From Acidicapsa ligni (GTDB lineage Bacteria > Acidobacteriota > Terriglobia > Terriglobales > Acidobacteriaceae), in the NCBI RefSeq assembly GCF_025685655.1, contig NZ_JAGSYG010000001.1:558001-622000 (forward strand): DNA of 64,000 nucleotides. The letters run 5' to 3'. Position 1 is the stretch's first letter. Every line of letters begins with the position of its first letter. Positions 1 through 64,000 of this stretch are shown one piece after another. The notes beneath the pieces were generated by a model. It was given only the letters and a program-made list of their open reading frames with translations, was not told the DNA's origin and made no database searches. The position numbers were made by a program, and so were the translations under genes.

Positions 1-497
1 CACTGCTGGCGTTGCTGGTGTGGCAGGACAAAGGCCATTTTTGGATCTACTGCCTGGTGGCTTCGGTAGGGTCGGCGATTGGCGGCCTGGTGCCGTATGG
101 GCTGGGGCGGGCGGGCGGAGAGATTTTTCTGCTGAAGCGGGTGAACCGGGAGCGGTTTGAGGCGATGCGGAAGCGGTTTGAGAAGCAGGAGTTTCTCGCG
201 GTGATGGTGCCGAGCATGTTGCCTCCGCCTACGCCGTGGAAGGCTTTTGTGTTTGCCGCGGGCGTGTTCGAGATGCGGATCGTGCCGTTTATGGCTGCGG
301 TGTTTGCGGGGCGGCTGGTGCGGTGGCTGGTGCTTTCCTGGCTGGTGATGAAGCTGGGACCGACTGCTGTAGATTCCGTGGCGAATGTGGTGAAGGAGCA
401 TCTTGCGCTGTTTCTGGGGGCGTTGGTGCTGGTTTTTGTGGGGATTGGGGTTTGGGTGGTGCTTCGGCGGCGGAGGAGTGGGGAGTTGGTGGGGTAG
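1..497 (+). CDS. DedA/SNARE-associated family membrane protein, 3' part only
   Basis: The reading frame is open from the window edge (first full codon at 3) to TAG at 495-497, so the N-terminus and true start are missing. The visible ~164 residues are mostly hydrophobic, with membrane segments near the start, around 'FMAAVFAGRLVRWLVLSWLVM' and at the C-terminal 'LFLGALVLVFVGIGVWVVL', followed by a short basic tail. The central stretch 'MVPSMLPPPTPWKAFVFAAG' resembles the proline-containing loop and following helix of DedA/VTT-domain proteins, which act in the inner membrane in lipid-carrier flipping and envelope homeostasis. The family call is from pattern only. No conserved neighbour helps assign a substrate. 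Confidence 0.6.
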   Translation, partial: LLALLVWQDKGHFWIYCLVASVGSAIGGLVPYGLGRAGGEIFLLKRVNRERFEAMRKRFEKQEFLAVMVPSMLPPPTPWKAFVFAAGVFEMRIVPFMAAVFAGRLVRWLVLSWLVMKLGPTAVDSVANVVKEHLALFLGALVLVFVGIGVWVVLRRRRSGELVG

Positions 498-556
498 GTT
501 TCTTGGGGATGCTTTGGGGGGATGGGCTGCCAGGGTACGGGCAACGGCGGAAGAAG

Positions 557-666
557 AAGCAGATTCCCTTCGGGAATGACAGACAGAACTGCAAGGGCAA
601 CTGCAACAGCCAGGGCAAGGGCCTGCAACTGCAAAGACAAGGGCAACTGCAACTGCAACAGCTTAG
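557..666 (+). repeat. Composite intergenic repeat, locus A (one core plus long hexamer tail)
   Basis: The core at 559-588 begins GCAGATTCCC. ATTCCC and GGGAAT (563-577) form a 6-bp stem with a TTC triloop, and GACAGACAGAA follows. After it comes about 75 bp of 6-bp-periodic GCAA-rich sequence (GGCAAG, GGCAAC, TGCAAC) ending in GCTTA. It lies between the convergent DedA-like gene and moeA. Its left edge, GAAGCAG, matches most other loci. Confidence 0.9.
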
Positions 667-674
667 TTTTTAGA

Positions 675-1958
675 TTATGGGAGCAGGATTTGGATTGGGG
701 AGCCGTCTTCCAGGGTGGTGACTTGGTTGGGGATTACTGCGTAGCAGTTGGAGCGGGCGAAGGCTGCTATGTCTCCGGAGCCTTGCCAGGGGATTAGGCG
801 GACTTGCGGGGCTGATGCCGATTGGTTCAATAAAAAATCACAATTTGCCGGAAGGAAACGGGTTAGGCCTGGTTTCCCTTTCCAGTTGCCTGCCAGTTGA
901 GCGAGGGCGAAGCGGGGTTGTGGGCTGACGTCGTTCGACAGGGCTGCCAGCAGAGGTGTGGCGAAGAGTTGGAAGGTGGCGGCGCTGGAGATGGGGTTAC
1001 CGGGCAGGGCGAAGAATGGGAGCGGTTCGCGGCCGTGGCGGGGGAGCTGGCCGAAGGCTATGGGTTTGCCGGGTTGAATGGCTACTCCGCGGAAGAAAAA
1101 ACGGGCTCGGGCGCGGGTGAGCGCTCCTTCTACGAGGTCGAAGCGGCCTGCGGAGATGCCTCCGGTGATGAGGAAGAGATCGGCGTCGATTTTTGAGGAG
1201 AGTGCCTGCGCGACGGCTACGTCGGTGGCGGATTCCTGGTCGGGCGCGGTGGGCAAGACGATGGGCTCGGCTCCGGCGGCGGTGACGAGGGCGGCAAGCA
1301 TGGGGGAGTTGGAGTTGCGGATCTGGCTGGGGCCGGGAATGGATGCGATGGGGACTAATTCGTCGCCGGTGGAGAGGATGACGACGCGGGGGCGAGGAAC
1401 GACGGCTAGTCTGGCGTAGCCGCATTGGGCGGCCATAGCGATATGCGGCGCGCCGATGCGGATGCCGGGCGGGATGAGCATGTCTCCGGCGCGGGCTTCG
1501 GCGGCCTGGGGAACGATGTTTTCTCCGGGCTGGAGGGTGCGGGGTGCGGCCAGGCGGACGAGATTTGACGCGGGTTCGGGAGAGCGCTCGGCGTACTCGA
1601 CCATGAAGACGGCGTCTGCTCCGGCGGGGACGGGTGCGCCGGTCATGATTTCCCAGAGTTCACCGGGGGCGATGGCTTTGGTCGGGGCTTCACCGGCACG
1701 GATCTGGCCTGCGAGATATAAGAACTGGTTGGCGCTGGCTTCGGCGGCACGGCAGGCGAAGCCGTCCCTGGTGGAGCGGGGAAAAGGAGGCTGATCGCGG
1801 TCGGCTCGGATTTCCTGGGCGAGGACGCGGCCGGGTGCGGCGTCGAGGGGGACGAGTTCTGGCGGGCGGGAGAGTTTTTTGGTGGAGTTGGCGCGGGTCT
1901 GGATGAAGCGCTGTACCTGCTCGGCTGCTTCCTGGTAGGTGAGGAGCGGGGTCGGCAT
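675..1958 (-). CDS. moeA: Molybdopterin molybdenumtransferase MoeA
   Basis: MoeA inserts molybdate into adenylylated molybdopterin, the last step of molybdenum cofactor synthesis in the cytoplasm. The 427-residue product has the family landmarks: 'RSTRDGFACR' near residues 61-70, 'EIMTGAPVPAGADAVFMVE' at 103-121, 'ILSTGDELVP' at 194-203, 'ITGGISAGRFD' around 264-274 and 'ALPGNPISS' further on. The usual MoeA length is about 400 residues. The ATG at 1958 was chosen because the frame continues upstream only through the hairpin repeat at 1997-2121, giving a hydrophobic pseudo-signal sequence no cytoplasmic MoeA has. No other moa/moe gene is adjacent. Confidence 0.93.
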   Translation of the reverse strand: MPTPLLTYQEAAEQVQRFIQTRANSTKKLSRPPELVPLDAAPGRVLAQEIRADRDQPPFPRSTRDGFACRAAEASANQFLYLAGQIRAGEAPTKAIAPGELWEIMTGAPVPAGADAVFMVEYAERSPEPASNLVRLAAPRTLQPGENIVPQAAEARAGDMLIPPGIRIGAPHIAMAAQCGYARLAVVPRPRVVILSTGDELVPIASIPGPSQIRNSNSPMLAALVTAAGAEPIVLPTAPDQESATDVAVAQALSSKIDADLFLITGGISAGRFDLVEGALTRARARFFFRGVAIQPGKPIAFGQLPRHGREPLPFFALPGNPISSAATFQLFATPLLAALSNDVSPQPRFALAQLAGNWKGKPGLTRFLPANCDFLLNQSASAPQVRLIPWQGSGDIAAFARSNCYAVIPNQVTTLEDGSPIQILLP

Positions 1959-1996
1959 GGATTCGATTGTAGTGCGTGGGTGAGGGGTGTGGGTGA

Positions 1997-2121
1997 AGCA
2001 GATTCCCTTCGGGAATGGCAGGCAGAACTGCAAGGGCAAAAGCAACTGCAACGGCTAACAGCAGATTCCCTGCGGGAATGACAGACAGAAAAGCGAGGGC
2101 AACTACAACTGCAAGGGCACA
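1997..2121 (+). repeat. Composite intergenic repeat, locus B (two cores)
   Basis: Cores begin at 1998 (loop TTC, with GGCAGGCAGAA after the stem) and 2061 (loop TGC). Each is followed by a 6-bp-periodic GCAA-rich tail. The junction into the second copy is GCTAACAGCAGATTCCC, as at loci C, F (with one A substitution) and I. The locus lies upstream of moeA and downstream of the TPR gene, both on the minus strand. Confidence 0.9.
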
Positions 2122-2176
2122 ATCAGAGGGTGGGTGGGCGACCGGTGGTTTATCGAAACAACCGGTCGCTGTTGGT

Positions 2177-3274
2177 TTACTTCTTTGGGGCTTTGTAGGT
2201 GGATTTTACTTTGGTGTTGGTTTCCTGGAGGATTGCCTTGGCTTCGGCGGCAAATTGTCCATTGGGGGCTAGGTCGAGGTATTTCTGGTAGGCCTCGAGG
2301 CAGCCTGGGGGTGCGATATAGGCGCCGGACTTGGCGTCTACGGTGATTTTTCCGGCGAGAGCCTGGCCCTTGAGGTAGTAGAGGATCGGGTTGTTGGGAT
2401 CGACTGCGATTGCCTTGTCGGCTGCGGCGGCCTGGCCGTCGGCGTTGCCGGTCTGCGAGAAGACTACGGCTTCGTTAGTGAGGTAGAAGCCGGCCTTGGG
2501 AGGATTGATCTTGGCGGCCTGATCGTATTCGCTGGTGGCGTCGTCAGGCTTGTTGTTGCGGGCGTAGACTTCGCCGAGCGCGGAGTGAGCGCCGCCCTGG
2601 AGTTCGGGGCTGGGCTTTTTGGAGGCGGTGTCGAGCTCGATGACTTTCTTGAGAGAGGTGGTGGCGTCGTCCCACTTCTTGAGGCCGATCTGAGCGAGAC
2701 CCAGTTCATACCAGAGCAGGGTCGCGTCGGGCTTGGCTGCGACGTCTTTGGCCATGAGCTCTTCGGCGACATCGTATTTCTTGTCGTGATTGGCGGTGCG
2801 GGCAGCGGTGAGATCGGCGTTGAGGTTCTTGATGACGGCGTTGGCGCTCATCACTTCAGAGTTCTTTTTGCGGAACTCTTCAACCTGCTTGCGCTGCTCG
2901 GGGGTCATTTTGTCGAGATATTCCTTGCGGGACATGTCGTCGTCCAGGGCGAGGTCCTGTCCGGCGACGATCTTGACGTTGGTAATTTCATCGACGAATT
3001 TGTCGGCGGGAGTCTCGGGAAGGCGCAGGATGAGGGAGTAAGAGCCGGGGGCGATGCCGGTGCCGGTAAAGGTGCCGTCCGCGCCGACGGGGAAGGTGTA
3101 TTTCGCGGTTTTACCGCCGTCCTGCGAGAGGCTTACGTTGCCGGCTGTTTTCACGATGCCGGTGGGGTCGGTGACTTTGCCGTGGATCTTGCCGGTGGTG
3201 TCCTGGGCGACGGCGGCCATTGAAATTGAGAGCAGGGCGGCTGCACCGAGCGAAAGTAGCGAATTGAGCTTCAT
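2177..3274 (-). CDS. Secreted TPR protein with N-terminal carboxypeptidase-regulatory-like domain
   Basis: The 365-residue product starts with a signal peptide (MKLNSLLSLGAAALLSISMA, cleavage likely after AVAQ). The ATG at 3274 is preceded by a good AAGGAG ribosome site. Residues ~25-110 resemble a beta-sandwich carboxypeptidase-regulatory-like domain ('GKIHGKVTDPTG', 'GSYSLILRLPE'). The rest holds tetratricopeptide helices, for example around 'LLWYELGLAQIGLKKWDDATTSLKKV' and 'SALGEVYARNNKPDDATSEYDQAAK'. Such proteins are common in acidobacteria as periplasmic scaffolds, but no specific partner can be inferred. It ends in a basic tail, 'YKAPKK'. The reading frame continues upstream past the ATG without a plausible earlier start. 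Confidence 0.8.
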   Translation of the reverse strand: MKLNSLLSLGAAALLSISMAAVAQDTTGKIHGKVTDPTGIVKTAGNVSLSQDGGKTAKYTFPVGADGTFTGTGIAPGSYSLILRLPETPADKFVDEITNVKIVAGQDLALDDDMSRKEYLDKMTPEQRKQVEEFRKKNSEVMSANAVIKNLNADLTAARTANHDKKYDVAEELMAKDVAAKPDATLLWYELGLAQIGLKKWDDATTSLKKVIELDTASKKPSPELQGGAHSALGEVYARNNKPDDATSEYDQAAKINPPKAGFYLTNEAVVFSQTGNADGQAAAADKAIAVDPNNPILYYLKGQALAGKITVDAKSGAYIAPPGCLEAYQKYLDLAPNGQFAAEAKAILQETNTKVKSTYKAPKK

Positions 3275-3362
3275 CTTTTTCTCCTTGAAGAGCCGGACGG
3301 CGGGGTGGAGTGCTGGTTGCTGTGCGTGAAGACCGCCGCTGGTCACTTCGATTTCTAGTTGT

Positions 3363-4097
3363 TCAAACTTCGTGATTCGTTCCCGGAAGATACGCATGCT
3401 GCGCGTAGGGGATGGGATCGGGTACGCCGACTGCGGCAAATGCGCGCAGGCGCAAGACGCAACTTTCACAGGTACCGCAAGCATTCTGCTCTTCCCTGTA
3501 GCAGGACCACGTTAAATCCAAAGGCGCATTGCGTTCAAGGCCAAGGCGGATAATCTCGGCTTTGCTGCTGGCGATGAGGGGTGTGAGTACCTGAATTCCC
3601 TCGTCAGTATTGCCATCGCGGGTGCCGGTGTTGATGAGCTGCTGGAAGGCTGCGTAGTAGGCCGGGCGGCAGTCGGGATAGCCGGAGCTGTCCTGCTCGA
3701 CGGCGCCGATGTAGATGCGGGTGGCTCCGATGACCTCGGCCCAGCTTACTGCGGCGGATAGGAAATGGGCGTTGCGGAATGGGACGTAGGTGACGGGAAT
3801 GTGTTCTCCGATAGCTTCGGAGGGACCGGCGTCGGGAACGGCTATGTCTGTGTCGGTGAGGGCGGAGCCGCCGATCTGGCGGAAAAGATCGATTTTGAGG
3901 TGGAGGAAGTCGCGGAGTTTGAGGCGATGGGCGACGGCGCGGGCGGCTTCAAATTCGCGAGCCTCGGTGCGCTGGCCGTAGCTGAAATGGACGGCGTAGG
4001 CTTCGGTCTCGCGTGAGGCGATGGCGGCGGTGACGCAGCTATCCATGCCGCCGGAGAGGCAGATTACGGATTTGCGACGATGTTCTAACTGGCTCAT
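3363..4097 (-). CDS. queC: 7-cyano-7-deazaguanine synthase QueC
   Basis: QueC converts 7-carboxy-7-deazaguanine to preQ0 using ammonia and ATP, in the queuosine and 7-deazaguanine pathway. The 244-residue product has the ATP-pyrophosphatase loop SGGMDS at residues 15-20. Its C-terminal zinc site is C199-x7-C207-x2-C210-x2-C213. 'FSYGQRTEAREFEAA' and 'VPFRNAHFLSAA' are family motifs. ATG at 4097 is used; a GTG nine bases upstream (4106) is possible, and neither has a strong Shine-Dalgarno. The gene is divergent from the acetyltransferase at 4535. queD lies about 18 kb away at 22594, and queE and queF are not in the window. Confidence 0.93.
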   Translation of the reverse strand: MSQLEHRRKSVICLSGGMDSCVTAAIASRETEAYAVHFSYGQRTEAREFEAARAVAHRLKLRDFLHLKIDLFRQIGGSALTDTDIAVPDAGPSEAIGEHIPVTYVPFRNAHFLSAAVSWAEVIGATRIYIGAVEQDSSGYPDCRPAYYAAFQQLINTGTRDGNTDEGIQVLTPLIASSKAEIIRLGLERNAPLDLTWSCYREEQNACGTCESCVLRLRAFAAVGVPDPIPYAQHAYLPGTNHEV

Positions 4098-4213
4098 ATC
4101 GTTCACGAAGTTCTATGGTAGCGCGTGTGTGTGGGGCTGGGTGTATCGGGTTGGGCAGTCGTCGCAGAGTGTGGAACTGTTGTTGGGGGTGGATTCTCTT
4201 TGGTTGGGGGGAG

Positions 4214-4402
4214 AAGCAGATTCCCTTCGGGAATGACAGACAGAACGGCAAGGGCAACAGCAAGGGCAGCGGCAACAGCAAGGGCAACTGCAAATGCTAA
4301 CAGCAGATTCCCTTCGGGAATGACAGACAGAAAGGCAAGGGCAACTGCAAAGGCAAGGGCAACAGCAAAAGCTAGGGCAACTACAACTACAACTGCAACG
4401 GT
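4214..4402 (+). repeat. Composite intergenic repeat, locus C (two cores, long tails)
   Basis: Cores at 4216-4245 and 4303-4332 both have the TTC loop. The first tail is about 55 bp of GCAA hexamers ending in GCTAACAGCAG. The second runs about 70 bp and finishes with ACTACAACTACAACTGCAAC. The locus fills most of the 430-bp gap between the divergent queC and GNAT genes. The remaining sequence shows no clear promoter or RNA gene. Confidence 0.9.
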
Positions 4403-4534
4403 GTATGGTGCCTGGGGATCGTTCAGGGGTTGTGCTCTTGACGTTGTACTATGAGGAAACGCTGGCTGTATGGGTGTTTGCGAATGTGTCGCGTGGATTG
4501 CATCTTCTAATTCCGGCGAGTTACTTCCCTTCTT

Positions 4535-5053
4535 ATGCTTGAAGACAATCAGAAAAATACGATTATTCGTGCGGCTGTCTCTGAGGATGTGCCGTTGATC
4601 CTGGAGTTTATTCGGGCGCTGGCGGTGTATGAGCGTGAGCCGGATGCTGTTACTGCGACTGAGGCAGATTTGCTGCGCGATGGGTTTGGTGCTGAGCCTT
4701 ACTTTCACTGCCTGATTGCGGAGCGGGATGGCAGGGCGGCGGGGTTTGCGTTTTACTTTTTCAACTACTCGACGTGGACGGGACGGCCTGGGTTGTATCT
4801 CGAGGATTTGTTTGTGAATCCGGAGTTTCGCGGGATGGGGATCGGCAAGGCTTTACTGGCGCGGGTGGCGGCGATTGCGGTGGAGAAGAATTGTCCGCGA
4901 TTGCAGTGGGAAGTGTTGGATTGGAATACTTCAGCGGTGGATTTTTATGCTTCGCTGGGAGCGGGTTTTCTGGATGAGTGGCGGAATGTTCGCATGACGG
5001 GTGAAGCCCTGGCCAAGCTGGCTGCGATGGATGTTTTCAAGGAGCAGGATTGA
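4535..5053 (+). CDS. GNAT-family N-acetyltransferase
   Basis: A 172-residue acetyl-CoA-dependent acyltransferase. The acetyl-CoA pyrophosphate loop is seen as 'RGMGIGKALLARVA' after the beta strand 'LYLEDLFVNPEF', and the C-terminal 'WEVLDWNTSAVDFYASLGA' is typical of the spermidine/diamine (SSAT-like) branch. N-terminal 'IIRAAVSEDVPLILEFIRALA' is the usual GNAT opening. The substrate cannot be told from sequence; SSAT-like members acetylate polyamines or thialysine. The stop codon overlaps the TTG start of trmFO by four bases, so the two are probably co-translated. Confidence 0.85.
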   Translation: MLEDNQKNTIIRAAVSEDVPLILEFIRALAVYEREPDAVTATEADLLRDGFGAEPYFHCLIAERDGRAAGFAFYFFNYSTWTGRPGLYLEDLFVNPEFRGMGIGKALLARVAAIAVEKNCPRLQWEVLDWNTSAVDFYASLGAGFLDEWRNVRMTGEALAKLAAMDVFKEQD

Positions 5054-6441
5054 GTTTGGGATTGAAGAAGATTCGAGTTATTGGCGGCGGCCTGGCTGGG
5101 CCTGAGGCTGCGCTTACGGCTGCTGCGCTGGGTTGCGAGGTTGAGCTGTACGAGATGCGGCGGATGGTGGATGGCAGGCCGCTGCTGACTCCGGCACACC
5201 AGACTACGGAGTTTGGCGAGTTAGTGTGTTCTAACTCGCTGAAGAGTGAGTCGCCGAATACTGCTCCGTGGCTGTTGAAGCAGGAGATGCGTCGAGCCGG
5301 ATCGAAGTTGATTGCGCTGGCGGATGCTACGGCGGTGCCAGCGGGTCATGCGCTGGCGGTAGATCGGGTGGAGTTTTCGCGCTTGATTGCTGAGGCTATC
5401 GATGCGGAGCCGCGAATCAAAGTTATTCGCGAGGAAGTTACCGAGTTAGGCGAAGACCCGGATGTATTGACGATTGTGGCTTCAGGGCCACTTACTTCGG
5501 ATGCTTTGAGCAAGGATATTGCGCGGCTTACAGGTGCAGAGCATCTGGCGTTTTATGATTCGATTTCGCCGATTGTGGATGCGGAAACGATTGATATGGA
5601 TCGCGTGTACTTCGCTGCCCGATGGGACAAGGGGACGGCGGATTACATCAACTGCCCGATGACGCGCGAGGAGTATGACGTCTTTCTGAATGCGCTTGTT
5701 ACCGCTGAGGCCGCGGAGGCTAAAGAGTGGGAAAAGGCTGAGTATTTTGAAGGGTGCTTGCCGATAGAAATACTTGCGCGAAGGGGGCCGGATACGTTGC
5801 GATTTGGGCCGATGAAACCGGTGGGTCTGCGCGATCCGCGTACGGGGAAGACTCCGTGGGCGGTGGTGCAGTTACGCAAGGAAAATCTGCGTGCGGATAG
5901 TTATAACTTAGTTGGATTTCAGAATCACTTGAAGTATGGCGAGCAGGCCAAGGTGTTGCGGCTGATTCCGGGGTTAGAGAATGCGAAGTTTCTGCGCTAT
6001 GGGCAGATTCATCGCAACACGTATATCTCATCGCCGCAGGTGCTGGATGACAGGCTGCGCATGAAGACGCGGCCCGACCTATTTTTTGCGGGGCAGATTT
6101 CGGGTGTTGAGGGATATACGGAATCGATCGCTTCGGGGCTGCTGGCGGGGTTATATGCGGCGGCGATTGCGCATGGGCAGGAGCCGGTGGCTACTCCGCG
6201 ACAGACGGCACTGGGGTCGCTGGTGAATTACATTACGAGGGCAGATTCAAAGCAGTTTCAACCGGCCAATATTACGTTTGACCTACTGGTGCCGCTGGAA
6301 GAAGAGACGCGCAAGAAGGTGCGGGACAAGAAGGAACGGCACCGGATGGTGTGTGAGCGGGCGCTGGAGGCTTTTGATGGCTGGTGGGCTGAGTTCAAGA
6401 CCCAGGAGTCCTTATGGAGAATTCTCTTGCAGGAACGCTGA
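5050..6441 (+). CDS. trmFO: Methylenetetrahydrofolate-tRNA-(uracil-54-C5)-methyltransferase TrmFO
   Basis: TrmFO makes ribothymidine at tRNA position 54 with methylene-THF as carbon donor and FADH2 as reductant. The 463-residue protein has the dinucleotide fold 'VIGGGLAGPEAA' near residue 10. Family motifs include 'TTEFGELVCSNSLKSE', 'FYDSISPIVDAETID', 'NCPMTREEY', 'EGCLPIEILARRG', 'GFQNHLKYGEQ' and 'GQISGVEGYTESIASG'. The TTG start overlaps the GNAT stop, and the stop overlaps the ankyrin gene start by 28 bp, pointing to one transcript. It is a distant relative of MnmG, also present at 35155. Confidence 0.94.
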   Translation: MSLGLKKIRVIGGGLAGPEAALTAAALGCEVELYEMRRMVDGRPLLTPAHQTTEFGELVCSNSLKSESPNTAPWLLKQEMRRAGSKLIALADATAVPAGHALAVDRVEFSRLIAEAIDAEPRIKVIREEVTELGEDPDVLTIVASGPLTSDALSKDIARLTGAEHLAFYDSISPIVDAETIDMDRVYFAARWDKGTADYINCPMTREEYDVFLNALVTAEAAEAKEWEKAEYFEGCLPIEILARRGPDTLRFGPMKPVGLRDPRTGKTPWAVVQLRKENLRADSYNLVGFQNHLKYGEQAKVLRLIPGLENAKFLRYGQIHRNTYISSPQVLDDRLRMKTRPDLFFAGQISGVEGYTESIASGLLAGLYAAAIAHGQEPVATPRQTALGSLVNYITRADSKQFQPANITFDLLVPLEEETRKKVRDKKERHRMVCERALEAFDGWWAEFKTQESLWRILLQER

Positions 6442-7109
6442 TTGCCGAGCTGTGTGATGGGCGAACGGATCGAGTGATCGATCTGATTGGCCTTGGGATC
6501 GGTGCGGATGCGGTGGATGCGGATGGTGTTCCGCTGATGCGGCGATGCGCTTACTTTGGGGATGTGAGCGCTGTTCGATACCTGGTGGAGCATGGCGCTT
6601 CGCCGGAGTTGCTTGGGGATAATTTCGATCTGGATAGCGCTGCTTTTCATGGGCATTGGCAGCTTTGCCGATTTTTGATTGAGTGCGGTGCGGATGTGAA
6701 TAAGCGACAAGCGGAGTCGGATGAGACTCCGCTGCATGCGGCGCTTTGTACGACGGAGCGGGAGGCGCATGACCGGGTGTTGAGCGTGTTGCTAGCTGCG
6801 GGAGCTGATCCGAATTGTAAGACGAAGCCAGATGCGGAGACGGGCGGTTTTATGCGGGATTGCCGGACTAAGGGTGAGACTCCGCTGCACAGGGCTGCGG
6901 CGTTTGGGACTGAAGGAACGATCCAGATGTTGCTGGATGCCGGAGCGCAGATCGATGCGAAGGACATGCATGGGGATTCTCCGTTGAGCTGGGGTAGCTG
7001 GTATTTGCGGCCGACGCCGATTTTGCGGATGCTTTGTTATGGGCCTTATCGGATTCATCCGCGGAACGGGTCGATGCGGGAGAATTTGTTGGGGGATCCG
7101 CATCGTTGA
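6414..7109 (+). CDS. Ankyrin-repeat protein
   Basis: A 231-residue protein made almost wholly of about five ankyrin repeats. Diagnostic TPLH/A and GADxN turns are seen: 'VRYLVEHGASPELL', 'LCRFLIECGADVNKR', 'TPLHAALCTTE', 'LLAAGADPN', 'TPLHRAAAFG' and 'LLDAGAQIDAKDMHGDSPL'. There is no signal peptide or catalytic domain, so a cytoplasmic protein-binding role is the only safe inference. The ATG lies 5 bases after AGGAG inside the end of trmFO, so translation is likely coupled. Its partner is unknown. Confidence 0.85.
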   Translation: MENSLAGTLIAELCDGRTDRVIDLIGLGIGADAVDADGVPLMRRCAYFGDVSAVRYLVEHGASPELLGDNFDLDSAAFHGHWQLCRFLIECGADVNKRQAESDETPLHAALCTTEREAHDRVLSVLLAAGADPNCKTKPDAETGGFMRDCRTKGETPLHRAAAFGTEGTIQMLLDAGAQIDAKDMHGDSPLSWGSWYLRPTPILRMLCYGPYRIHPRNGSMRENLLGDPHR

Positions 7110-7133
7110 GGTTTTGGGGTGGGGTGCCCAGTG

Positions 7134-7178
7134 AAGCAGATTCCCTTCGGGAATGACAGACAGAACGGCAACTACAGA
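7134..7178 (+). repeat. Composite intergenic repeat, locus D (single short copy)
   Basis: The core is at 7136-7165 (TTC loop), preceded by TGAAGCAG as at loci B and I. The tail is reduced to about one or two hexamers (CGGCAACTACAG). This is the shortest copy and shows that the core can exist nearly without the tail. Both flanking genes are on the plus strand. Confidence 0.88.
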
Positions 7179-7250
7179 TTTGTTTGGGCTGGGATGATGT
7201 TGGAGTACTGGGATTATTTGGGTTTGTGTTAGGCTGGCGGCGAGAAACTT

Positions 7251-8306
7251 ATGAGTGCTTACACTGCAATCGACGCGATTAGTCCTGCTATTCAGAGGAC
7301 CAGGGACTTTATGTTCCGGCCTTTCAAGCTGGGTCGGTTTTTGAAGTTAGCGCTGGTGGCTACGCTGACGGAGGGCGCGTTTGCGAGCGTCAGTTCTCCG
7401 GGCTTTCCTGGTTCGCCTGGAGGCAAGATACCGGAGTTTCCTGCGCCACATTTGTCTTTGCCCTCAATGTTCATGGTGCTTTGCGTGGTGGCGGCTGTGC
7501 TGCTGGTCGTCGTTCCTATCTTGATTTTTGTGAGTTATCTGCTGTTGCGGCTGCGCTTTGCGTTCTTTGATTGCGTGCTGTTTGAGCAGGACCAGATTGG
7601 ACCGGCGTGGGGGCGATATCATGAGCAGGCTTTGCGCTATCTTTGGCTGTCGCTGGGCATTGCGGTGGGGTTCTGGGTTGTGATGGTGTTGGGTGCCGGG
7701 GCTGCGTTGTGGAAGTATCGGGCGCTGTTGCAATCGCTGTTTCATGGTGGGACGAAGCAGTGGGCGGATTTTCTGCCGCTCTTCGGGATAGCTTTGCTGC
7801 TCTTCTTTTTCGTGGCCTTGTTTGGGTTGGTTGTGGACTCGACACTCAACTATTTTGTTTTGCCGCATATGGCGCTGGAGGATGCTACGGCGTGGCAGGC
7901 AATTCATGATGTGTGGTCGGAAATGAAGGCAGAGCCGTTGCAGTTTGCGCTCTTTTTGATCATGCGACTTATATTGCCGCTGGTTGCCGGGGTCATCGGC
8001 GCAATTGCGGTGTTCATCCCCATACTGCTTGTCGCGGGGATTCTTGTGGTGATCGGCTTTGCGCTGCATGCGGTTTCGCAGGCGGTGATGATCGGGTACA
8101 TTATCGTTGCGGGGGCGGCTTTTCTTGCGCTGCTTGTATGCGCAATGATTGGCGTAGGCGGGACGATTGGGACGTTTATGCGGAACTATGCGTTGCTGTT
8201 TTATGGTGGCCGCTATCCTGAATTGGCGCGGGTTTTGTGGCCTTTGCCTTCGTTGCCTTCTGCGCCGATGATGCCAGGCGCAGGGTACCCGACTGGGTCT
8301 TTTTAG
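7251..8306 (+). CDS. Polytopic membrane protein of unknown function
   Basis: A 351-residue protein opening with a cytoplasmic amphipathic stretch ('AIDAISPAIQRTRDFMFRPFKLGRFLKLAL'). It then has about five to six hydrophobic segments, including 'MFMVLCVVAAVLLVVVPILIFVSYLLL', 'LGIAVGFWVVMVLGAGAAL', 'FGIALLLFFFVALFGLVV' and two more near the C-terminus. No catalytic motif is visible. The layout resembles bacterial membrane proteins built around a glycerophosphodiester-phosphodiesterase-like membrane domain, but this is weak. The ISPC-methyltransferase-like gene begins 3 bases after its stop, so the two are probably one operon. Confidence 0.7.
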   Translation: MSAYTAIDAISPAIQRTRDFMFRPFKLGRFLKLALVATLTEGAFASVSSPGFPGSPGGKIPEFPAPHLSLPSMFMVLCVVAAVLLVVVPILIFVSYLLLRLRFAFFDCVLFEQDQIGPAWGRYHEQALRYLWLSLGIAVGFWVVMVLGAGAALWKYRALLQSLFHGGTKQWADFLPLFGIALLLFFFVALFGLVVDSTLNYFVLPHMALEDATAWQAIHDVWSEMKAEPLQFALFLIMRLILPLVAGVIGAIAVFIPILLVAGILVVIGFALHAVSQAVMIGYIIVAGAAFLALLVCAMIGVGGTIGTFMRNYALLFYGGRYPELARVLWPLPSLPSAPMMPGAGYPTGSF

Positions 8307-8309
8307 CGC

Positions 8310-8810
8310 ATGGCCAGTTTCAAACGCAGTGTGCTGGTCTCTGTTCTGTTTACTTTGTTTGGTGGGCCGGGAATCATCCTGGTGTATCTGCCGTGGGTGA
8401 TTACTCGCTTTCGTGTGCCTGCTTTACTTACGGAATGGCAGCGGGTTGTTGCGGCTGCGCTTATTGTCGCGGGATTACTTCCGCTGCTGGACTCCATTGT
8501 GCGGTTTGTGCGGGTGGGACGTGGAACGCTGATGCCTAATGTTCCCACGGAGCGCCTTGTCGTTACGGGGCTCTATCGCTATGTGCGGAACCCTATGTAT
8601 GTTGGGGATCTGATGGTGCTGGCGGGTGAGGCTTTATTGTTTCAGAGCTTGTGGATGGTGGGGTATGCGGTGTTTGTGTGGGCAGTGCTGGAGGTGTTTA
8701 TCCGGCGGTACGAGGAGCCTACTTTGCGGCGGCGGCATGGGGCGGAATATGTCGATTATTGTGGGCGGGTGCGGCGTTGGTGGCCGCGGATGAGTGCCGA
8801 TTCTATTTAG
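8310..8810 (+). CDS. Isoprenylcysteine carboxyl methyltransferase (ICMT/PEMT)-family membrane protein
   Basis: A 166-residue membrane protein with N-terminal hydrophobic helices ('VLFTLFGGPGIILVYLPWVI', 'VVAAALIVAGLLPLLDSIV'). Its C-terminal block is typical of the ICMT/PEMT methyltransferase fold: 'VVTGLYRYVRNPMYVGDLM', then 'RRYEEPTLRRRHGAEYVDYCGRVRRWWP'. The R-x-x-R-N-P-M-Y-x-G motif and the following E(E/x)P segment bind S-adenosylmethionine in this fold. Bacterial members rarely have a known substrate. The gene follows the membrane protein at 7251 with a 3-base gap. Confidence 0.8.
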   Translation: MASFKRSVLVSVLFTLFGGPGIILVYLPWVITRFRVPALLTEWQRVVAAALIVAGLLPLLDSIVRFVRVGRGTLMPNVPTERLVVTGLYRYVRNPMYVGDLMVLAGEALLFQSLWMVGYAVFVWAVLEVFIRRYEEPTLRRRHGAEYVDYCGRVRRWWPRMSADSI

Positions 8811-8833
8811 AGATATTCAAGAGGGCTTGTCGG

Positions 8834-8892
8834 TGCGGAGCCCAGGTCTCAGGGGCGAGACCTGGACTCAGGGGCGAGACTTGGACTCCGCA
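8834..8892. terminator. Nested hairpin between convergent genes (probable bidirectional terminator)
   Basis: CCAGGTCTC (8842-8850) pairs with GAGACCTGG (8857-8865) around the loop AGGGGC. The loop and right arm are then repeated (ACTCAGGGGCGAGACTTGG). The whole is enclosed by TGCGGAG (8834-8840) and CTCCGCA (8886-8892). No U-tract follows on either side. It lies between the convergent ends of the ICMT-like gene and der. Confidence 0.5.
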
Positions 8893-8909
8893 TTGGTTGT
8901 TTGGTGAAG

Positions 8910-10562
8910 CTATTTTTTCTTGGGTTTTCTGGCGCGGATTTTGAACCAGATTGGGGTGCCTTCAAAGCCGAAGGCGGCGCGGATCTGGTTTTCTAAGAAG
9001 CGTTCGAAGGCGAAGTGAAGTTTGATGTTGCGGTCGGTGAAGAGGACGAAGGTCGGTGGGGCTACCGCGGCCTGGGTCATGTAGAAGATGCGGATGCGCT
9101 TGTTCATCGGAACCGGGGCGCGCTGGAAGTCGACCTTATCGAGGAAGCGGTTCATCTGGCCGGTGGTGACGCGCTTGCGGCGCAGGGCGGCAATACGCTT
9201 GATTTCCTTGAGGACTTTGTCGAGGTTGGTGCCCTGGGATGCGGACAGGAAAAGTATCGGCGCGTAGTCGAGATACTTGAGGGCGTGACGTACCTGCTCT
9301 TCGTAGGCGAGCTTGTCGGCGGGGGCTTTGCCGTCGGTGCGGTGGGTGGTGACGAGATCCCACTTGTTGATGAGGATGATGACGGAGCGGCCGCTTTCGT
9401 GGGCGTATCCGCCAATGTGCGCGTCGCTGGCGGTGACGCCTTCGGTCGCGTCGATCATGAGCAGGGCTACGTCGCAGGATTCGAGATGGCGGCGGGCCAT
9501 GACGACGGAGAGCTTCTCGGCCATCAGATGGGTTTTGCCCTTGCGGCGGATTCCGGCGGTGTCGATGAGGCGCAGGCGTTCGCCGTTGACTTCAATGACT
9601 TCATCGACGGCATCGCGGGTGGTTCCGGCGATGGGCGAAACGATGGCGCGGTCGCTGCCGGTGAGAGCATTCAACAGGGTGGATTTGCCGACGTTGGGGC
9701 GTCCGATGATGGCGACGGAGGTTTCGTGCTGTTCGAACTCGCCGTGGGTGCGATGGAGTGAGGCATGCTTTTCGCCGTCGTGGCCGGTTTCGTCGTCTAC
9801 GTCCTGTTCGGGGCCGAAATCGGAGAGGTCGGGCTTCTCATCCTGCAGGGCTTTGAAGTCGACGGGATTATCCGATTCCTCGGATTCTGGACCCATGTCT
9901 TCGGCTAGTTCGTCTTCCTGATCTTCGTCGAAGACTACTTCGTCTTCGATGTCGGCTTCATCGGCATTCAGCGGCTCGGCGTATGGATCGTCCTTGGTGA
10001 CGAGGCCCTGCGCGGCTGGTGCGGGGAGCAGATCGAACATCGCGTCGAGAAGATCGCCGATACCGAGGCCGTGTTCGGAGCTGATGAGGAAGAGCTCGGG
10101 CAGTCCGAGCTGGCGGAAGTTCTCTGCGGATGCGGCTACGGTGGGGTTCTCGACTTTGTTGGCGACGAGGAAGACGGGTTTGCCGCCACGGATGAGCATA
10201 CGCGCGAGGTTGATGTCGGGCGAGGCCAGCTCGGTGCGCGCGTCGACGACCATGATGAGCAGATCGGCTTCTTCGAGTGCGGTTTTGGCCTGGCGATAGA
10301 TTTCGCTGGGGATGTACTCGGCGTCATCGGGCACGATGCCGCCGGTGTCTACCAGGCGGATGATGCGGCCATCCCACTCGACGTCGCCGTAGATGCGGTC
10401 GCGGGTGATGCCGGGCTCGTCGCCGACGATGGAGCGGCGTGAGTGGGTGAGGCGATTGAAGAGCGTGGATTTGCCCACATTGGGGCGGCCGACGATGGCC
10501 ACGAGCGGCAGATGCGAGCTGGCGGGCGTGGAGGGTACGACGGATTTGTGGTACTTGGACAC
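8910..10562 (-). CDS. der: Ribosome-assembly GTPase Der (EngA)
   Basis: Der has two tandem GTPase domains and a KH-like domain and acts in 50S subunit maturation. The 550-residue protein has G1 loops 'GRPNVGKST' at residues 25-33 and again at about 287-295, switch motifs 'DTGG' and 'DTAG', NKVE (first domain, instead of the usual NKxD) and NKWD (second). Usual Der proteins are about 440-490 residues. The excess is an acidic, low-complexity linker at about 186-281 between the GTPase domains. The C-terminus 'RARKPKKK' is the usual basic tail. The gene is divergent from the flavoprotein at 10910. Confidence 0.94.
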   Translation of the reverse strand: MSKYHKSVVPSTPASSHLPLVAIVGRPNVGKSTLFNRLTHSRRSIVGDEPGITRDRIYGDVEWDGRIIRLVDTGGIVPDDAEYIPSEIYRQAKTALEEADLLIMVVDARTELASPDINLARMLIRGGKPVFLVANKVENPTVAASAENFRQLGLPELFLISSEHGLGIGDLLDAMFDLLPAPAAQGLVTKDDPYAEPLNADEADIEDEVVFDEDQEDELAEDMGPESEESDNPVDFKALQDEKPDLSDFGPEQDVDDETGHDGEKHASLHRTHGEFEQHETSVAIIGRPNVGKSTLLNALTGSDRAIVSPIAGTTRDAVDEVIEVNGERLRLIDTAGIRRKGKTHLMAEKLSVVMARRHLESCDVALLMIDATEGVTASDAHIGGYAHESGRSVIILINKWDLVTTHRTDGKAPADKLAYEEQVRHALKYLDYAPILFLSASQGTNLDKVLKEIKRIAALRRKRVTTGQMNRFLDKVDFQRAPVPMNKRIRIFYMTQAAVAPPTFVLFTDRNIKLHFAFERFLENQIRAAFGFEGTPIWFKIRARKPKKK

Positions 10563-10909
10563 GATGTGCTCCGGACCCAGGGATTGCTGGGGCGACTTAC
10601 TAGATCATACTTGCCGGCAGATTTCCTGATTTTCAGGGCTGGCCTGGGAGACTTCTGCTGATTAGAACCAAGGCTCGCAGGGCTGTGAGCCGGGTTCGAA
10701 GCTACAGGGCTTCAAAAAAACAGAGGTCGAACTATCAAGTATGGGCGGGTCGTGAAGTGAAGTCAATTTTGGGAGGCTATGATTGAGGGCAGATTCAGGG
10801 GCAAACTGCCATTTAAGCTGTGGTGGGAACTTATCGTTCTTTTTTTATAACGTGTTATTTGAGCCGCTATTTTCGGCCATTACTTCAGTCAGGATGAGGA
10901 GAATCTCGT
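10563..10909. promoter_or_regulatory. Divergent intergenic region with candidate operator
   Basis: This 347-bp gap separates der (minus) from the flavoprotein-protoglobin pair (plus). It holds two small hairpins: GGCTCGCA with TGTGAGCC around 10674-10692, and GAAGC with GCTTC around 10699-10714. Near the plus-strand genes, a T-rich stretch is followed by the inverted repeat ATAAC-GT-GTTAT at 10847-10858, a possible operator or -10 region. GAGGAGA before 10910 is the ribosome site. No RNA gene was recognised. Confidence 0.35.
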
Positions 10910-12364
10910 ATGGATCGCATTGAAGAATCCGGTTCCGCTGTATCGTCCAGAGCTATAGAGGGAAAGCCTTCGACTCCGGAAGAGTATGACATCGTCGTTC
11001 TCGGGAGTGGGGAAGGATCGAAATATCTCGCATGGACAGAGGCGAAGCAGGGCAAGCGAGTTGCGGTGATTGAGGGTCGCTATATTGGCGGATCCTGCCC
11101 TAACATTGCCTGTCTGCCGAGCAAGAATATTATTCATAGCGCCAAGGTTGCGTCTTACTTTCAAAGAAGCGAAGAGTTTGGCATCAGCAAGGAAAATGTC
11201 AGGATCGATATGTCCGTGGTGCGTGACCGCAAGCGGCGGATGGTCGATGGGCTGGTGCAGATGCATCTGGATAACTTCAAAGCGAGCGGCGCTGAACTGG
11301 TGATTGGATGGGGGCGATTTATTGCTCCGCGCACGATTGAGGTCGCGCTTGGGGATGGTGGAACCCGGGTGCTTCGCGGAAGCAAGGTGGTTATCGGCAC
11401 GGGGACTCACGCGACGGTGGAACCGATTCCCGGTCTTCGCGAGGCTGGTCCGCTTACACATATCGAAGCGCTTGAGCTGGACTATCTTCCGAAGCATCTT
11501 CTTGTGCTTGGCGGCGGCTATGTCGGGCTGGAACTGGCACAGGCGATGCGCCGATTTGGCAGCCGCGTGACGATCATCGATCGCAATGAGCGGCTGGTAC
11601 ATCGAGAAGATGAGGACGTTATTGCGGGCTTGCATAGTCTTTTTGAGAGTGAAGAGATTGAGCTCGTATTGGGTGCCAAGGTGCAGCGTGTCGAGGGCAA
11701 GTCCGGGGTATCTGTGAAGCTTCATGTTTTGCGCGATGGAGTGGAAACGATTCTTGAAGGCACGGATCTGCTGGTTGCGACGGGACGCACTCCGAACACG
11801 GCAAACATCGGGCTGGAGTTAGCCGGAGTGGCATTGACGGAGCGTGGGTATATCCAAGTCAGTGAGCGGCTGGAGACGACAGCGCAGGATACGTGGGCTA
11901 TCGGAGATTGTGCGGGCAGTCCGCAGTTTACGCATATCGGGTTTGATGATTTTCGGATTGTTCGAGATGACTTTGCGGGCGGCCATCGAGTAACGACGGG
12001 CAGGCAGGTGCCTTCGTGCATGTTTACCGATCCTGAATTGGCGCGTGTCGGTCTGAGTGAAAAAGAGGCGAGTGCGCAAGGGATTGAATATCGACTGGCC
12101 AAGATCCCTGCTGCGGCGGCTCTGCGGACGCGGACGCTATCTGAGACGCGCGGTTTTTGGAAGGCGCTGATCGATACGAAGAGCGATCGCATTCTTGGGT
12201 TCACGGCGTTTGGAGTGGAGGCGGGCGAGATTATGGCGACCGTCCAGATAGCGATGATTGCGGGACTGCCTTATACGGGGTTGCGGGATGCGATCCTGAC
12301 GCATCCAACTTTGTCGGAGGGGCTGGTTGCGTTGTTTTCTTCTGTGCCTGCAATCAAGCAATAA
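10910..12364 (+). CDS. FAD-dependent pyridine nucleotide-disulfide oxidoreductase
   Basis: A 484-residue member of the dihydrolipoamide dehydrogenase/mercuric reductase/glutathione reductase class. The FAD fold is 'IVVLGSGEGSKYLAW' at about 28-42. The redox-active disulfide is C63-P-N-I-A-C68 within 'GGSCPNIACLPSKN'. The NAD(P) fold is 'VLGGGYVGLELAQAMRRFG', a second FAD contact is 'TWAIGDCAGSPQFTH', and the C-terminal dyad is 'THPTLSEG'. It lacks the N-terminal metal-binding domain of MerA and no lipoyl-dehydrogenase complex genes are near, so the substrate is open. A protoglobin gene follows after 59 bp, suggesting this enzyme may reduce it or act in the same stress response. Confidence 0.88.
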   Translation: MDRIEESGSAVSSRAIEGKPSTPEEYDIVVLGSGEGSKYLAWTEAKQGKRVAVIEGRYIGGSCPNIACLPSKNIIHSAKVASYFQRSEEFGISKENVRIDMSVVRDRKRRMVDGLVQMHLDNFKASGAELVIGWGRFIAPRTIEVALGDGGTRVLRGSKVVIGTGTHATVEPIPGLREAGPLTHIEALELDYLPKHLLVLGGGYVGLELAQAMRRFGSRVTIIDRNERLVHREDEDVIAGLHSLFESEEIELVLGAKVQRVEGKSGVSVKLHVLRDGVETILEGTDLLVATGRTPNTANIGLELAGVALTERGYIQVSERLETTAQDTWAIGDCAGSPQFTHIGFDDFRIVRDDFAGGHRVTTGRQVPSCMFTDPELARVGLSEKEASAQGIEYRLAKIPAAAALRTRTLSETRGFWKALIDTKSDRILGFTAFGVEAGEIMATVQIAMIAGLPYTGLRDAILTHPTLSEGLVALFSSVPAIKQ

Positions 12365-12423
12365 ACGTTGCATCGTCTGCTGATCGTATGGCCGGGATAA
12401 ATTGCGGCGAGGGAGATTTTTCT

Positions 12424-13035
12424 ATGGAAAAAGTTGCTGGAGATATTCATGGGTACACCTTTGGAACAACCGAGGTTGCCGCGTCGCCGGTGTCGTTGCA
12501 GGAGTTAGAAAATCTGAAGATCACCGTGGGGTTTACGGAGGAAGATCAGCGTTCTCTTCTGCTGGCGGGTGAGGTGCTTGGCGATCAGACCAGGCAGATT
12601 GTGGAACATTGGCGTAGCGGAATTATTGCAGGCATTCCGAACCTGGCCAGGCATTCTCGCACTCCGGAGGGAGAGGCGAATCCGGAGTATCTGGCGAAGA
12701 GCAATCTTCGTTTTCAGCAATGGATTCTCGATACGTGCCTGCGGCCATATGACCAGGATTGGCTTAATTATCAGCAGGAAATTGCTTTGCGGCACACCAG
12801 CTTAAAGAAGAATCAGACGGATGGCGTGCGGTCGACGCCTTATGTGCCGTTGCATGACATTCTCGGGTTCATTGCAGTCATCAACGAGACGATCAAACCT
12901 TATCTGGCAGCAAAGAATCATTCGGCTGAAGATGTGGATAGAATGCACCGGGCATGGTGTAAATCAATGCAACTGCAGATGGCGCTTTGGACAAAGCCAT
13001 ACGCGGATTCCCGAATGGCGCCGAACGAGTGGTAA
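12424..13035 (+). CDS. Protoglobin-like heme protein
   Basis: A 203-residue single-domain globin of the protoglobin/globin-sensor family, with no attached signalling domain. 'LNYQQEIALRHTSLKKN' carries the likely proximal heme ligand His124; the aligned position in archaeal protoglobins is His120. The length (about 195 in Methanosarcina protoglobin), the N-terminal 'ENLKITVGFTEEDQRSLLLAGEVL', the 'EHWRSGIIAGIPNL' helix and the terminal 'WCKSMQLQMALWTKPYA' helix also fit. Protoglobins bind O2, CO and NO. GGGAGA precedes the ATG. The frame extends upstream into the flavoprotein gene but only the ATG at 12424 starts the domain. Confidence 0.85.
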   Translation: MEKVAGDIHGYTFGTTEVAASPVSLQELENLKITVGFTEEDQRSLLLAGEVLGDQTRQIVEHWRSGIIAGIPNLARHSRTPEGEANPEYLAKSNLRFQQWILDTCLRPYDQDWLNYQQEIALRHTSLKKNQTDGVRSTPYVPLHDILGFIAVINETIKPYLAAKNHSAEDVDRMHRAWCKSMQLQMALWTKPYADSRMAPNEW

Positions 13036-13110
13036 AGATGTCGTTCATGCGCCATTTGGATAATGTCTCTGTGGGGATCGATCTCCTTTGGCCGCAACTT
13101 TGGGCACCGG

Positions 13111-15789
13111 CTAATTGCTGCGAAGGGCGATCATGGGATCGATCCTGGAGGCGCGACGGGCTGGGATCCACGCGGCGATGAGGGCAACTATGCCGAGCAT
13201 GACGATCATGGCGGCGAAGGCTGCAGGATCGGTCGATTCGGTGCCGTAGAGGAGTGAGGCGATGCCCTTGGCTGCTAGATAAGAGGCGACTGTACCGATT
13301 GCGATTCCTATTGCGGCGAGGCGCATGGCTTTGGAGATGACGCTGCGTTGGACGTTGCCGATGGTTGCGCCGAGGGCCATGCGAATGCCGATCTCCTGGG
13401 TCTGGCGAGTCACGGAATATGAGATGACGCCGTAGATGCCGAGTGCGGCGAGAAGCAGTCCCAGAGCGGCGAAACCGATGACCAGCAGGGCAAAGAATCG
13501 GCGCGGCGAGGTGGCGTGGCTGACGGCCTGTTGCAGCGGCACGAATTCGCTGGCGGGCTGGGATGGGTTCATGGTGCGGAGGGTCTGGAGGACGCTGGAG
13601 GCGAGCGAGGCTGGGGGCAGTTTGGTGCGGATGACGAGCTGCGCGCCTTCGGGATCGTTCTGAGTGATGGGGAGATAGATTTCGGGGCCGACGGAGGCTT
13701 CGACGCTGTTTTCGCGCACGTCGTTGAGCACGCCTACGATGCGGGTGTCGTTGTCGTCTACGACGGATAGGCGGCCTACGGGATCTTCGCCGGGGAAGAA
13801 GCGGCGGGCTGCGGCCTGGTTGATGATGACGACGCGCTCGGTCTTTGGGCCGTCGTTCCAACTGAGGTCACGGCCTTCGCGTAAGTGCATTCCCATGGCG
13901 TTGAGATAGCCGGGGGAGACGATGCGAACGATAGCGGCTGTGATGTCTCCTTTGAGCGGGGGACGTGCCTTGTTGAAGAAGAGCCAGCTCCGGTTGCGGC
14001 CAAGGGGCAGCATGTCGGCGATGCCAGTGGAATCTACGCCAGGAATGGTGCCGATCTGGCGGGTAATTTCGCTGAGGACAACGGCGCGGCGAGCGGGATC
14101 ATTGCCGTCTTCGTAGGTGATGTTGATGCTGGCGGCGCGCTCGGGATGGAAGCCGAGGTCGGTGTTCATGACGTTGACGAAGCTGCGGAGGAGCAGGCCT
14201 GCGCAGACGAGCAGGACACAGGCGAGAGCCATTTCAGAGATGACCATGACGGCGCGGAGACGCTCGTGTTTGCTGCTGGTGGTGCGGCCTTGTCCGCCGT
14301 CTTTCAGCGCTTCCTGCGGATTGCCGCTGGAGAGGCGCAGGCCGGGGATGAGGCCGAAGAGAAGCGCGGTGGCGGTGGTGACGAGGAGCGTCCAAAGGAG
14401 GGCGCTGCCGTCAACGCGGACATTGCTGAGCAGGGGCAGGGCGAGGGATGCCTGATGAGCGAGCCAACTGGTGAGGGCGAAGGCCAGGGCTACTCCGAGG
14501 ATGGCTCCAGAGCTGGCGAGGACGAGGCTTTCGGTGAGGAGTTGGCGCAGGAGACGGCCACGGCCTGCGCCGAGGGCGGTGCGCAGGGCAAACTCTTTAC
14601 TGCGGACGGCGCCACGGGCGAGCAGGAGATTGGTGAGGTTGACGCAGACGATGAGCTGGATGAGCCCGACGGCGCACCAGAGGGTTATCAGAGAGCGGCG
14701 AAGCTTGCCGCTGACGTAGTCCTTGAGGCTGCTGACGGTGGGGATGTCGATGCCGGTGGCGGGACCGGGGTGGAGGATTTCAAATTGCCTGCCGATAAGG
14801 CTTGCTTCGGCCTGGGCCTGTTGTACGGACACGCCGGGTTTGAGCCTGCCTACGATGGAGAGGGTGTTGCCCCAACTGCGCATGTTGTCCATGATGGCGG
14901 GGATGTAGACGTCCATGCGGAGACCGGGTGAGAAGACGGAGCCGAAGTCGAAGCTGGCGGGAAGGATGCCGACGACGGTTACGGGCTGCTTGCTGAGGGT
15001 GATGGTCTGGCCGAGGATGGCAGGGTCGGAGTTGAACTGGCGACGCCAGAAGTTATTGCTGAGCAGCACGGCGGGGCGGCCGCCTTTGTGTGTCTCTTCA
15101 GGTGAGAAGAGTCGGCCGATGACGGGTTGCACGCCGAGCGTCTGGAAGAAGTTGCCTGCGATCATGACGCCGGAGACGGGCTGGGGTTCTCCGCGACCGG
15201 TCAAAGCGTAGTCGCTGCTGCCGAGGAAAGGATTGTAGGCGGTGAGGCTTTGAAAGGACTGGTTGTGGCGCTGAAAATCTTCAAAGGCGTCGACGGTGAA
15301 GGTGGTGCCGGATAGGCCGATGGCTTCGCGTAGTGCGGGACTGAGGCCGCTGCCTCCTTCAAACCAGGTGAGCTGCTGGGCTTGTGGGAACGGCAACTGG
15401 CGCAGGAGCAACGTGTTGACGACGCTGAAGACGGCTATGTTGGCACCGATGCCGAGGGCGAGAATGAGGATGGAGACGGCGGCGAAGTTGCGATCGCGAC
15501 CCAGGGTGCGAAGGGTGTAGCGAAGGTCCTGGCGGGCTTCGATCCAGTAGTCCTTGAGTTGGCGGCGACGCTCCATTTTTTCTCCTATCCGATTGCCGAT
15601 TTTTTGTATGTCCAGCAGGCTGCCGAACTGGCGCTCGGCTTCTCGGCGGGCATGTTCGCGGGGCCAGCCGTGGGCGACCAGGTCATCGGTTTTGGTCTCG
15701 ATGTGGAAGTACAATTCATCGCGCACGTCGGCTTTGGGATCGGGGCCGAGCAGGCGCGCGTAGCGTCTCCACATGGGCAGGGGCGTCAT
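13111..15789 (-). CDS. Acidobacterial duplicated orphan permease (FtsX/MacB-type)
   Basis: An 892-residue inner-membrane protein. It opens with a short soluble prefix domain ('DVRDELYFHIETKTDDLVAHGWPREHARREAERQFG'). Two MacB-like periplasmic core plus FtsX permease halves follow: the first from 'FAAVSILILALGIGANIAVFSVVNTLLLR', the second from 'MALACVLLVCAGLLLRSFVNV'. The end 'AAWIPARRASRIDPMIALRSN' is diagnostic. There is no ATPase gene beside it, the normal state for this acidobacterial family, whose transported substrates are mostly unknown. Its ATG overlaps the stop of the PadR gene by four bases, so the pair is an operon and the regulator probably controls this permease. Confidence 0.92.
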   Translation of the reverse strand: MTPLPMWRRYARLLGPDPKADVRDELYFHIETKTDDLVAHGWPREHARREAERQFGSLLDIQKIGNRIGEKMERRRQLKDYWIEARQDLRYTLRTLGRDRNFAAVSILILALGIGANIAVFSVVNTLLLRQLPFPQAQQLTWFEGGSGLSPALREAIGLSGTTFTVDAFEDFQRHNQSFQSLTAYNPFLGSSDYALTGRGEPQPVSGVMIAGNFFQTLGVQPVIGRLFSPEETHKGGRPAVLLSNNFWRRQFNSDPAILGQTITLSKQPVTVVGILPASFDFGSVFSPGLRMDVYIPAIMDNMRSWGNTLSIVGRLKPGVSVQQAQAEASLIGRQFEILHPGPATGIDIPTVSSLKDYVSGKLRRSLITLWCAVGLIQLIVCVNLTNLLLARGAVRSKEFALRTALGAGRGRLLRQLLTESLVLASSGAILGVALAFALTSWLAHQASLALPLLSNVRVDGSALLWTLLVTTATALLFGLIPGLRLSSGNPQEALKDGGQGRTTSSKHERLRAVMVISEMALACVLLVCAGLLLRSFVNVMNTDLGFHPERAASINITYEDGNDPARRAVVLSEITRQIGTIPGVDSTGIADMLPLGRNRSWLFFNKARPPLKGDITAAIVRIVSPGYLNAMGMHLREGRDLSWNDGPKTERVVIINQAAARRFFPGEDPVGRLSVVDDNDTRIVGVLNDVRENSVEASVGPEIYLPITQNDPEGAQLVIRTKLPPASLASSVLQTLRTMNPSQPASEFVPLQQAVSHATSPRRFFALLVIGFAALGLLLAALGIYGVISYSVTRQTQEIGIRMALGATIGNVQRSVISKAMRLAAIGIAIGTVASYLAAKGIASLLYGTESTDPAAFAAMIVMLGIVALIAAWIPARRASRIDPMIALRSN

Positions 15790-16160
15790 ACTGCCTCATC
15801 AACGATTGGCGGCTGGGTCGCGTTGAGAACCTTGGCGACGGCGAGGGCGTAGGCTTCCCATGTTTTGGTTTCCTGGCGTAATTGGCGGCGACCACTGGTT
15901 GTGAGGCGATAGAACTTGGCTTTGCGATTGTTCTCGGATAGTCCCCACTCGGCGGCGAGAAGAGCTTTGCTTTCGAGACGCCAGAGTGCGGGGTAGAGTG
16001 TGCCTTCTTCGACTAAGAGGGCTTCGTCGCTCTGGCGGAGGATGAGGCTGGTGATGGCGTAGCCGTGGAGCGGTCCCCAGGCGAGAGCTTTGAGGATAAG
16101 AACGTCGAGGGTGCCGCGAACCAGATCGAGTTTAGCCTTGTCCAATTTAGCCTTATCCAT
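15786..16160 (-). CDS. PadR-family transcriptional regulator
   Basis: A 124-residue winged-helix repressor. 'VRGTLDVLILKALAWGPLHGYAI' is the N-terminal helix pair, 'EEGTLYPALWRLESKALLAAEW' the recognition helix and wing start, and 'YRLTTSGRRQLRQE' the wing and dimerisation helix. The ATG at 16160 was chosen; a longer frame to 16217 adds an atypical Cys/Arg-rich leader. The N-terminal 'MDKAKLDKAKLDL' contains a short duplicated segment (KAKLDKAKLD). It overlaps the ADOP permease start by four bases, the classic acidobacterial pairing. PadR proteins usually repress their own operon and respond to small molecules. Confidence 0.92.
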   Translation of the reverse strand: MDKAKLDKAKLDLVRGTLDVLILKALAWGPLHGYAITSLILRQSDEALLVEEGTLYPALWRLESKALLAAEWGLSENNRKAKFYRLTTSGRRQLRQETKTWEAYALAVAKVLNATQPPIVDEAV

Positions 16161-16197
16161 TGCTGCTTTCCTGCATCGGTTTTTTTCTCCCCTTTGG

Positions 16198-16246
16198 TTG
16201 CAAGGGAAGTGTTGCATGGTTCCCCTGTGATTGCAAGGGGAGTCAC
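16198..16246. promoter_or_regulatory. Candidate PadR operator region (repeated TTGCAA boxes)
   Basis: Upstream of the PadR start, TTGCAAGGGAAGT (16198-16210) and TTGCAAGGGGAGT (16231-16243) are direct repeats 33 bp apart. A TTGCAT (16212-16217) lies between them. TTGCAA is itself palindromic. Position and repetition fit an autoregulatory operator, but binding is inferred only. Confidence 0.4.
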
Positions 16247-16386
16247 GCGATTTTTTTTAGGGAGTTACGGAGCAGGCTGGGTGCAACCTCCTCATGGAAT
16301 TTATTTATGGCGAGGTAAATCATTTAATTACAGTTTTGAAGCAACAAACCATTGCAGCCTGTGTCTGAGCGGGTAGAGGAGATCTT

Positions 16387-16899
16387 ATGAAGCTCAGAAC
16401 TGGTGCACTGCTTTGCTCATTATGCTTTCTGGTCTTGGTTCATGCGCATGCTGCAACTCTGCCGGATTCCTGCGGTAGCGACAGTACTCAATTCAAAGTT
16501 GCTACGAAAAAAGGACAGCCTCTGCCGCCTGCAGATGGAACGGCGCAGGTCGTGGTAATCGAGACTTCTGGATATATCGCGATTGGGCAGAAGGTCACAG
16601 CCCGCGTGGGTCTGGATGGAGCCTGGGTAGGTGCTGACAATGGTAACTCCTATCTCGCTTTTCCAGTAGCTCCGGGTGAGCATCATCTATGCGCAAACTG
16701 GCAGTCAAGCCTTGGACGATGGGACAAGATGGTGGGCCTATCTTCCTTCACGGCAGAAGCGGGAAAGACTTATTACTACCAGGTGAAGGTTACGTTGGAT
16801 CGGGACTTTCAGGATTTCAGCCTGGTAGCCCTCAATGACGATCAGGGTAAATACATGGTCCAGAGCTCGAAACGCAGTATCTCAACTGCGGGAAAGTAG
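16387..16899 (+). CDS. Secreted protein of unknown function (DUF2846-like)
   Basis: A 170-residue protein with a clear signal peptide (MKLRTGALLCSLCFLVLVHAHA). The mature part is rich in beta strands: 'VVIETSGYIAIGQKVTARVGLDGAWVGADNGNSYLAFPVAPGEHHLCANWQ' split across several strands, then 'TAEAGKTYYYQVKV'. The pattern of a G-x-W/N segment, then 'PGEHHL', then 'AEAGKTYYY' resembles DUF2846 lipoproteins, here without a lipobox. GAGGAG precedes the ATG by about 5 bases. Function is unknown. The downstream 38-bp palindrome at 16970 may end its transcript. Confidence 0.65.
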   Translation: MKLRTGALLCSLCFLVLVHAHAATLPDSCGSDSTQFKVATKKGQPLPPADGTAQVVVIETSGYIAIGQKVTARVGLDGAWVGADNGNSYLAFPVAPGEHHLCANWQSSLGRWDKMVGLSSFTAEAGKTYYYQVKVTLDRDFQDFSLVALNDDQGKYMVQSSKRSISTAGK

Positions 16900-16969
16900 A
16901 CTTTCCTAAACTGCATTCGAGTCTTCGTTAGACTTTAGCCCTGTTGTGGCGTTAATAAGACATAGACGA

Positions 16970-17007
16970 CCGAACCAGTTCGACAAAGCTTTGCCGAACT
17001 GGTTCGG
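16970..17007. terminator. 38-bp near-perfect palindrome
   Basis: CCGAACCAGTTCG (16970-16982) and CGAACTGGTTCGG (16995-17007) are exact inverted copies. The centre CAAAG/CTTTG is also paired, so 19-bp arms carry a single A/C mismatch and no loop. It lies 70 bp after the gene at 16387 and 33 bp before the P-loop gene. No U-run follows, so it may be a terminator, an operator or a cruciform element. Confidence 0.5.
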
Positions 17008-17040
17008 CCGTTCTAAATAAAATCTCTTTCCATTTTTGAG

Positions 17041-17631
17041 ATGTCAAAGTATGTTTCGGCTTCTGCGCTGACGGGAACTTATCGGGTATATAAACTGTCT
17101 TTCATGACAGGGTCTTTGGTTCTGCTTACCGGAGCTTCCGGAGTTGGAAAGACGACGATCGCTTCAGAGATTGAGAAGCTGCATCCGGAAATCGTGGTGT
17201 TCCGGTCTGACGCGCTTATTGGCGTTCCAACAGCAGAGGAAATGACGGCGCGGTATGGCGCTGGACCCGAAGCTGGAAGCGCTTGGCAGCGAGAAGTTAC
17301 TCAACAATGGCTTGATCGAATAGTGCCAATACTTGCATCGGGGCAATCTGTCTTACTGGATTTACAGACGCGAATCGCTTTTCTTCTGGAAGCAATTGCG
17401 GCTCACGACATTTCACATGCCCGAATTATTCTTGTGGAGTGTGATGACGAAACTCGCAATTCCCGTCTCATCCATGATCGAAAGCAGCCAGAGTTAGCGA
17501 ATGAAAACATGGCTGGTTGGGCGCGATATCTGCATCAAGAGGCACTGGCTGCTGAGTGCGAAATCATTGATACCGGAGCGCTCTCGATAGATGAAGGCGT
17601 TGAGCGAATTGTCTCTTATCTGTTGCTGTAG
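17041..17631 (+). CDS. Stand-alone P-loop kinase-like ATPase
   Basis: A 196-residue protein with Walker A 'LLTGASGVGKTTIASEIE', a possible lid region ('DDETRNSRLIHDRKQPELANENM') and a conserved-looking 'VVFRSDALIG' strand. The size and layout resemble small nucleotide, shikimate or antibiotic-type kinases. No substrate motif was recognised. The start is uncertain: ATG at 17041 has only a weak ribosome site, while ATG at 17104 ('MTGSLVLLTGASG') begins just before the domain. The gene stands alone, with a 246-bp non-coding stretch after it. Confidence 0.65.
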   Translation: MSKYVSASALTGTYRVYKLSFMTGSLVLLTGASGVGKTTIASEIEKLHPEIVVFRSDALIGVPTAEEMTARYGAGPEAGSAWQREVTQQWLDRIVPILASGQSVLLDLQTRIAFLLEAIAAHDISHARIILVECDDETRNSRLIHDRKQPELANENMAGWARYLHQEALAAECEIIDTGALSIDEGVERIVSYLLL

Positions 17632-17877
17632 AGTGGCTTGCCTGCTGTGAGGCTGGGCGCTGAAAATAGCTCTTTAGAAATGAGTGGCTCTGCTTCTCAG
17701 GGGCTCTGCCCGGCATGCTCTGTGTCTGCCATGCGATGACGGACCCTGAAGAATTTGTTTCAGCCTTTCGAGACAAACAGCGGTAATTGGGCTGTTCCGG
17801 AACTTACCCTTTTCGAGATTCCTGGTTACGGTTTGGAAATGAAAAATGCATCTAAATTGTTTGGGAGGAGATAGGTT

Positions 17878-18315
17878 ATGGGTTCGGCAGATACTTACGA
17901 CTTATACGATTTGGAGCGGTTTTTGGAGGGGCAGAGCCGGGTGATTGAGCAGGTGCGGGCGGAGTTGCGCGGCGGGGTGAAGCGTGGGCATTGGATGTGG
18001 TTTGTGTTTCCGCAGATCAAGGGATTGGGGTTTAGTGCTGCGGCTGTTGAGTATGCGATTGGGTCGCGGGAAGAGGCTGTGGCTTATTTGAAGCATCCAG
18101 TGTTGGGGCCGCGGCTGGTGGAGTGTACTCGGCTGGTGATGGGGGTAAAAGGGCGGACGGCGGAGCAGATTTTTGGTGGGACCGATAGCTTGAAGCTTCG
18201 ATCTTCGATGACGCTGTTTGCGCAGGTGACGTTGAAGGAGACGGTGTTTCAGGAGGCGCTGGATAAGTATTTCGATGGTGAGGCGGATGGGTTGACGCTG
18301 GAGGTTTTGGAGTGA
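17878..18315 (+). CDS. DUF1810 family protein
   Basis: A 145-residue protein matching the DUF1810 pattern: 'DLERFLEGQSRVIEQVRAELRGG' at the N-terminus, 'KRGHWMWFVFPQIKGLGFSAAAVEYAI' in the middle, then 'HPVLGPRLVECTRLVMGVKGRTAEQIFGGTDSLKLRSSMTLF' split by a turn. The family is sometimes called calpastatin-like but has no established bacterial function. The ribosome site GGGAGGAG is strong. It converges on the PIN-domain toxin gene, whose stop lies 15 bp away. Confidence 0.85.
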   Translation: MGSADTYDLYDLERFLEGQSRVIEQVRAELRGGVKRGHWMWFVFPQIKGLGFSAAAVEYAIGSREEAVAYLKHPVLGPRLVECTRLVMGVKGRTAEQIFGGTDSLKLRSSMTLFAQVTLKETVFQEALDKYFDGEADGLTLEVLE

Positions 18316-18330
18316 GTGTCAGCTGGATGG

Positions 18331-18717
18331 CTACTCCCAGATGCGTTGAACTTCGTAGAGATCGAAGGCTATGTCGCTGCTGATAATCGGAAGCCTGAGG
18401 TCGATAGCCTGGGCAATCAGTAATAGATCGAAGGGGTCGCGATGATGACGAGGAAGAAGGCCGGAGAGGATTGCTTGCGTTGTCGTCGGCGGAGCGAAGA
18501 TAAATCCAGCGGCTGTTTCTCTGGCTTCAAAATTCGTGAGGAGGGCGGTCGCTTCCAGCTTTCCTGTTCCGGACTTGATGGCGATCTCCCAGGGTGTGAC
18601 GATCGAGATATATCCCTGATGCGACGTGTCGGTGAGAATATCCAGCACGTTGGCCGGCAACAGCCCTGGAGCGGCTCGGAACCATAGGTAGGTGTGAGTG
18701 TCGAGCAGGTATCTCAT
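18331..18717 (-). CDS. PIN-domain toxin, VapC type
   Basis: A 128-residue PIN-domain ribonuclease. The acidic metal-binding residues are all visible: D6 ('YLLDTHTYLWF'), E44 ('TPWEIAIKSG'), D94/D97 ('HHRDPFDLLLIAQA') and D115 ('IISSDIAFD'). 'IISSD' and the H-R-D-P-F-D motif mark the VapC subgroup that cuts tRNA or rRNA. The start overlaps the antitoxin stop by four bases, so it is translated after the antitoxin. The active site looks complete. Confidence 0.9.
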   Translation of the reverse strand: MRYLLDTHTYLWFRAAPGLLPANVLDILTDTSHQGYISIVTPWEIAIKSGTGKLEATALLTNFEARETAAGFIFAPPTTTQAILSGLLPRHHRDPFDLLLIAQAIDLRLPIISSDIAFDLYEVQRIWE

Positions 18718-19022
18718 TCGGCTGGTTCGGGTGAAGGTGATTTTGCTTCCGCGAGTTTCTTGAAGAGTTCGTCCTTGGCCGGGTTGTCGAATCCGTATTC
18801 GATCATCTGTTCGTCGGTGAGCGGATTGAATGCGCTGTTCTCAAAGTGGATAAGGCCTTCGTAACCGCCTGCGAGGCGGCGCCTGTCCTGGGGTGGATCG
18901 ACGATTGGCACGAGCTTCGCAACCGGCTTGCTGCCGCGCATGACGATGACCTCTTTACCTTCCTCGACTTCTTTGAGGAGGCGAGAGAAGTGGGTCTTCG
19001 CCTGATGAACGGTGTAGGCCAT
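18714..19022 (-). CDS. Phd/YefM-type antitoxin for the PIN toxin
   Basis: A 102-residue antitoxin. 'YTVHQAKTHFSRLLKEVEEGKEVIVMRGSKPVAKLVPI' is the Phd/YefM DNA-binding N-terminus. The C-terminal half ('FNPLTDEQMIEYGFDNPAKDELFKKLAEAKS') would be the toxin-neutralising tail and is longer than usual. The ATG at 19022 abuts a 9-bp inverted repeat (19022-19043), so there is no room for a Shine-Dalgarno. This suggests a leaderless message and autoregulation at the start site. Confidence 0.88.
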   Translation of the reverse strand: MAYTVHQAKTHFSRLLKEVEEGKEVIVMRGSKPVAKLVPIVDPPQDRRRLAGGYEGLIHFENSAFNPLTDEQMIEYGFDNPAKDELFKKLAEAKSPSPEPAE

Positions 19023-19043
19023 GGACTAAGTGTGCTTAGTCCA
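19022..19043. promoter_or_regulatory. Operator-like inverted repeat at the antitoxin start
   Basis: TGGACTAAG (19022-19030) and CTTAGTCCA (19035-19043) are perfect inverted copies around TGTG. On the minus strand a TTGACT (19057-19052) lies upstream. At 17 bp spacing a weak -10 (CACACT) falls inside the palindrome, which would put the transcript start at or near the ATG. A second inverted repeat, AATATCTCC with GGAGATATT (19062-19087), lies just upstream. Confidence 0.55.
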
Positions 19044-19193
19044 CTTGGGGAAGTCAACGCGAATATCTCCCTGATCGAGGAGATATTTGCGTTTGATGGT
19101 GGCGAATGTGCGGCGAAGACCTTTTCCTCGCTAGTATGGTGATAGCCCCTTCCTGCGGCTCTCTTGAGGTTTCATCTGTTGGCTGAGAATTCC

Positions 19194-21185
<1,992 letters not shown>

Positions 21186-21221
21186 AAATTTGCAGTAGTT
21201 CTCAATATGGCATACGCAAAA

Positions 21222-21271
21222 TTGATTATAATAACGCTTGAAAAATAAACAAAATTGCTTATTATTAAAGA
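21222..21271 (+). promoter_or_regulatory. AT-rich promoter region of hicAB
   Basis: TATAAT is present at 21227-21232. Alternatively TTGAAA (21238-21243), a 16-bp spacer and TATTAT (21260-21265) end six bases before the hicA ATG, which would give a leaderless message. The stretch is much richer in A+T than the surrounding DNA and shares the 12-mer TGATTATAATAA with the higBA upstream region. Confidence 0.45.
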
Positions 21272-21448
21272 ATGAAGAGTACGGAGTTCAAGCGCTGGCT
21301 GGCAGATCAAGGCGCAACCTTTAAGACCGCGAAAGGTTCGCATTTGAAGGTTTTACTCAACGGTAAAGTCTCCATTCTGCCAATGCACAATAAGGAACTC
21401 GGTACAGGCCTGGTACAGGCAATCAAAAAGCAGCTCGGTTTGAAATAG
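21272..21448 (+). CDS. hicA: HicA-family mRNA interferase toxin
   Basis: A 58-codon gene. The translation starts 'MKSTEFKRWLADQG', continues 'TFKTAKGSHLKVLLNGK' and ends 'ILPMHNKELGTGLVQAIKKQLGLK'. The G-S-H segment carries the catalytic histidine (residue 24) of the double-stranded-RNA-binding-like HicA fold. 'PMHNKELGTGLVQAIKKQ' is the conserved C-terminus. HicA cuts mRNA and tmRNA. The gene is 10 bp upstream of hicB, in the usual toxin-first order. All expected residues appear intact. Confidence 0.9.
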   Translation: MKSTEFKRWLADQGATFKTAKGSHLKVLLNGKVSILPMHNKELGTGLVQAIKKQLGLK

Positions 21449-21458
21449 GAGATATCAT

Positions 21459-21872
21459 ATGCGCTATCCGATAACGATTCAGCCCGATGGAAGATTCTTT
21501 CTGGTGACTTTTCCTGATATTCCGGAGGCTATTACTCAGGGAGAAACCGAAGAAGAGGCTCTTTTGGCAGCGAAAGACGCGCTTGAGTCTGCGCTGGATT
21601 TCTATTTTGAAGATAATCGTGCGGTTCCAGTTCCATCCAAGGTGAAGCGTGGGCAGCGCTATGTTGATCTTCCAACCAGTGTCGGCGCCAAGGTTCTCCT
21701 GCTGAATGAAATGATCACGCAGAAGGTGCGGCCTGCGGAGTTAGCTCGACGTTTGAGTGTTACGCCGCAGGAGGTGACTCGCCTGATCGATGTTAATCAC
21801 ACATCGAAGATCGATGGAATCGCGAATGCCCTGAGCGCACTCGGCAAAACGATGGAAATTCGAGTCGTATAG
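21459..21872 (+). CDS. hicB: HicB-family antitoxin
   Basis: A 137-residue antitoxin. The N-terminal partial RNase H-like fold is 'RYPITIQPDGRFFLVTFPDIPEAITQGETEEEALLAAKDALESAL', interrupted only by ordinary loops. A C-terminal helix-turn-helix ('VRPAELARRLSVTPQEVTRLIDVNHTSKIDGIANALSALG') would bind the operator. The ribosome site AGGAGA is 6 bases upstream. It neutralises the adjacent HicA and likely represses the operon. Length and domain order are normal for the HTH-type HicB. Confidence 0.92.
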   Translation: MRYPITIQPDGRFFLVTFPDIPEAITQGETEEEALLAAKDALESALDFYFEDNRAVPVPSKVKRGQRYVDLPTSVGAKVLLLNEMITQKVRPAELARRLSVTPQEVTRLIDVNHTSKIDGIANALSALGKTMEIRVV

Positions 21873-22040
21873 CAAGAGCGTAATTCGATGCGCCACTTGA
21901 GGAATAAGGGAATCAAGGATGTAATTCCTCCCAGCGGCTAAGGCTGAAGATGATTGATGCTGCTTAAAACCTTTTGCGCTCTGGAACCGGAGGGGGTCTG
22001 GTGAACGGTAGAATCAAAGTTGTTCTGTTTCGATCCTCCT

Positions 22041-22298
22041 ATGTCTAAGAACTTTTATGTTTTGGCTGGAACGCTGGGGCTGCTTGCACTCATCTCGGGT
22101 GCGATGACGTTTGTGCCTTCCAGTTTTCAGCCGGGATTGCCTGCAAATGCTTCGTTGTGGAAGACGCTGGCGATGTTTTTGCTGCTGGCCGGGCTGGTTT
22201 CTACGTTGATTGGGTCGATGTCGCATTTGTTTGAGCAGGTGGATCGGCGGACGGAAGAACGGCGGCGGGCGGCGCGGAAGCGGCGGAAGAATCTCTAA
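22041..22298 (+). CDS. Small two-helix membrane protein
   Basis: An 85-residue protein with two hydrophobic segments, 'FYVLAGTLGLLALISGAMTFV' and 'LWKTLAMFLLLAGLVSTLIGSM'. A strongly basic C-terminus follows ('DRRTEERRRAARKRRKNL') that should face the cytoplasm. No family was recognised. ATG at 22041 starts the protein at the first helix; an upstream TTG at 22020 is less likely. The preceding 168-bp gap after hicB shows nothing recognisable. Confidence 0.55.
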   Translation: MSKNFYVLAGTLGLLALISGAMTFVPSSFQPGLPANASLWKTLAMFLLLAGLVSTLIGSMSHLFEQVDRRTEERRRAARKRRKNL

Positions 22299-22382
22299 GT
22301 TGGGGAGATTTTAGAGGATGCGGATGCCTGCTTTGCTGGTGGTGGGTTTGGTTGGATAATTTGTCTTTTCTGTTGGGTGGAG

Positions 22383-22440
22383 AAGCAGATTCCCTTTGGG
22401 AATGACAGACAGAACGGCAAGGGCAACTGCAACTGCTTAG
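22383..22440 (+). repeat. Composite intergenic repeat, locus E (single copy)
   Basis: The core is at 22385-22414 with a TTT loop (CCC-TTT-GGG), preceded by GAGAAGCAG. The tail is short, GGCAAGGGCAACTGCAACTG, and ends in CTTA as at locus A. Both flanking genes are on the plus strand. Confidence 0.88.
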
Positions 22441-22593
22441 AGCGGCCTGGCTGGGAGTGGGGACTACGTTCTGAAGTTCGATACTTTGTGCGGACTTACT
22501 TGCTGCCTATCTTGCTTATGGATTCCGCTGGGTTGGTTGAAGCAACTAAGATAAAGATGGGTCTGATCTCTCCTACAGAAAGCATTGAATTCT

Positions 22594-22971
22594 ATGTATG
22601 AAGTAACGGTGGATGCGGGTTTTTCTTCGGGGCATTATCTACGGAATTATCGCGGGAAGTGCGAGAATCCGCATGGGCATAACTACAAGGTGCGTGTGAC
22701 GCTGATTGGGCAGGAGCTGGATGCAACGGGGCTGCTGTTGGATTTCAAGCTGTTGAAGCAGGTGTTGCGGCCGGTGATTGACCGGATCGATCACCAGATG
22801 TTGAACGACCTGGAGCCGTTTATCGAGCTGAATCCTTCAGCGGAGAATCTGGCGCGGTACTTTTACGATGAAACTCGCAGCCAGTTGCATGAGATGACGG
22901 GTGGGCGGGTTCGCGTGAAGGATTGCACGATCTGGGAGACGGATACGACTACGGCTACTTATTTCGAGTAG
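22594..22971 (+). CDS. queD: 6-carboxy-5,6,7,8-tetrahydropterin synthase QueD
   Basis: QueD converts dihydroneopterin triphosphate to carboxytetrahydropterin, the first committed step towards queuosine. The 125-residue product has the zinc site H14, H27 and H29 ('FSSGHYL', 'CENPHGHNY') with the catalytic C23 between. Family motifs 'LLLDFKLLKQVL', 'DRIDHQMLND', 'NPSAENLARYFYDE' and C-terminal 'VKDCTIWETDTTTATYFE' are complete. ATG at 22594 is used; a TTG three codons earlier is possible. No preQ1 riboswitch was recognised in the ~150 bp upstream. Confidence 0.94.
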   Translation: MYEVTVDAGFSSGHYLRNYRGKCENPHGHNYKVRVTLIGQELDATGLLLDFKLLKQVLRPVIDRIDHQMLNDLEPFIELNPSAENLARYFYDETRSQLHEMTGGRVRVKDCTIWETDTTTATYFE

Positions 22972-23002
22972 GGCTGTGTGTTTGAGGACAAACTTGTTTG
23001 GG

Positions 23003-23102
23003 GGAGCATTTCCTGAGGCCTGAAGGCCTCTGCTCCTTCCAGGGCTTTTGCCTGGACTTTTACTTCTCATCCTTCGCTTCGCCGTTTTGCGAAGGATGAG
23101 AA
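23003..23102. terminator. Hairpin cluster between convergent queD and cytochrome genes
   Basis: Three hairpins lie in a row. GAGGCC-TGAA-GGCCTC (23015-23030) is nested in GGAGCA/TGCTCC (23003-23036). CCAGG/CCTGG lies at 23039-23055. A perfect 14-bp stem, TTCTCATCCTTCGC with GCGAAGGATGAGAA (23064-23102), ends 10 bp from the cytochrome stop. The arrangement suits bidirectional termination, without a classic U-tract. Confidence 0.55.
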
Positions 23103-23112
23103 GCAACGACTT

Positions 23113-24969
23113 CTACGGTTGTTTGGCTATGGCGAGCATCTTGCGCATGAAGTCGTCCTGCGGGAAATCTTCTAAATACTTTTCCATTTGCGCCTGGGCT
23201 TCTTCGTATTGCCTGGCGTTGATCAGGCGCAGAACCAGAGCCTTGCGCGGAGTGGCGTTGAAGGGATCGAGGGCTACGGCTTTTCTGGCGAGCGAGACGG
23301 CTTCTTCGGGTTGGTTTTTCTGGTCGGATATGTCGGATAAATCGGCGTAGACGGCAGGCTGGGCGGGGTCGAGTTGCAGGGACCGCTGCAGGTGTTCGCT
23401 GGCCTGGTCGAGCTTGCCGCCCTGTAGATCCTGATGGCCGAGCGAGGCTTGAACGATGGCGTTTTCCGGGGCCGTTTTTTCGAGTGCGCGCAGGGTTCGG
23501 AGCCAGGATGCGGCGTATTCGGGCTTTTGATCTTTGAGCTGATCGTAGGCCTGCAGGAGCGTGATCGCGGGTGGTGGAGCGGTGTTGCCCGGAGAGTGAT
23601 TGAGATAAATTACATCGGGCAGGGCGGCGGTTGTCTGCTCAAAGACGGCGTCTGGGTAGGGCTCGTCGATGGTGGTGACGATGCGGTGGTTGGTGATGCT
23701 GCTATGGCTGAGCGCGGGGTTTTCGTGCTGGGGCATGTGGCAGCCGATGCAGTTGTCTGCCGCGGTGGTGGCTTGTCGCGCGGCCTTTGGCGCTTTGCAG
23801 CTTTGCTCGGTGTGGCAGCTCAGGCATTTGCCGTTGAAGAAGGCTGGAGCCTCTTCTTTGGCGGGCTCGATGTGGGGATCATGGCAGGTGATGCAGCGCA
23901 TTTGCTGTGCCTGCGGCTTGGTGATGCTGGCGCGGTAGCACTTGCTCATGATCATGGAGTAGTAGTGCTGGGCGTGGTCGGGGCTGGGCGGATCCTGGCG
24001 TGTGGGCGGAATCATGAGGATGGCCATGATGCGGTCGAGCGGTTGACCGGGCCGGAAATCCTGATAGGTTTTGCCGGACTGGAAAACACGTGCATCCCCG
24101 GTCTGATGGCAGGACATGCAGATGTCGTCTGACAGAGCGGTGGCGAGGTGTGCAGGGTTCACGATTGTCGGGTCTTTGCCTTTTTCGTAGGAGTCTCCCT
24201 GGCCCATGGCTTCGACGTGTGCGGCTCCGGGGCCGTGGCAGTTTTCGCAGCCGATTGCGGTCTGGGTAAATGGTGGAGATTGGTATTTGCCCATGGATTG
24301 CGGGATGGGCTGAGAGCGGCCTGCGTGGCAGAAGATGCAGCCGGGGGCGATCAGCCGGCTGAAGCCGTAGTCCCCTTGCTGATAACCGGGCGAAAGGTTC
24401 CAGAGTCTGGTGCGCGGGTAGTAGGAGAGCGGCGCCTGGAAGAGATATCCGTCGTGGGTGATGAGGCCGCCGAGGCCGTTGGTGTTGGTGCCGATGATCC
24501 ACTCGATGGAGTGGGTGTTGCGAAAGACTTCCTTACCTGCGTCGGGACCGGTGGTCTGGAGCTGGTATTCGCTTTGATAGAGCTTGCCGTCTTTGGCGAA
24601 GGATTGATACCAGCGGTCGAGGGCCTGGTTATAGACGGGCTGCGAGGTTGGAAGAGTGCGGATGAAATCCGGGGTGACCGGGGTCAGAGAACGGCCCATG
24701 GTGGTGTGGGTGAAGTGGTTGTAAATCTCGGCATGGCAGCGGGAGCAGGCGAGCGCGCCGACATAGCCATCCGATTTGGCAGGCGTGCTTTTGTCTGGTG
24801 TGCTTTGCGCGGTGGCTTGTGGGGCGGGAAACAGCGCTGCGATTGCTGCGAGGACGAGCATTCTGATTGCCAGTACGCGCACTCTGGCGGCCAGCCCGCG
24901 GCGGGTTGTGGGTGTCGAGAAGAGGCATTTTCTGACAGGCGCAAGGCGGGCGGCGAGGGCTGAGTTCAT
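23113..24969 (-). CDS. Seven-heme cytochrome c with C-terminal TPR domain (copy 1)
   Basis: A 618-residue exported protein with a signal-anchor-like segment ('IRMLVLAAIAALFPAP'). Seven CxxCH heme sites start at residues 75, 211, 241, 284, 359, 382 and 407 (CSRCH, CIFCH, CENCH, CMSCH, CITCH, CLSCH, CIGCH). After 'HMPQHE' comes 'ALSHSSITNHRI', whose histidines may be distal ligands. The C-terminal ~170 residues are TPR helices ('ALEKTAPENAIVQASLGHQDLQGGKLDQASEHLQRSL' in two turns). The heme spacing recalls cytochrome c554 or nitrite-reductase-like multihemes, but the redox partner is unknown. The start is the ATG at 24969; a TTG at 25011 is possible. Copy 2 lies immediately upstream. Confidence 0.85.
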   Translation of the reverse strand: MNSALAARLAPVRKCLFSTPTTRRGLAARVRVLAIRMLVLAAIAALFPAPQATAQSTPDKSTPAKSDGYVGALACSRCHAEIYNHFTHTTMGRSLTPVTPDFIRTLPTSQPVYNQALDRWYQSFAKDGKLYQSEYQLQTTGPDAGKEVFRNTHSIEWIIGTNTNGLGGLITHDGYLFQAPLSYYPRTRLWNLSPGYQQGDYGFSRLIAPGCIFCHAGRSQPIPQSMGKYQSPPFTQTAIGCENCHGPGAAHVEAMGQGDSYEKGKDPTIVNPAHLATALSDDICMSCHQTGDARVFQSGKTYQDFRPGQPLDRIMAILMIPPTRQDPPSPDHAQHYYSMIMSKCYRASITKPQAQQMRCITCHDPHIEPAKEEAPAFFNGKCLSCHTEQSCKAPKAARQATTAADNCIGCHMPQHENPALSHSSITNHRIVTTIDEPYPDAVFEQTTAALPDVIYLNHSPGNTAPPPAITLLQAYDQLKDQKPEYAASWLRTLRALEKTAPENAIVQASLGHQDLQGGKLDQASEHLQRSLQLDPAQPAVYADLSDISDQKNQPEEAVSLARKAVALDPFNATPRKALVLRLINARQYEEAQAQMEKYLEDFPQDDFMRKMLAIAKQP

Positions 24970-25055
24970 AGTGGCTTTGAATGGAATTTCATGGTCGGAT
25001 TTCGTGAGCAATTGGAATAATCATTGAAAAAATCAGATTAGACGCAGCGGGAAAT

Positions 25056-26825
25056 CTATTCTCTGGCCATGGCGAGCATCTTACGCATGAAGTCGTCTTC
25101 GGGGAAGAGCTGGAGGTACTTCTCCATTGCTGCCTGGGCCTCTTCGTAGTGTTTGCCGTTGATGAGGCGGAAGACGAGAGTCTTTTGCAGGGCGGGTACG
25201 AAGGGATCAAGGAGGATGGCTTTCTTCTGGGCGGCGATGGCTTCTTCGGGCTGATTGGCCTGGTCGTATGCTTCGGAGAGATCGACGCAGGCTTCGGTCT
25301 GGGTGGGGTCGAGTTGCAGGGATTGCTGCAGGTGAGAGATGGCTTGCGGCAGGTTGTGGTCCTGGAGGTCGCGGTGGCCCAGCGCGGCCTGTACTAGCGC
25401 GTTGCGGGTGGTGGTGGTTTCCAGTTCCGAGAGAGTTTTGAGCCAGGATGCGGTGTAGGTGGCGGCGTACTGCGGCTTCTGCTTGAGGATGTCGGCGTAG
25501 GCTTGCAGGCGGGTCAATGCTGAGGCTGTTGCTGAGGGGGGTTGAGCAGAATCGCTGGCTCGATTGAGATGAATCAGGTCGGGCATGGCTGCTGAGGTTT
25601 GCTGGAAGGCTGCGTCTGGAAATGGTTCGTCGGGGCGGGCGAGGATGCGGTGGTTGGTGATGCTGCTGTGAGAGATCACGACGACATCGCGTTTGGGCAT
25701 GTGGCAGCCGATGCAATTGTCCGCGGGGGATGTGGCCTGGCGCACGGCTTTGGGGGCTTTGCAGCTTTGCGCGGTGTGGCAGGTGAGGCATCGGCTGTTG
25801 AAGTATGCGGGGGCCTCGGCGGTGGTTGGTTCAATGTGCGGATCGTGGCAGGTGATGCAGCGCATCCGCTTGTCTTCAGGCTTCGAGAGGCTTGCACGGA
25901 AGCACTTGCTGAGAGACATGGAGTAGTAGTGCTCGACGTGATCGTCCTGGGGGGGATTTTCGCGGGTGGGCGGGATCTGAAAGATGGAGACGGTCTTGTC
26001 CAGAGGCTGGCCGGGGCGGAAGTCCTGGTAGGTTTTGCCGGGTTGCAGGACGCGGGTATCGCCGGTCTGATGGCAGGACATGCAGATGTCGTCGGATAGT
26101 TTCGCGGTGAGGCGGGCGGGGTTGACGATGGTGGGATCTTTACCTTTGGCGTAGGAGTCGCCCTGACCCATGGATTCGACGTGGGCGGAGCCGGGGCCGT
26201 GGCAGTTTTCGCAGCCTACGGATGCCTGGGTGAAGGGCTGAGCCGCATATTGGCCGGGATGGTTGGCTATGGGAACGGGGCGTCCGCTGTGGCAGTAGAG
26301 GCAGCCGGGCAGGAGGATGCGGTTGAAGCTGAGCGCTTCGTTCTGGTAGCCGGGGGAGAGTTGCCAGTGGGCCGCTTTGGAGTAGTAGGAGAGCGGCGCC
26401 TGGAAGAGATAGTCGTCGCGGCGCAGGAGTGCTCCAAAGCCGTTTTCGCCGGTACCGATGATCCATTGGAGTTGGTGGGTGTTACGGAAGAGCTGCTTGC
26501 CGGCTGCGTCGGTTTCGGATTCGGATTGGTAGAGTTTGCCGTTCTCGATCTGAACGGTGAATTGATGACCGGTTTTGGGGTCGGTGAAGCTGGCTGGGGC
26601 CTGGATGGTTTTCAGGTACTCCGGCGTGATCTGGGTGAGGGAGTGGCCCATGCTGGCTTGGGCGAAGTGATTGGCGATTTCGAGGTGGCAGCGGGAGCAG
26701 GCCTGGGTGTCTACGTAGGTTGGGGGTTTCTGGGCCGGTTTCTGAGCAGGTTTCTGGGCTGAGGATGGGATGAGTGCGAGGAGGCTTAGGAGAGCGATGG
26801 TTGCGGATTGGAGGCGGTTGGCCAT
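25056..26825 (-). CDS. Seven-heme cytochrome c with C-terminal TPR domain (copy 2)
   Basis: A 589-residue paralogue of the downstream gene, in the same order and strand. It has a signal peptide ('MANRLQSATIALLSLLALIPSSA') followed by a short repeat, QKPAQKPAQKP. The seven CxxCH motifs occur in the same sequence as copy 1: CSRCH, CLYCH, CENCH, CMSCH, CITCH, CLTCH, CIGCH. Long stretches between hemes 3 and 7 are near-identical, for example 'CHGPGSAHVESMGQGDSYAKGKDPTIVNPA' and 'TYQDFRPGQPLD'. TPR helices fill the C-terminus. The 86-bp gap to copy 1 suggests co-transcription after tandem duplication. A periplasmic electron-transfer or multiheme reductase role is inferred. Confidence 0.86.
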   Translation of the reverse strand: MANRLQSATIALLSLLALIPSSAQKPAQKPAQKPPTYVDTQACSRCHLEIANHFAQASMGHSLTQITPEYLKTIQAPASFTDPKTGHQFTVQIENGKLYQSESETDAAGKQLFRNTHQLQWIIGTGENGFGALLRRDDYLFQAPLSYYSKAAHWQLSPGYQNEALSFNRILLPGCLYCHSGRPVPIANHPGQYAAQPFTQASVGCENCHGPGSAHVESMGQGDSYAKGKDPTIVNPARLTAKLSDDICMSCHQTGDTRVLQPGKTYQDFRPGQPLDKTVSIFQIPPTRENPPQDDHVEHYYSMSLSKCFRASLSKPEDKRMRCITCHDPHIEPTTAEAPAYFNSRCLTCHTAQSCKAPKAVRQATSPADNCIGCHMPKRDVVVISHSSITNHRILARPDEPFPDAAFQQTSAAMPDLIHLNRASDSAQPPSATASALTRLQAYADILKQKPQYAATYTASWLKTLSELETTTTRNALVQAALGHRDLQDHNLPQAISHLQQSLQLDPTQTEACVDLSEAYDQANQPEEAIAAQKKAILLDPFVPALQKTLVFRLINGKHYEEAQAAMEKYLQLFPEDDFMRKMLAMARE

Positions 26826-26893
26826 CGATAGAACACAATCGCAGGTTGGTGTTGGGGATGTCCAGAGGGTTGGTTTTTGGGGTTGGTGGAGAG

Positions 26894-27052
26894 GGAGATT
26901 TTCTTTGGGAATGACAGATGCAAAGGCAAAGGTAACGGCAGAGGCTAAATGCTAACAGCAAATTCCCTGCGGGAATGACAGACAGAACTGCAAGTGCAAA
27001 GGCAAGTGCAAAGGCAAGTGCAACTGCAAGGGCAAAGGCAACTGCGATGGCT
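26894..27052 (+). repeat. Composite intergenic repeat, locus F (one diverged and one normal core)
   Basis: The first core (26894-26923) is diverged: its left arm is ATTTTC against GGGAAT, still able to pair with G-T wobbles. The second (26958-26987) has the TGC loop and begins GCAAATTCCC. The tail after it is strictly hexameric, alternating GCAAGT and GCAAAG units (about 60 bp). Both flanking genes are on the minus strand, yet the repeat points right. Confidence 0.88.
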
Positions 27053-27074
27053 GAGGTTGATTCTGTTTGTTGAG

Positions 27075-27830
27075 CTACTTCATTCCGTCGAGGATGCTGC
27101 CTACTATGCCACCCATGACTCCGCCTTGCACTGTTTCTCGTTCGCCGGAGGGTAGGTAGGGGGCTAGTGCATGGGCCAGGCGCGGCAGGGGCAGGGATTG
27201 CAGCCAGACTCGGCCGGGGCCGGTCAGGGCGGCGAGGAAGAGGCCGTCGCCGCCGAAGATCATGTTCTTGATGCCGGGGACGCGGGTGATCTGGAAGGAG
27301 ACGCTGCTTTGAAATGCTCCGACGTGGCCGGGGTGGACGCGGAGGGTTTCGCCGGGGGCGAGATCTTTGGTGATGACTTCGCCGGAGAGTTCGAGCCAGG
27401 CGGTGCCTACGCCACTGACTTTCTGGAGCAGGAAGCCGTCTCCGCCGAAGATACCTGCGCCGAGAGATTGCTGGAAGCCGACGCCTAGCTGGATCTGCGG
27501 GGTGGCGCATAGGAAGCCGTGGCGATGGATGAGGTAATCGTGGCCGGGCTGCACTTCAACGGGCAGGATGTGGCCGGGGACTTTGGCGGCGAAGGCGATT
27601 TCGCCGGGTGCTCCCCAGGCGCGGTACTCGGTCATGAAGAGGCTGCCGCCGCCTGCGACGCGCTTGAGGGCGCCGAAGAAGCCTCCGCCGCCGGCCATCT
27701 GGGTGTGGGTGGTCATCTGGATGGAGCTGGTCATCCAGGAGAGCTCGCCTGCCTCGGAGATGATGGTGTCGTTGGGTTGGAGGAGAAATTCCAGGACGGG
27801 CATGGTGGTGCCGAGGATGCGGGATTGCAT
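27075..27830 (-). CDS. AIM24/TIGR00266-family protein
   Basis: A 251-residue beta-rich protein of the AIM24 family. Family features are 'MPVLEFLLQPNDTIISEAGELSWM', the glycine-rich 'AGGGGFFGALKRVAGGGSLFM' loop, 'GFQQSLGAGIFGGDGFLLQKVSG' and 'FQITRVPGIKNMIFGGDGLFLAALTGPGRVWLQSL' (the last two broken here by turns). Bacterial members have no proven biochemical role; the yeast relative acts at the inner mitochondrial membrane. There is no signal peptide. ATG at 27830 has GGAG upstream; a longer frame to 27875 is less likely. Composite repeats lie on both sides. Confidence 0.88.
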   Translation of the reverse strand: MQSRILGTTMPVLEFLLQPNDTIISEAGELSWMTSSIQMTTHTQMAGGGGFFGALKRVAGGGSLFMTEYRAWGAPGEIAFAAKVPGHILPVEVQPGHDYLIHRHGFLCATPQIQLGVGFQQSLGAGIFGGDGFLLQKVSGVGTAWLELSGEVITKDLAPGETLRVHPGHVGAFQSSVSFQITRVPGIKNMIFGGDGLFLAALTGPGRVWLQSLPLPRLAHALAPYLPSGERETVQGGVMGGIVGSILDGMK

Positions 27831-27939
27831 GGGTAACTCCTGACCCGGACGGGCGTATTCAGGGGAAGTATACATCTGGGCTGTTTGGGATTGGGTGGGA
27901 TTTGCTTTGGGAGGGAGGGTCGGGATGGCTTGGGGTACG

Positions 27940-28024
27940 GCAGGTTTCCTTCGGGAATGACAGACAGAAGGGCAAGGGCAACTACAACGGCAAAAGCAAG
28001 GGCAACGGCGAGGGCTAGGGCAAC
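27940..28024 (+). repeat. Composite intergenic repeat, locus G (single copy)
   Basis: The core is at 27940-27969 with left arm GTTTCC, still pairing with GGGAAT through wobble pairs, and a TTC loop. The tail is about 55 bp of GCAA hexamers, including a GGCTAGGGCAACTGG end. It lies upstream of the AIM24 gene and downstream of tricorn, both on the minus strand. Confidence 0.87.
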
Positions 28025-28035
28025 TGGTTTTTTCT

Positions 28036-28069
28036 ATCTGGACCGCGCGATTGGTTGCGCGGTCCAGAT
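28036..28069. terminator. Perfect 13-bp stem-loop downstream of tricorn
   Basis: ATCTGGACCGCGC (28036-28048) pairs exactly with GCGCGGTCCAGAT (28057-28069) around an 8-base loop. It lies 23 bp after the tricorn stop on the minus strand. No U-run follows in that direction, so a factor-dependent or U-poor terminator is likely. Confidence 0.55.
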
Positions 28070-28091
28070 GTGTTCACTTTTGTTTCGTTCT

Positions 28092-31000
28092 TTACTTTTG
28101 GGATTTGAAGGACTTGTCTGGGTAGGGTGGGGGGTTGGGAACTGGGCGCGGGTCTTGCTGGATCTCTTGTTTGAGCAGGTCCAGGGCGGATTGCAGTTGG
28201 GCGTCGGAGCCGGTGAAGCCGGCGTGGGGCAGATTTTCGACGGTTATGTCGGGTTCGACGCCGCGGCCCTCGATCAGCCACTTCCCTTCCGGGCCGTAGA
28301 CGCCGATTTCGGGTGCCGTGGCGATGCCGTTGTCGGCCTGCTGGTTATCGAAACCGAGCCAGACTTCGCCGCCCCAGGTGCGGGTGCCGATAACCTTGCC
28401 GAGTTTCAGGCGCTTGATGCCTTCGGTGAAGGCTTCGCCGTCTGAACCGGTATTCTCGTCGCAAAGCACGACAATATGTCCGCGGAAGGCACCTTGCATG
28501 TTCCACGACGGTGCACCAACGCGCGGCTGCCAGTACATCCAGGCCTGACGGAGGAGCTTGCCGAGGAGCCATGAATCAATGTTTCCGCCGCCGTTGTGAC
28601 GGACGTCGATGATGAGGCCCTGGCGGTTGAATATGGGGTAGTAGTCGCGAGCCCACTGGTCAATGTCTCCCGAACCCATGGCGCGGAGATGGACGTAACC
28701 GATTTGCTCGTTGGAGCTTTTTTCGACCTCGATGCGACGGGAATACTCCCACTCGCTGTAGCGCAGGTTAGACTCCTGGCCGGTAGAGATGGGGGTGACG
28801 AGGAGTTGCCGTTCGGTGCCTGTGGCTGACTTGACGCCGAGAAGCACGGGTGAGCCCGCTTTGCCGCGGAGCAGTACGCGCTCGTCGGGCACGGAGAGCG
28901 TGGGCTGGCCATTGATGGAGACAATGATTTCTCCGTCGGCTACGTGCGAATCGGGGCGGGCGAAGGGTGGCGCTTCGTTGGGAAGGTCTGGATCGTGGAG
29001 ATAGACGTGCTCGACAACGTAGCCGCCTGCTTTTTCATCGCGACGTAGCTGCGCGCCGAAACCGGCGAGATCGATATCGTCCTCGGGCTGGCGCTGGTCG
29101 CCGCCGAAGACGAAGGTGTGCAGTACGGAGAGTTCGCCGACCATCTGGTCGATGACGTTGTTGAGTTCGTCCCGGTTTGAGACGCGATCGACGAGCGGCA
29201 GGTAGCGGTCACGCATTGCGGGCCAGTCGACACCGTGCATGTGGCGATCGTAGAAGTAGTCGCGGTGCATACGCCAGGCGTCGAGAAAGAGGCCGCGGAA
29301 TTCCTGGCGGGTGTCTGTGGAGAAGCTCCAGCGTGCGAAGTTGATGGCAGCTTTGCCCATCATCTTGGAGTCGCTGGTGGATTTTGTGTCGGAGTCCAAG
29401 ATATAGAACTCCTGATCCTTTTGCACCAGCATTTTTTTGTGGTCGGCGGAGATTTCATAGCCGCCAACGCCGCTCATGACGGTGTCGGGCTCATCGCCTT
29501 TATTGGCGATGTCGAGGCACTCAAGGGAGGACTTGTCTGGAGCTCCTTCGGGTATGTCGAGCCAGCAGAGACGCTTCTCAGCGGTCTGGAGAGAGTTGTA
29601 GTTGCCGGCGGGCACGGGGACTTCGCTGAGGCGCGAGGCTAAGTCGGTGAAGTCGATCTTGACCTCTGCGGGCTTCTTTTTATCGTCGGCGGAGTCTTTG
29701 TCTTTATCCGCCTTATCCTTGTCCGCTTTTTCGGCGTCTTTCTTTGCGGCATCAGTGGATTTGCCGTCGGTTTTCTTTGCGTCTTCGGCTTTCTTTTCTT
29801 CCTTCTTCTCTTCTTTTTTGTCTTCTTCTTTCTTTTCTGCGTCCTCGGGGTGCAGCTCGTCATAGGGCAGGAAGGGTGAGCGCAAGCCGGTGTTCAAAGC
29901 CAGTTGATAGATTTTGACGGTGTGGTCGAAATGCGGATCGGGCTGACGCGCTCCCCACGGCGAGGGAACGGTTGTCTTGAGCGAGCGATCGGAGAGGTAG
30001 TAGAGCCATTTGCCGTCGGGCGTCCAGGTCGGATTGCCACTGTTGTAGCGATCGGAGGTAACGGCCTGGATGGCTCCGGTCTCGACGTTGAGGATTTTGA
30101 TCTGCTGAAACTGGTTGGCAGCGGTTTCTCCATAGGACAGCCAGCGGCTGTCGGGAGACCAGGAGAGATCGCCGAAGTCGCCGTACATGGATTGACCGAT
30201 GCGCTTTTCGGTCTTGTTTTTGATGTCGTAGATCCAAAGCTGCTGGTCGCGGTCGTGGTGGGCGAGCCATTTGCCGTCGGGCGACGGAACACCTTCGGTG
30301 CGCTGGACCTTGGAATCATTGGTCCATTGCTCGGCTTTGCCGATGCCGTTGGCTGGATACTGCCAGAATTCGGTTTCGCCGCTCTCGGTGGAGATGGCGA
30401 GGATGCTTTTGCCGTCGGGAAGGAAGCGCGCATCGCGATAGCGTACGGCGGAGCCGTCTGCGATCTTGATGGTGCGGCCGGTTTTGGCGGCGGGCAGGGT
30501 GAAGACCTCACCCCGAGCTGTGAAGACTGCACTCGATCCATCGGGCGAGATATGGAAGCCGGTGAGGTAGTCGAGCGGCTTTTTGGTCCAGTGCTCGCGA
30601 AGCTGGTCGTAGTCGGAGCTGATCCGGATGGGGACGATCTCTTCGTGGCTGGTCTTGAGGTCGAGGAGCCAGATGTCGGCACCGCTCGAATAAGCGACGC
30701 GGCCATCGGAGATGGAGGCGGTCTGGACGTCGAAGATCTTCTGGTGGCTTTCCTGCTTGAGTTCTTTGCCCTCGGGGTTCATCGACCATACGTTCATGAT
30801 GCCGTCGCGGTCGGAGAGGAAGTAGACGCGGCCATTCCAGAACATGGGGTTGTGCGAGGTGCCTTCGTAGTCCGCAGTGAGAGGAGTGGCTTCGCCCTGG
30901 CCGTTGAAGCGCCACAGGTTCTCAGCAGTACCGCCTTTGTAGCGCTTGGTCGAGCTGGACTGCTTGTTCCAGCGGGTGAAGAAAAGCGTGTGGCCGTCAG

Positions 31001-31541
31001 ACGAATAGGCTCCTTCGGCGGCGGTGGAGAGAGGAAGAATCTCGATCTGGCCTTTGTTGCCGATGAGAACAATCTTCGAGCCGGGCAGAGTGGAGTAGCG
31101 TCCTGTGCCGACGATGAGACGGCCGTCGGGCGTCCAGCCCTGGGGGTGGGCATCGCCGTCCCAGGTGCGCCGCTCGGGGACGCCGCCGTTGAGCGGCATG
31201 GTGTAGACCTCGCGCGGGCCTTCGTATTGGGCGGCAAAGGCGAGAGTCTGGCCGTCGGGCGAGATGGCGGGCATGGATTCGAGGCCGCTGTTGGAGGTAA
31301 GGCGTCGGGCAAGGCCTCCCTGGACGGGGACGGACCAAAGATCGCCTTCCGATCCGAAAACGATTGTGTCGCCGTGAATGGCTGGGGAACGATAGTAGCC
31401 GGGCTGTGTTTTCGACGAATTGGACGGGGTATGCGGCGAGTTGTCAGGAGAGCCATTGGTGGCGGCGAATGCAGAAGCGATGCTTATAAGGCCAAGTGCG
31501 ATGGCCGGGGCGGCATGGCGGAGAGCTTTTGAGGTGAGCAT
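28092..31541 (-). CDS. Tricorn-type protease (beta-propeller, PDZ, S41 serine peptidase)
   Basis: A 1149-residue exported peptidase with a signal peptide ('PAIALGLISIASAFA'). The N-terminal half is WD40-like beta-propeller repeats ('SPDGQTLAFAAQ', 'TPDGRLIVGTG', 'SPDSRWLSYGE'). A C-terminal PDZ region precedes an S41 tail-protease core. Catalytic candidates match tricorn: His in 'YDRHMHGVDWPAMRDRY', the Ser in 'NTGSDGEAFTEG' and Glu in 'IEGRGVEPD'. An unusual Lys/Asp/Glu-rich insert of about 65 residues (roughly residues 564-630) sits between the propeller and the catalytic part. The family degrades peptides after larger proteases. ATG at 31541 starts the signal peptide. Confidence 0.92.
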   Translation of the reverse strand: MLTSKALRHAAPAIALGLISIASAFAATNGSPDNSPHTPSNSSKTQPGYYRSPAIHGDTIVFGSEGDLWSVPVQGGLARRLTSNSGLESMPAISPDGQTLAFAAQYEGPREVYTMPLNGGVPERRTWDGDAHPQGWTPDGRLIVGTGRYSTLPGSKIVLIGNKGQIEILPLSTAAEGAYSSDGHTLFFTRWNKQSSSTKRYKGGTAENLWRFNGQGEATPLTADYEGTSHNPMFWNGRVYFLSDRDGIMNVWSMNPEGKELKQESHQKIFDVQTASISDGRVAYSSGADIWLLDLKTSHEEIVPIRISSDYDQLREHWTKKPLDYLTGFHISPDGSSAVFTARGEVFTLPAAKTGRTIKIADGSAVRYRDARFLPDGKSILAISTESGETEFWQYPANGIGKAEQWTNDSKVQRTEGVPSPDGKWLAHHDRDQQLWIYDIKNKTEKRIGQSMYGDFGDLSWSPDSRWLSYGETAANQFQQIKILNVETGAIQAVTSDRYNSGNPTWTPDGKWLYYLSDRSLKTTVPSPWGARQPDPHFDHTVKIYQLALNTGLRSPFLPYDELHPEDAEKKEEDKKEEKKEEKKAEDAKKTDGKSTDAAKKDAEKADKDKADKDKDSADDKKKPAEVKIDFTDLASRLSEVPVPAGNYNSLQTAEKRLCWLDIPEGAPDKSSLECLDIANKGDEPDTVMSGVGGYEISADHKKMLVQKDQEFYILDSDTKSTSDSKMMGKAAINFARWSFSTDTRQEFRGLFLDAWRMHRDYFYDRHMHGVDWPAMRDRYLPLVDRVSNRDELNNVIDQMVGELSVLHTFVFGGDQRQPEDDIDLAGFGAQLRRDEKAGGYVVEHVYLHDPDLPNEAPPFARPDSHVADGEIIVSINGQPTLSVPDERVLLRGKAGSPVLLGVKSATGTERQLLVTPISTGQESNLRYSEWEYSRRIEVEKSSNEQIGYVHLRAMGSGDIDQWARDYYPIFNRQGLIIDVRHNGGGNIDSWLLGKLLRQAWMYWQPRVGAPSWNMQGAFRGHIVVLCDENTGSDGEAFTEGIKRLKLGKVIGTRTWGGEVWLGFDNQQADNGIATAPEIGVYGPEGKWLIEGRGVEPDITVENLPHAGFTGSDAQLQSALDLLKQEIQQDPRPVPNPPPYPDKSFKSQK

Positions 31542-31710
31542 AGGTAAGGGGTAGCTCCAATTCAGTCGAGTCAGTATTTTTCGGGTGCTGCGGGCGCAGG
31601 AATATTCGAAAACATAAGGGGTCGAGCCCCTGGCCACGAATGCACAGGCATAGCTTCGTTCTTGAGAGGAAGGATAGCACTCCGGTTGGCTTGCCCCGGA
31701 TTGAAATTCG

Positions 31711-33057
31711 TCAGCGCAGGATTTCGTTGAGGGGTGGTTCCTTTGCGTCGGGGAGAGCTACGCCGAGAATTTTAGCGATGGTGGGAGCGACGCGGAGGTT
31801 ATCGATATTGCCGAGGGCGATGCCGGGTTTGACGGCTGCTCCGGAGGCGATGAAAAGCGATTGCATGTCAGGCATGGAGTTGAGATAGCCGTGCGTTCCA
31901 CGTGCGGGATTATCGCTGACGACCGGCCCGGAGGTGTTGTCGTCGAAGGCGTAGTTGGGAGCTGCGGCGAGATAGAGTTGCGGGGCCTGGTTGGTGTCGG
32001 CTTCGGCGGGGATGCCGAGGGCGCGGGCTTCTTCATTGGTGTAGACGTGTGCGATGCCGGGGATGCCGGCGAAGTAGGTCTTGAGTTTTGGGAGGAGCTC
32101 GGCGCGGCGGTTTGGATCGCGGATGAAGAGTTCGGCTACTCCGCCCTCGGCCTTGACCCAGACATCGCCGTGGAAGGTGCTTCCTTCTTTGCGGATCAGG
32201 CCTTGTTCTATAAGAGCGACGTTGGGATTGATGCTGTGGGTGTAGGTTGCGAAGCCATGATCGGAGACGATGATGAAGGTGGTGCGGTCGAGGATACCGG
32301 CTTTGCGGGCGGCCTCGACGACGCGGCCCAGGCAGTGATCGGCGTAGGCATAAGCAGCGTAGGCGGCGTTGGTCAGCGGGGCGTATTCATGCTGCACCGT
32401 GTCGGTCTGGAGCAGGTGAAGGAGCAGCAGGTCGGGCCGATGTTTTTCGATGATGTCGATGGCGGCGTCGGTCCAGATCTGGTCGCGCCATGCGGGGGTA
32501 CTGTCATCGCCGAAGTGTTCAACCTGATCGGGAGTGACGAGGCCCTGGGCGATGAGTTCCTGCGGGATCTGGGAGTGGATGTCGGGCTTTTCGGCGAAGG
32601 ACCAGCGGACGCCTTTGGCTCCGTAGATGGCGACCCAATCCACCTGGCCGGTGGTCAGACCTTTTTCTGCGGCTGCTTCGTAGAGGGTGCGGGCGTGGAC
32701 GAGTTTGTCCTTATCGACCCAGGGCTCGACTGTTGGTGCGCTGCCGTCGGCGGGCTGGACGATGAGTCCGTTGGCCATGACGAAGTGATGGCTGGCGTCG
32801 ACGCCGGTGATCATGGCGGTGTGGTTCGGCCAGGTGACGGTGGGGTTGATGGGGCGCATCTCGGTCGCGGCAGAGCCGGAGGCGGCGAGCGAGCGCAGAA
32901 CGGGCATGGGAAGGCGTGGGTCCTTGAGAGCGCGGGCGGGAAAGCCGTCAATGCTGACTACGATCACGATTGGTTTGGCTGCTGGAGTTTGCGACCAGCT
33001 TACGGTGCCGGCTAGTAGAGCAGTGAGGACGGATGCGCGGAACGTGTGGAGGATCAA
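31711..33057 (-). CDS. Secreted alkaline-phosphatase-superfamily phosphodiesterase
   Basis: A 448-residue exported hydrolase of the nucleotide pyrophosphatase/phosphodiesterase branch. After a signal peptide ('ASVLTALLAGTVSWSQ') comes the metal site 'IVIVVSIDGFPA'. The nucleophile region is 'INPTVTWPNHTAMITGV', with threonine in PTVTWPNH. Further metal ligands appear at 'LLLHLLQTDTVQHEYAP' and 'FIIVSDHGFATY'. A C-terminal 'ARGTHGYLN' supplies the last histidine. It likely cleaves phosphodiester or pyrophosphate bonds outside the cytoplasm. The TTG at 33057, preceded by GAAGGG, is the best start. The substrate is not predictable. Confidence 0.87.
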   Translation of the reverse strand: MILHTFRASVLTALLAGTVSWSQTPAAKPIVIVVSIDGFPARALKDPRLPMPVLRSLAASGSAATEMRPINPTVTWPNHTAMITGVDASHHFVMANGLIVQPADGSAPTVEPWVDKDKLVHARTLYEAAAEKGLTTGQVDWVAIYGAKGVRWSFAEKPDIHSQIPQELIAQGLVTPDQVEHFGDDSTPAWRDQIWTDAAIDIIEKHRPDLLLLHLLQTDTVQHEYAPLTNAAYAAYAYADHCLGRVVEAARKAGILDRTTFIIVSDHGFATYTHSINPNVALIEQGLIRKEGSTFHGDVWVKAEGGVAELFIRDPNRRAELLPKLKTYFAGIPGIAHVYTNEEARALGIPAEADTNQAPQLYLAAAPNYAFDDNTSGPVVSDNPARGTHGYLNSMPDMQSLFIASGAAVKPGIALGNIDNLRVAPTIAKILGVALPDAKEPPLNEILR

Positions 33058-33122
33058 GGCGCGGTTCCCTTCAATCGAACTGCTTCTGATTCTAGATTGT
33101 CGGGGTGGTGTTGAATCTGGGG

Positions 33123-33467
33123 TTAGTAGCGGATGTCTTTGTAGAAGATGATGTGTGTTTCGAGATACCAGGCGGCGAGGAATAGAACGAGCATGGTGCC
33201 GGTGCTCCAAAAGAAGATCTGGACGGGGAATGTAGAGGCCAGACTCTCTGAAGTGTTGCTGTGAAGGGACCCGGCGGTGGGTGTGCTTTTGCGGAAGATT
33301 TCGCCGCTCAGGAAAGAGATAACAGCGGCCAGGGCGAGGATGCCGATGATGTTCCATAGGCGGGCTTCGAGGTTGGTTTCTGTGCCGAGGAAGGCGGCGT
33401 GGAAGACGGCGCAGAGGGAGACGATGCTGGCGAGGAGGGATGCGGGTTTGGCTAGCTCAAGGAGCAT
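33123..33467 (-). CDS. Small membrane protein of unknown function
   Basis: A 114-residue protein with three hydrophobic segments: 'LLASIVSLCAVFHAAFLG', 'LWNIIGILALAAVISFLSG' and 'IFFWSTGTMLVLFLAAWYL'. There is no recognised domain. The ATG at 33467 is preferred because GAGG lies 8 bases upstream; an ATG seven codons earlier (33488) is the alternative. The 65-bp gap to the phosphodiesterase gene on the same strand suggests possible co-transcription. Confidence 0.55.
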   Translation of the reverse strand: MLLELAKPASLLASIVSLCAVFHAAFLGTETNLEARLWNIIGILALAAVISFLSGEIFRKSTPTAGSLHSNTSESLASTFPVQIFFWSTGTMLVLFLAAWYLETHIIFYKDIRY

Positions 33468-33514
33468 GGGGCTTGCCTCATTTTGCAATTATTTTAGCGC
33501 TGAATTTGGCCAGA

Positions 33515-33530
33515 TGATTATAATAAATAT
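33515..33530 (+). promoter_or_regulatory. AT-rich promoter-like element of the higBA locus
   Basis: TATAAT at 33519-33524 lies within TGATTATAATAA, a 12-mer also found upstream of hicAB (21223-21234). It is about 40 bp upstream of the toxin ATG. No confident -35 box was seen. Confidence 0.4.
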
Positions 33531-33566
33531 TGTATAAACCAAGGGCGTCGACTAAGCAGGGTTCAA

Positions 33567-33956
33567 ATGCGATCCCGTAAAGGCTCAACAGGTTCTGGGG
33601 AAATCCACTTTGAAGGGGATTCTCTGGAAGTGCTTTCGGCGTTTCCTTCAGGAGTGAAACAGGCGCTGGGGTTTTCGCTTCGCCAGCTTCAAATTGGGAG
33701 AGAACCGACGTGCCAGACACTCAGCATGAGTTTTATCGGAACTGGTGTTTACAAATTGAAAGAAGCTGATGAGCGGACGTGGTACCGAGCTATCTACCTC
33801 TCGAAAGTAGACAACGTTATTTACGTGCTGCATTGCTTTTAGAAAGACAGCCGTAAGACGGATCGACGGGATATTACGATTGCCAGTCCGCGATTGAAGT
33901 TAGTGAGGCAGCGCATTCAGGAGCAGAAGGTATATGAAAAGCGAAGCGAAAAATAA
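33567..33956 (+). pseudogene. higB: RelE/HigB-family toxin gene interrupted by an in-frame amber codon
   Basis: The first 91 codons ('VLSAFPSGVKQALGFSLRQLQIG', 'GVYKLKEADERTWYRAIYLSK', 'VIYVLHCF') match the phage-Gp49/HigB toxin fold. TAG at 33840-33842 follows. The same frame then continues for 37 codons ('KDSRKTDRRDITIASPRLKL', then 'VYEKRSEK') to TAA at 33954-33956. HigB-type toxins normally read 'FQKKxxKT' here, so CAG to TAG is the likely change. The continued frame overlaps the antitoxin start by 23 bp, the normal toxin-antitoxin layout. Either the toxin is inactivated, the amber is suppressed, or a truncated protein is made. Confidence 0.85.
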
Positions 33957-34314
33957 GCCGACTCGCGTCGTGAAGGGGAATGTCTTCGATGCGCTGGGGT
34001 TTTCTGCTTCGGAGGCGAGTGCGCTGAGAGTCAAGGCAGAGATACTTTCTGCCATTCTTGAACATGTGCAAGTAGAGGGTTACACGCAGGCGCAACTGGC
34101 GAGTTTGCTGGATGAGTATCAGCCATCGGTGAGCAATTTGTTAAAGGGGCGGATTGCTCAGGTGAGTATTGAGAAGCTGTTGCGGTATGCGGATCGGTTG
34201 CAGCTTGAGACGAGCATTACTGTGCGATCTGGGCGAACAAAGACTACTAGGGCAAGAACTAAGCTACCTTCAAGGAAAATAGGGTCTGGGAGTCGTCAGC
34301 TAGCTGCACTCTAA
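33934..34314 (+). CDS. higA: XRE-family antitoxin of the HigBA type
   Basis: A 126-residue helix-turn-helix protein. 'RVVKGNVFDALGFSASEASALRVKAEILSAI' is the conserved N-terminus of antitoxins paired with Gp49-type HigB. The helix-turn-helix follows in 'YTQAQLASLLDEYQPSVSNLLKGRIAQVSIEKLLRYADRL' (split by a turn). A basic C-terminal extension (about 'RSGRTKTTRARTKLPSRK') is unusual. The reading frame is intact, unlike its partner toxin. It should repress the locus and neutralise any toxin made. Confidence 0.9.
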   Translation: MKSEAKNKPTRVVKGNVFDALGFSASEASALRVKAEILSAILEHVQVEGYTQAQLASLLDEYQPSVSNLLKGRIAQVSIEKLLRYADRLQLETSITVRSGRTKTTRARTKLPSRKIGSGSRQLAAL

Positions 34315-34332
34315 CTTTCTCAGATGGTTTGA

Positions 34333-35028
34333 TCATCGCCCATTCCAGATTGCGTCCTTAATCGAGTCGGGGTCGGCAGAGCTTCCCAGAAGGATAAACT
34401 CGCGAGATCTTCTCGTATTCGTAGTGATGGTGACTCGACCGCTGTGCAGAATGCCGCCCATACCCCATTTGGATTTGTAACTGCTCTCGACGGAGACGAT
34501 GCTCGAACGGGCTATGCAAAATCCGCCGCTTAACTCAGAGAGTTTTCGGATCGCGGCCAGATCTTGCGTCAACTCCCTATCCAAGGTCATTTCGACCAAA
34601 GGCTGAAAGTAATCTCGATCAGCATTGCTAACCGGTCCCGAAGCTTTCCATCCATAGAGAGCGTTGGGGGTTGAGAAGACAACGAAAGTGCGGTTCAGGA
34701 TGAGCCAGAAGTACTCCATTGCAACAAAGCTGGAGGCTGGCAACGGAAGCCGATCCGCATCGGAGGCCTCGTTGGAGAGGATATCCAGAGCTGGAGCGCG
34801 ACGGGTCAGGGTCCAAAAGCTATATAGAAAGAATCCAAAGAAGCTAATGGCGGCGACTAAAACGGTAAATTCGACTGTTCGGGGCAAGTTTAGAGTGCCT
34901 GCCCGGTGCGACAAGCTCTTCACGTAGGCGAGACATGGCCCGACTATGATGGCACCAACAGTGAAGATGGCTGAAAGACGTAATGCAAGAATTGCGCTTT
35001 GTCGAACACGATTTTCAATGCCTGGCAT
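34333..35028 (-). CDS. Membrane protein of unknown function
   Basis: A 231-residue protein with two N-terminal hydrophobic helices ('LRLSAIFTVGAIIVGPCLAY' and 'VEFTVLVAAISFFGFFLYSFW'). A soluble C-terminal half of beta strands follows ('GGFCIARSSIVSVESSYKSKWGMGGILHSGRVTITT' split by turns, then 'RRSREFILLGSS'). The latter looks like a PH-like or bPH-type fold, but this is weak. There is no operon partner. It converges on the HigA-like gene. Confidence 0.55.
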   Translation of the reverse strand: MPGIENRVRQSAILALRLSAIFTVGAIIVGPCLAYVKSLSHRAGTLNLPRTVEFTVLVAAISFFGFFLYSFWTLTRRAPALDILSNEASDADRLPLPASSFVAMEYFWLILNRTFVVFSTPNALYGWKASGPVSNADRDYFQPLVEMTLDRELTQDLAAIRKLSELSGGFCIARSSIVSVESSYKSKWGMGGILHSGRVTITTNTRRSREFILLGSSADPDSIKDAIWNGR

Positions 35029-35154
35029 ATTGAATTTAGTTTGACTTGATCGGATGGGAGTTGTCTATTTCAGGCGGCTGGGATACTGGCGATTGCCTCC
35101 TCTTTATTGCTCAATTCTGCAGCGAAATCGTTAAATCCGTAGAATAGGAGTGTT

Positions 35155-37170
35155 ATGGGTTTTACGGAACGGTTTGATGTGGCGGTGGTGGGGGCTGGGC
35201 ATGCTGGGTGCGAGGCGGCTATGGCGGCGGCGCGCATGGGTTTGAAGACGGCCATTATCACCATGAATCTGGATTTGATTGCGCAGATGTCGTGCAATCC
35301 GGCGATTGGCGGCATTGCCAAGGGGCACCTGGTGCGCGAGGTGGATGCGCTGGGTGGCGTGATGGGCGAGGTGGCGGATGCTGTGGGTATCCAGTTTCGG
35401 CTGCTGAATACTTCGCGGGGGCCTGCGGTCTGGAGTCCTCGGGCGCAGTGCGACAAGGCGCTGTATCGCGTGAAGATGCGCGAGGTTTTGGAGAATCAGC
35501 CGAACCTGTTTATCAAGCAGGCTGAGGCTGTTGACTTAGTCCTGGAAGAAATTGATGGCGCAGATTTGTTATCCCACCCTGGGATTTCTTCGGACGTGGA
35601 ATATTCAAAGCCCAAGCAGCGGGTGCTTGGGTTGAAGTTGCGGGACGGGCGGCAGCTTTTGGCTGGGGCTACGATCATCACCACCGGCACGTTTTTAAAT
35701 GGGCTGATTCATTGTGGTGAGGAACGGTATCCGGCGGGGCGGAGCGGCGAGCCTGCGAGTGTTTTGCTGGGCGAGGCGTTGCGGAGGCTGGGGTTGCGGA
35801 CTACGCGGTTGAAGACTGGGACTCCGCCGAGGCTGGATGGGCGGACGATTCGCTGGGAGGCTTTTGAGGAGCAGCCGGGCGATGTTGATCCGACGCCGTT
35901 CAGCTTTCGCACGACAAAGATTGTGCAGCGGCAGATCAGTTGCCACATTGCGTATACGACTCCGCAGACGCTGGAGATTATTCGCGCAAATGTGAGCCGG
36001 TCGGCGATGTATTCAGGGGCGATTGAGGGGATTGGGCCGCGTTATTGTCCTTCAATCGAGGACAAGATTGTGAAGTTTCCTGAGAAGACGCAGCACCAGT
36101 TTTTCCTGGAGCCGGAGGGGTTGAACACGCACGAGGTATATGTGAACGGCATGTCTACTTCGCTGCCGATGGAAGTGCAGCAGGAGATTGTGCGTTCGAT
36201 ACCGGGGCTGGAGAATGCGGAGATGCTGCGGCCGGGATATGCGATCGAGTATGACTCGGTGGATGCTACGGAGCTGGATCGGGCCTTAAAGGTCAAGAGC
36301 ATGGAAGGCCTTTATCTTGCCGGGCAGATCAACGGGACGAGCGGCTATGAAGAGGCGGCTTGCCAGGGCATTATGGCGGGCATCAATGCCGCGCTGAAGC
36401 TGAAGGGCGAGAAGCCATTTACGCTGGATCGCACTGAGGGTTATACGGGGATTTTGATTGACGATCTGATCTCGAAGGGGACGAACGAGCCTTACCGGAT
36501 GTTCACTTCGCGGGCGGAGTTCCGGCTGCATTTGCGGATCGATAATGCGGACCGAAGGCTTACTCCGTATGGGCGGAAGCTGGGGCTGATTGGCGATGAG
36601 GCGTGGGCTGCATATGAGCAGAAGCAGGCGCGGATGGCGGCGTTGACGCAGTTGCTTACGACGAAGAAGGTGGATGCCGCGGGGCTGGCTGTTGCTGCTG
36701 CGGAGATTGATTTTGCGGCGGTGCCGGGGCAGACCTGGGCGCAGTTGTTGAAGCGGCCCGAGGTGCAGATTGAGTCGGTGCTGAAGGCTCTTGCGGCGGA
36801 GCTTTCGAGTGATGATTTGTTGCGTGATTATGTGGCGGATGCGGACGGGACGCGTTTGACTGCGGTGCCTCGCAATGAGGCTCGTGCGGTGGAGACGGAG
36901 ATCAAGTTTGCCGGGTATCTTGAGCAGCAGAAAAAGGCCATCCAGAAGCTGAAGGAAGCTGAGGGCGTGACGATTCCAGAATGGCTGAATTACACGACGA
37001 TCAGTGGGCTTTCGCGGGAGATGCAGGAGACGCTGGGACGGGTGAGGCCGCAGACGATTGGGCAGGCGAGCCGGATTCCAGGGGTGACTCCGGCGGCGCT
37101 GGGGCTGGTGCATGTGAGTATTCGCGTGCAGGGCAAGGTCCAGGGCAAGGCTGGCCAGCTAGCGGGTTAA
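35155..37170 (+). CDS. mnmG: tRNA uridine-5-carboxymethylaminomethyl modification enzyme MnmG (GidA)
   Basis: With MnmE, MnmG installs carboxymethylaminomethyl at the wobble uridine of several tRNAs, using FAD, NADH and methylene-THF. The 671-residue protein shows FAD-binding '[21 protein letters not shown]' in two strands and '[24 protein letters not shown]' (likewise). Further motifs are '[11 protein letters not shown]', '[14 protein letters not shown]', '[12 protein letters not shown]', '[11 protein letters not shown]' and '[16 protein letters not shown]'. The C-terminal domain ends '[21 protein letters not shown]'. A TAGGAG site precedes the ATG. It is longer than the usual ~630 residues, partly from a short loop insert near residue 140. 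Confidence 0.95.
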
Positions 37171-37282
37171 TGCCCTGTTTGCTGGATTGGCTGGGGTGGT
37201 TTGGGTCGAGTGCTGGTTTGAGTTCAAGGATGATTTTTCTTCGATAGATTTTGTTGGGCTGGGCGGGTAGGCTGGTGGGACT

Positions 37283-39832
37283 ATGAGTTCCTCTTCTTCG
37301 CTTTCCAGACGTACATTTTGTGTTTTGCTGGCTGGGGCTGGTGCGCAGCTCTGTGTGCCTTCTCGGCTTTCGGCTGAGGAGTTCTGGGGTACGCCTGGAC
37401 AGCGGTCCTTTCCGAAGTTGCCGGATTCGGCGCGGCCTTATGTGCTTTGGATGTGGATGGGGCACAACGTGAGTGCGGCGGGGATTACGCGCGATCTTGA
37501 GGCGATGCACGAGGCGGGGATTGGCGGGGCGACGATCTTCAGCTTGTCGGACACGGTGACACCGACGGCGGGGGCGATTCGGAAGAGTCCTACGCCGGAG
37601 ATTGTTACGTTTACGGAGCCGTGGTGGGCGCTGGTGCGTCATGCGGCGGAGGAGTGCAGGCGGCTGGGGCTGGAGCTGATTCTGCATAACTGCGCGGGGT
37701 ATGAGAGCAGCGGCGGTAAGTGGATTACTCCGGAGCTCTCGATGCAGGAGGTTGTGTGGTCGGAGCAGAGGGTTGCGGGTGGTTCGCGGGTGCATCTGAC
37801 GCTGGAAAAGCCGAAGGTCGATCCGCATCCGCATGACCAGTTTCCTGCGACTTACATTCCCTCGGAGGACAAGGTTGCGCCGCCGTTGGTGGAGGCGCGG
37901 CAGAGTTACTTTCGAGAGATTGCGGTGCTGGCGATTGCGGCCGATGGGGTGGTTGGCAGGGAACGGATTGTCGATCTTTCAAAACAGATGAATGCGGCGG
38001 GTGAGGTCGATTGGGATGCGCCTGCCGGAGCTTGGTCGGTTTATCGATTTGGGCATACGACTACGGGTGGGATGATTCAACCGGCGCAGTGGGAGGCGAT
38101 AGGGCTGGAGTGCGACAAGATGAGCCGCGAGGCGGTGACGTTCCACATTGAGCATGTGCTGGGGGAGATTCGGAAGCACCTGGGTGAGCTGATGGGATCG
38201 ACGCTGACTACCCTTTACTTCGACAGCTATGAGGCGGGAAACGCGACGTGGACGCCGAAGATGCGGGAGGAGTTTCGTGCGCGGCGTGGCTATGAGATGA
38301 CGCAGTGGCTGCCGGTGCTGGCGGGGCGCGTGGTGGAAAGCGCGGCGGAGACTGCGAAGTTCAAAGAGGATTTTCAGCGGACGATTGAGGATCTGTATCG
38401 CGACTGCTATTGGGGCACGCCGGGGCCGCTTATTCGCGAGGCGGGGATGAAGTTTGTGGCGGAGCCATATGAGGGTCCGTGGGAGATTGGCGAGGTGGTG
38501 AAGTCGCTGGATATCCCGGCGGTGGAGTTCTGGACGGATAACGGGCGCTATTCGCCGTGGGATCTGGAGCCGGTGGTGAAGGCGGCGCGGAAGGCTGGCG
38601 ACACATTGATTGTGGCGGAGGCTTTTTCAACGCAGCCGGAGTTTGCGCGGTGGACGGAGCATCCGGCGTGGCTGAAGCCGGTGGGGGATGGGGCGTTTTG
38701 CGCGGGGGTGAACCGGGTGAATGTTCACCATTTTGTGCAGCAGGCGTGGGATGCGAAGTATCAGCCGGGCAACGTGATGGGGCAGTGGGGCATGCACCTG
38801 GGACGCTACCAGACCTGGTGGAAGCCGGGACGGGCGTGGCTGAACTATCTGTGGCGCTGCCAGGCGCTTTTGCAGCGCGGGGAGTATGTGGCTCCCTCGG
38901 CGGAGACGAGTTTGGTGGTGGCTACGGACGATCCTGGAGTCGGGCCAGGGTTGCATAGCATTCATCGGCGGGATCGACAGGATGGTGGAACAGAGATTTA
39001 TTTTGTTGCGAATCAGGAGTGGCGGGCTGGGCAGGTGGAGTGCACGTTTCCGGTGAAGGGGATGCAGCCGGAGCTTTGGGATCCGGTGGCGAATACGGTG
39101 CGGGATCTGACGGAGTTTCGGCAGACGGCGAATGGGACGAGTTTTGGGCTGGAGTTTGCGGAGACGCAGAGCTATTTCGTGGTATTTCGGCGGACGATTG
39201 CGGCGGGTTTTGCGGGGAAAGGCAAGCCGGGTACGGACTTCCCTGCTCTGAATTCCGGCCCGGAGTTGGCGGGACCGTGGCAGGTGAGCTTCGATCCGAG
39301 GTGGGGTGGTCCGGCAGCGGTGCAGTTTGATTCGCTGATGGATTGGACGACGCACAAGGATGCGGGCATTCAGTATTACTCGGGGATGGCGGTTTATTCG
39401 AAGGAGATTGAACTGGAAGCGGCACCGGCGGGGCGCAAGGTTTACCTGGATCTTGGGGTGGTGAAGCATATCGCCGAGGTGACGTTGAATGGGAAGAATC
39501 TCGGCGTGGTTTGGACGGCCCCGTGGAGAGTGGATGTCACGGACGCGATGCGGCCCGGGAAGAATCGGCTGGAGATTGCGGTGACGAATGTCTGGGCAAA
39601 TCGACTGATCGGGGATGAGCAGCATCCGTCGGATGCGGAGTGGAGGATGGGTGATCCGGATGCGAAGAGCGGGGCTTTTATGCGCGAATTTCCAGACTGG
39701 TTCCTGAAGGATGAGCCGCGCCCGGTGAAGGAGCGGCTGACGTTTACGACCTGGAACTACTTTACGAAGGATTCCCCGTTGGAGACTTCGGGATTGATGG
39801 GGCCGGTGACGGTGATGGTCGAGGCAGAGTAG
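37283..39832 (+). CDS. GH106-like glycoside hydrolase (alpha-L-rhamnosidase type), Tat-exported
   Basis: An 849-residue exported enzyme. The N-terminus has a twin-arginine-like signal ('SRRTFCVLLAGAGAQL'). The catalytic part opens 'FPKLPDSARPYVLWMWMGHNVSAAGITRDLEAMHEAGIGGATIF' (interrupted by turns). It includes 'TLYFDSYEAGNATWTPKM', 'AEPYEGPWE' and 'VEAFSTQ'-type motifs ('VAEAFSTQPEFARWTEHPAW') found in large GH106-type enzymes. A C-terminal beta-sandwich with a carbohydrate-binding look ('KVYLDLGVVKHIAEVTLNGKNLGVVWTAPWRVDVT', split) follows. Likely substrate: plant-pectin-type rhamnosides. Confidence in the GH106 assignment is moderate; a related GH2-like enzyme is possible. Confidence 0.75.
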   Translation: MSSSSSLSRRTFCVLLAGAGAQLCVPSRLSAEEFWGTPGQRSFPKLPDSARPYVLWMWMGHNVSAAGITRDLEAMHEAGIGGATIFSLSDTVTPTAGAIRKSPTPEIVTFTEPWWALVRHAAEECRRLGLELILHNCAGYESSGGKWITPELSMQEVVWSEQRVAGGSRVHLTLEKPKVDPHPHDQFPATYIPSEDKVAPPLVEARQSYFREIAVLAIAADGVVGRERIVDLSKQMNAAGEVDWDAPAGAWSVYRFGHTTTGGMIQPAQWEAIGLECDKMSREAVTFHIEHVLGEIRKHLGELMGSTLTTLYFDSYEAGNATWTPKMREEFRARRGYEMTQWLPVLAGRVVESAAETAKFKEDFQRTIEDLYRDCYWGTPGPLIREAGMKFVAEPYEGPWEIGEVVKSLDIPAVEFWTDNGRYSPWDLEPVVKAARKAGDTLIVAEAFSTQPEFARWTEHPAWLKPVGDGAFCAGVNRVNVHHFVQQAWDAKYQPGNVMGQWGMHLGRYQTWWKPGRAWLNYLWRCQALLQRGEYVAPSAETSLVVATDDPGVGPGLHSIHRRDRQDGGTEIYFVANQEWRAGQVECTFPVKGMQPELWDPVANTVRDLTEFRQTANGTSFGLEFAETQSYFVVFRRTIAAGFAGKGKPGTDFPALNSGPELAGPWQVSFDPRWGGPAAVQFDSLMDWTTHKDAGIQYYSGMAVYSKEIELEAAPAGRKVYLDLGVVKHIAEVTLNGKNLGVVWTAPWRVDVTDAMRPGKNRLEIAVTNVWANRLIGDEQHPSDAEWRMGDPDAKSGAFMREFPDWFLKDEPRPVKERLTFTTWNYFTKDSPLETSGLMGPVTVMVEAE

Positions 39833-39903
39833 TCCAAATCGTAACGAGAGCGAAGGATACTCAGGCAATCTGGGCAGGGCTTTCGCGCAATTTGCGGCGT
39901 GCC

Positions 39904-40509
39904 CTACGGATTGGTCTGAGGGGACTTGTCGCCTTTTGAGAAGAGTGGGATGTGGAAGGGAAGTTCGGCCTGAGATTTGGTTTTGGGAGCTTTGGTCCTG
40001 GCGTTCGGGACTTCCTGACGGATGAGTGTGCGCTGCGCGTTGAGGCAGACCCAGTTGCCGTGCTGGCGCTGGAAGACGTGGGTGAAGACGCCTCTATCCT
40101 CGACCGCGCCATTGACCGTCTTGTGTTTGTACGAGTAGGTGCCGTTGGCTACGGCTATGTCTCCCAGTACGCGGACGGTAATGACGTGCAGGTCTGTGGT
40201 GGCGGTCTTGTCTTCCTGGTTGATGACGGCGACTACCTGCTGGTTGCGGCTGGTGATGTCTCCGTAGGCAGAGATGTCGACGAAGAGTGGGGAGAGCACG
40301 AGTTCGAGACCGTACTGATCACGCTGATTCAGGGCGGTGCTCCATTTGTCTTCGACTTGCTGTAGTTCGCGGATTTCTGGGCTTTCGGCGGACGCGGCGA
40401 GGGATTGGCCAGGTTGGTTTGCCGATACCTCTGGAACGGAAGTCTGAGCGAATACGGAGCTTGCTCCAAGAGCCAAAAGAACAGGTGCTACATACAGGAA
40501 ATGCTTCAT
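39904..40509 (-). CDS. Secreted NTF2-like (DUF4440-type) protein
   Basis: A 201-residue protein with a signal peptide ('MKHFLYVAPVLLALGASSVFA'). Its central ~120-residue domain begins 'IRELQQVEDKWSTALNQRDQYGLELVLSPLFVDIS' and ends 'FTHVFQRQHGNWVCLNAQRTLI', typical of the NTF2/SnoaL cone fold. Such domains bind small hydrophobic ligands or act as scaffolds; no catalytic residues can be assigned. A proline/lysine-rich C-terminal tail follows. AGGAGT precedes the ATG by about 8 bases. Confidence 0.8.
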   Translation of the reverse strand: MKHFLYVAPVLLALGASSVFAQTSVPEVSANQPGQSLAASAESPEIRELQQVEDKWSTALNQRDQYGLELVLSPLFVDISAYGDITSRNQQVVAVINQEDKTATTDLHVITVRVLGDIAVANGTYSYKHKTVNGAVEDRGVFTHVFQRQHGNWVCLNAQRTLIRQEVPNARTKAPKTKSQAELPFHIPLFSKGDKSPQTNP

Positions 40510-40661
40510 AAGCGGGTACTCCTATAGACGATCTTACTGCTCAAGGGTTAGAGGACGGTGAGCGGGCCTGTATCTATTTGGAGGAAATGGACGTTTGGTG
40601 ACCTGTTTTGCGAATTCTTCACAGGTACGCTCGCGCCGCGATTTTTCGTACACTGACTGGG

Positions 40662-42050
40662 ATGGCTTCGACTCCCAGCTTTTCTATCGACAATGGCCTG
40701 CCCTCTAACATTGATGCTGAGAGGACGATTCTCGGCGCAATTTTGCTGGAGAATCATGCGCTTTCCGAGGCGGAAGAGAGGCTGACTCCGGATGATTTTT
40801 CGCTGGATTCGCATCGGCGTATCTACCAGCGGATGACCGAGCTGGGCGGCGAAGGTCATGCGATCGACCTGGTTACGGTGGCGCATGAGCTATCGAAATA
40901 TAAAGAGCTTGAGTCGGTTGGGGGTGTGGCCTATCTGGCCTCGCTGACGGAGGGGTTGCCGCGCCGGCCAATCATCGACGAGTACATTCGTATCGTCAAG
41001 GATAAGAGTCTCTTACGGCAGTTGATGCTGATTTGCTCGGCGGCGATTGCGCGGGCCGCGGATCAGAGCGAGACGGCGCTGGATGTTTTAAATGCCGCTG
41101 AATCGCAGTTGCTGGAGGTTGGCGAGAAGAGTATTTCGAAGGGGCTGGCGAGCCTTGAGGATATTGTCGCCGGGTCATTCGGGTCGATTGACAATCTTTA
41201 CCAGCAGGCGCGTGAGGTTACCGGACTTGAGACGTACTTCACCGAGTTCGACAAGATGACCAGCGGGCTGCAAAAGGGTGAGTTGATCATTATTGCGGCG
41301 CGGCCCTCAATGGGCAAGACGGCGTGGGCGATCAACATTGCGCAGAATGCGGCGGTGCGGGGCAAGGCGGTGGTCGCTGTCTTCTCGCTGGAAATGTCGA
41401 AAGAAGCGCTGTTGCGTCGTATGCTGGCGAGCCAGGCGTGGGTTGACCAGCGCAAGTTGCAGACGGGCTTTTTAGGGCGCGACGATCAGGACAAGCTGCG
41501 CACGGCGCTTGAAGACCTGGTGGAGTCGAAGATGTTTATCGACGATACGCCGGGAATTTCGCTGGCCGAGATGCGGGCCAAGGCGCGGCGGTTGAAGCAG
41601 ACATCGGGTGGCGCGCTGGATCTGATCGTGGTGGATTACCTGCAACTGATGACGGCTTCGCTGCCTTCGCAGGGTGGGAAGCGGTTTGAGAGCCGGACGC
41701 AGGAAGTTTCGGCGATTTCGCGCGGGTTGAAGGCTCTGGCGAAAGAGATGGATGTACCGGTGATTGCGCTTTCGCAGCTTTCGCGTGCGAGTGAGCGCCG
41801 TGGGGATGACAAGAAGCCGTTGCTGAGCGATCTGCGCGAGTCGGGTTCGATTGAGCAGGACGCGGACGTGGTGGCGTTTATTCACCGCGAGAGCTATTAC
41901 AACCGCGACAAGGAAGAAGACCCCGACAAGAACAAGGCGGAGATCATTATTGCCAAGCAGAGAAACGGGCCGACGGGGTCGGTAGATCTGGCGTTTCTAT
42001 CGCAGTTTACGCGGTTTGAGAATCTGGATACTGTGCACGACGGGCAGTAA
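40662..42050 (+). CDS. dnaB: Replicative DNA helicase DnaB
   Basis: DnaB unwinds the chromosome ahead of the fork and recruits primase. The 462-residue protein has the N-terminal domain 'SNIDAERTILGAILLENHALSEAEERL' (split by a turn). A linker precedes the RecA-like core: 'MTSGLQKGELIIIAARPSMGKTAWAINIAQNAA' with Walker A 'ARPSMGKTA', 'VFSLEMSKEALLRRMLASQ', 'LIVVDYLQLMT', 'ISRGLKALAKEMDVPVIALSQLSR' and 'DLRESGSIEQDADVV' are all in order. Length is normal. ATG at 40662 begins the domain; an upstream TTG at 40608 is less likely. No replication origin is visible nearby. Confidence 0.95.
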   Translation: MASTPSFSIDNGLPSNIDAERTILGAILLENHALSEAEERLTPDDFSLDSHRRIYQRMTELGGEGHAIDLVTVAHELSKYKELESVGGVAYLASLTEGLPRRPIIDEYIRIVKDKSLLRQLMLICSAAIARAADQSETALDVLNAAESQLLEVGEKSISKGLASLEDIVAGSFGSIDNLYQQAREVTGLETYFTEFDKMTSGLQKGELIIIAARPSMGKTAWAINIAQNAAVRGKAVVAVFSLEMSKEALLRRMLASQAWVDQRKLQTGFLGRDDQDKLRTALEDLVESKMFIDDTPGISLAEMRAKARRLKQTSGGALDLIVVDYLQLMTASLPSQGGKRFESRTQEVSAISRGLKALAKEMDVPVIALSQLSRASERRGDDKKPLLSDLRESGSIEQDADVVAFIHRESYYNRDKEEDPDKNKAEIIIAKQRNGPTGSVDLAFLSQFTRFENLDTVHDGQ

Positions 42051-42096
42051 GAAGATTCGCAACGATTCCTGAACCGGTGGGTGGAGAGGGACTTGA

Positions 42097-42849
42097 ATGG
42101 ACGCGATTCAGAAACTTATCCAGGCTATTTCTTCGCTGCTCTGGCCTTTGATTACGATCGGGCTGCTGCTCAGCTTCAGACCTGCAATTGCTGCCATCAT
42201 TGAATCCGCCAAGTCGCGAAAGTTTACGCTGAAGATTGGCGGGCAGGAACTGACGATGGAAGAGGCGAACCAGGTTCAGCAGAATCTAATTGCGGATCTC
42301 CAGGCCAGGGTTACTGAGATTCAAAAGGAACTGGCAGGCTCGGGAAACCCGGTTTTCTCGGAAAGCCCGGTTTTGCCGGGTCTGGTTGCGCCTGCTGCTT
42401 CTTCTAATGTGGAGCGGATCGCGAGTGAAACTGCCGCGGAGCCGCGCAGGATTTCGAGGATTCTGTGGGTGGACGATAACCCTAAAAATAATAGTTATTT
42501 TATTCAGCGGCTGACGGACAGGGGCGTTCATGTGGATCTTGCCGAGTCGACTTCTGCGGGTATAAAGCTTTTCAGCTCGGAGAGCTATGACTACATCATT
42601 TCCGATATGGGCCGCCGGGATGGCCTGAACTATCGCTCTACGGCGGGGATCGAGCTTTTGAGGCTGATCCGGGATAAGAGCAAGACTGTTCCTTTTGTGT
42701 TCTTCAGCAGCGCGAGCGCGATGCAGGCTCATGGCGCGGAAGCTCTTAGTCTGGGCGCGACGGCGTTTACGTCTTCGCCGACGGAGTTGTTTGGGATGCT
42801 GGATGCTGCGACTACTACGACGACTGCTACATCCAAGGGGCAGGCTTAG
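42097..42849 (+). CDS. Membrane-anchored protein with atypical response-regulator receiver domain
   Basis: A 250-residue protein. An N-terminal transmembrane helix ('LLWPLITIGLLLSFRPAIAAII') is followed by a coiled-coil-prone stretch to residue ~80, a disordered linker and a receiver domain from about residue 120. The receiver has the acidic pair D126-D127 ('ILWVDDNP'), a candidate phospho-Asp D170 ('IISDMG') and the hydroxyl position S204/S205. The invariant lysine expected near 227 is replaced ('AFTSSPTELFGML'). It may be constitutively signalling, or a partner for a nearby sensor not in this window. No output domain is attached. Confidence 0.75.
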   Translation: MDAIQKLIQAISSLLWPLITIGLLLSFRPAIAAIIESAKSRKFTLKIGGQELTMEEANQVQQNLIADLQARVTEIQKELAGSGNPVFSESPVLPGLVAPAASSNVERIASETAAEPRRISRILWVDDNPKNNSYFIQRLTDRGVHVDLAESTSAGIKLFSSESYDYIISDMGRRDGLNYRSTAGIELLRLIRDKSKTVPFVFFSSASAMQAHGAEALSLGATAFTSSPTELFGMLDAATTTTTATSKGQA

Positions 42850-42886
42850 GGCAGAACATTTCTTTTGATTCTTGAGTTGATGCTTT

Positions 42887-45058
42887 CTATTGCTGCAGGT
42901 GGTGGGCGAAGAAGGCTGTTTCTGCTGCGTAGGCTTTTAGCCAGTCGCGGTGGAGGAGGAAGTCGTGAATTTCGTCGGGGAAGATGAGTTCATCGACGGA
43001 GACCTGCTGCTTGCGAAGGGCGGCTGCGAGTTTGGGCGTTTGCGAAAACTGCACGTTGCGGTCGTCGTCGCCGTGGATGAGCAGGACGGGCGAGCGCCAG
43101 GTGGAGACGGATGAGATTGGCGAGGATTCATAGGCGATGCGGGAGCGATTGGGGTCGGCTGTGGGGTCGTAGCTGGTGTTCCAGTTGCCGAGCTCGATGT
43201 TCCAGTCGTGGACGCCGTGGAAGTCGACTCCGGCGCTAAAGAGGTCGGAGGCGCGGGCTAATGCGAGCGCGGTGAGGTAGCCGCCGTAGCTGCCTCCCCA
43301 GGAGCCGATGTGGGCTGGATCAACATCGGGCCGGTTGCGGAGATAGAGGCCTGCGCCGAGGACGTCGTTGAATTCGCTGGCACCGTCTGCGCCATAGTTG
43401 AGGGCTTCGCGGAAGTTGAGGCCGTAACCGATGCCGCTGCGGTAGTTGACGCTGAGCACAACATAGCCCTGGCTGGCGAGGTATTGGTTCATGCCATAGG
43501 CGTTGTTGTAGTACTGCATGTAATGCCAGCCGAGAAGCATCTGCCGGCGCGAGCCTCCGTGGAAGAAGACGAGTGCCGGATGGCGGGTGGTGCTGGAGGC
43601 TGGCGGCAGGAAGAGCTGGCCGTGAATCTGCATGCCGTCCGCGGAGCTGAGGATGACTTGTTGCGGGACGACGAGACTGGCGGCGGGAAAGTCTTTAGGG
43701 ATGGCTTCAGGGTTGAGGTCAACTAACTGATTGCCGGTTACGATGGCGGGCCGCATTGGCAGGCGCGCATCGGAACGGAGAACGGCTACGGTCCGATTGT
43801 CGCTGACGAGGATGGGTGTGACTTCGATGCCTTCGCCGCGGGTGATGGCTTTTGGTTTGCCGATTGTTTGCGATGAGACGGCGAGTTTCCAGATGTGGCG
43901 GCGGTCGATATCTTTAGAGTCTGCGGCAGAATCTCCGGTGCCTTGATTTGAGGAATAGACGAGTTCGGTGCGGTCTTTGCTGAGATTGGTGTGCTCAACT
44001 TCGAAGTCGCCGGGGGTGAGCAGGGTTGCTGTTCCGCCGGAGGTTGGCACGGCGTAGAGATGGAGCCAGCCGTCGAGTTCGCTGGGGAAAACGATCTGGC
44101 TGGCTGCGGTCCAGAGGAGTTGGTTGTCGGAGGCCAATGCGCGGAAGACGCTGCCCTGGCCTGCGGCGGCTTTCCATATTTCGTGACTTTGTATCTCATT
44201 GCTCGGGATGTCATGGTTTTGGCCAGTACCCATGTCGGCTATGCGAATGGACCACGGGGTGATGGCGGTGCGGCTGGGGGCGAACAGATAGTCGTCGTCC
44301 GTGGTGGCGGTGCGAATGAAGGCTATTTGCCTGCTATCTGGTGACCATGCGGGTTCCATGTCGCTGTCTGCGCTGGGGCTCAGGTAGGTGAGCGATTTTG
44401 CCCCGAGGTCGTAGACGCCGATGAAGCCGTCGTTATCGCGGGTGCTGACGAAGGCCAGTTTGCTGCCGTCGGGCGAGAGGCGCAGGCTGCCGATGCTGCC
44501 TCGGGTGTGGAGGAGCTGTTCCGGCTTGGGCTGCGGAGCTTTGCCTGCAGCCAGTTTGACCATCCAGAGCTGATTGTTGCTGATGTAGATAAGGGCGTCG
44601 CCGCTGCTGGTGAAGAGTGGGGCGCGGCCTTCGGCGACCTTTGTCGATTGGCCGGATTTTATGTCAACCAGGAAGATTTCGGGGCTTACTCCGCCGGGGA
44701 GCAGGGCGGGATTGGCGGCGGGTTTGTTGGGGGCTTCGAAGTCGGTGCCTCGGGCGTAGGCGATCTGCTGTGCGTCGGGGGACCAGGCTACGTTGCCGAG
44801 TTCGATGCCGTCGTCTTCGGTGTACTTCGTCAATTGGCGGGCGGTGTATTTGCCGTTGGCTGGGTCAGCGATCCAGAGATTACGCCGGCCTTCGGCGTCG
44901 GCGATCCAACTGATGCGATTGAGGGCGGGTGCGGCCTGGAGTTCAGAGGGGAATGGGGCGCTGAGGACTTGCGGAAGGGTGAATGGAGCCTGCGCGCTGG
45001 CCGCGATGGCGAGGAGGATCGGGGCAGCAAAGGATGCAATGCGGAATGAGTTGGGCAA
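42887..45058 (-). CDS. S9-family prolyl oligopeptidase / dipeptidyl-peptidase
   Basis: A 723-residue exported peptidase with a signal peptide ('IASFAAPILLAIAASAQA'). The N-terminal part is a DPP4-like beta-propeller ('APALNRISWIADAEGRRNLWI', 'SPDAQQIAYARG'). The C-terminal alpha/beta-hydrolase carries Ser590 in 'GSWGGSYGG', Asp at about 665 ('HGDDDRN') and His698 ('PDEIHDF'). 'SVNYRSGIGYGLNFREAL' precedes the nucleophile. TTG at 45058 with AAGGAG 7 bases upstream is the best start. It should trim peptides in the periplasm, like tricorn above. Confidence 0.9.
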   Translation of the reverse strand: MPNSFRIASFAAPILLAIAASAQAPFTLPQVLSAPFPSELQAAPALNRISWIADAEGRRNLWIADPANGKYTARQLTKYTEDDGIELGNVAWSPDAQQIAYARGTDFEAPNKPAANPALLPGGVSPEIFLVDIKSGQSTKVAEGRAPLFTSSGDALIYISNNQLWMVKLAAGKAPQPKPEQLLHTRGSIGSLRLSPDGSKLAFVSTRDNDGFIGVYDLGAKSLTYLSPSADSDMEPAWSPDSRQIAFIRTATTDDDYLFAPSRTAITPWSIRIADMGTGQNHDIPSNEIQSHEIWKAAAGQGSVFRALASDNQLLWTAASQIVFPSELDGWLHLYAVPTSGGTATLLTPGDFEVEHTNLSKDRTELVYSSNQGTGDSAADSKDIDRRHIWKLAVSSQTIGKPKAITRGEGIEVTPILVSDNRTVAVLRSDARLPMRPAIVTGNQLVDLNPEAIPKDFPAASLVVPQQVILSSADGMQIHGQLFLPPASSTTRHPALVFFHGGSRRQMLLGWHYMQYYNNAYGMNQYLASQGYVVLSVNYRSGIGYGLNFREALNYGADGASEFNDVLGAGLYLRNRPDVDPAHIGSWGGSYGGYLTALALARASDLFSAGVDFHGVHDWNIELGNWNTSYDPTADPNRSRIAYESSPISSVSTWRSPVLLIHGDDDRNVQFSQTPKLAAALRKQQVSVDELIFPDEIHDFLLHRDWLKAYAAETAFFAHHLQQ

Positions 45059-45140
45059 GTCCGGACTCCTTGATGCTATGTCGGGATGCTTTCATTCGGG
45101 TGGGGAAATGTCTAGAAGGGAATTTGGGGGGGGTGCAAGG

Positions 45141-45319
45141 GCAACGCAACAGCAGATTTCTTTTCGAGAATGATGGCTGGGAAGGCAAGGGCAACTGCAA
45201 AGGCAAGGCAACAGCAAAGGCAAGGGCAACAGCAGATTCCCTTCGGGAATGACAGCCAGAAAGGCAACAGCAACGGCAAAGGCAAGGGCAACAGCAACGG
45301 CAACTGCAAAGGTAACGGT
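45141..45319 (+). repeat. Composite intergenic repeat, locus H (one diverged and one normal core)
   Basis: The first core (45152-45182) is diverged (ATTTCT against AGAAT, with GATGGCTGG after it). The second (45232-45261) has the TTC loop and GACAGCCAGAA. GCAA hexamer tails flank both, and a few hexamers precede the first core. It fills most of the 342-bp gap between the S9 peptidase start and the efp stop, both on the minus strand; the rest holds the palindrome at 45346. Confidence 0.88.
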
Positions 45320-45345
45320 TGGGACGGTGGGATTTGTTTATTTCG

Positions 45346-45376
45346 CCTGAGCTGGGCAAAGTTTGCCCAGCTCGGG
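45346..45376. terminator. 31-bp palindrome downstream of efp
   Basis: CCTGAGCTGGGCAAA (45346-45360) and TTTGCCCAGCTCGGG (45362-45376) pair as a 15-bp stem around one base, with a single T-G wobble. The element lies 24 bp after the efp stop on the minus strand. No U-run follows. Confidence 0.5.
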
Positions 45377-45399
45377 TTGGTGTCTATTTTGGGGAGGGT

Positions 45400-45975
45400 T
45401 TAGGCGCGGCCGGCGAATTCGTGGGTTTCGGTGGAAACTTTGATTTTTTCGCCTTGTTTGATGAAGAAGGGGACTTTGATCTCGATGCCGGTTTCGAGCT
45501 TGGCGGGTTTGGTGACGGCTCCGCTGGCGGTGTCGCCGCGGACGCCGGGCTCGGTGTAGGTGACTTCGAGCTCGACCTGGGCGGGAAGTTGGAGGCCGAT
45601 GGGGTTGCCGTTGAACTTGTGGATCTGGAGGATGGAACCTTCGAGCAGGAAGTCGAGGGCGTCTCCGACCATATCGCGGTTCAGGGTGAGGGTTTCGAAG
45701 CTGGCCTGATCGAGGAAGTAGGAGCCGTCGCCATCGGTGTACAGGTAGGAGGCTTCGTCGAGTTCGAGATCGGGTTCTTTGAATTTGTCCTGCGCCTTGA
45801 AGGTTTTGTCGAAGACGGCGCGGGTGATGAGGTTGCGCATCTTGAGGCGAACGAGAGTCTGGCCTCCGCGTGCTGTGGGGGTGGAGATTTCCGACTCCAG
45901 GCAGTAGAACGGAGCGTTTTCGAATTCGAAATACATCTTGCGCTTGATATTGATGGCTTCGAGCAGGGCGGCCAT
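45400..45975 (-). CDS. efp: Elongation factor P
   Basis: EF-P rescues ribosomes stalled at polyproline. The 191-residue protein has all three beta-barrel domains: N-terminal 'KRKMYFEFENAPFYCLESE', middle 'FKAQDKFKEPDLELDEASYLYTDGDGSYFLD' (split) and C-terminal 'GDTASGAVTKPAKLETGIEIKVPFF'. The functional loop reads 'STPTARGGQTLV', with Arg36 at the tip where many bacteria have a modified lysine. The loop is two residues longer than in rhamnosylated-arginine EF-Ps. GAGGTAA precedes the ATG. No earP or epmA gene is adjacent, so the modification state is unknown. Confidence 0.95.
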   Translation of the reverse strand: MAALLEAINIKRKMYFEFENAPFYCLESEISTPTARGGQTLVRLKMRNLITRAVFDKTFKAQDKFKEPDLELDEASYLYTDGDGSYFLDQASFETLTLNRDMVGDALDFLLEGSILQIHKFNGNPIGLQLPAQVELEVTYTEPGVRGDTASGAVTKPAKLETGIEIKVPFFIKQGEKIKVSTETHEFAGRA

Positions 45976-46044
45976 GATTTACCTCAGATTTGTCCGGTGC
46001 AACTGATGTGCAGGGGAATGATGCAGCCCTGTCAGGATATCAGG

Positions 46045-46857
46045 CTACTGCTGCAGGAGGAGTTGCAGGGCCTCGCGGGCGTTTTGCAGGCAGGTGCGGG
46101 ATTCGTCTTCGGAGAGCAGTCCCTGGTGGACGGCTTTTCTGCCGATGTCGTTGACCTGGTTGGCGAGCCTGGGGAAGGCTGGGTCGATACCGGTGGCGAT
46201 GAGGTTGTTGTTCACCTCGTGGAGCAGGTTGCCGAGGGTGGCGGCGTTCCGATAGCGGGCGTGGATGAGCTTGCTGAGAGCGTCGGGGAGCTTTTGCTTG
46301 ATGGCTTCTTCGAGGACGCTGCGGCACATGACGGCGCAGGCAGTGAAGAGAGCGAAGAAGTAACAGCGTGTGGCTTCGTCTAGGTAGCGGTCGGCTTCTT
46401 CAGAGGATGGAGATGCGACGACGCATTCGCGCAGGTGGGTGGCGCGTGCCACGGCTGGTTCTACAAGATCGAGAAACTCGGCGGCTACGGCGGCGCGGAG
46501 CAGGTCGTTCTGGCTGCTGTCGAGTGCGCGCTGGATGGATTTCCAGGCTGGTGTGTGGATGTCGCTGCCTGCGTGTTGCAGGTGGGTGAGCGAGGTGAGG
46601 CGTTGGCGCGCGTGCTGAATGAAACCGTACTGCATCTCGTGGGCGAGGTGCTGCCATTCTTCGATGAAGGCAGTGGGGCTGGATTGATAGCGGTGCCAGA
46701 GTTCTTCATAGACAACGGCGGGAAGGACGTCCTGAAGCTGGGCAAAGCGTCCGGTGCGGGCCAGCTCTGCGATGGCGGAGGAGAATTCACGGCCGGGAGC
46801 GCTTTTGTCAGCCATTTTGAGGAGCAGGTTGCTGAGCTGGTCGATTTCGATAGCCAT
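46045..46857 (-). CDS. DUF4145-like protein
   Basis: A 270-residue, mostly helical protein. The C-terminal half has the DUF4145 pattern: 'DEATRCYFFALFTACAVMCRSVLEEAIKQKL', then 'TLGNLLHEVNN', 'LANQVNDIGRKAVHQGLLSEDESRTCLQNAREALQLLLQ' (split by turns). DUF4145 domains also occur in restriction and defence proteins, but here the N-terminal half ('AIAELARTGRFAQLQDVLPAVVYEELWHRYQ') has no recognised enzyme. It stands between efp and ridA on the same strand. Function unknown. Confidence 0.65.
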   Translation of the reverse strand: MAIEIDQLSNLLLKMADKSAPGREFSSAIAELARTGRFAQLQDVLPAVVYEELWHRYQSSPTAFIEEWQHLAHEMQYGFIQHARQRLTSLTHLQHAGSDIHTPAWKSIQRALDSSQNDLLRAAVAAEFLDLVEPAVARATHLRECVVASPSSEEADRYLDEATRCYFFALFTACAVMCRSVLEEAIKQKLPDALSKLIHARYRNAATLGNLLHEVNNNLIATGIDPAFPRLANQVNDIGRKAVHQGLLSEDESRTCLQNAREALQLLLQQ

Positions 46858-47018
46858 GTACCGCTCCCAGTTCGCAGTTTAGAGGCGGGAGGGTTGTGGC
46901 GGGGCTTATGAGCAGGAAGAATTGTCGAGTGATTGCCGGAGTGGGAATCGGAGATTCGAGCAGGAATAATAGGGATTTTCTGTTTGCGGGCGTTGCTGGC
47001 CGAAGATCCCTGTGTTGC

Positions 47019-47435
47019 TTAGCTGGCTACCAAAGCTACCAGGTCGATCTCCACGAGAACGTCTTTGGGCAGGCGTGAGACTTCGACGGTGGTGCGGGCG
47101 GGCGGCTGGGTTCCAGCGGCGGCGAGATGGGTGGCGTAGATGGCATTCACGGCGGCGAAGTCGTCGAAGTTTTTGAGGAAGACGGTGGCTTTGACGACCT
47201 GGGCGAAGCTGCTGCCGCCTGCTTCGAGAATGGCTTTGAGATTGGCGAAGACCTGGGTGGTCTGTTCCTTGATGCCGCCAGCGACAACTGCCTGCGACTC
47301 CGGATCGAGAGCGATCTGGCCCGAGGTGAAGAGCAGGTTTCCGGCACGGATGCCCTGGGAATAGGGGCCGATGGCTTTGGGGGCGCTGTTGGTGGCGATA
47401 ACGTTGCGGGGTTCGAGGCTCAGTTCTTCGCTCAT
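47019..47435 (-). CDS. ridA: RidA-family enamine/imine deaminase
   Basis: RidA hydrolyses reactive enamines released by PLP enzymes to ketones and ammonia. The 138-residue protein has the YjgF/YER057c/UK114 fold: 'APKAIGPYSQGIRAGNLLFTSGQIALDP', 'GIKEQTTQVFANLKAILEAGGSSFAQVVKATVFLKNFDDF' (split), and the C-terminal 'PPARTTVEVSRLPKDVLVEIDLVAL', which carries the catalytic arginine. It is intact and of standard length. There is no operon partner. Confidence 0.94.
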   Translation of the reverse strand: MSEELSLEPRNVIATNSAPKAIGPYSQGIRAGNLLFTSGQIALDPESQAVVAGGIKEQTTQVFANLKAILEAGGSSFAQVVKATVFLKNFDDFAAVNAIYATHLAAAGTQPPARTTVEVSRLPKDVLVEIDLVALVAS

Positions 47436-47492
47436 GCGGTTAATTGTAGCTGGCGGCCTGCGGGGCGGCTAGCCGGTCTACTTGTGAGTCTG

Positions 47493-47924
47493 CTAGCGCG
47501 TGGACCAGCCACCGGCCAGTCTGCGGCACAGGATGACACAAAGCCAGGAGGCTGCGAGGGCGAGGATTACCGGGGCGGCCTGGGTGCGCAGCATTACGGC
47601 TGGCTCGGATGAGGAGAATAGCCATGCCTGGTAGTCCGTGGAGGTATTTTGTTTCGGGCTGTTAATCGTCAGGATGGCTAGCCGGATGAGGATGGCTATC
47701 CCTGCCAGCAATGCGGCGATGCCGGGGATGGCTAGCTTCCAGGGAAACGGTATGGAGGTGGGAGCGGTGGCTTGTTCTGCTTCCTGCTGGATGATTTCCA
47801 TGACGGACGCGGCGAAGCCTGAGGATGGCAACAGGGTGTCCTGTGCGAGCAGGATCTGGTCCAACTCGTCGGGTTGCGCGTTGTTGAATGCCTGGCTCCT
47901 GTTGCTTGTTTTGGGCTGGTTCAT
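47493..47924 (-). CDS. Membrane partner of the adjacent ECF sigma factor (possible anti-sigma)
   Basis: A 143-residue protein. Residues 1-55 are soluble and acidic ('AQPDELDQILLAQDTLLPSSGFAASVMEIIQQ'). Two membrane helices follow ('WKLAIPGIAALLAGIAILIRLAIL' and 'AAPVILALAASWLCVILC'). Its start overlaps the sigma stop by four bases. Position and topology fit an anti-sigma factor, but no zinc-binding HxxxCxxC motif is present, so the role is inferred. Confidence 0.6.
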   Translation of the reverse strand: MNQPKTSNRSQAFNNAQPDELDQILLAQDTLLPSSGFAASVMEIIQQEAEQATAPTSIPFPWKLAIPGIAALLAGIAILIRLAILTINSPKQNTSTDYQAWLFSSSEPAVMLRTQAAPVILALAASWLCVILCRRLAGGWSTR

Positions 47925-48634
47925 CGCGGGTCTTCTTTCCTGGAATTCTGGTTTGATTCTGAACTGCGTTGTGGCAGCGATTTCTCAGGATCGGTTGCGT
48001 GCTCTGGCAATTGTTCGCGGAGTTGCGGGAATCTTTGCTTGAGAAGTGCGCGACCGCGAGACAGCCGGGCCTTCATCGTCCCTGTGGGGATGCGCATGGT
48101 GGCTGCTGCGGCTACGAGGTCCATTTCATGAAAGTAGAACAGGATCAGGGGTTCGCGGTATTTTTCCGGGAGAGCGAAGACGGCGCGGCGGACGGCTTCA
48201 TCGCGGGCCGCGCCATCGAGTTCCGCATCGTGGACGAAGGGGATTGAAGGCTGCGACGATTCGGAAACCTGGTCGAATGAGATAGCAGGCGATGGGATGT
48301 GTTTTAACTCGGTGCGATAGATGTTGGCGGCTACGGAAAAGAGCCATGTGGAGAAGCTGCTTTCGCGCCGCCATTGGGCGAGTCCTCGCCAGACTCGCAG
48401 TAGGGCTTCCTGCGCCATGTCTTCGGCCCGGTGACGATCGTGGCAGTAACGCCATGCCATGTTGATGAGCGGACGTTGCCAGCGCTCCACGAGGGCCGCG
48501 AATGCCTGGAGTTCGCCGCTCAGGACGCGGTCTACGAGGATGCTGTCGGTATCGGTTTGAGTCGTGTGGGAGGTTGGAGCCCCGATTGAAAGAGGAACTG
48601 GCTCGTGCCCGGCGGAAATCGGATTCATGTTCAT
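47921..48634 (-). CDS. ECF-type RNA polymerase sigma factor
   Basis: A 237-residue sigma-70-family factor with regions 2 and 4 only. Region 2 is 'FAALVERWQRPLINMAWRYCHDRHRAEDMAQEALLRVWRGL' (split), with 'WRRESSFSTWLFSVAANIYRTELK' completing it. Region 4 is 'ALPEKYREPLILFYFHEMDLVAAAATMRIPTGTMKARLSRGRALLKQRF' (split). The N-terminal 20 residues and the C-terminal tail are low complexity. AAGGAG lies upstream of the ATG. It overlaps the membrane-protein gene, a typical sigma/anti-sigma order. Target promoters cannot be told. Confidence 0.9.
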   Translation of the reverse strand: MNMNPISAGHEPVPLSIGAPTSHTTQTDTDSILVDRVLSGELQAFAALVERWQRPLINMAWRYCHDRHRAEDMAQEALLRVWRGLAQWRRESSFSTWLFSVAANIYRTELKHIPSPAISFDQVSESSQPSIPFVHDAELDGAARDEAVRRAVFALPEKYREPLILFYFHEMDLVAAAATMRIPTGTMKARLSRGRALLKQRFPQLREQLPEHATDPEKSLPQRSSESNQNSRKEDPR

Positions 48635-48849
48635 GCCGGGCTACTCCTTTGGAGAATCTTTCCGATGGCAGATTGCCTGCGGTAGGACAGTGAGCGGTAA
48701 GACAGGGAAGTCTGCTGGCAGGTTGCATTTTGTAGGGGAGGCGATGGTCTTCGCAAGAAAATTTCATTATCGAGAGAAAATGCAACCGCGTTTGCGGGTG
48801 CGATGTCGTACAGGCTGCATGGGGAAAATATCCCCTGTTGGAGGGATTT

Positions 48850-49284
48850 ATGGGAGATATAGGAATGCCGCTGTTTTTTTGCGTAGCGTCTGTCTCGGTG
48901 TTCACCTTTGTTTCAATTGCGGTATGGACTGAGGCCCGGAGGAAAGAACGAGAGACCTACTACAAGGCGGAGTCGCTGCGACGTATTGCGGAAATGCCGG
49001 GCGAAGGCGCGCGCCAGGTGATCGAGATGCTGCAGGGGGAAGAACGCACTCGCCGGGCCAGCGCGATGGGCAAAGAGATCAAGAGGCTTGAGGGGATGAA
49101 ACTGGGCGGACTGATCAATGTCGCTGTAGGTGTGGCGCTCCTGTTTTTCCTGTACGGGATGCATCCGGAGCGGCCGGTTTATCTCGTTGGGCTGATTCCA
49201 GGGCTGATTGGGGTCGCGTTGCTGGTGTACGCGATGGTGCTGGCGCCGAAACCATCGGCTGCATCGGCCGAGCCAATGGATTGA
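48850..49284 (+). CDS. Membrane protein with three hydrophobic segments
   Basis: A 144-residue protein. It starts with a hydrophobic helix ('PLFFCVASVSVFTFVSIAVW'), has a charged helical middle ('ARRKERETYYKAESLRRIAEMPGEGARQVIEMLQGEE') and ends in two more helices ('LINVAVGVALLFFLYGM' and 'VGLIPGLIGVALLVYAMVL'). ATG at 48850 has GGAGGGA upstream; a TTG at 48838 is less likely. It is divergent from the sigma gene. No family assigned; a role in envelope stress sensing is only a guess from location. Confidence 0.6.
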   Translation: MGDIGMPLFFCVASVSVFTFVSIAVWTEARRKERETYYKAESLRRIAEMPGEGARQVIEMLQGEERTRRASAMGKEIKRLEGMKLGGLINVAVGVALLFFLYGMHPERPVYLVGLIPGLIGVALLVYAMVLAPKPSAASAEPMD

Positions 49285-49393
49285 TAATCGGGAGGTCGCT
49301 GTCAGAAAACGGGTGGGCATAAATGGAATTCCGGCATTTCGCGGGGAACCATCGGTAGGATAGTGGCGTAAGTCATTACAGAAGGTGGTAACC

Positions 49394-50026
49394 ATGAATT
49401 CCCAAAAGATGTGGAAGTTTCGTAGAGTGGCGGTGGTACTTGGAGTTGCGGCGACGCTGGGCGTCTCCGGTTGCCGGGTGCATGTGGATAAGGACTCGAA
49501 CGGCAAGGAGAAGAATGTACAGGTCGATACGCCATTCGGTGGGGTGCATGTGAATACCGACAAGACCTCGGCGGCGGACCTGGGACTGCCGGTGTATCCG
49601 GGCGCAACGATGGTGAACGAGGAAGATCACAAGTCGGCGGATGTGCACCTGGGGTTCGGAGAGTGGCAGCTCCGGGTGAAGGTTGTTTCGTATGCGACGA
49701 CGGATAGCCAGGAGAAGGTTGCGGCCTTCTACAAGAAAGCCCTGTCGCGGTATGGGGATGTGATTACCTGCAGGGACAATGCCCCGGTCGGGACTCCGGC
49801 GGTAACGCATGAGGGGCTGAGCTGTGCGGATGACAATAGCAGCGCCAAGGTCAAGATTGACGAGTTCAAAACGGATTACAAGGACAATCTCGAACTGAAG
49901 GCTGGTTCAAAACGGCACCAGCATATTGTGGGGTTTGAGAGCTCCAAAGGCGACCAGATCCGGTTTGCACTGGTGGCATTGGATTTGCCGGCGAATATCG
50001 GTAGCGATGAGGGGAAGAGTAATTAG
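49394..50026 (+). CDS. Lipoprotein of unknown function
   Basis: A 210-residue protein with a lipoprotein signal ('RRVAVVLGVAATLGVSGC', lipobox cysteine at about residue 27). The mature part is beta-rich: 'PVYPGATMVNEEDHKSADVHLGFGEWQLRVKVVSYATTDSQEKV' (split) followed by 'AAFYKKALSRYGDVITC' and 'SKGDQIRFALVALDLP'. The 'YPGA' and 'T-D-S-Q-E-K-V-A-A-F-Y-K' pattern is common in acidobacterial secreted proteins of unknown role. GAAGGTGG precedes the ATG at 49394; a GTG three codons upstream is possible. Confidence 0.7.
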   Translation: MNSQKMWKFRRVAVVLGVAATLGVSGCRVHVDKDSNGKEKNVQVDTPFGGVHVNTDKTSAADLGLPVYPGATMVNEEDHKSADVHLGFGEWQLRVKVVSYATTDSQEKVAAFYKKALSRYGDVITCRDNAPVGTPAVTHEGLSCADDNSSAKVKIDEFKTDYKDNLELKAGSKRHQHIVGFESSKGDQIRFALVALDLPANIGSDEGKSN

Positions 50027-50078
50027 CTGGTTGTGACGGGGTGGCGATACTGCGTGGCTTTGTTTGGTGTTTGCGGGT

Positions 50079-50212
50079 GAAGCAGATTCCCTGCGGGAAT
50101 GACAGACGGAACGGCAAAGGCAAGGGCTAACAGCAGATTCCCTTCGGGAATGACAGACAGAACGGCAAAGGCAACTGCAAGGGCAAAGGCGGCAAGGGCA
50201 AAAGCTGGGGTA
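50079..50212 (+). repeat. Composite intergenic repeat, locus I (two cores)
   Basis: Cores are at 50082-50111 (TGC loop, GACAGACGGAA) and 50133-50162 (TTC loop, GACAGACAGAA), joined by a short GCAA tail and the GCTAACAGCAG junction. The second tail alternates GGCAAA and GGCAAG units and contains GGCGGC. Both flanking genes are on the plus strand. Confidence 0.9.
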
Positions 50213-50303
50213 AGGGCTTTTGTTTCTTGGATAGATTGCTAAGTTGATTGCGGTTGGTTGGTGTGAGGGTATAGCTTCAGGGGTGGGACGGATCGACCGA
50301 CGA

Positions 50304-51026
50304 ATGGAAGCTACCTGTCAGCGTTGCCATGAAATACTTCGCGGAGCCGACCGGTATTGTCCGGCATGCGGGCTGCCGCAGCTTGTGTACATTGCCGAGG
50401 AGCCGCCGCCTTTGCCGTTGGGCGATGTTGCGGACGCTGCGGGCGAAAATGCGCAGGCTTTGTCCGGTTCTGCTACGGGTATTGCGTGGCGGCCGGCGCT
50501 CAAGGCTGCGGGAATCCTGGCGATTCCTGCGGGATTGCTGTGTTCGGCGCTGACTCCGATCGGCTCGTCGCTGGCCCTGATCTGGATGATGGGTGCGGCG
50601 GTCTGGGCTGTACGGCTCTATCTGAAGGGCGCGCGGATTAGTTGGCTGTCGATGGGAAATGGGGCCCGGATAGGGCTGGTGACTGGGTTGTTTGCGAGCT
50701 GGCTGACTCTCAGCGTGAATGGCGCGAAGGTCTGGGCGGACAGGTTTGTGATGCACCAGGGCAGCCAGATGGATTCTGAATGGCTGGGCGTGGTGGAGAA
50801 GAGTCTTTCTCTGGATCAGCAGATGGCGACCCAGATGGGTATGACTGCGGCCCAGGCGGAGCAAATCGTACAGGTTTCCCGCGCTTGGATGACCTCTGCC
50901 GAGGGACGTGCGGGACTCGCGCTGGCGACATTCCTGATTGGATCGGTCTTTCTGATCTTGTTTTCGACGATCGGCGGCGTTGTGGGAGCTCGTTTTATGG
51001 GGCAGTCGTCGCGGCGATCCGCGTAG
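50304..51026 (+). CDS. Zinc-ribbon membrane protein
   Basis: A 240-residue protein. The N-terminus holds a zinc ribbon C-x2-C-x11-C-x2-C ('CQRCHEI' and 'YCPACGL'). Four hydrophobic segments follow, the last being 'LALATFLIGSVFLILFSTIGGVVGARFM'. The C-terminus is basic. ATG at 50304 starts at the ribbon; longer frames add no recognisable domain. A similar layout is common in small acidobacterial membrane proteins with unknown role. The pyrR gene follows after 69 bp. Confidence 0.65.
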   Translation: MEATCQRCHEILRGADRYCPACGLPQLVYIAEEPPPLPLGDVADAAGENAQALSGSATGIAWRPALKAAGILAIPAGLLCSALTPIGSSLALIWMMGAAVWAVRLYLKGARISWLSMGNGARIGLVTGLFASWLTLSVNGAKVWADRFVMHQGSQMDSEWLGVVEKSLSLDQQMATQMGMTAAQAEQIVQVSRAWMTSAEGRAGLALATFLIGSVFLILFSTIGGVVGARFMGQSSRRSA

Positions 51027-51095
51027 AATAGAACGAAATCGACCCGATTTAGATCGTCTTCAAGACCTGACACAAGCGAGATTGCGAGCGAGATT

Positions 51096-51671
51096 ATGAG
51101 CGAAACAGCAGAGGCAAACAAGCCGGCACTCCGTGAGAAGGGCAGACTGATGTCGGCCTCGGAGATTGAGCGGACACTGGTCCGGCTGGCCCACCAGATT
51201 GTGGAGAAGACCAATGCCAGCGAGAGCGTTGTGCTGGTTGGTATCAAGCGCCGGGGTGTTCCGCTGGCAGAGCGGCTGGCGGTGTTGATCGGCGGCATTA
51301 TGAAGCGCACGGTCGAGACCGGGGTGCTGGATATCCAGTTTTACCGCGATGATTTGACTACGCATGGGACTCGTCCGGTGGTGAACGTGGGCGATCTGGG
51401 CGTGGATGTGAATGGCCGCCACGTGATTTTGTGCGACGACGTGCTGTATACGGGACGGACGATTCGCGCTGCGCTGGATGCTTTGTTCGACCATGGGCGC
51501 GCGCAATGTGTGCAACTGGCGGTGCTGATCGATCGCGGTCATCGCGAACTGCCGATCGAGGCAACGTATGTCGGCAAGCATGTTCCGACGAGCAGCCGGG
51601 AGATTATCGAGGTGAAATTCCGCGAGGTCGATAACGATGAGCAGGTGCTGCTGGTGGAGAAGAACGACTAA
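51096..51671 (+). CDS. pyrR: Bifunctional pyrimidine regulator / uracil phosphoribosyltransferase PyrR
   Basis: PyrR binds pyr mRNA when UMP is high and also has uracil phosphoribosyltransferase activity. The 191-residue protein has 'SVVLVGIKRRGVPLAERLA', 'GVLDIQFYRDDLTTHG' and the PRPP loop 'VILCDDVLYTGRTIRAALDALFDHG' (split). 'QLAVLIDRGHRELPIEATYVGKHVPTS' is the family C-terminal block. Length is normal. It is followed by pyrB after 122 bp. No clear PyrR-binding loop was seen in either leader. Confidence 0.94.
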   Translation: MSETAEANKPALREKGRLMSASEIERTLVRLAHQIVEKTNASESVVLVGIKRRGVPLAERLAVLIGGIMKRTVETGVLDIQFYRDDLTTHGTRPVVNVGDLGVDVNGRHVILCDDVLYTGRTIRAALDALFDHGRAQCVQLAVLIDRGHRELPIEATYVGKHVPTSSREIIEVKFREVDNDEQVLLVEKND

Positions 51672-51687
51672 GCCGGGGTGGCGTAAT

Positions 51688-51716
51688 TTGACGTATCGAT
51701 TTTCTGTAATTAAATC
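51688..51716 (+). promoter_or_regulatory. Candidate promoter for pyrB
   Basis: TTGACG (51688-51693), a 17-bp spacer and TAAATC (51711-51716) lie between pyrR and pyrB. Downstream, GACGGG (near 51726) and CCCGTC (near 51760) could pair as a leader stem. Confidence 0.35.
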
Positions 51717-51793
51717 TTAGACCGGACGGGACTGTTCGTACGCGAGTGTTCCTCTTGCGCCCGTCTCAGGTGTTCGTGAGTTGTGTGTCTCTT

Positions 51794-52828
51794 ATGACTG
51801 AAAAAGTTACTTCCATCCCTCGCGTGCATACGCTTCCTGCGATGCCGGTTTCGCGACTTCCCTTTCCTGTTGGATCTTCTCTGGACCGCTCGGTCACTTC
51901 GGTGACTTTGCTGAGCCTGGAGACGATCCATGAGATTCTTGCGCTGGCTACCGTGCTTGAGGAAGAAGATCCGTTGAAGCGGGCGGAGCGCTTGGCGAAG
52001 CGGCGGATTGCGCTGCTCTTCTATGAGTCCTCGACGCGGACACGCACCAGCTTTGAGCTGGCGGCGAAGGGGTTAGGCGCGGATACGACGCTGGTTTCGA
52101 GTTTGTCGTCGAGCATTGAAAAAGGCGAGACGCTGAAGGATACGGGTTTGACGCTGCGGGCATTGGGTGCGGAGGCGATTATTCTGCGGCATCCTAACTC
52201 GGGCGCGCCGTGGCTGCTGGAGCGCGAGACGCAGTTGCCAATCCTGAATGCGGGCGATGGAATGCATGAGCATCCTTCGCAGGCATTGCTGGATTTGCGG
52301 ACGATGCTGGCGCATTTGCGGCCGGGTGTGGAGGCGATTACGGCGGAGACTCTGGCTGGCGTTACGGTGACGATTGTTGGAGACATTTTGCATAGCCGGG
52401 TGGCGCGAAGCAATATGCTGCTGCTGCCGAAGCTGGGTGCGCGAGTGATTTTGTGCGGGCCTTCGCAGTTGTTGCCGGATATGGCGGCGCAGGCTGGGCC
52501 GGGTGTGACGATTGAGCGCGATTTTGAGAAGGCGCTGGCGCAGTCGCAGGTGGTGATGATGCTGCGTATCCAGGCGGAGCGGCTGGCGGGTGTGCAGCTT
52601 GATCTGGAAGAGTACAAGGCCAAATATCAACTGACTGCGGAGCGGTTGGCGGCTCATGCTCCGAAGGCGCTGGTGATGCATCCGGGGCCGATTATTCGGG
52701 GGCTGGAGTTGACGAGCGAGGTAGCGGATGGGCCGCAGTCGCTGATTTTGGAGCAGGTGCGGCATGGTGTGGCGATTCGCATGGCGTTGGTGGCGCGAGC
52801 GCTTGCCGGGAATAAGGTGGGCGCATGA
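51794..52828 (+). CDS. pyrB: Aspartate carbamoyltransferase catalytic subunit PyrB
   Basis: PyrB condenses carbamoyl phosphate and aspartate, the second pyrimidine step. The 344-residue protein has the carbamoyl-phosphate loop 'FYESSTRTRTSFELAAKGLG', 'SSSIEKGETLKDTGLTLRALG' and 'NAGDGMHEHPSQALLDLRTM'. The domain ends 'MLRIQAERL' then 'ALVMHPGPIIRGLELTSEVADG', a normal end block. The N-terminal ~25 residues are extra compared with most PyrBs. ATG at 51794 is used; a TTG at 51746 is possible. Its stop overlaps the pyrC start (ATGA), so translation is coupled. No pyrI-type regulatory subunit is present. Confidence 0.94.
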   Translation: MTEKVTSIPRVHTLPAMPVSRLPFPVGSSLDRSVTSVTLLSLETIHEILALATVLEEEDPLKRAERLAKRRIALLFYESSTRTRTSFELAAKGLGADTTLVSSLSSSIEKGETLKDTGLTLRALGAEAIILRHPNSGAPWLLERETQLPILNAGDGMHEHPSQALLDLRTMLAHLRPGVEAITAETLAGVTVTIVGDILHSRVARSNMLLLPKLGARVILCGPSQLLPDMAAQAGPGVTIERDFEKALAQSQVVMMLRIQAERLAGVQLDLEEYKAKYQLTAERLAAHAPKALVMHPGPIIRGLELTSEVADGPQSLILEQVRHGVAIRMALVARALAGNKVGA

Positions 52829-54144
52829 GTGTTAGCGAGATTGTGATTCGTGGTGGACATCTGATCGATCCGGCGGCTGGTATCGACGGGCTGAAGGATG
52901 TGGTTTTACGCGATGGGCGCGTGGCGGAGATTGCTGCTTCGGGTAAGGCTAAAGCGGCGAAGGACGCGCAGATTATCGACGCGAAGGGGCTGACGGTTGC
53001 GCCGGGGCTGGTGGATATTCATGTGCATCTGCGTGAGCCGGGACAGGGGTACAAGGAGACGATCGCGACGGGAACGGCGGCTGCGGCTGCGGGTGGATTT
53101 ACCTCGGTAGCGGCGATGCCGAATACGGTGCCGACGAACGATTCGCCGGAGATTACGCGGTGGATGCAGGCTCCTGAGCGCGGGGCTTCGGTGCGGGTGT
53201 TTCCGATTGGGGCTGCGACGCGGGCGCTGAAGGGCGAGGTGCTGAACGACTATGCCGCGCTGAAGGCTGCCGGGGTGGTTGCGGTGACGGATGATGGTCA
53301 TCCGATTTTGAAGGACAACATCATGCGCGAGGTGCTGATCAATGCAACGCGCAATGGATTGTCGGTCATTCAACATGCGGAAGACACGCGGTTGACGGGC
53401 GGATGCAGCATGAATGCCGGGGCGATGGCTTTTCGGCTTGGGCTGCGCGGGATGCCTCCCGAGGCGGAGTATGGGCTGGTTGAGCGGGATATCCGGCTGG
53501 TGAGTGAGTTGGCGAAGGACGCGAAGCTGGCCCATGCGCACTTGCATGTGGCGCATACTTCGACGGCGCAGGCGGTAGCGGCGGTGCGTCAGGCTCGCCG
53601 CAACGGGCTGCGGGTGACGTGCGAGGTTGCTCCGCATCACTTTTTGATGACCGAGGAGCATGTGGGCGACTATGACACGCATGCCAAGATGAATCCGCCA
53701 CTGCGTTCGGCGGCGGATCGGGACGCGATGATTGAGGGGCTTTTGGATGGGGTGGTGGATGCGATTGCCACGGACCATGCTCCTCATGCGGCGCATGAAA
53801 AGGAAGTGGAGTTTGAGCGCGCGCCGAATGGTATTACCGGGCTGGAGTCCGCGCTGGGACTGAGCCTGCGCTGGCTGCACCACGAGTGGAAGATGCCATT
53901 GGGCCGCGTGCTGAGCCTGTTGAGCGCGCAGCCTGCAGCTCTGCTGGGGCTGAAGGGTCGCGGGACGCTGACGGTCGGAAGCTATGCCGATGTGATGATC
54001 TTCGACCCGAAGCAGGAGTGGGTTTTCCGAGCCAGGGATTCAAAGTCGAAGTCGAAGAACACTCCGTTTGACGGCTGGACGATGCAGGGCAAGGTTCACT
54101 GGACGATCAGCGAGGGACGGGTTGTTTATAAGGCTGGGGTCTGA
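52825..54144 (+). CDS. pyrC: Dihydroorotase PyrC
   Basis: PyrC cyclises carbamoyl aspartate to dihydroorotate. The 439-residue protein is the class I type: metal site 'GLVDIHVHLREPGQGYKE', 'MPNTVPTNDSPE', 'IQHAEDTRLTGG', 'HLHVAHTSTAQAV', 'EVAPHHFLMTEEH' and the catalytic 'AIATDHAPHAAHEKEVEFERAPNGITGLESAL' (split). All expected histidines and the catalytic aspartate are present. It overlaps pyrB by four bases. Class I dihydroorotases can form complexes with PyrB, consistent with the coupled genes. Confidence 0.94.
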   Translation: MSVSEIVIRGGHLIDPAAGIDGLKDVVLRDGRVAEIAASGKAKAAKDAQIIDAKGLTVAPGLVDIHVHLREPGQGYKETIATGTAAAAAGGFTSVAAMPNTVPTNDSPEITRWMQAPERGASVRVFPIGAATRALKGEVLNDYAALKAAGVVAVTDDGHPILKDNIMREVLINATRNGLSVIQHAEDTRLTGGCSMNAGAMAFRLGLRGMPPEAEYGLVERDIRLVSELAKDAKLAHAHLHVAHTSTAQAVAAVRQARRNGLRVTCEVAPHHFLMTEEHVGDYDTHAKMNPPLRSAADRDAMIEGLLDGVVDAIATDHAPHAAHEKEVEFERAPNGITGLESALGLSLRWLHHEWKMPLGRVLSLLSAQPAALLGLKGRGTLTVGSYADVMIFDPKQEWVFRARDSKSKSKNTPFDGWTMQGKVHWTISEGRVVYKAGV

Positions 54145-54162
54145 TTCCCTGATACATGGGGA

Positions 54163-55230
54163 TTATGGGATCAGGCCCTCTTTGCGCAGGCGGGTGAAGA
54201 GGTCGAAGAAGCTCTCGTCTGTAGCCTGGTAATCGAGGAAGCCGAGTTTGCGGCTCTTGCTCATGTCGGTGACTACTTCGATGGGGCGTCCGAGGTCGGC
54301 GTCGGTGTGCCAGGGCGAGACGAGACGCCGCAGGTCTGGTTCGACCAGCTCGTATTTGTCGGCGATATTGGTCCAGATGGGGGCGGCATCTGCCAGTTGC
54401 AGTTCGAGTGGCGTTGGGTGGTCGGGATAGGGCTCAGCGCGTAGTCCAAACCACTCGGCCAGCTCGCTCCACATCCAGCTCCAGCGGAAAACGTCGCCGT
54501 TGACTACATTGAATGCCTGGTTGCGCGCGGCGTGGGTGGTGGCTGCCCATTGCAAATGGCTGGCAAGCTGGCGAGCGTCGGTCATGTCGGTGAGTCCGTT
54601 CCACTGCGCGGAGGAACCGGGAAATACGAATGGGCGCCCGGTCTCGCGGCAGATGGAGGCGTAGACGGCGAGGGTTACGCCCATGTTCATGGCATTGCCG
54701 ACGGCGAAACCTATGACGGTGTGCGGACGATGAATGCTCCAACTGAAGCCGTCACGCGCCGCGGCGGCGTACACCTCATCCTCTTGCGCGTAGTAGAAGT
54801 TTTCCACGTCGAGTCGGCCTTGCTTTTCGCGGAAGGGCGTAGCGGGCAGCGTGCCTTTACCGTAGTTTTCGAAGGGGCCGAGGTAGTGTTTGAGGCCGGT
54901 CACGAGTGCTACATGCTCAACCGAACCGGAGGCAGAAACGGCATTGAGCAGATTGCGGACCATGGCGCTGTTGACACGGATATTTTCGGCTTCGGTGGAA
55001 TTGCGCAGCCAGGAGGTCAGGAAAATATGGGTTGGCTTGATGCCATTCAGTGCTGACTGAAGCTGGCCGGTGTTCAGCAGATCTGCGGCGATGGGCTGGA
55101 TATCAGTTGACGCAGATGGGTTGCGGGCGAGGCCGAAAACATTCCAATCCTCCTGACTGATGAGCCGGTTGGCGAGGGTGAGGCCGACGATGCCAGTGGA
55201 GCCAACGACGAGAGCTGTCTTTTTTGCCAC
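54163..55230 (-). CDS. PRISE-like short-chain NAD(P)-dependent reductase
   Basis: A 355-residue extended SDR. The cofactor loop is 'ALVVGSTGIVGLTLANRL'. The sequence 'ENFYYAQEDEVYAAAARDGFSWSIHRPHTVIGFAVGNAMNMGVTLAVYASI' (split) matches the PRISE (progesterone 5-beta-reductase/iridoid synthase-like) group, and 'FVFPGSSAQWNGLTDMTDA' follows. PRISE enzymes reduce activated C=C bonds of enones. The start is GTG at 55230 with AGGAGTT upstream. The bacterial substrate is unknown. Confidence 0.85.
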   Translation of the reverse strand: MAKKTALVVGSTGIVGLTLANRLISQEDWNVFGLARNPSASTDIQPIAADLLNTGQLQSALNGIKPTHIFLTSWLRNSTEAENIRVNSAMVRNLLNAVSASGSVEHVALVTGLKHYLGPFENYGKGTLPATPFREKQGRLDVENFYYAQEDEVYAAAARDGFSWSIHRPHTVIGFAVGNAMNMGVTLAVYASICRETGRPFVFPGSSAQWNGLTDMTDARQLASHLQWAATTHAARNQAFNVVNGDVFRWSWMWSELAEWFGLRAEPYPDHPTPLELQLADAAPIWTNIADKYELVEPDLRRLVSPWHTDADLGRPIEVVTDMSKSRKLGFLDYQATDESFFDLFTRLRKEGLIP

Positions 55231-55302
55231 AAGAACTCCTGATACACGCGATGCCGGACGCGACTGTGCGCACTTCTCAGATGCTTTTCAGTACCCGAGG
55301 AT

Positions 55303-56166
55303 TCAGCCCTTGCGGCGGTAGAGGATTTGAAATTCGTAAGTTTCGTTGGCTGGGAAGAGCGAGGCTACGTGGCGCAGGCGTTCGGCCAGAGCTGGTGCGG
55401 CCAGGAGTGGGTACTCGCGTTCGCGGAGGTCGTGGTAGTCGAAGTCGAGCGACAGGGAGAGCATGTAGATGGCCAGCGCGTCGGAGAAGGCGGATTCTTC
55501 GAAGTTCTTGCGGGCTCGCTCGTCGGTAGGCATGGCGACGCCCTCAGCATTGGTGATGGGGTCGAGAGCGCGGCGGCGGGTTTCCCATGCGTCCTGGCTG
55601 GTTTCTCCACGGACAGCGGCCTGGGCCTGTGACCATGCGAGTGAGGCAAAACTTTCGGGAACTCCGACGGCATCGACGAAGTTGTGGGCGACGTTGATGA
55701 AGAACTCAAAGGAGAGGCCGAAACGGTCGTCTACCAGGCGGGTGGAGAGGAAAACGCCTTCGAGGGGGCCGGTTGTCAGCGGGAGAGTCACGTTGCGATG
55801 GCAGATGGCGCGGTCGCCCAGGTCAATGGTGTAGGAGGGGGCTACGACGGTTTGTTCGGCGTCGCCATTTCCTTCATGAATGACCAGCGGGACGAAGTAG
55901 TAGCAGCGCTTTTCCAGGGCCGGGACGAGGCCACGTGGAACCGCGGCTACGAGGCGCTCCAGTTCCGGCTGGGCGATGCGAGTCTCACCCCAGGCAGCAT
56001 AGCGAAGGCCGTTGACGGCGGTGGCGATGGGGGCCTGGCTGGCGACGAGTTCGGCGGACTGAGGTCCGGTTGGCCGGGACTCGGTCGGGGCAGAGGTAGC
56101 GGACGCGGGGACCGCAGGCTGCATTTCTTCGGGCTGGTTTTCTTCTGTTTGCACGGGTATGGACAC
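55303..56166 (-). CDS. Conserved-looking protein of unknown function
   Basis: A 287-residue protein with an N-terminal disordered, Pro/Glu/Ala-rich ~45 residues and a folded remainder. Strands such as 'RCYYFVPLVIHEGNGDAEQTVVAPSYTIDLGDRAICHRNVTLPL' (split) and 'LVDDRFGLSFEFFINVAHNFVD' are notable, with a conserved-looking end 'ANETYEFQILYRRKG'. No signal peptide or catalytic motif was recognised. The start is GTG at 56166 with AAGGAG upstream. The family is not recognised. Confidence 0.6.
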   Translation of the reverse strand: MSIPVQTEENQPEEMQPAVPASATSAPTESRPTGPQSAELVASQAPIATAVNGLRYAAWGETRIAQPELERLVAAVPRGLVPALEKRCYYFVPLVIHEGNGDAEQTVVAPSYTIDLGDRAICHRNVTLPLTTGPLEGVFLSTRLVDDRFGLSFEFFINVAHNFVDAVGVPESFASLAWSQAQAAVRGETSQDAWETRRRALDPITNAEGVAMPTDERARKNFEESAFSDALAIYMLSLSLDFDYHDLREREYPLLAAPALAERLRHVASLFPANETYEFQILYRRKG

Positions 56167-56272
56167 GACTCCTTATACTAAAACGTGCGGGCGGTTCCTG
56201 CACGGATTGGTTCCGAGACACTGGGTTTTAGAGGCAGGCGAGAGCTGGCCGGATTCACTGGAGGCGGAGAAA

Positions 56273-56572
56273 ATGAGCAACTACACGAGTGGTTCGCAGC
56301 GCGTTGGTGGGTCGTTTCTGGGCTTTCCGCTGGAGGGGTTTGGGCTGTTTACGAGCCTGTTGCTGACGGTGGCTTCGGGGTTTCTGGCGTTCTTCCTGGT
56401 GACGGCGCTTTCGATCTTCGGTCTGCTGGGATGGAATTTGATCGGGCACCATTCGGTCAATTACGCCAATAGCTATTTATTTTTCGGTTTTCCGACGGCG
56501 GTGGCGGTGTGGACGGTGGCGCTGCTGGTGTTTGGATCGTTGTGGATCCGGGCGAAGATCACCGCGAAGTAA
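56273..56572 (+). CDS. Small two-helix membrane protein
   Basis: A 99-residue protein with a glycine-rich N-terminus ('[17 protein letters not shown]'). A long hydrophobic helix ('[30 protein letters not shown]') and a second one ('[23 protein letters not shown]') follow. GGAGGCGGAG precedes the ATG at 56273; the frame is open from further upstream but without membrane or domain signals there. No family assigned. Confidence 0.6.
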
Positions 56573-56610
56573 TCCCGTCCTGTCGAGTGTCTGCTGCTAC
56601 ACTCCGGGAC

Positions 56611-58344
56611 ATGCTTCGAAGATCGGGGCGCTTTGCCCTTTCTGCTACTTCCCTTTTCCTCTTCTGCCTGCCGATGGCCGGTCCGGCATTTGGGGCTGTT
56701 ACGCCGCACAGGCAGGTTTCTGCTGCTGCCAAGGCTGCGCCTAAACAGGCTGGACGGCAACAGGATGCACGGCTGGCGGCGCGCATTCATGCGTTGCTTG
56801 CCGATCCGGCGCTGGGCCATGCGCATTTTGGAATCAGTGTGACGACGCTGGCCGGGGAGCGGCTGTTTGGCCTGGATGATGGACAGTTGTTTGTGCCTGC
56901 TTCGAATGCCAAATTGTTGACGACGGCGGCGGCGTTTGCGCTGTTGCCGGTGGATACGATGACCTGGACTACCAACGTGGTGAGTGATGGGGCAGTGGAT
57001 GCGAATGGCGAATTGCATGGCAACCTGGTGCTGCTGGGGACGGGCGATCCGACGATGAGCGGGCAGGCCTATCCGTACAGAAGCAGGGCGGAACAGGCCA
57101 AGGCTGAGGCTGAGGAGGCGGGGACTTCTACTCCACCCGATCCGCTGAAGGCATTGGAGGCGATGGCCGACCAGGTGGTTAAGTCTGGTGTTCGCAGTGT
57201 GCAGGGCGATGTGGTGGGCGATGACAGTTTTTTTGTGAGTGAGCCGTATGGATCGGGATGGAGTTGGGATGATCTGGACTGGAGCTACGGTGCTCCGGCG
57301 TCGGCGCTTACGGTAAATGACAATACCGTCACGTTGCATTTGTTGCCGGAGAGTACTGGCGCGGCTGCGCCTTCAGCGGGAGATGCGGCGCCTTCGCCGC
57401 CGACGGGTCTGGCAACGGCTTCGAAGACGGGAAAGCTGGTGGCATCGTGGGTTCCGGATACGGCTTACTACACGGTGGATGGAGCGATGACGGTAGCTGC
57501 GGGGATCAGGGACGAACCGGGATTGGACCGGCGTCCGGGGTCGCTCGCTGTGCGGGTATGGGGCACTGGTCCGGCGACGGGTTTTCATGCGTCGCTGGCC
57601 ATTGAGGATCCGGCAGAGTATGCTGCGCGGTCGTTGCAGGCGATGCTGGCGGCGAGGGGTGTTTCGGTGACGGGGCATGCTCGTGCACAACATCGGCTAT
57701 CGACGGTTACGGAGGATTACGGCGATCAGCAGGATGAGGCTATGTCGCTGAATCCGATCACATCCGGGACTGTGGCTGCGCCTTTGATGGGGCGGAGGGT
57801 GCTGGCTTCGCATGTTTCTGTGCCGATGGCGGAGGACCTGTTGCTGACCAACAAGGTGAGTCAGAATCTGCATGCCGAGTTGATGTTGCGGCTGCTGGGG
57901 CGCGAAGTTGGAACGGATGGCAGCATTGCGCAGGGGGCTCGCGTGGTGCGGCAGTTTTTACGTGGAGCGGGCGTGACGCCGGAGGATTTTTTCTTCTATG
58001 ACGGGTCGGGCATGAGCGCGAATGACCTGATCGCTCCGCGAGCCTATACGACGCTGCTTGCCTATGCGGCCGGGCAGCCGTGGGGTGAGGCATGGAAATC
58101 GACGTTCCCGATTGCGGGTGTGGACGGGACGCTGGCGCGGCGATTTACAGGGACTCCGCTGCAGGGAAAATTGTTCGCCAAGACGGGCACGCTGAACGAG
58201 GTGAATGCGCTTTCGGGATATCTGACGGCCAAGAGCGGAAGGACGATTGTTTTTTCGATCCTGGTGAATGGGCATCTGCCGGGGAGCAATGTTGAAACTC
58301 ACGCGATGGATAAGGTCTGCGCGGCGATTGCGGCGGTGGAGTAG
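56611..58344 (+). CDS. dacB: D-alanyl-D-alanine carboxypeptidase/endopeptidase DacB (PBP4, S13)
   Basis: A 577-residue periplasmic penicillin-binding protein of peptidase family S13. A signal peptide ('[21 protein letters not shown]') comes first. The catalytic motifs are S98-N-A-K101 ('[19 protein letters not shown]'), S-A-N ('[12 protein letters not shown]') and K-T-G ('[18 protein letters not shown]'). It trims and cuts peptidoglycan cross-links. '[11 protein letters not shown]' is the family loop. A longer frame to 56509 lacks a signal-like start, so ATG at 56611 is chosen. Confidence 0.93.
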
Positions 58345-58374
58345 CGGCGGTGTGATGGGTTGTGGGGCGTGGTG

Positions 58375-58414
58375 TCAAATTCTCAAAGTGTCAAAATATC
58401 AAACTGCCAAAGTA
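58375..58414. repeat. 8-bp tandem repeat (TCAAANNN, five units)
   Basis: Five consecutive octamers start TCAAA or CCAAA: TCAAATTC, TCAAAGTG, TCAAAATA, TCAAACTG and CCAAAGTA. They sit between dacB and the cytochrome gene, ending 12 bp before its ATG, where no Shine-Dalgarno is seen. Confidence 0.6.
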
Positions 58415-58426
58415 TCATTGCGCTAG

Positions 58427-58807
58427 ATGTTCTTTCGTTCTCGAATTGCTTATGCCTCTTCTCCGTGCCTGATTGTGCTGGCTCTCGTGCTGGTCTCGGG
58501 GCTGGCGCTTACCGGGTGCAAACCGCTGCCTCCATCGAAGCCTGCCGCGGAGTTTACGCCGGATGAGGCGCGGGGGGCGCAGGTATTTCACGCGTATTGC
58601 GCGCGGTGCCATTATCCGACGACGACCAGGGGGCTGAAAGGCCCGGGTTTGCAGGCGCTGACCAAGCTGAAGGAGATGCCTTCGGGTACTCCGCCGACGG
58701 ATGAGCGGATCATGCAGACGATTCGGCATGGGCATGGGATGATGCAACCTGTTCCAGTGGAGGATGAGGATATGCAATATCTGCTGGCATACCTGCATAC
58801 GCTATGA
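58427..58807 (+). CDS. Mono-heme cytochrome c, lipoprotein
   Basis: A 126-residue protein with a lipoprotein signal ('CLIVLALVLVSGLALTGC', lipobox L-T-G-C). One c-type heme site is C-A-R-C-H ('FHAYCARCHYPTTT'), and the distal methionine is probably in 'HGMMQPVPVEDEDMQYLLAYLHTL'. It fits class I cytochrome c, anchored to the membrane as an electron carrier. It overlaps the downstream membrane protein start by four bases (ATGA), so the two are an operon. Confidence 0.88.
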   Translation: MFFRSRIAYASSPCLIVLALVLVSGLALTGCKPLPPSKPAAEFTPDEARGAQVFHAYCARCHYPTTTRGLKGPGLQALTKLKEMPSGTPPTDERIMQTIRHGHGMMQPVPVEDEDMQYLLAYLHTL

Positions 58808-59247
58808 GCGACGAAATCAAGAATACAAATCTGGATGACAGCGAGCTGAATAATACGGGGCCGGATGAGTTGACGGCGAAGGTCAGTCTCGATCCTGCCG
58901 CGGACCCGGTTGCCGGTAAGGGAAAGTTTGTGTTGCTACCGGGGCTGGTGGCGATTGGCCTCTACATGCTGGTGCTGGCGACGGTGGTGGCTTTCCGGGT
59001 GGTGGGAGGGACGTTTTCGCCACTGTTTCTGATTGTCGCGGCGCTGTTTGTGGCGGCCAGCTTTGGGCTGCTGCGGTTGTTTCGCTGGGCGTGGGCGCTG
59101 ACGCTATCGGCAGTGTTTTTGCTGATGAGCTACAACCTGTGGTTGTTTGCTTCAGAGAAGCAGGCACCGGGCGCGGTGCAGGGGTTGTTGAATCTTGTGT
59201 TCTTTCTTTACCTGATTCGCGTGGATGTTCGCTCGCGGTTGAGGTAG
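58804..59247 (+). CDS. Four-helix membrane protein linked to the cytochrome
   Basis: A 147-residue protein. A charged N-terminal ~35 residues precedes about four hydrophobic segments: 'FVLLPGLVAIGLYMLVLATVVAF', 'LFLIVAALFVAASFGLL', 'WALTLSAVFLLMSYNLWLF' and 'LLNLVFFLYLIRVDV'. No family was recognised. Overlap with the cytochrome suggests it anchors or serves the same electron pathway, but that is inference. Confidence 0.65.
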   Translation: MSDEIKNTNLDDSELNNTGPDELTAKVSLDPAADPVAGKGKFVLLPGLVAIGLYMLVLATVVAFRVVGGTFSPLFLIVAALFVAASFGLLRLFRWAWALTLSAVFLLMSYNLWLFASEKQAPGAVQGLLNLVFFLYLIRVDVRSRLR

Positions 59248-59274
59248 GGCCTGATTTTAGAGCGAAGGATGCTT

Positions 59275-61764
59275 TTAGTACTGATACTTCAGAACTTCGG
59301 GCGCGGGGAAGACTGACGTGGAGCGGTGAACGTTACCCGCGGTGCCGATGCCGGAGAGAGTGAATCCGTAGAGCCATTCTGTTTCATCGCGCAGCGAGCC
59401 CAGGGCGAAACGACGATAGCCAAGAATCAGGCCGCAGCAGTTCCAGTTGTAGATGGTCTCGATGCCGCCGTACTGGAGAGCGCCGTGGGTGAAGTCGTAG
59501 CTGGAGTTGAGGGCGACGCTCAGGCCTACGTCCGATGGCTTGCCGAAGTAGAGAAACGGTGAAATCTCGTGGCTCTGGATGAGCGACGCCTGGCTCCCGG
59601 TTTCATCTGCAGCGTTTAACAGGGCGTGCCCAAGGCCGATGGTGGTGCGGCCGAAGCTGTAACCGGCGAAGAGATTGTTGGCGCCGAGGCGGCCAGCCTT
59701 GGTGTCGTAATCCAGATCCCACTCGATGCGCAGGTTATCGATGGCTTCAAAACGCATGCGCGAGACGATGGGCGCGATGTTGCGTGACGAGGTCAGATAG
59801 GCAACGCCGGTCATGTCGAGCGTGGTGTCGAAGACGTTGCGGCGGTTGGGAATGAGGGCTCCGCCGAAGTCTGAATCGATGAAGTATTTCTGGGAGATCT
59901 GCCAACTGGCCCATTCGCGCGCGGGTGGTTCGCAGGGCGCTTCGGTCTCGCAGGGCCTGGGGTTGAGCGGCTTCACATAAAAGCGCTGGGTGAGGGAGAA
60001 GCCGGCCTCGTTGGTGTTGGTGGCGATGTCGGTGGTGTCGAAGTGCAGAATATCGCGCGCGTTGTTGATGCCGGTGACGTAGCGATAGAAGACTTCGGGT
60101 TCAATGACGTGACGTAGCTGCCGGTTCAGATGGCTCAGGGTGAAGTCTCGTTCGACGGCAGGCGGACGGATGTCGAGAGAGACCTCAAGGTCAGAGCGGT
60201 TGAGGGGATTGTGCTGTACGAGTGGTACTCCATTGTTGGCGCCAGTGAGGTCGGGAATCTGACTGCCGGAGTATTGCGTAGTGCGCAGGCCGAGTTGGGG
60301 CAGGATGTTCCAATCGCCGACGTGAATGGGCCACTCGATATGCGGATAGAGATCGAGCCTGCCAACATTTCTGGCATGGAAGGTCGGTTCGGCGCGTTCC
60401 AGGTCGCCGATGGAGGATCCGACGCCCCAGAGAACCGGGGTATTGGCAAAGGGGCGATCGATGGCGTCGAAACGGACGTTGGGGAGATGCAGAATTCGCG
60501 CTTCGGGAACGCTGGTGACTGGTTCGCCATTGGCATTGGTGCCTGCGAAGCTCTGGAAGCGGTCGAATGAGATGGATGGAATGAAGCCGCGATGGGCGTG
60601 GGTCAGGGCCAGGTCGCTCTGTACTTCCGAACTGGTGGCTTGTGCCAGATTTTCATCGAAGGCCAGGCGGTAAATGTAGCTGGAGAGGTATTCGATGCTG
60701 CCTGCAACGCGGGTATGGGGAGTCAGGTCCTTGCGCCCAAAAGCGAGTATGTCGGCTCCGCCTTGATTTTGCAGAGTTGGCGTTTTGGCCCCAGCGAGAG
60801 TTTCTTCGATGCCGCGATCCAACAGGGCGCTCCAGCGAACGGTCAGGGCATCGATGCCAGGGCCGCGATAGCGAAAGTCACCGTTCGGAGCAAAGCCGCG
60901 TTTGCTCCAGTATTGCGCGCCGACGGTGATGTCCATGCTGCGGTTGATTACCCAGTAAACCTGCTCGCCGATGACGAAGCCTTTGACTCCGGAGTTTTCA
61001 AAGCCGTCGAGCAGGATGCCCGATTCTCTGCCGTTTTCATCAAGATTGTGTTGGATGAACGGCAGGTAGAAGAGCGGGACGCGGAGAAACTCGAAGATGC
61101 TGTTGCGGGTGGTGGCTTTGCCGTTGGCGACGTCGATAGAGCGGGAGATCAACTCCCAGTCGGGCTTTGGCAGACGGCAGGAGGTCATGGAGCCGTCGAC
61201 GATGTGGTAGTTGTTTTCGCCGGTCTGGATGAGCACGCGCCCGGTGAAGATGAAGGGGTCAGGTGTGCTGTAGATCTGGGAGTGGCCGACGCGGCGCACG
61301 CCGAAGGATCCGGCTACGTCGTAGAAGCGGGCGGTGTGCTGGTCGAGATTCATCTCGCCGTGCGAGGCGGTGAGGATGGTGTCGTTGGGGCCGCCTTCTA
61401 GCTGGAGATGGCCGGTCGCTTCGACTGCCGAAGTGGGCTGGTGGTAGACGATCTTATCGGCGTGCAGGATGTAGTTCCTGTAGTAGAGGACGACCTCGCC
61501 GCTGAGGGTCCAGTCGTCACCGATGCGTTCCTGACGCAGGGCTTCCCAATGCATGGGGACGCCGGTTACCGGCACCGGTTCAAGGGTAGCCTGGGGCAGA
61601 ATCTGCTGGCTGGGATCATCGGGAACTTCGGGCTGAGCTGTTGCGGACGAGGCTGGCCTGGGGGTATCAGCCACAGGTAACGCATTAGTCAACAGCTGTG
61701 CCCGCATCTGCACATGACACAGCAGAAGCAGCGTGATACACAAAATATAGCGGGAACGAATCAC
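59275..61764 (-). CDS. lptD: LPS-assembly outer-membrane protein LptD
   Basis: LptD with LptE delivers lipopolysaccharide to the outer leaflet. The 829-residue protein has a signal peptide ('YILCITLLLLCHVQMRA'), an OstA-like N-terminal domain ('RIGDDWTLSGEVVLYYRNYILHADKIVYHQPTSAVEATGHLQL', split) and a long beta-barrel C-terminus. 'FLRVPLFYLPFIQHNLDENGRESGILLDGF' (split) is the family core. Four cysteines are few, so the usual disulfide pattern may differ ('CCGLILGY'). It confirms a diderm, LPS-bearing envelope. It is divergent from the RDD gene. Confidence 0.92.
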   Translation of the reverse strand: MIRSRYILCITLLLLCHVQMRAQLLTNALPVADTPRPASSATAQPEVPDDPSQQILPQATLEPVPVTGVPMHWEALRQERIGDDWTLSGEVVLYYRNYILHADKIVYHQPTSAVEATGHLQLEGGPNDTILTASHGEMNLDQHTARFYDVAGSFGVRRVGHSQIYSTPDPFIFTGRVLIQTGENNYHIVDGSMTSCRLPKPDWELISRSIDVANGKATTRNSIFEFLRVPLFYLPFIQHNLDENGRESGILLDGFENSGVKGFVIGEQVYWVINRSMDITVGAQYWSKRGFAPNGDFRYRGPGIDALTVRWSALLDRGIEETLAGAKTPTLQNQGGADILAFGRKDLTPHTRVAGSIEYLSSYIYRLAFDENLAQATSSEVQSDLALTHAHRGFIPSISFDRFQSFAGTNANGEPVTSVPEARILHLPNVRFDAIDRPFANTPVLWGVGSSIGDLERAEPTFHARNVGRLDLYPHIEWPIHVGDWNILPQLGLRTTQYSGSQIPDLTGANNGVPLVQHNPLNRSDLEVSLDIRPPAVERDFTLSHLNRQLRHVIEPEVFYRYVTGINNARDILHFDTTDIATNTNEAGFSLTQRFYVKPLNPRPCETEAPCEPPAREWASWQISQKYFIDSDFGGALIPNRRNVFDTTLDMTGVAYLTSSRNIAPIVSRMRFEAIDNLRIEWDLDYDTKAGRLGANNLFAGYSFGRTTIGLGHALLNAADETGSQASLIQSHEISPFLYFGKPSDVGLSVALNSSYDFTHGALQYGGIETIYNWNCCGLILGYRRFALGSLRDETEWLYGFTLSGIGTAGNVHRSTSVFPAPEVLKYQY

Positions 61765-62017
61765 TTAAGTCTTTGCCAGCATAACAAAGCTGTCACATGT
61801 AATGAGTGAGACGTGGAAACCGCTGCTCTGGCTGCAAAGAAAAGTCGATCTCGCACCTGGCACATCGGCCGTCGTCGATGCGCACGGACTTTTCAATGCA
61901 ATCACGCGCTCTGCGAACTCTTCTCTTCGAATGCCAGGGATGTCCGGACGCTATTGAATACAGAGGCCTCCGGCCCGCAACCGCAGCCACTACGGTGCGC
62001 CAGAAGGGAATCAGATT

Positions 62018-63730
62018 TTGAGCAATTCGGCGAGTCTCCCCGCAGAAAACTTTGAACCATTTGAATTACGATCCTACGACCCACAGGCGCGCACGGATTC
62101 TCATCCGCATGCTGCGGGTACCCCTGCGTGGAAGCAGGAGGTAAATCAGCGACTGGCGGCGCATCGCACGCGTCGCGGCGGGGCGCAGAATGCGGCCAGC
62201 AATGATGCGGCGGAGAGCCCGCGCGCGGCCAGTTCCCGGGCAGCGCAGGCGGCGGCTCGAGTTGCGGAACGCTACGCCAAGGCGCCCAGCTACAGCCAGT
62301 TGCTTGCCGGAGAGGCGCGGGCGGTTGTCCGTGCGGCCGGTGCGGCGGCCGAAGCGGCGCGGAATGCGCAGGCTGCGGCCCAGGCCGTGCTTTTTGGACT
62401 TGAAGCGGGTTTGGAGTCCGAACATCTGAATGCAGGAGTCTGGGAGCCGACGCCGCAGATTTCTGAAAGCAATATCGTGCAAAACGAGCACGTTCCGCCG
62501 GTGCGCTGGGAAGATACTGTTCCTGAGCCGGTGTACGTTGCCCAGGCGCAGCAAGTTGCCGAAGCGCCCAAAAAGGTGCAGCAGAATGCCTGGGCTGGTG
62601 CGCAGCCGCGCTGGGAAGAGGCGTTGCCTGCCCCAGGGGCAGGCCGCGATGCGTGGTCGGAGATGCGTGTGCATCCGACGGCGGAGTCTCATCCACGGTA
62701 TGGAGGGCACGTTTCCGGACATGTGCAGGCGCAGGAGATGGACGAAGCCGATCCGTATCCGCACGATCTGATGGCCAGCGCCATGGTGGAACCGGTGCAG
62801 CATATTCCGGCGAACCTGATTGAGTTTCCGCGGGAGCTGGTGGCTACACGCAAGGCGCGTCCACGGCTGGCCGAGGGACCGTTTTACGATGCTTCGCACG
62901 AGAACTCGCAGTTAAGTATTTTTGAAGTGGATCCTGAGTTGCTGGCTCCGCCGGTTGCGATCAGCGATTCTCCGGCTGGGGCTGTCGCTCCGCCGGAGTG
63001 GGCGAGCATTGAGCTTGATCGTGCTCCGCATGTGGGTTACGGCGAGCATGAACATGCTGAGCAGTACTCTACTGAGCAGTACCCTGCTGAGTACCACACT
63101 GCTGAGCACTATCCTGTTGATCCGTACTATGGCGGGGAGCGGTATACGGCTCACGAGACGAATCGTGGGTATGCAGATGCATATTCCGAGGCTGGCGTAG
63201 TCGAGAGCTATCCCGAAACGGCGTATGCCGAGGCGGCGGTGGCTGAGGCTCGTTCGGCACAGGCAGCTTCAGCGGCTCGGGTGAGACCTGTCGCGGCGGC
63301 GGCTCTCACTCCAGTCGAGTTGCAGGTAGCTCCCATGGGCGACCGGCTGCTGGCTGGGGTGGTGGATGCTGCTCTGGTGACGCTGGCGTTCCTGGCGGCG
63401 GCGGTGGTGGTGGTGGCGTCTACGGATCATCCACCGGCGGGACGGATTGCGCTGATTGCTACAGGCTGCGGACTGGCGCTCTTTGGGCTGCTGTACCAGT
63501 TTCTCTTTCTGAGCTACGCGGAGGAGGGTACTCCGGGGATGCGTTATGCGCGGATTGCGCTGTGCAGCTTTAACGATGACAATCCATCGCGTGAGCAGAT
63601 GCGGACGCGGATTCCGGCGATGTTGTTGTCGGGCTTGCCGCTGGGCATCGGCCTGCTGTGGGCGCTGATCGATAAAGATCACCTGTGCTGGCATGACCGG
63701 CTGACGAAGACTTATCAGCGGAAGTACTAG
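62018..63730 (+). CDS. RDD-family membrane protein with a long disordered N-terminus
   Basis: A 570-residue protein. Residues 1 to ~440 are low complexity: Ala/Arg/Glu-rich ('AAQAAARVAERYAKAP', 'RAAGAAAEAARNAQAAAQ') and Tyr/Glu/His-rich, with a 15-bp coding repeat near 63055-63116 giving 'AEQYSTEQYPAEYHTAEHY'. The C-terminal ~130 residues are the RDD domain: 'MGDRLLAGVVDAALVTLAFLAAAVVVVAS', 'GLLYQFLFLSYAEEGTPGMRYARIALC' and 'WALIDKDHLCWHDRLTKTYQ' (split). RDD proteins are of unknown or transport-related role. TTG at 62018 with AAGGGAA upstream is the start. Confidence 0.85.
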   Translation: MSNSASLPAENFEPFELRSYDPQARTDSHPHAAGTPAWKQEVNQRLAAHRTRRGGAQNAASNDAAESPRAASSRAAQAAARVAERYAKAPSYSQLLAGEARAVVRAAGAAAEAARNAQAAAQAVLFGLEAGLESEHLNAGVWEPTPQISESNIVQNEHVPPVRWEDTVPEPVYVAQAQQVAEAPKKVQQNAWAGAQPRWEEALPAPGAGRDAWSEMRVHPTAESHPRYGGHVSGHVQAQEMDEADPYPHDLMASAMVEPVQHIPANLIEFPRELVATRKARPRLAEGPFYDASHENSQLSIFEVDPELLAPPVAISDSPAGAVAPPEWASIELDRAPHVGYGEHEHAEQYSTEQYPAEYHTAEHYPVDPYYGGERYTAHETNRGYADAYSEAGVVESYPETAYAEAAVAEARSAQAASAARVRPVAAAALTPVELQVAPMGDRLLAGVVDAALVTLAFLAAAVVVVASTDHPPAGRIALIATGCGLALFGLLYQFLFLSYAEEGTPGMRYARIALCSFNDDNPSREQMRTRIPAMLLSGLPLGIGLLWALIDKDHLCWHDRLTKTYQRKY

Positions 63731-63769
63731 AGTCTCTGGAACGGTAGAAATTCAGAAATAAAATTGATT

Positions 63770-63803
63770 GGGGTGCGGCCAAGGCCGTGCCCCTTTTATT
63801 TTT
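63770..63803 (+). terminator. Rho-independent terminator (bidirectional)
   Basis: GGGGTGCGGCC (63770-63780) pairs with GGCCGTGCCCC (63783-63793), including two wobbles, around AA, and TTTTATTTTTT follows. On the other strand, TTTTATTT follows too. It separates the RDD gene from the beta-barrel gene that ends at 63819. Confidence 0.85.
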
Positions 63804-63818
63804 TGGCGAATTCAGAGG

Positions 63819-64000
63819 TTAGAACAGGCGGCCGAGGCTGAAGAAGATTTTGCGGCGGCCTGCGTCGCCGATGGAAGTGCCGAAGGTGAGCATCCCCAGT
63901 GGAGTGGCTGCGCCAAGGCTGAGGAAGCCATCCTGACGAAGGATAGCGCTGCGTTCGGGACTCCAGATTTCGCCGCCTTCGTATCCGGTGGCGATGTAGA
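63819..64000 (-). CDS. Outer-membrane beta-barrel protein, C-terminal fragment
   Basis: The minus-strand frame enters from the window edge and ends at TAA (63819-63821). The last ~59 residues are beta-barrel-like: 'YIATGYEGGEIWSPERSAIL', 'DGFLSLGAATPLGMLTFG' and a terminal 'KIFFSLGRLF'. The final phenylalanine is the usual signal for barrel assembly. 'GDAGRRKIFFSLGRLF' resembles the ends of patatin-like or BamA-type surface-antigen proteins. The start and main domain are beyond the window. Confidence 0.7.
   Translation of the reverse strand, partial: YIATGYEGGEIWSPERSAILRQDGFLSLGAATPLGMLTFGTSIGDAGRRKIFFSLGRLF

Follow-up and report, generated by a model that had tools for sequence, protein, structure and literature searches.

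What role does a tandem pair of cytochromes, each joined to a C-terminal TPR domain, play in the acidobacterium Acidicapsa ligni, and to which partner might the pair dock? In the window—the whole 64,000-nucleotide stretch of contig NZ_JAGSYG010000001.1 that was analysed—gene A (25056..26825, 589 aa) and gene B (23113..25011, 632 aa from a TTG) lie head-to-tail on the minus strand; the true start of B may be the ATG at 24969 (residue 15) instead of the called TTG. Both proteins have exactly seven CxxCH motifs, ordered alike (at residues 43, 175, 205, 248, 323, 346, and 371 in A, and at 89, 225, 255, 298, 373, 396, and 421 in B), as compared to at most one in each of 2000 shuffled A sequences. 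Heme 7 of A reads CIGCHMP, and neither protein contains a CXXCK or CX15CH motif. Judged by eye, both N-termini have the look of a signal peptide without a lipobox, and both proteins exceed the Pfam gathering cut-offs for Cytochrome_C554 (A 25.2 and B 29.2, versus 20.8) and Paired_CXXCH_1 (A 29.1 and B 28.6, versus 20.6). The open reading frames, motif counts, and Pfam matches bear out the initial annotation, which had described a neighbouring gene pair whose exported products share one order of seven CxxCH motifs and end in TPRs. Its statement that no terminal reductase is adjacent also holds for heme proteins, because every other open reading frame of at least 100 codons in the window contains at most one CxxCH motif.

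How old is the pair? A and B are 57% identical across 600 alignment columns, with 75.6% identity (130/172) from heme 3 to heme 7, 48.1% upstream of heme 3, and 60.3% in the TPR part; the near-identity claimed for the stretch between hemes 3 and 7 thus describes short identical runs of 9-14 residues and not the segment as a whole. The phylogenetic tree, from which we omitted fragments or broken copies (L027, L035, L037), an 8-heme open reading frame (L031:9648-11447), duplicate loci (L001, L002), and weak matches from the same genome (L006-L009), and of whose 40 rows 29 make up alignments A1 and A2, resolved A-type and B-type copies as two supported clades (A 100/99; B 100/96), with both types present at nine loci. 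The tandem duplication proposed in the initial annotation was therefore correctly recognised, and the phylogeny it called for dates the event before the divergence of these nine loci. A recent duplication is ruled out by the two clades together with the Ks of 1.07 between the copies. On sequence grounds, A and B are long-diverged paralogues in an acidobacterial family of heptaheme-TPR cytochromes, and purifying selection acts between them (Ka 0.32; Ka/Ks ~0.3). That the two are instead functionally redundant and retained by chance strikes us as quite unlikely: motifs and domain order are identical in both, and A occurs without B at two of the 11 A-clade loci (L011, L025), but A-type and B-type copies stay in separate supported clades over nine loci at this low Ka/Ks, and the tree contains no B-clade row that lacks A in the same locus.

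The immediate surroundings of the pair were scanned for a partner. On one side lies an AIM24-family gene (27075..27875, minus strand; PF01987, E 2.5e-67) and on the other queD, encoding 6-carboxytetrahydropterin synthase (22585..22971, plus strand; TIGR03367, over the NCBIfam cut-off). Two congeners without the cytochromes have both genes close together—the matches are ~100 bp apart in G131, and ~555 bp apart in G102, where a TspO gene lies between them (PF03073, E 4.5e-50)—so that the A-B pair is best described as cargo between two genes of the chromosomal backbone, and AIM24 and QueD were rejected as partners. Among the flanking genes scanned, there was no TonB, CRTAC1, or TPR-only neighbour. 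Promoter and terminator scans returned 0 promoters (1.0 expected) and 6 terminators (5.1 expected). An Mtr-type porin conduit was likewise rejected, with no match to PF11854 (MtrB/PioB) in the A. ligni genome at E<=0.001, a profile without a positive control here, being over its cut-off in 0/14 control genomes. A NapC/NirT gene is located on another contig. The locus of a third copy of the cytochrome in this genome also encodes a fucosidase, GH38, RhaT, IclR, a TPR protein, and an OMP_b-brl_4/CarboxypepD_reg receptor.

To what fold do the heme domains belong? The matches listed for a fold search with the whole A protein were all to TPRs, and the heme domain (residues 33-412; 25590..26729, minus strand) was therefore folded alone, giving an AF2 model with a mean pLDDT of 89.8; the corresponding domain of B (23626..24777, minus strand) was delimited by column transfer from alignment A1. 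Foldseek matched the A model to OcwA (E 1.8e-8) and weakly to MccA (E 0.049 and 0.12). VIA-align gave the same two relatives (OcwA, Z 16.4, 3.6 Å over 293 aligned residues; MccA, Z 9.3 and 9.0) along with the S-layer undecaheme cytochrome 6qvm, which we take to be OmhA (Z 12.5, 264 residues, 4.1 Å), and the next unrelated row had Z 5.2. NrfA, HAO, and MtrA were absent among the VIA-align matches listed, an absence that excludes none of them. Searched against the PDB, the family profile recovered OcwA (5.8e-19), 6r2q chain A, presumably MtrA (1.1e-14), c554 (2.3e-9), and MccA (8e-6, with every single stretch at E of at least 1 despite this overall value); the heme motifs were colinear in these alignments, with a CxxCHMP late in the series. 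Strands in the A model fall within its residues 31-124, between the motifs at model positions 11 and 143, and so between hemes 1 and 2, fitting the beta-sheet domain described as common to MccA and OcwA (PMC6703420). The model thus portrays the A heme domain as an OcwA/MccA-type core from which two of the OcwA hemes are apparently absent, and by fold, motif order, and beta insert it places the A/B family in the OcwA/MccA/NrfA-HAO superfamily. The same source describes the OcwA/MccA lineage as reductases with open hemes, reports hemes 2 and 5 of OcwA to be open, and assigns the active site of c554, MccA, and OcwA to heme 2 (PMC6703420).

Two residues outside the heme motifs could set the chemistry of this core. 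Cys308 of A, within S-x-Cys308 (codon 25902..25904; Cys358 of B, codon 23938..23940, both minus strand), is a candidate distal heme ligand conserved in 29/29 close rows, 46/46 family proteins, and 48/48 rows, where the only other invariants outside the heme motifs are G124, G210, H215, S306, H330, H392, I394, and the start Met. MAFFT set Cys308 on an OcwA His in 3/3 modes and hhalign placed it two residues off; it appears to lie at or near the position of that His, a putative ligand site, and may ligate heme and alter its chemistry. Met59 of A (codon 26649..26651; Met105 of B in the A/B alignment, codon 24697..24699, both minus strand) falls in an alignment column where His stands in OcwA, c554, and MccA, the position being occupied in the family by 27 Met and 2 His among 29 rows and by 39 Met and 7 His among 46 family proteins. 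His/Met ligation raises heme potential and His/Cys ligation lowers it; among sulfur cytochromes, SoxA and TsdA possess a heme with an axial Cys. Should both residues ligate, they would give one His/Met and one His/Cys heme, and therefore a raised-potential and a lowered-potential site in one core.

It is quite possible, if short of probable, that Cys308 is instead structural, or that it binds copper or another thiol partner rather than heme iron, leaving a plain electron carrier. A second non-heme cysteine, Cys355, is present in 27/29 close rows and in 22/46 of the wider set at that column, making a disulfide or metal pair possible there; MccA is, by a paper's title, a haem c-copper enzyme; and hhalign sets Cys308 off the OcwA His. 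Against this, 21/46 proteins have no cysteine at all after heme 6 while none has lost Cys308, which disfavours an obligate cysteine pair and led us to reject a Cys308-Cys355 disulfide as a universal feature (22/46 versus 46/46). If Cys308 does ligate heme, it would represent a ligand type that goes unmentioned for the superfamily in the passages of PMC6703420 and PMC6976685 consulted.

The C-terminal part of each protein offers a means of attachment. Linker and TPR domain span residues 431-589 in A (25059..25535; TPR_2/TPR_8/TPR_19) and 23116..23586 in B (TPR_2/TPR_14/TPR_19), both on the minus strand, with Pfam TPRs over the curated cut-off at both C-termini; the A model has helices from 436 to 588 that match designed TPRs (VIA-align Z 17.9) and would occupy the place of the OcwA three-helix bundle. 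TPR_19 was found in 36/48 family members, and the tails of 10/46 relatives are too short for a TPR domain. The initial annotation had suggested a periplasmic electron conduit or enzyme that docks to a partner: the first part gains support from the OcwA/MccA-like fold, and docking through the TPRs that are common in the family is plausible.

The genes immediately beside A and B proved to be backbone, and it was the neighbourhoods of relatives that were informative. The family was detected in 63/297 sampled genomes of the phylum Acidobacteriota (E<=1e-30) and in 49/150 genomes of the taxonomic family, a patchy spread from which we conclude that it is accessory. We compared 40 family regions—hand-picked from the loci listed in these two surveys, mostly on long contigs, several sharing a genome, and two truncated by contig ends (L146, L150)—with 40 control regions, finding CRTAC1 (that is, CRTAC1/UnbV) in 13 versus 0 (Fisher p 8e-5), TPR proteins in 19 versus 3 (p 1e-4), and a TonB-type receptor in 18 versus 6 (p 7e-3). 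Counted by genome (32 family, 29 control), the figures were 11 versus 0, 16 versus 3, and 14 versus 6, respectively; without three regions on contigs that had seeded the profile, they were 12/37, 17/37, and 16/37.

A Pfam scan covered 96 of 180 candidate neighbours, those nearest to the cytochrome, and 96 of 269 control genes taken at random, such that the two sets differ in selection. Families listed among the 96 neighbours include alpha-L-fucosidase (4), LacI (3), PQQ dehydrogenase (2), and 3-keto-disaccharide hydrolase (2). These counts, the enrichment of TonB-type receptors near relatives, and the fucosidase/GH38 locus with a receptor around the third A. ligni copy would all suit a redox partner of periplasmic sugar oxidation, with quinoprotein or 3-keto-glycoside dehydrogenases of TonB-fed glycan loci as its electron donors. 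We nevertheless consider this role unlikely, given that the fucosidase count is not significant (p 0.12 even with the control, known from its 25 commonest families, set to zero) and that nothing of the kind flanks A and B.

The scan bears equally on whether A and B are enzymes rather than wires, reducing or oxidising a small sulfur or nitrogen compound in the manner of MccA, with open heme 2 and/or a TsdA-like His/Cys heme as the reaction site. The fold common to A, OcwA, and MccA speaks for such an activity, as do the invariance of Cys308, the nitrite reduction and hydroxylamine turnover (but not sulfite reduction) reported for OcwA (PMC6703420), and the description of the axial Cys as indispensable for efficient TsdA function (PMC5146829). 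However, the 25 Pfam families that recur most often in the 96 neighbours include no sulfur or nitrogen enzyme, and the MccA-type CX15CH and NrfA-type CXXCK motifs are missing from both proteins; on balance, we regard it as somewhat doubtful.

Our preferred reading, to which we give a little more credence than doubt, is that A and B form a periplasmic multiheme electron-transfer or reductase module whose TPRs attach it to a partner associated with the outer membrane and not encoded near the pair. Both proteins would probably be exported to the periplasm, each binding seven c-hemes as a holoprotein. Heme 2 of the OcwA/MccA-type core would probably retain an open coordination site; the remaining hemes would serve as entry or exit points for electrons, which would be consumed at the open heme or travel through it. 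The TPR domain would probably dock the cytochrome to its partner; in the relatives, a TonB-type system of the outer membrane, together with CRTAC1/UnbV and TPR proteins, is the probable candidate. A and B occupy a different locus, with no such genes among the flanking ones scanned, and would have to find their partner in trans. A broader proposition, which we offer tentatively, is that OcwA/MccA-type heptahemes across the Acidobacteriota, with a Cys replacing a distal His to form a His/Cys heme beside a His/Met and an open heme, are TPR-docked to TonB/CRTAC1 outer-membrane systems as a redox step in nutrient uptake. Acidobacteriota are abundant in soils, and to our knowledge the roles of their multiheme cytochromes are mostly unknown; the fold, the invariant cysteine, and the TonB/CRTAC1/TPR context turn a "hypothetical TPR cytochrome" into a testable target.

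How, then, does the family compare with known systems? Orthology of both copies to a single characterised enzyme was looked for, and the PDB relatives proved to be remote only; no NCBIfam cytochrome family scored over its cut-off for A or B, and in open-access literature judged by titles and the starts of abstracts we recognised no account of a TPR-heptaheme family, which is apparently uncharacterised. MtrA/DmsE/GSU2203-type decahemes show local likeness to A over hemes 2-7 (6r2q_A, 1.1e-14), but A and B have seven hemes and score far under the cut-offs of both GSU2203 NF041028 (A 62.1 and B 54.4 bits versus 325) and DmsE TIGR03508 (48.4 and 45.5 versus 192.2). NrfA has a CXXCK catalytic heme that A and B lack. 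Cytochrome c554 (1bvb), which carries four hemes (PMC6703420), shares its first hemes and a CExCHGPG motif with the family (profile E 2.3e-9), and has a His in place of Met59. With the undecaheme S-layer cytochrome of Carboxydothermus ferrireducens (6qvm; eleven hemes by its PDB title), the likeness lies in the fold where the two overlap (Z 12.5). The octaheme sulfite reductase MccA/SirA (4rkm), with its heme-copper site and two Cys, shares fold (Z 9.3), heme order, and beta insert with A, which, like it, apparently has no equivalent of OcwA heme 5; sequence similarity is remote (profile 8e-6), and A and B differ in bearing a TPR tail. They also have no counterpart to its eighth heme, bound by a CX15CH-type motif (PMC6976685). 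Closest in heme-domain fold, motif order (including CxxCHMP), and beta insert is OcwA of Thermincola potens (6i5b), a nonaheme cell-surface terminal reductase, from which A and B would differ in having seven hemes rather than nine (hemes 5 and 9 of OcwA are apparently missing), in carrying Met and Cys at two presumed ligand sites, and in ending with a TPR domain instead of a three-helix bundle.

The A-B pair comprises two called open reading frames on the minus strand, gene A (25056-26825, 589 residues) followed, 44 bp later as called, by gene B (23113-25011, 632 residues). Seven CxxCH motifs occur in the same order in each protein, and Cytochrome_C554, Paired_CXXCH_1, and TPRs exceed the Pfam cut-off in both—confirming, by ORF calls, motif counts, and Pfam, the initial annotation of neighbouring genes with a shared seven-motif order and TPRs. 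Shuffled versions of A contained at most one CxxCH in 2000 trials, and the motif scan found neither CXXCK nor CX15CH in A or B. By eye, both N-termini bear a hydrophobic, signal-like segment and no lipobox. The two products are 57% identical over 600 columns, with 75.6% identity in the hemes 3-7 segment, 48.1% in the hemes 1-3 segment, and 60.3% in the TPR part.

The duplication is old, and Ka (0.32) and Ks (1.07) fit an early split with both copies held under purifying selection. In a tree of 40 rows, where the closest relatives of A and B are Acidobacteriota, an A-type clade (11 rows, support 100/99) joins a B-type clade (nine rows, 100/96) with support 99/99. Our scan of genome contigs recovered 29 loci (by title, 28 from Acidobacteriota and one from a planctomycete), eight of which have a second copy head to tail after the first; together with the window this gives nine loci with both copies, each with one A-type and one B-type. 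In the same tree A-type stands alone in two loci (L011 and L025), and every B-type row shares its locus with an A. The family is patchy, found in 49/150 genomes of the taxonomic family (E<=1e-20) and 63/297 of the phylum (E<=1e-30). The genome of the window holds nine matches, three of them close (A, B, and C3:406127, at 55%) and two further ones covering the bulk of the heme domain at 30-32%. Eight-heme relatives were also seen at L031:9648-11447 (directly downstream of a seven-heme copy), L104:7535-9349, L105:7468-9282, and L133:472-2775.

Clustering of called ORFs placed an AIM24 gene upstream in 7/11 A-clade loci; in 9/11 it placed queD, encoded on the opposite strand, downstream. Two congeners lack any family match; there the AIM24 and queD matches are separated by roughly 100 bp in G131 and 555 bp in G102, so we regard the flanks as backbone and the pair as cargo at a variable site. 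The G102 gap is filled by a TspO/MBR gene (L194 882-1421, PF03073, E 4.5e-50) rather than cytochromes, and thus may be a small insertion hotspot. By tblastn, neither congener's gap gave a convincing trace of a former cytochrome (best E 0.07); the pair was either gained at the window's site or lost in the congeners. Upstream of AIM24 is a Tricorn-like protease (28092-31637; PD40 propeller, Tricorn_C1, PDZ, S41). A 90-bp intergenic repeat is present in two copies (26955-27044 and 27937-28026, 79% identity); its 18-bp core, CGGGAATGACAGACAGAA, occurs 226 times in the genome with <=2 mismatches (129 forward, 97 reverse), and its reversed control once. Among the matches listed, copies keep a single orientation over long stretches and then switch—minus at 358-431 kb and plus from 459 kb on contig 1, plus to 251 kb and minus from 464 kb on contig 2—as if linked to replication direction.

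We compared 40 hand-picked regions around family members (32 genomes) with 40 control regions from the same genome set; given the hand-picking, the p-values are a guide only. Enriched were CRTAC1/UnbV genes (13/40 versus 0/40, Fisher 8e-5), TPR genes (19/40 versus 3/40, 1e-4), and TonB-type receptors (18/40 versus 6/40, 7e-3). By genome, the counts were 11/32, 16/32, and 14/32 versus 0/29, 3/29, and 6/29, and without three regions on seed contigs they were 12/37, 17/37, and 16/37. All five receptors scanned carried OMP_b-brl_4 and CarboxypepD_reg. A distant member in the same genome as the window (L040) adjoins a CRTAC1/UnbV gene, a receptor, and a TPR gene. At L132 and L133, a stretch of 18-20 kb holds two or three members together with two each of CRTAC1 and TPR genes and a TonB-type receptor. 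PMC12758564 describes, in another setting, a CRTAC1-family gene adjoining hydrazine synthase subunit homologues. In one main rival reading, A and B would serve as redox partner to the oxidation of sugars in the periplasm. The locus of the third close member includes a fucosidase, GH38, RhaT, and IclR beside an OMP_b-brl_4/CarboxypepD_reg receptor and a TPR protein, and 96 other neighbours include fucosidase (4), LacI (3), PQQ (2), and 3-keto-disaccharide hydrolase (2), none of which ranks among the 25 commonest families in a set of 96 control proteins; for fucosidase, the contrast with the controls does not reach significance. Most likely, A and B would each be a periplasmic heptaheme module for electron transfer or reduction, probably with one open heme, whose TPR arm would dock it to an outer-membrane-associated system; the pair's partner would have to be supplied in trans, unless the two proteins dock to each other.

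The whole-protein model (pLDDT 85.9, pTM 0.84) had TPRs in all fold matches listed, and the heme domain was folded alone (residues 33-412 of A; pLDDT 89.8, pTM 0.87). It matched the nonaheme OcwA of Thermincola potens (6i5b; Foldseek E 1.8e-8; VIA-align Z 16.4, 3.6 A, 293 residues), the undecaheme 6qvm of Carboxydothermus ferrireducens (Z 12.5, 4.1 A, 264 residues), and MccA (4rkm; Z 9.3, 4.2 A, 269 residues; Foldseek just E 0.049), the next unrelated VIA-align match being Z 5.2. The family profile agrees (OcwA 5.8e-19, 6r2q_A 1.1e-14, 6qvm 1.7e-9, c554 (1bvb) 2.3e-9), scores partly due to CxxCH motifs common to both sides; MccA reached 8e-6 overall, every single stretch being at E >= 1. We take 6r2q_A, whose label in the file differs, to be MtrA. 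Since CxxCHMP is heme 8 of OcwA and heme 7 of the family, the family would retain OcwA hemes 1-4 and 6-8 without 5 and 9; HMMER and MAFFT instead align heme 5 of the family with heme 5 of OcwA. The superfamily itself is already known, and in the parts of the open-access literature searched we recognised no description of a branch that combines seven hemes, a TPR arm, and an invariant Cys outside the motifs.

Outside the heme motifs and start Met, G124, G210, H215, S306, C308, H330, H392, and I394 are invariant across 48 rows; positions 59, 215, 308, 330, and 392 look like distal-ligand positions. Position 59, His in OcwA, c554, and MccA by profile alignment, is mostly Met in the family (Met 27/29 and His 2/29 in close rows; 39/46 and 7/46 in a wider set). 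The c554-like L006 of the same genome, a multiheme gene broken by an in-frame TGA (G000:C6:11966-12553 region), likewise has Met there, so Met59 is not peculiar to the family. L006 also reads S-x-M where the family has S-x-C. Cys308 is universal (29/29 and 46/46, sets sharing at least two proteins), and Cys355 is frequent and dispensable (27/29 and 22/46). All three MAFFT modes align Cys308 on the His of OcwA T-G-H, whereas hhalign sets it two residues off and, against L006, aligns it with a Met. Since this Cys never varies, stands alone, and falls on or close to a presumed distal-ligand site, one heme may have His/Cys ligation. The other main rival casts A and B as an enzyme for a sulfur or nitrogen compound. 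PMC5146829 terms the axial Cys of TsdA indispensable for efficient function, and a title in its reference list describes SoxA as cysteine-ligated.
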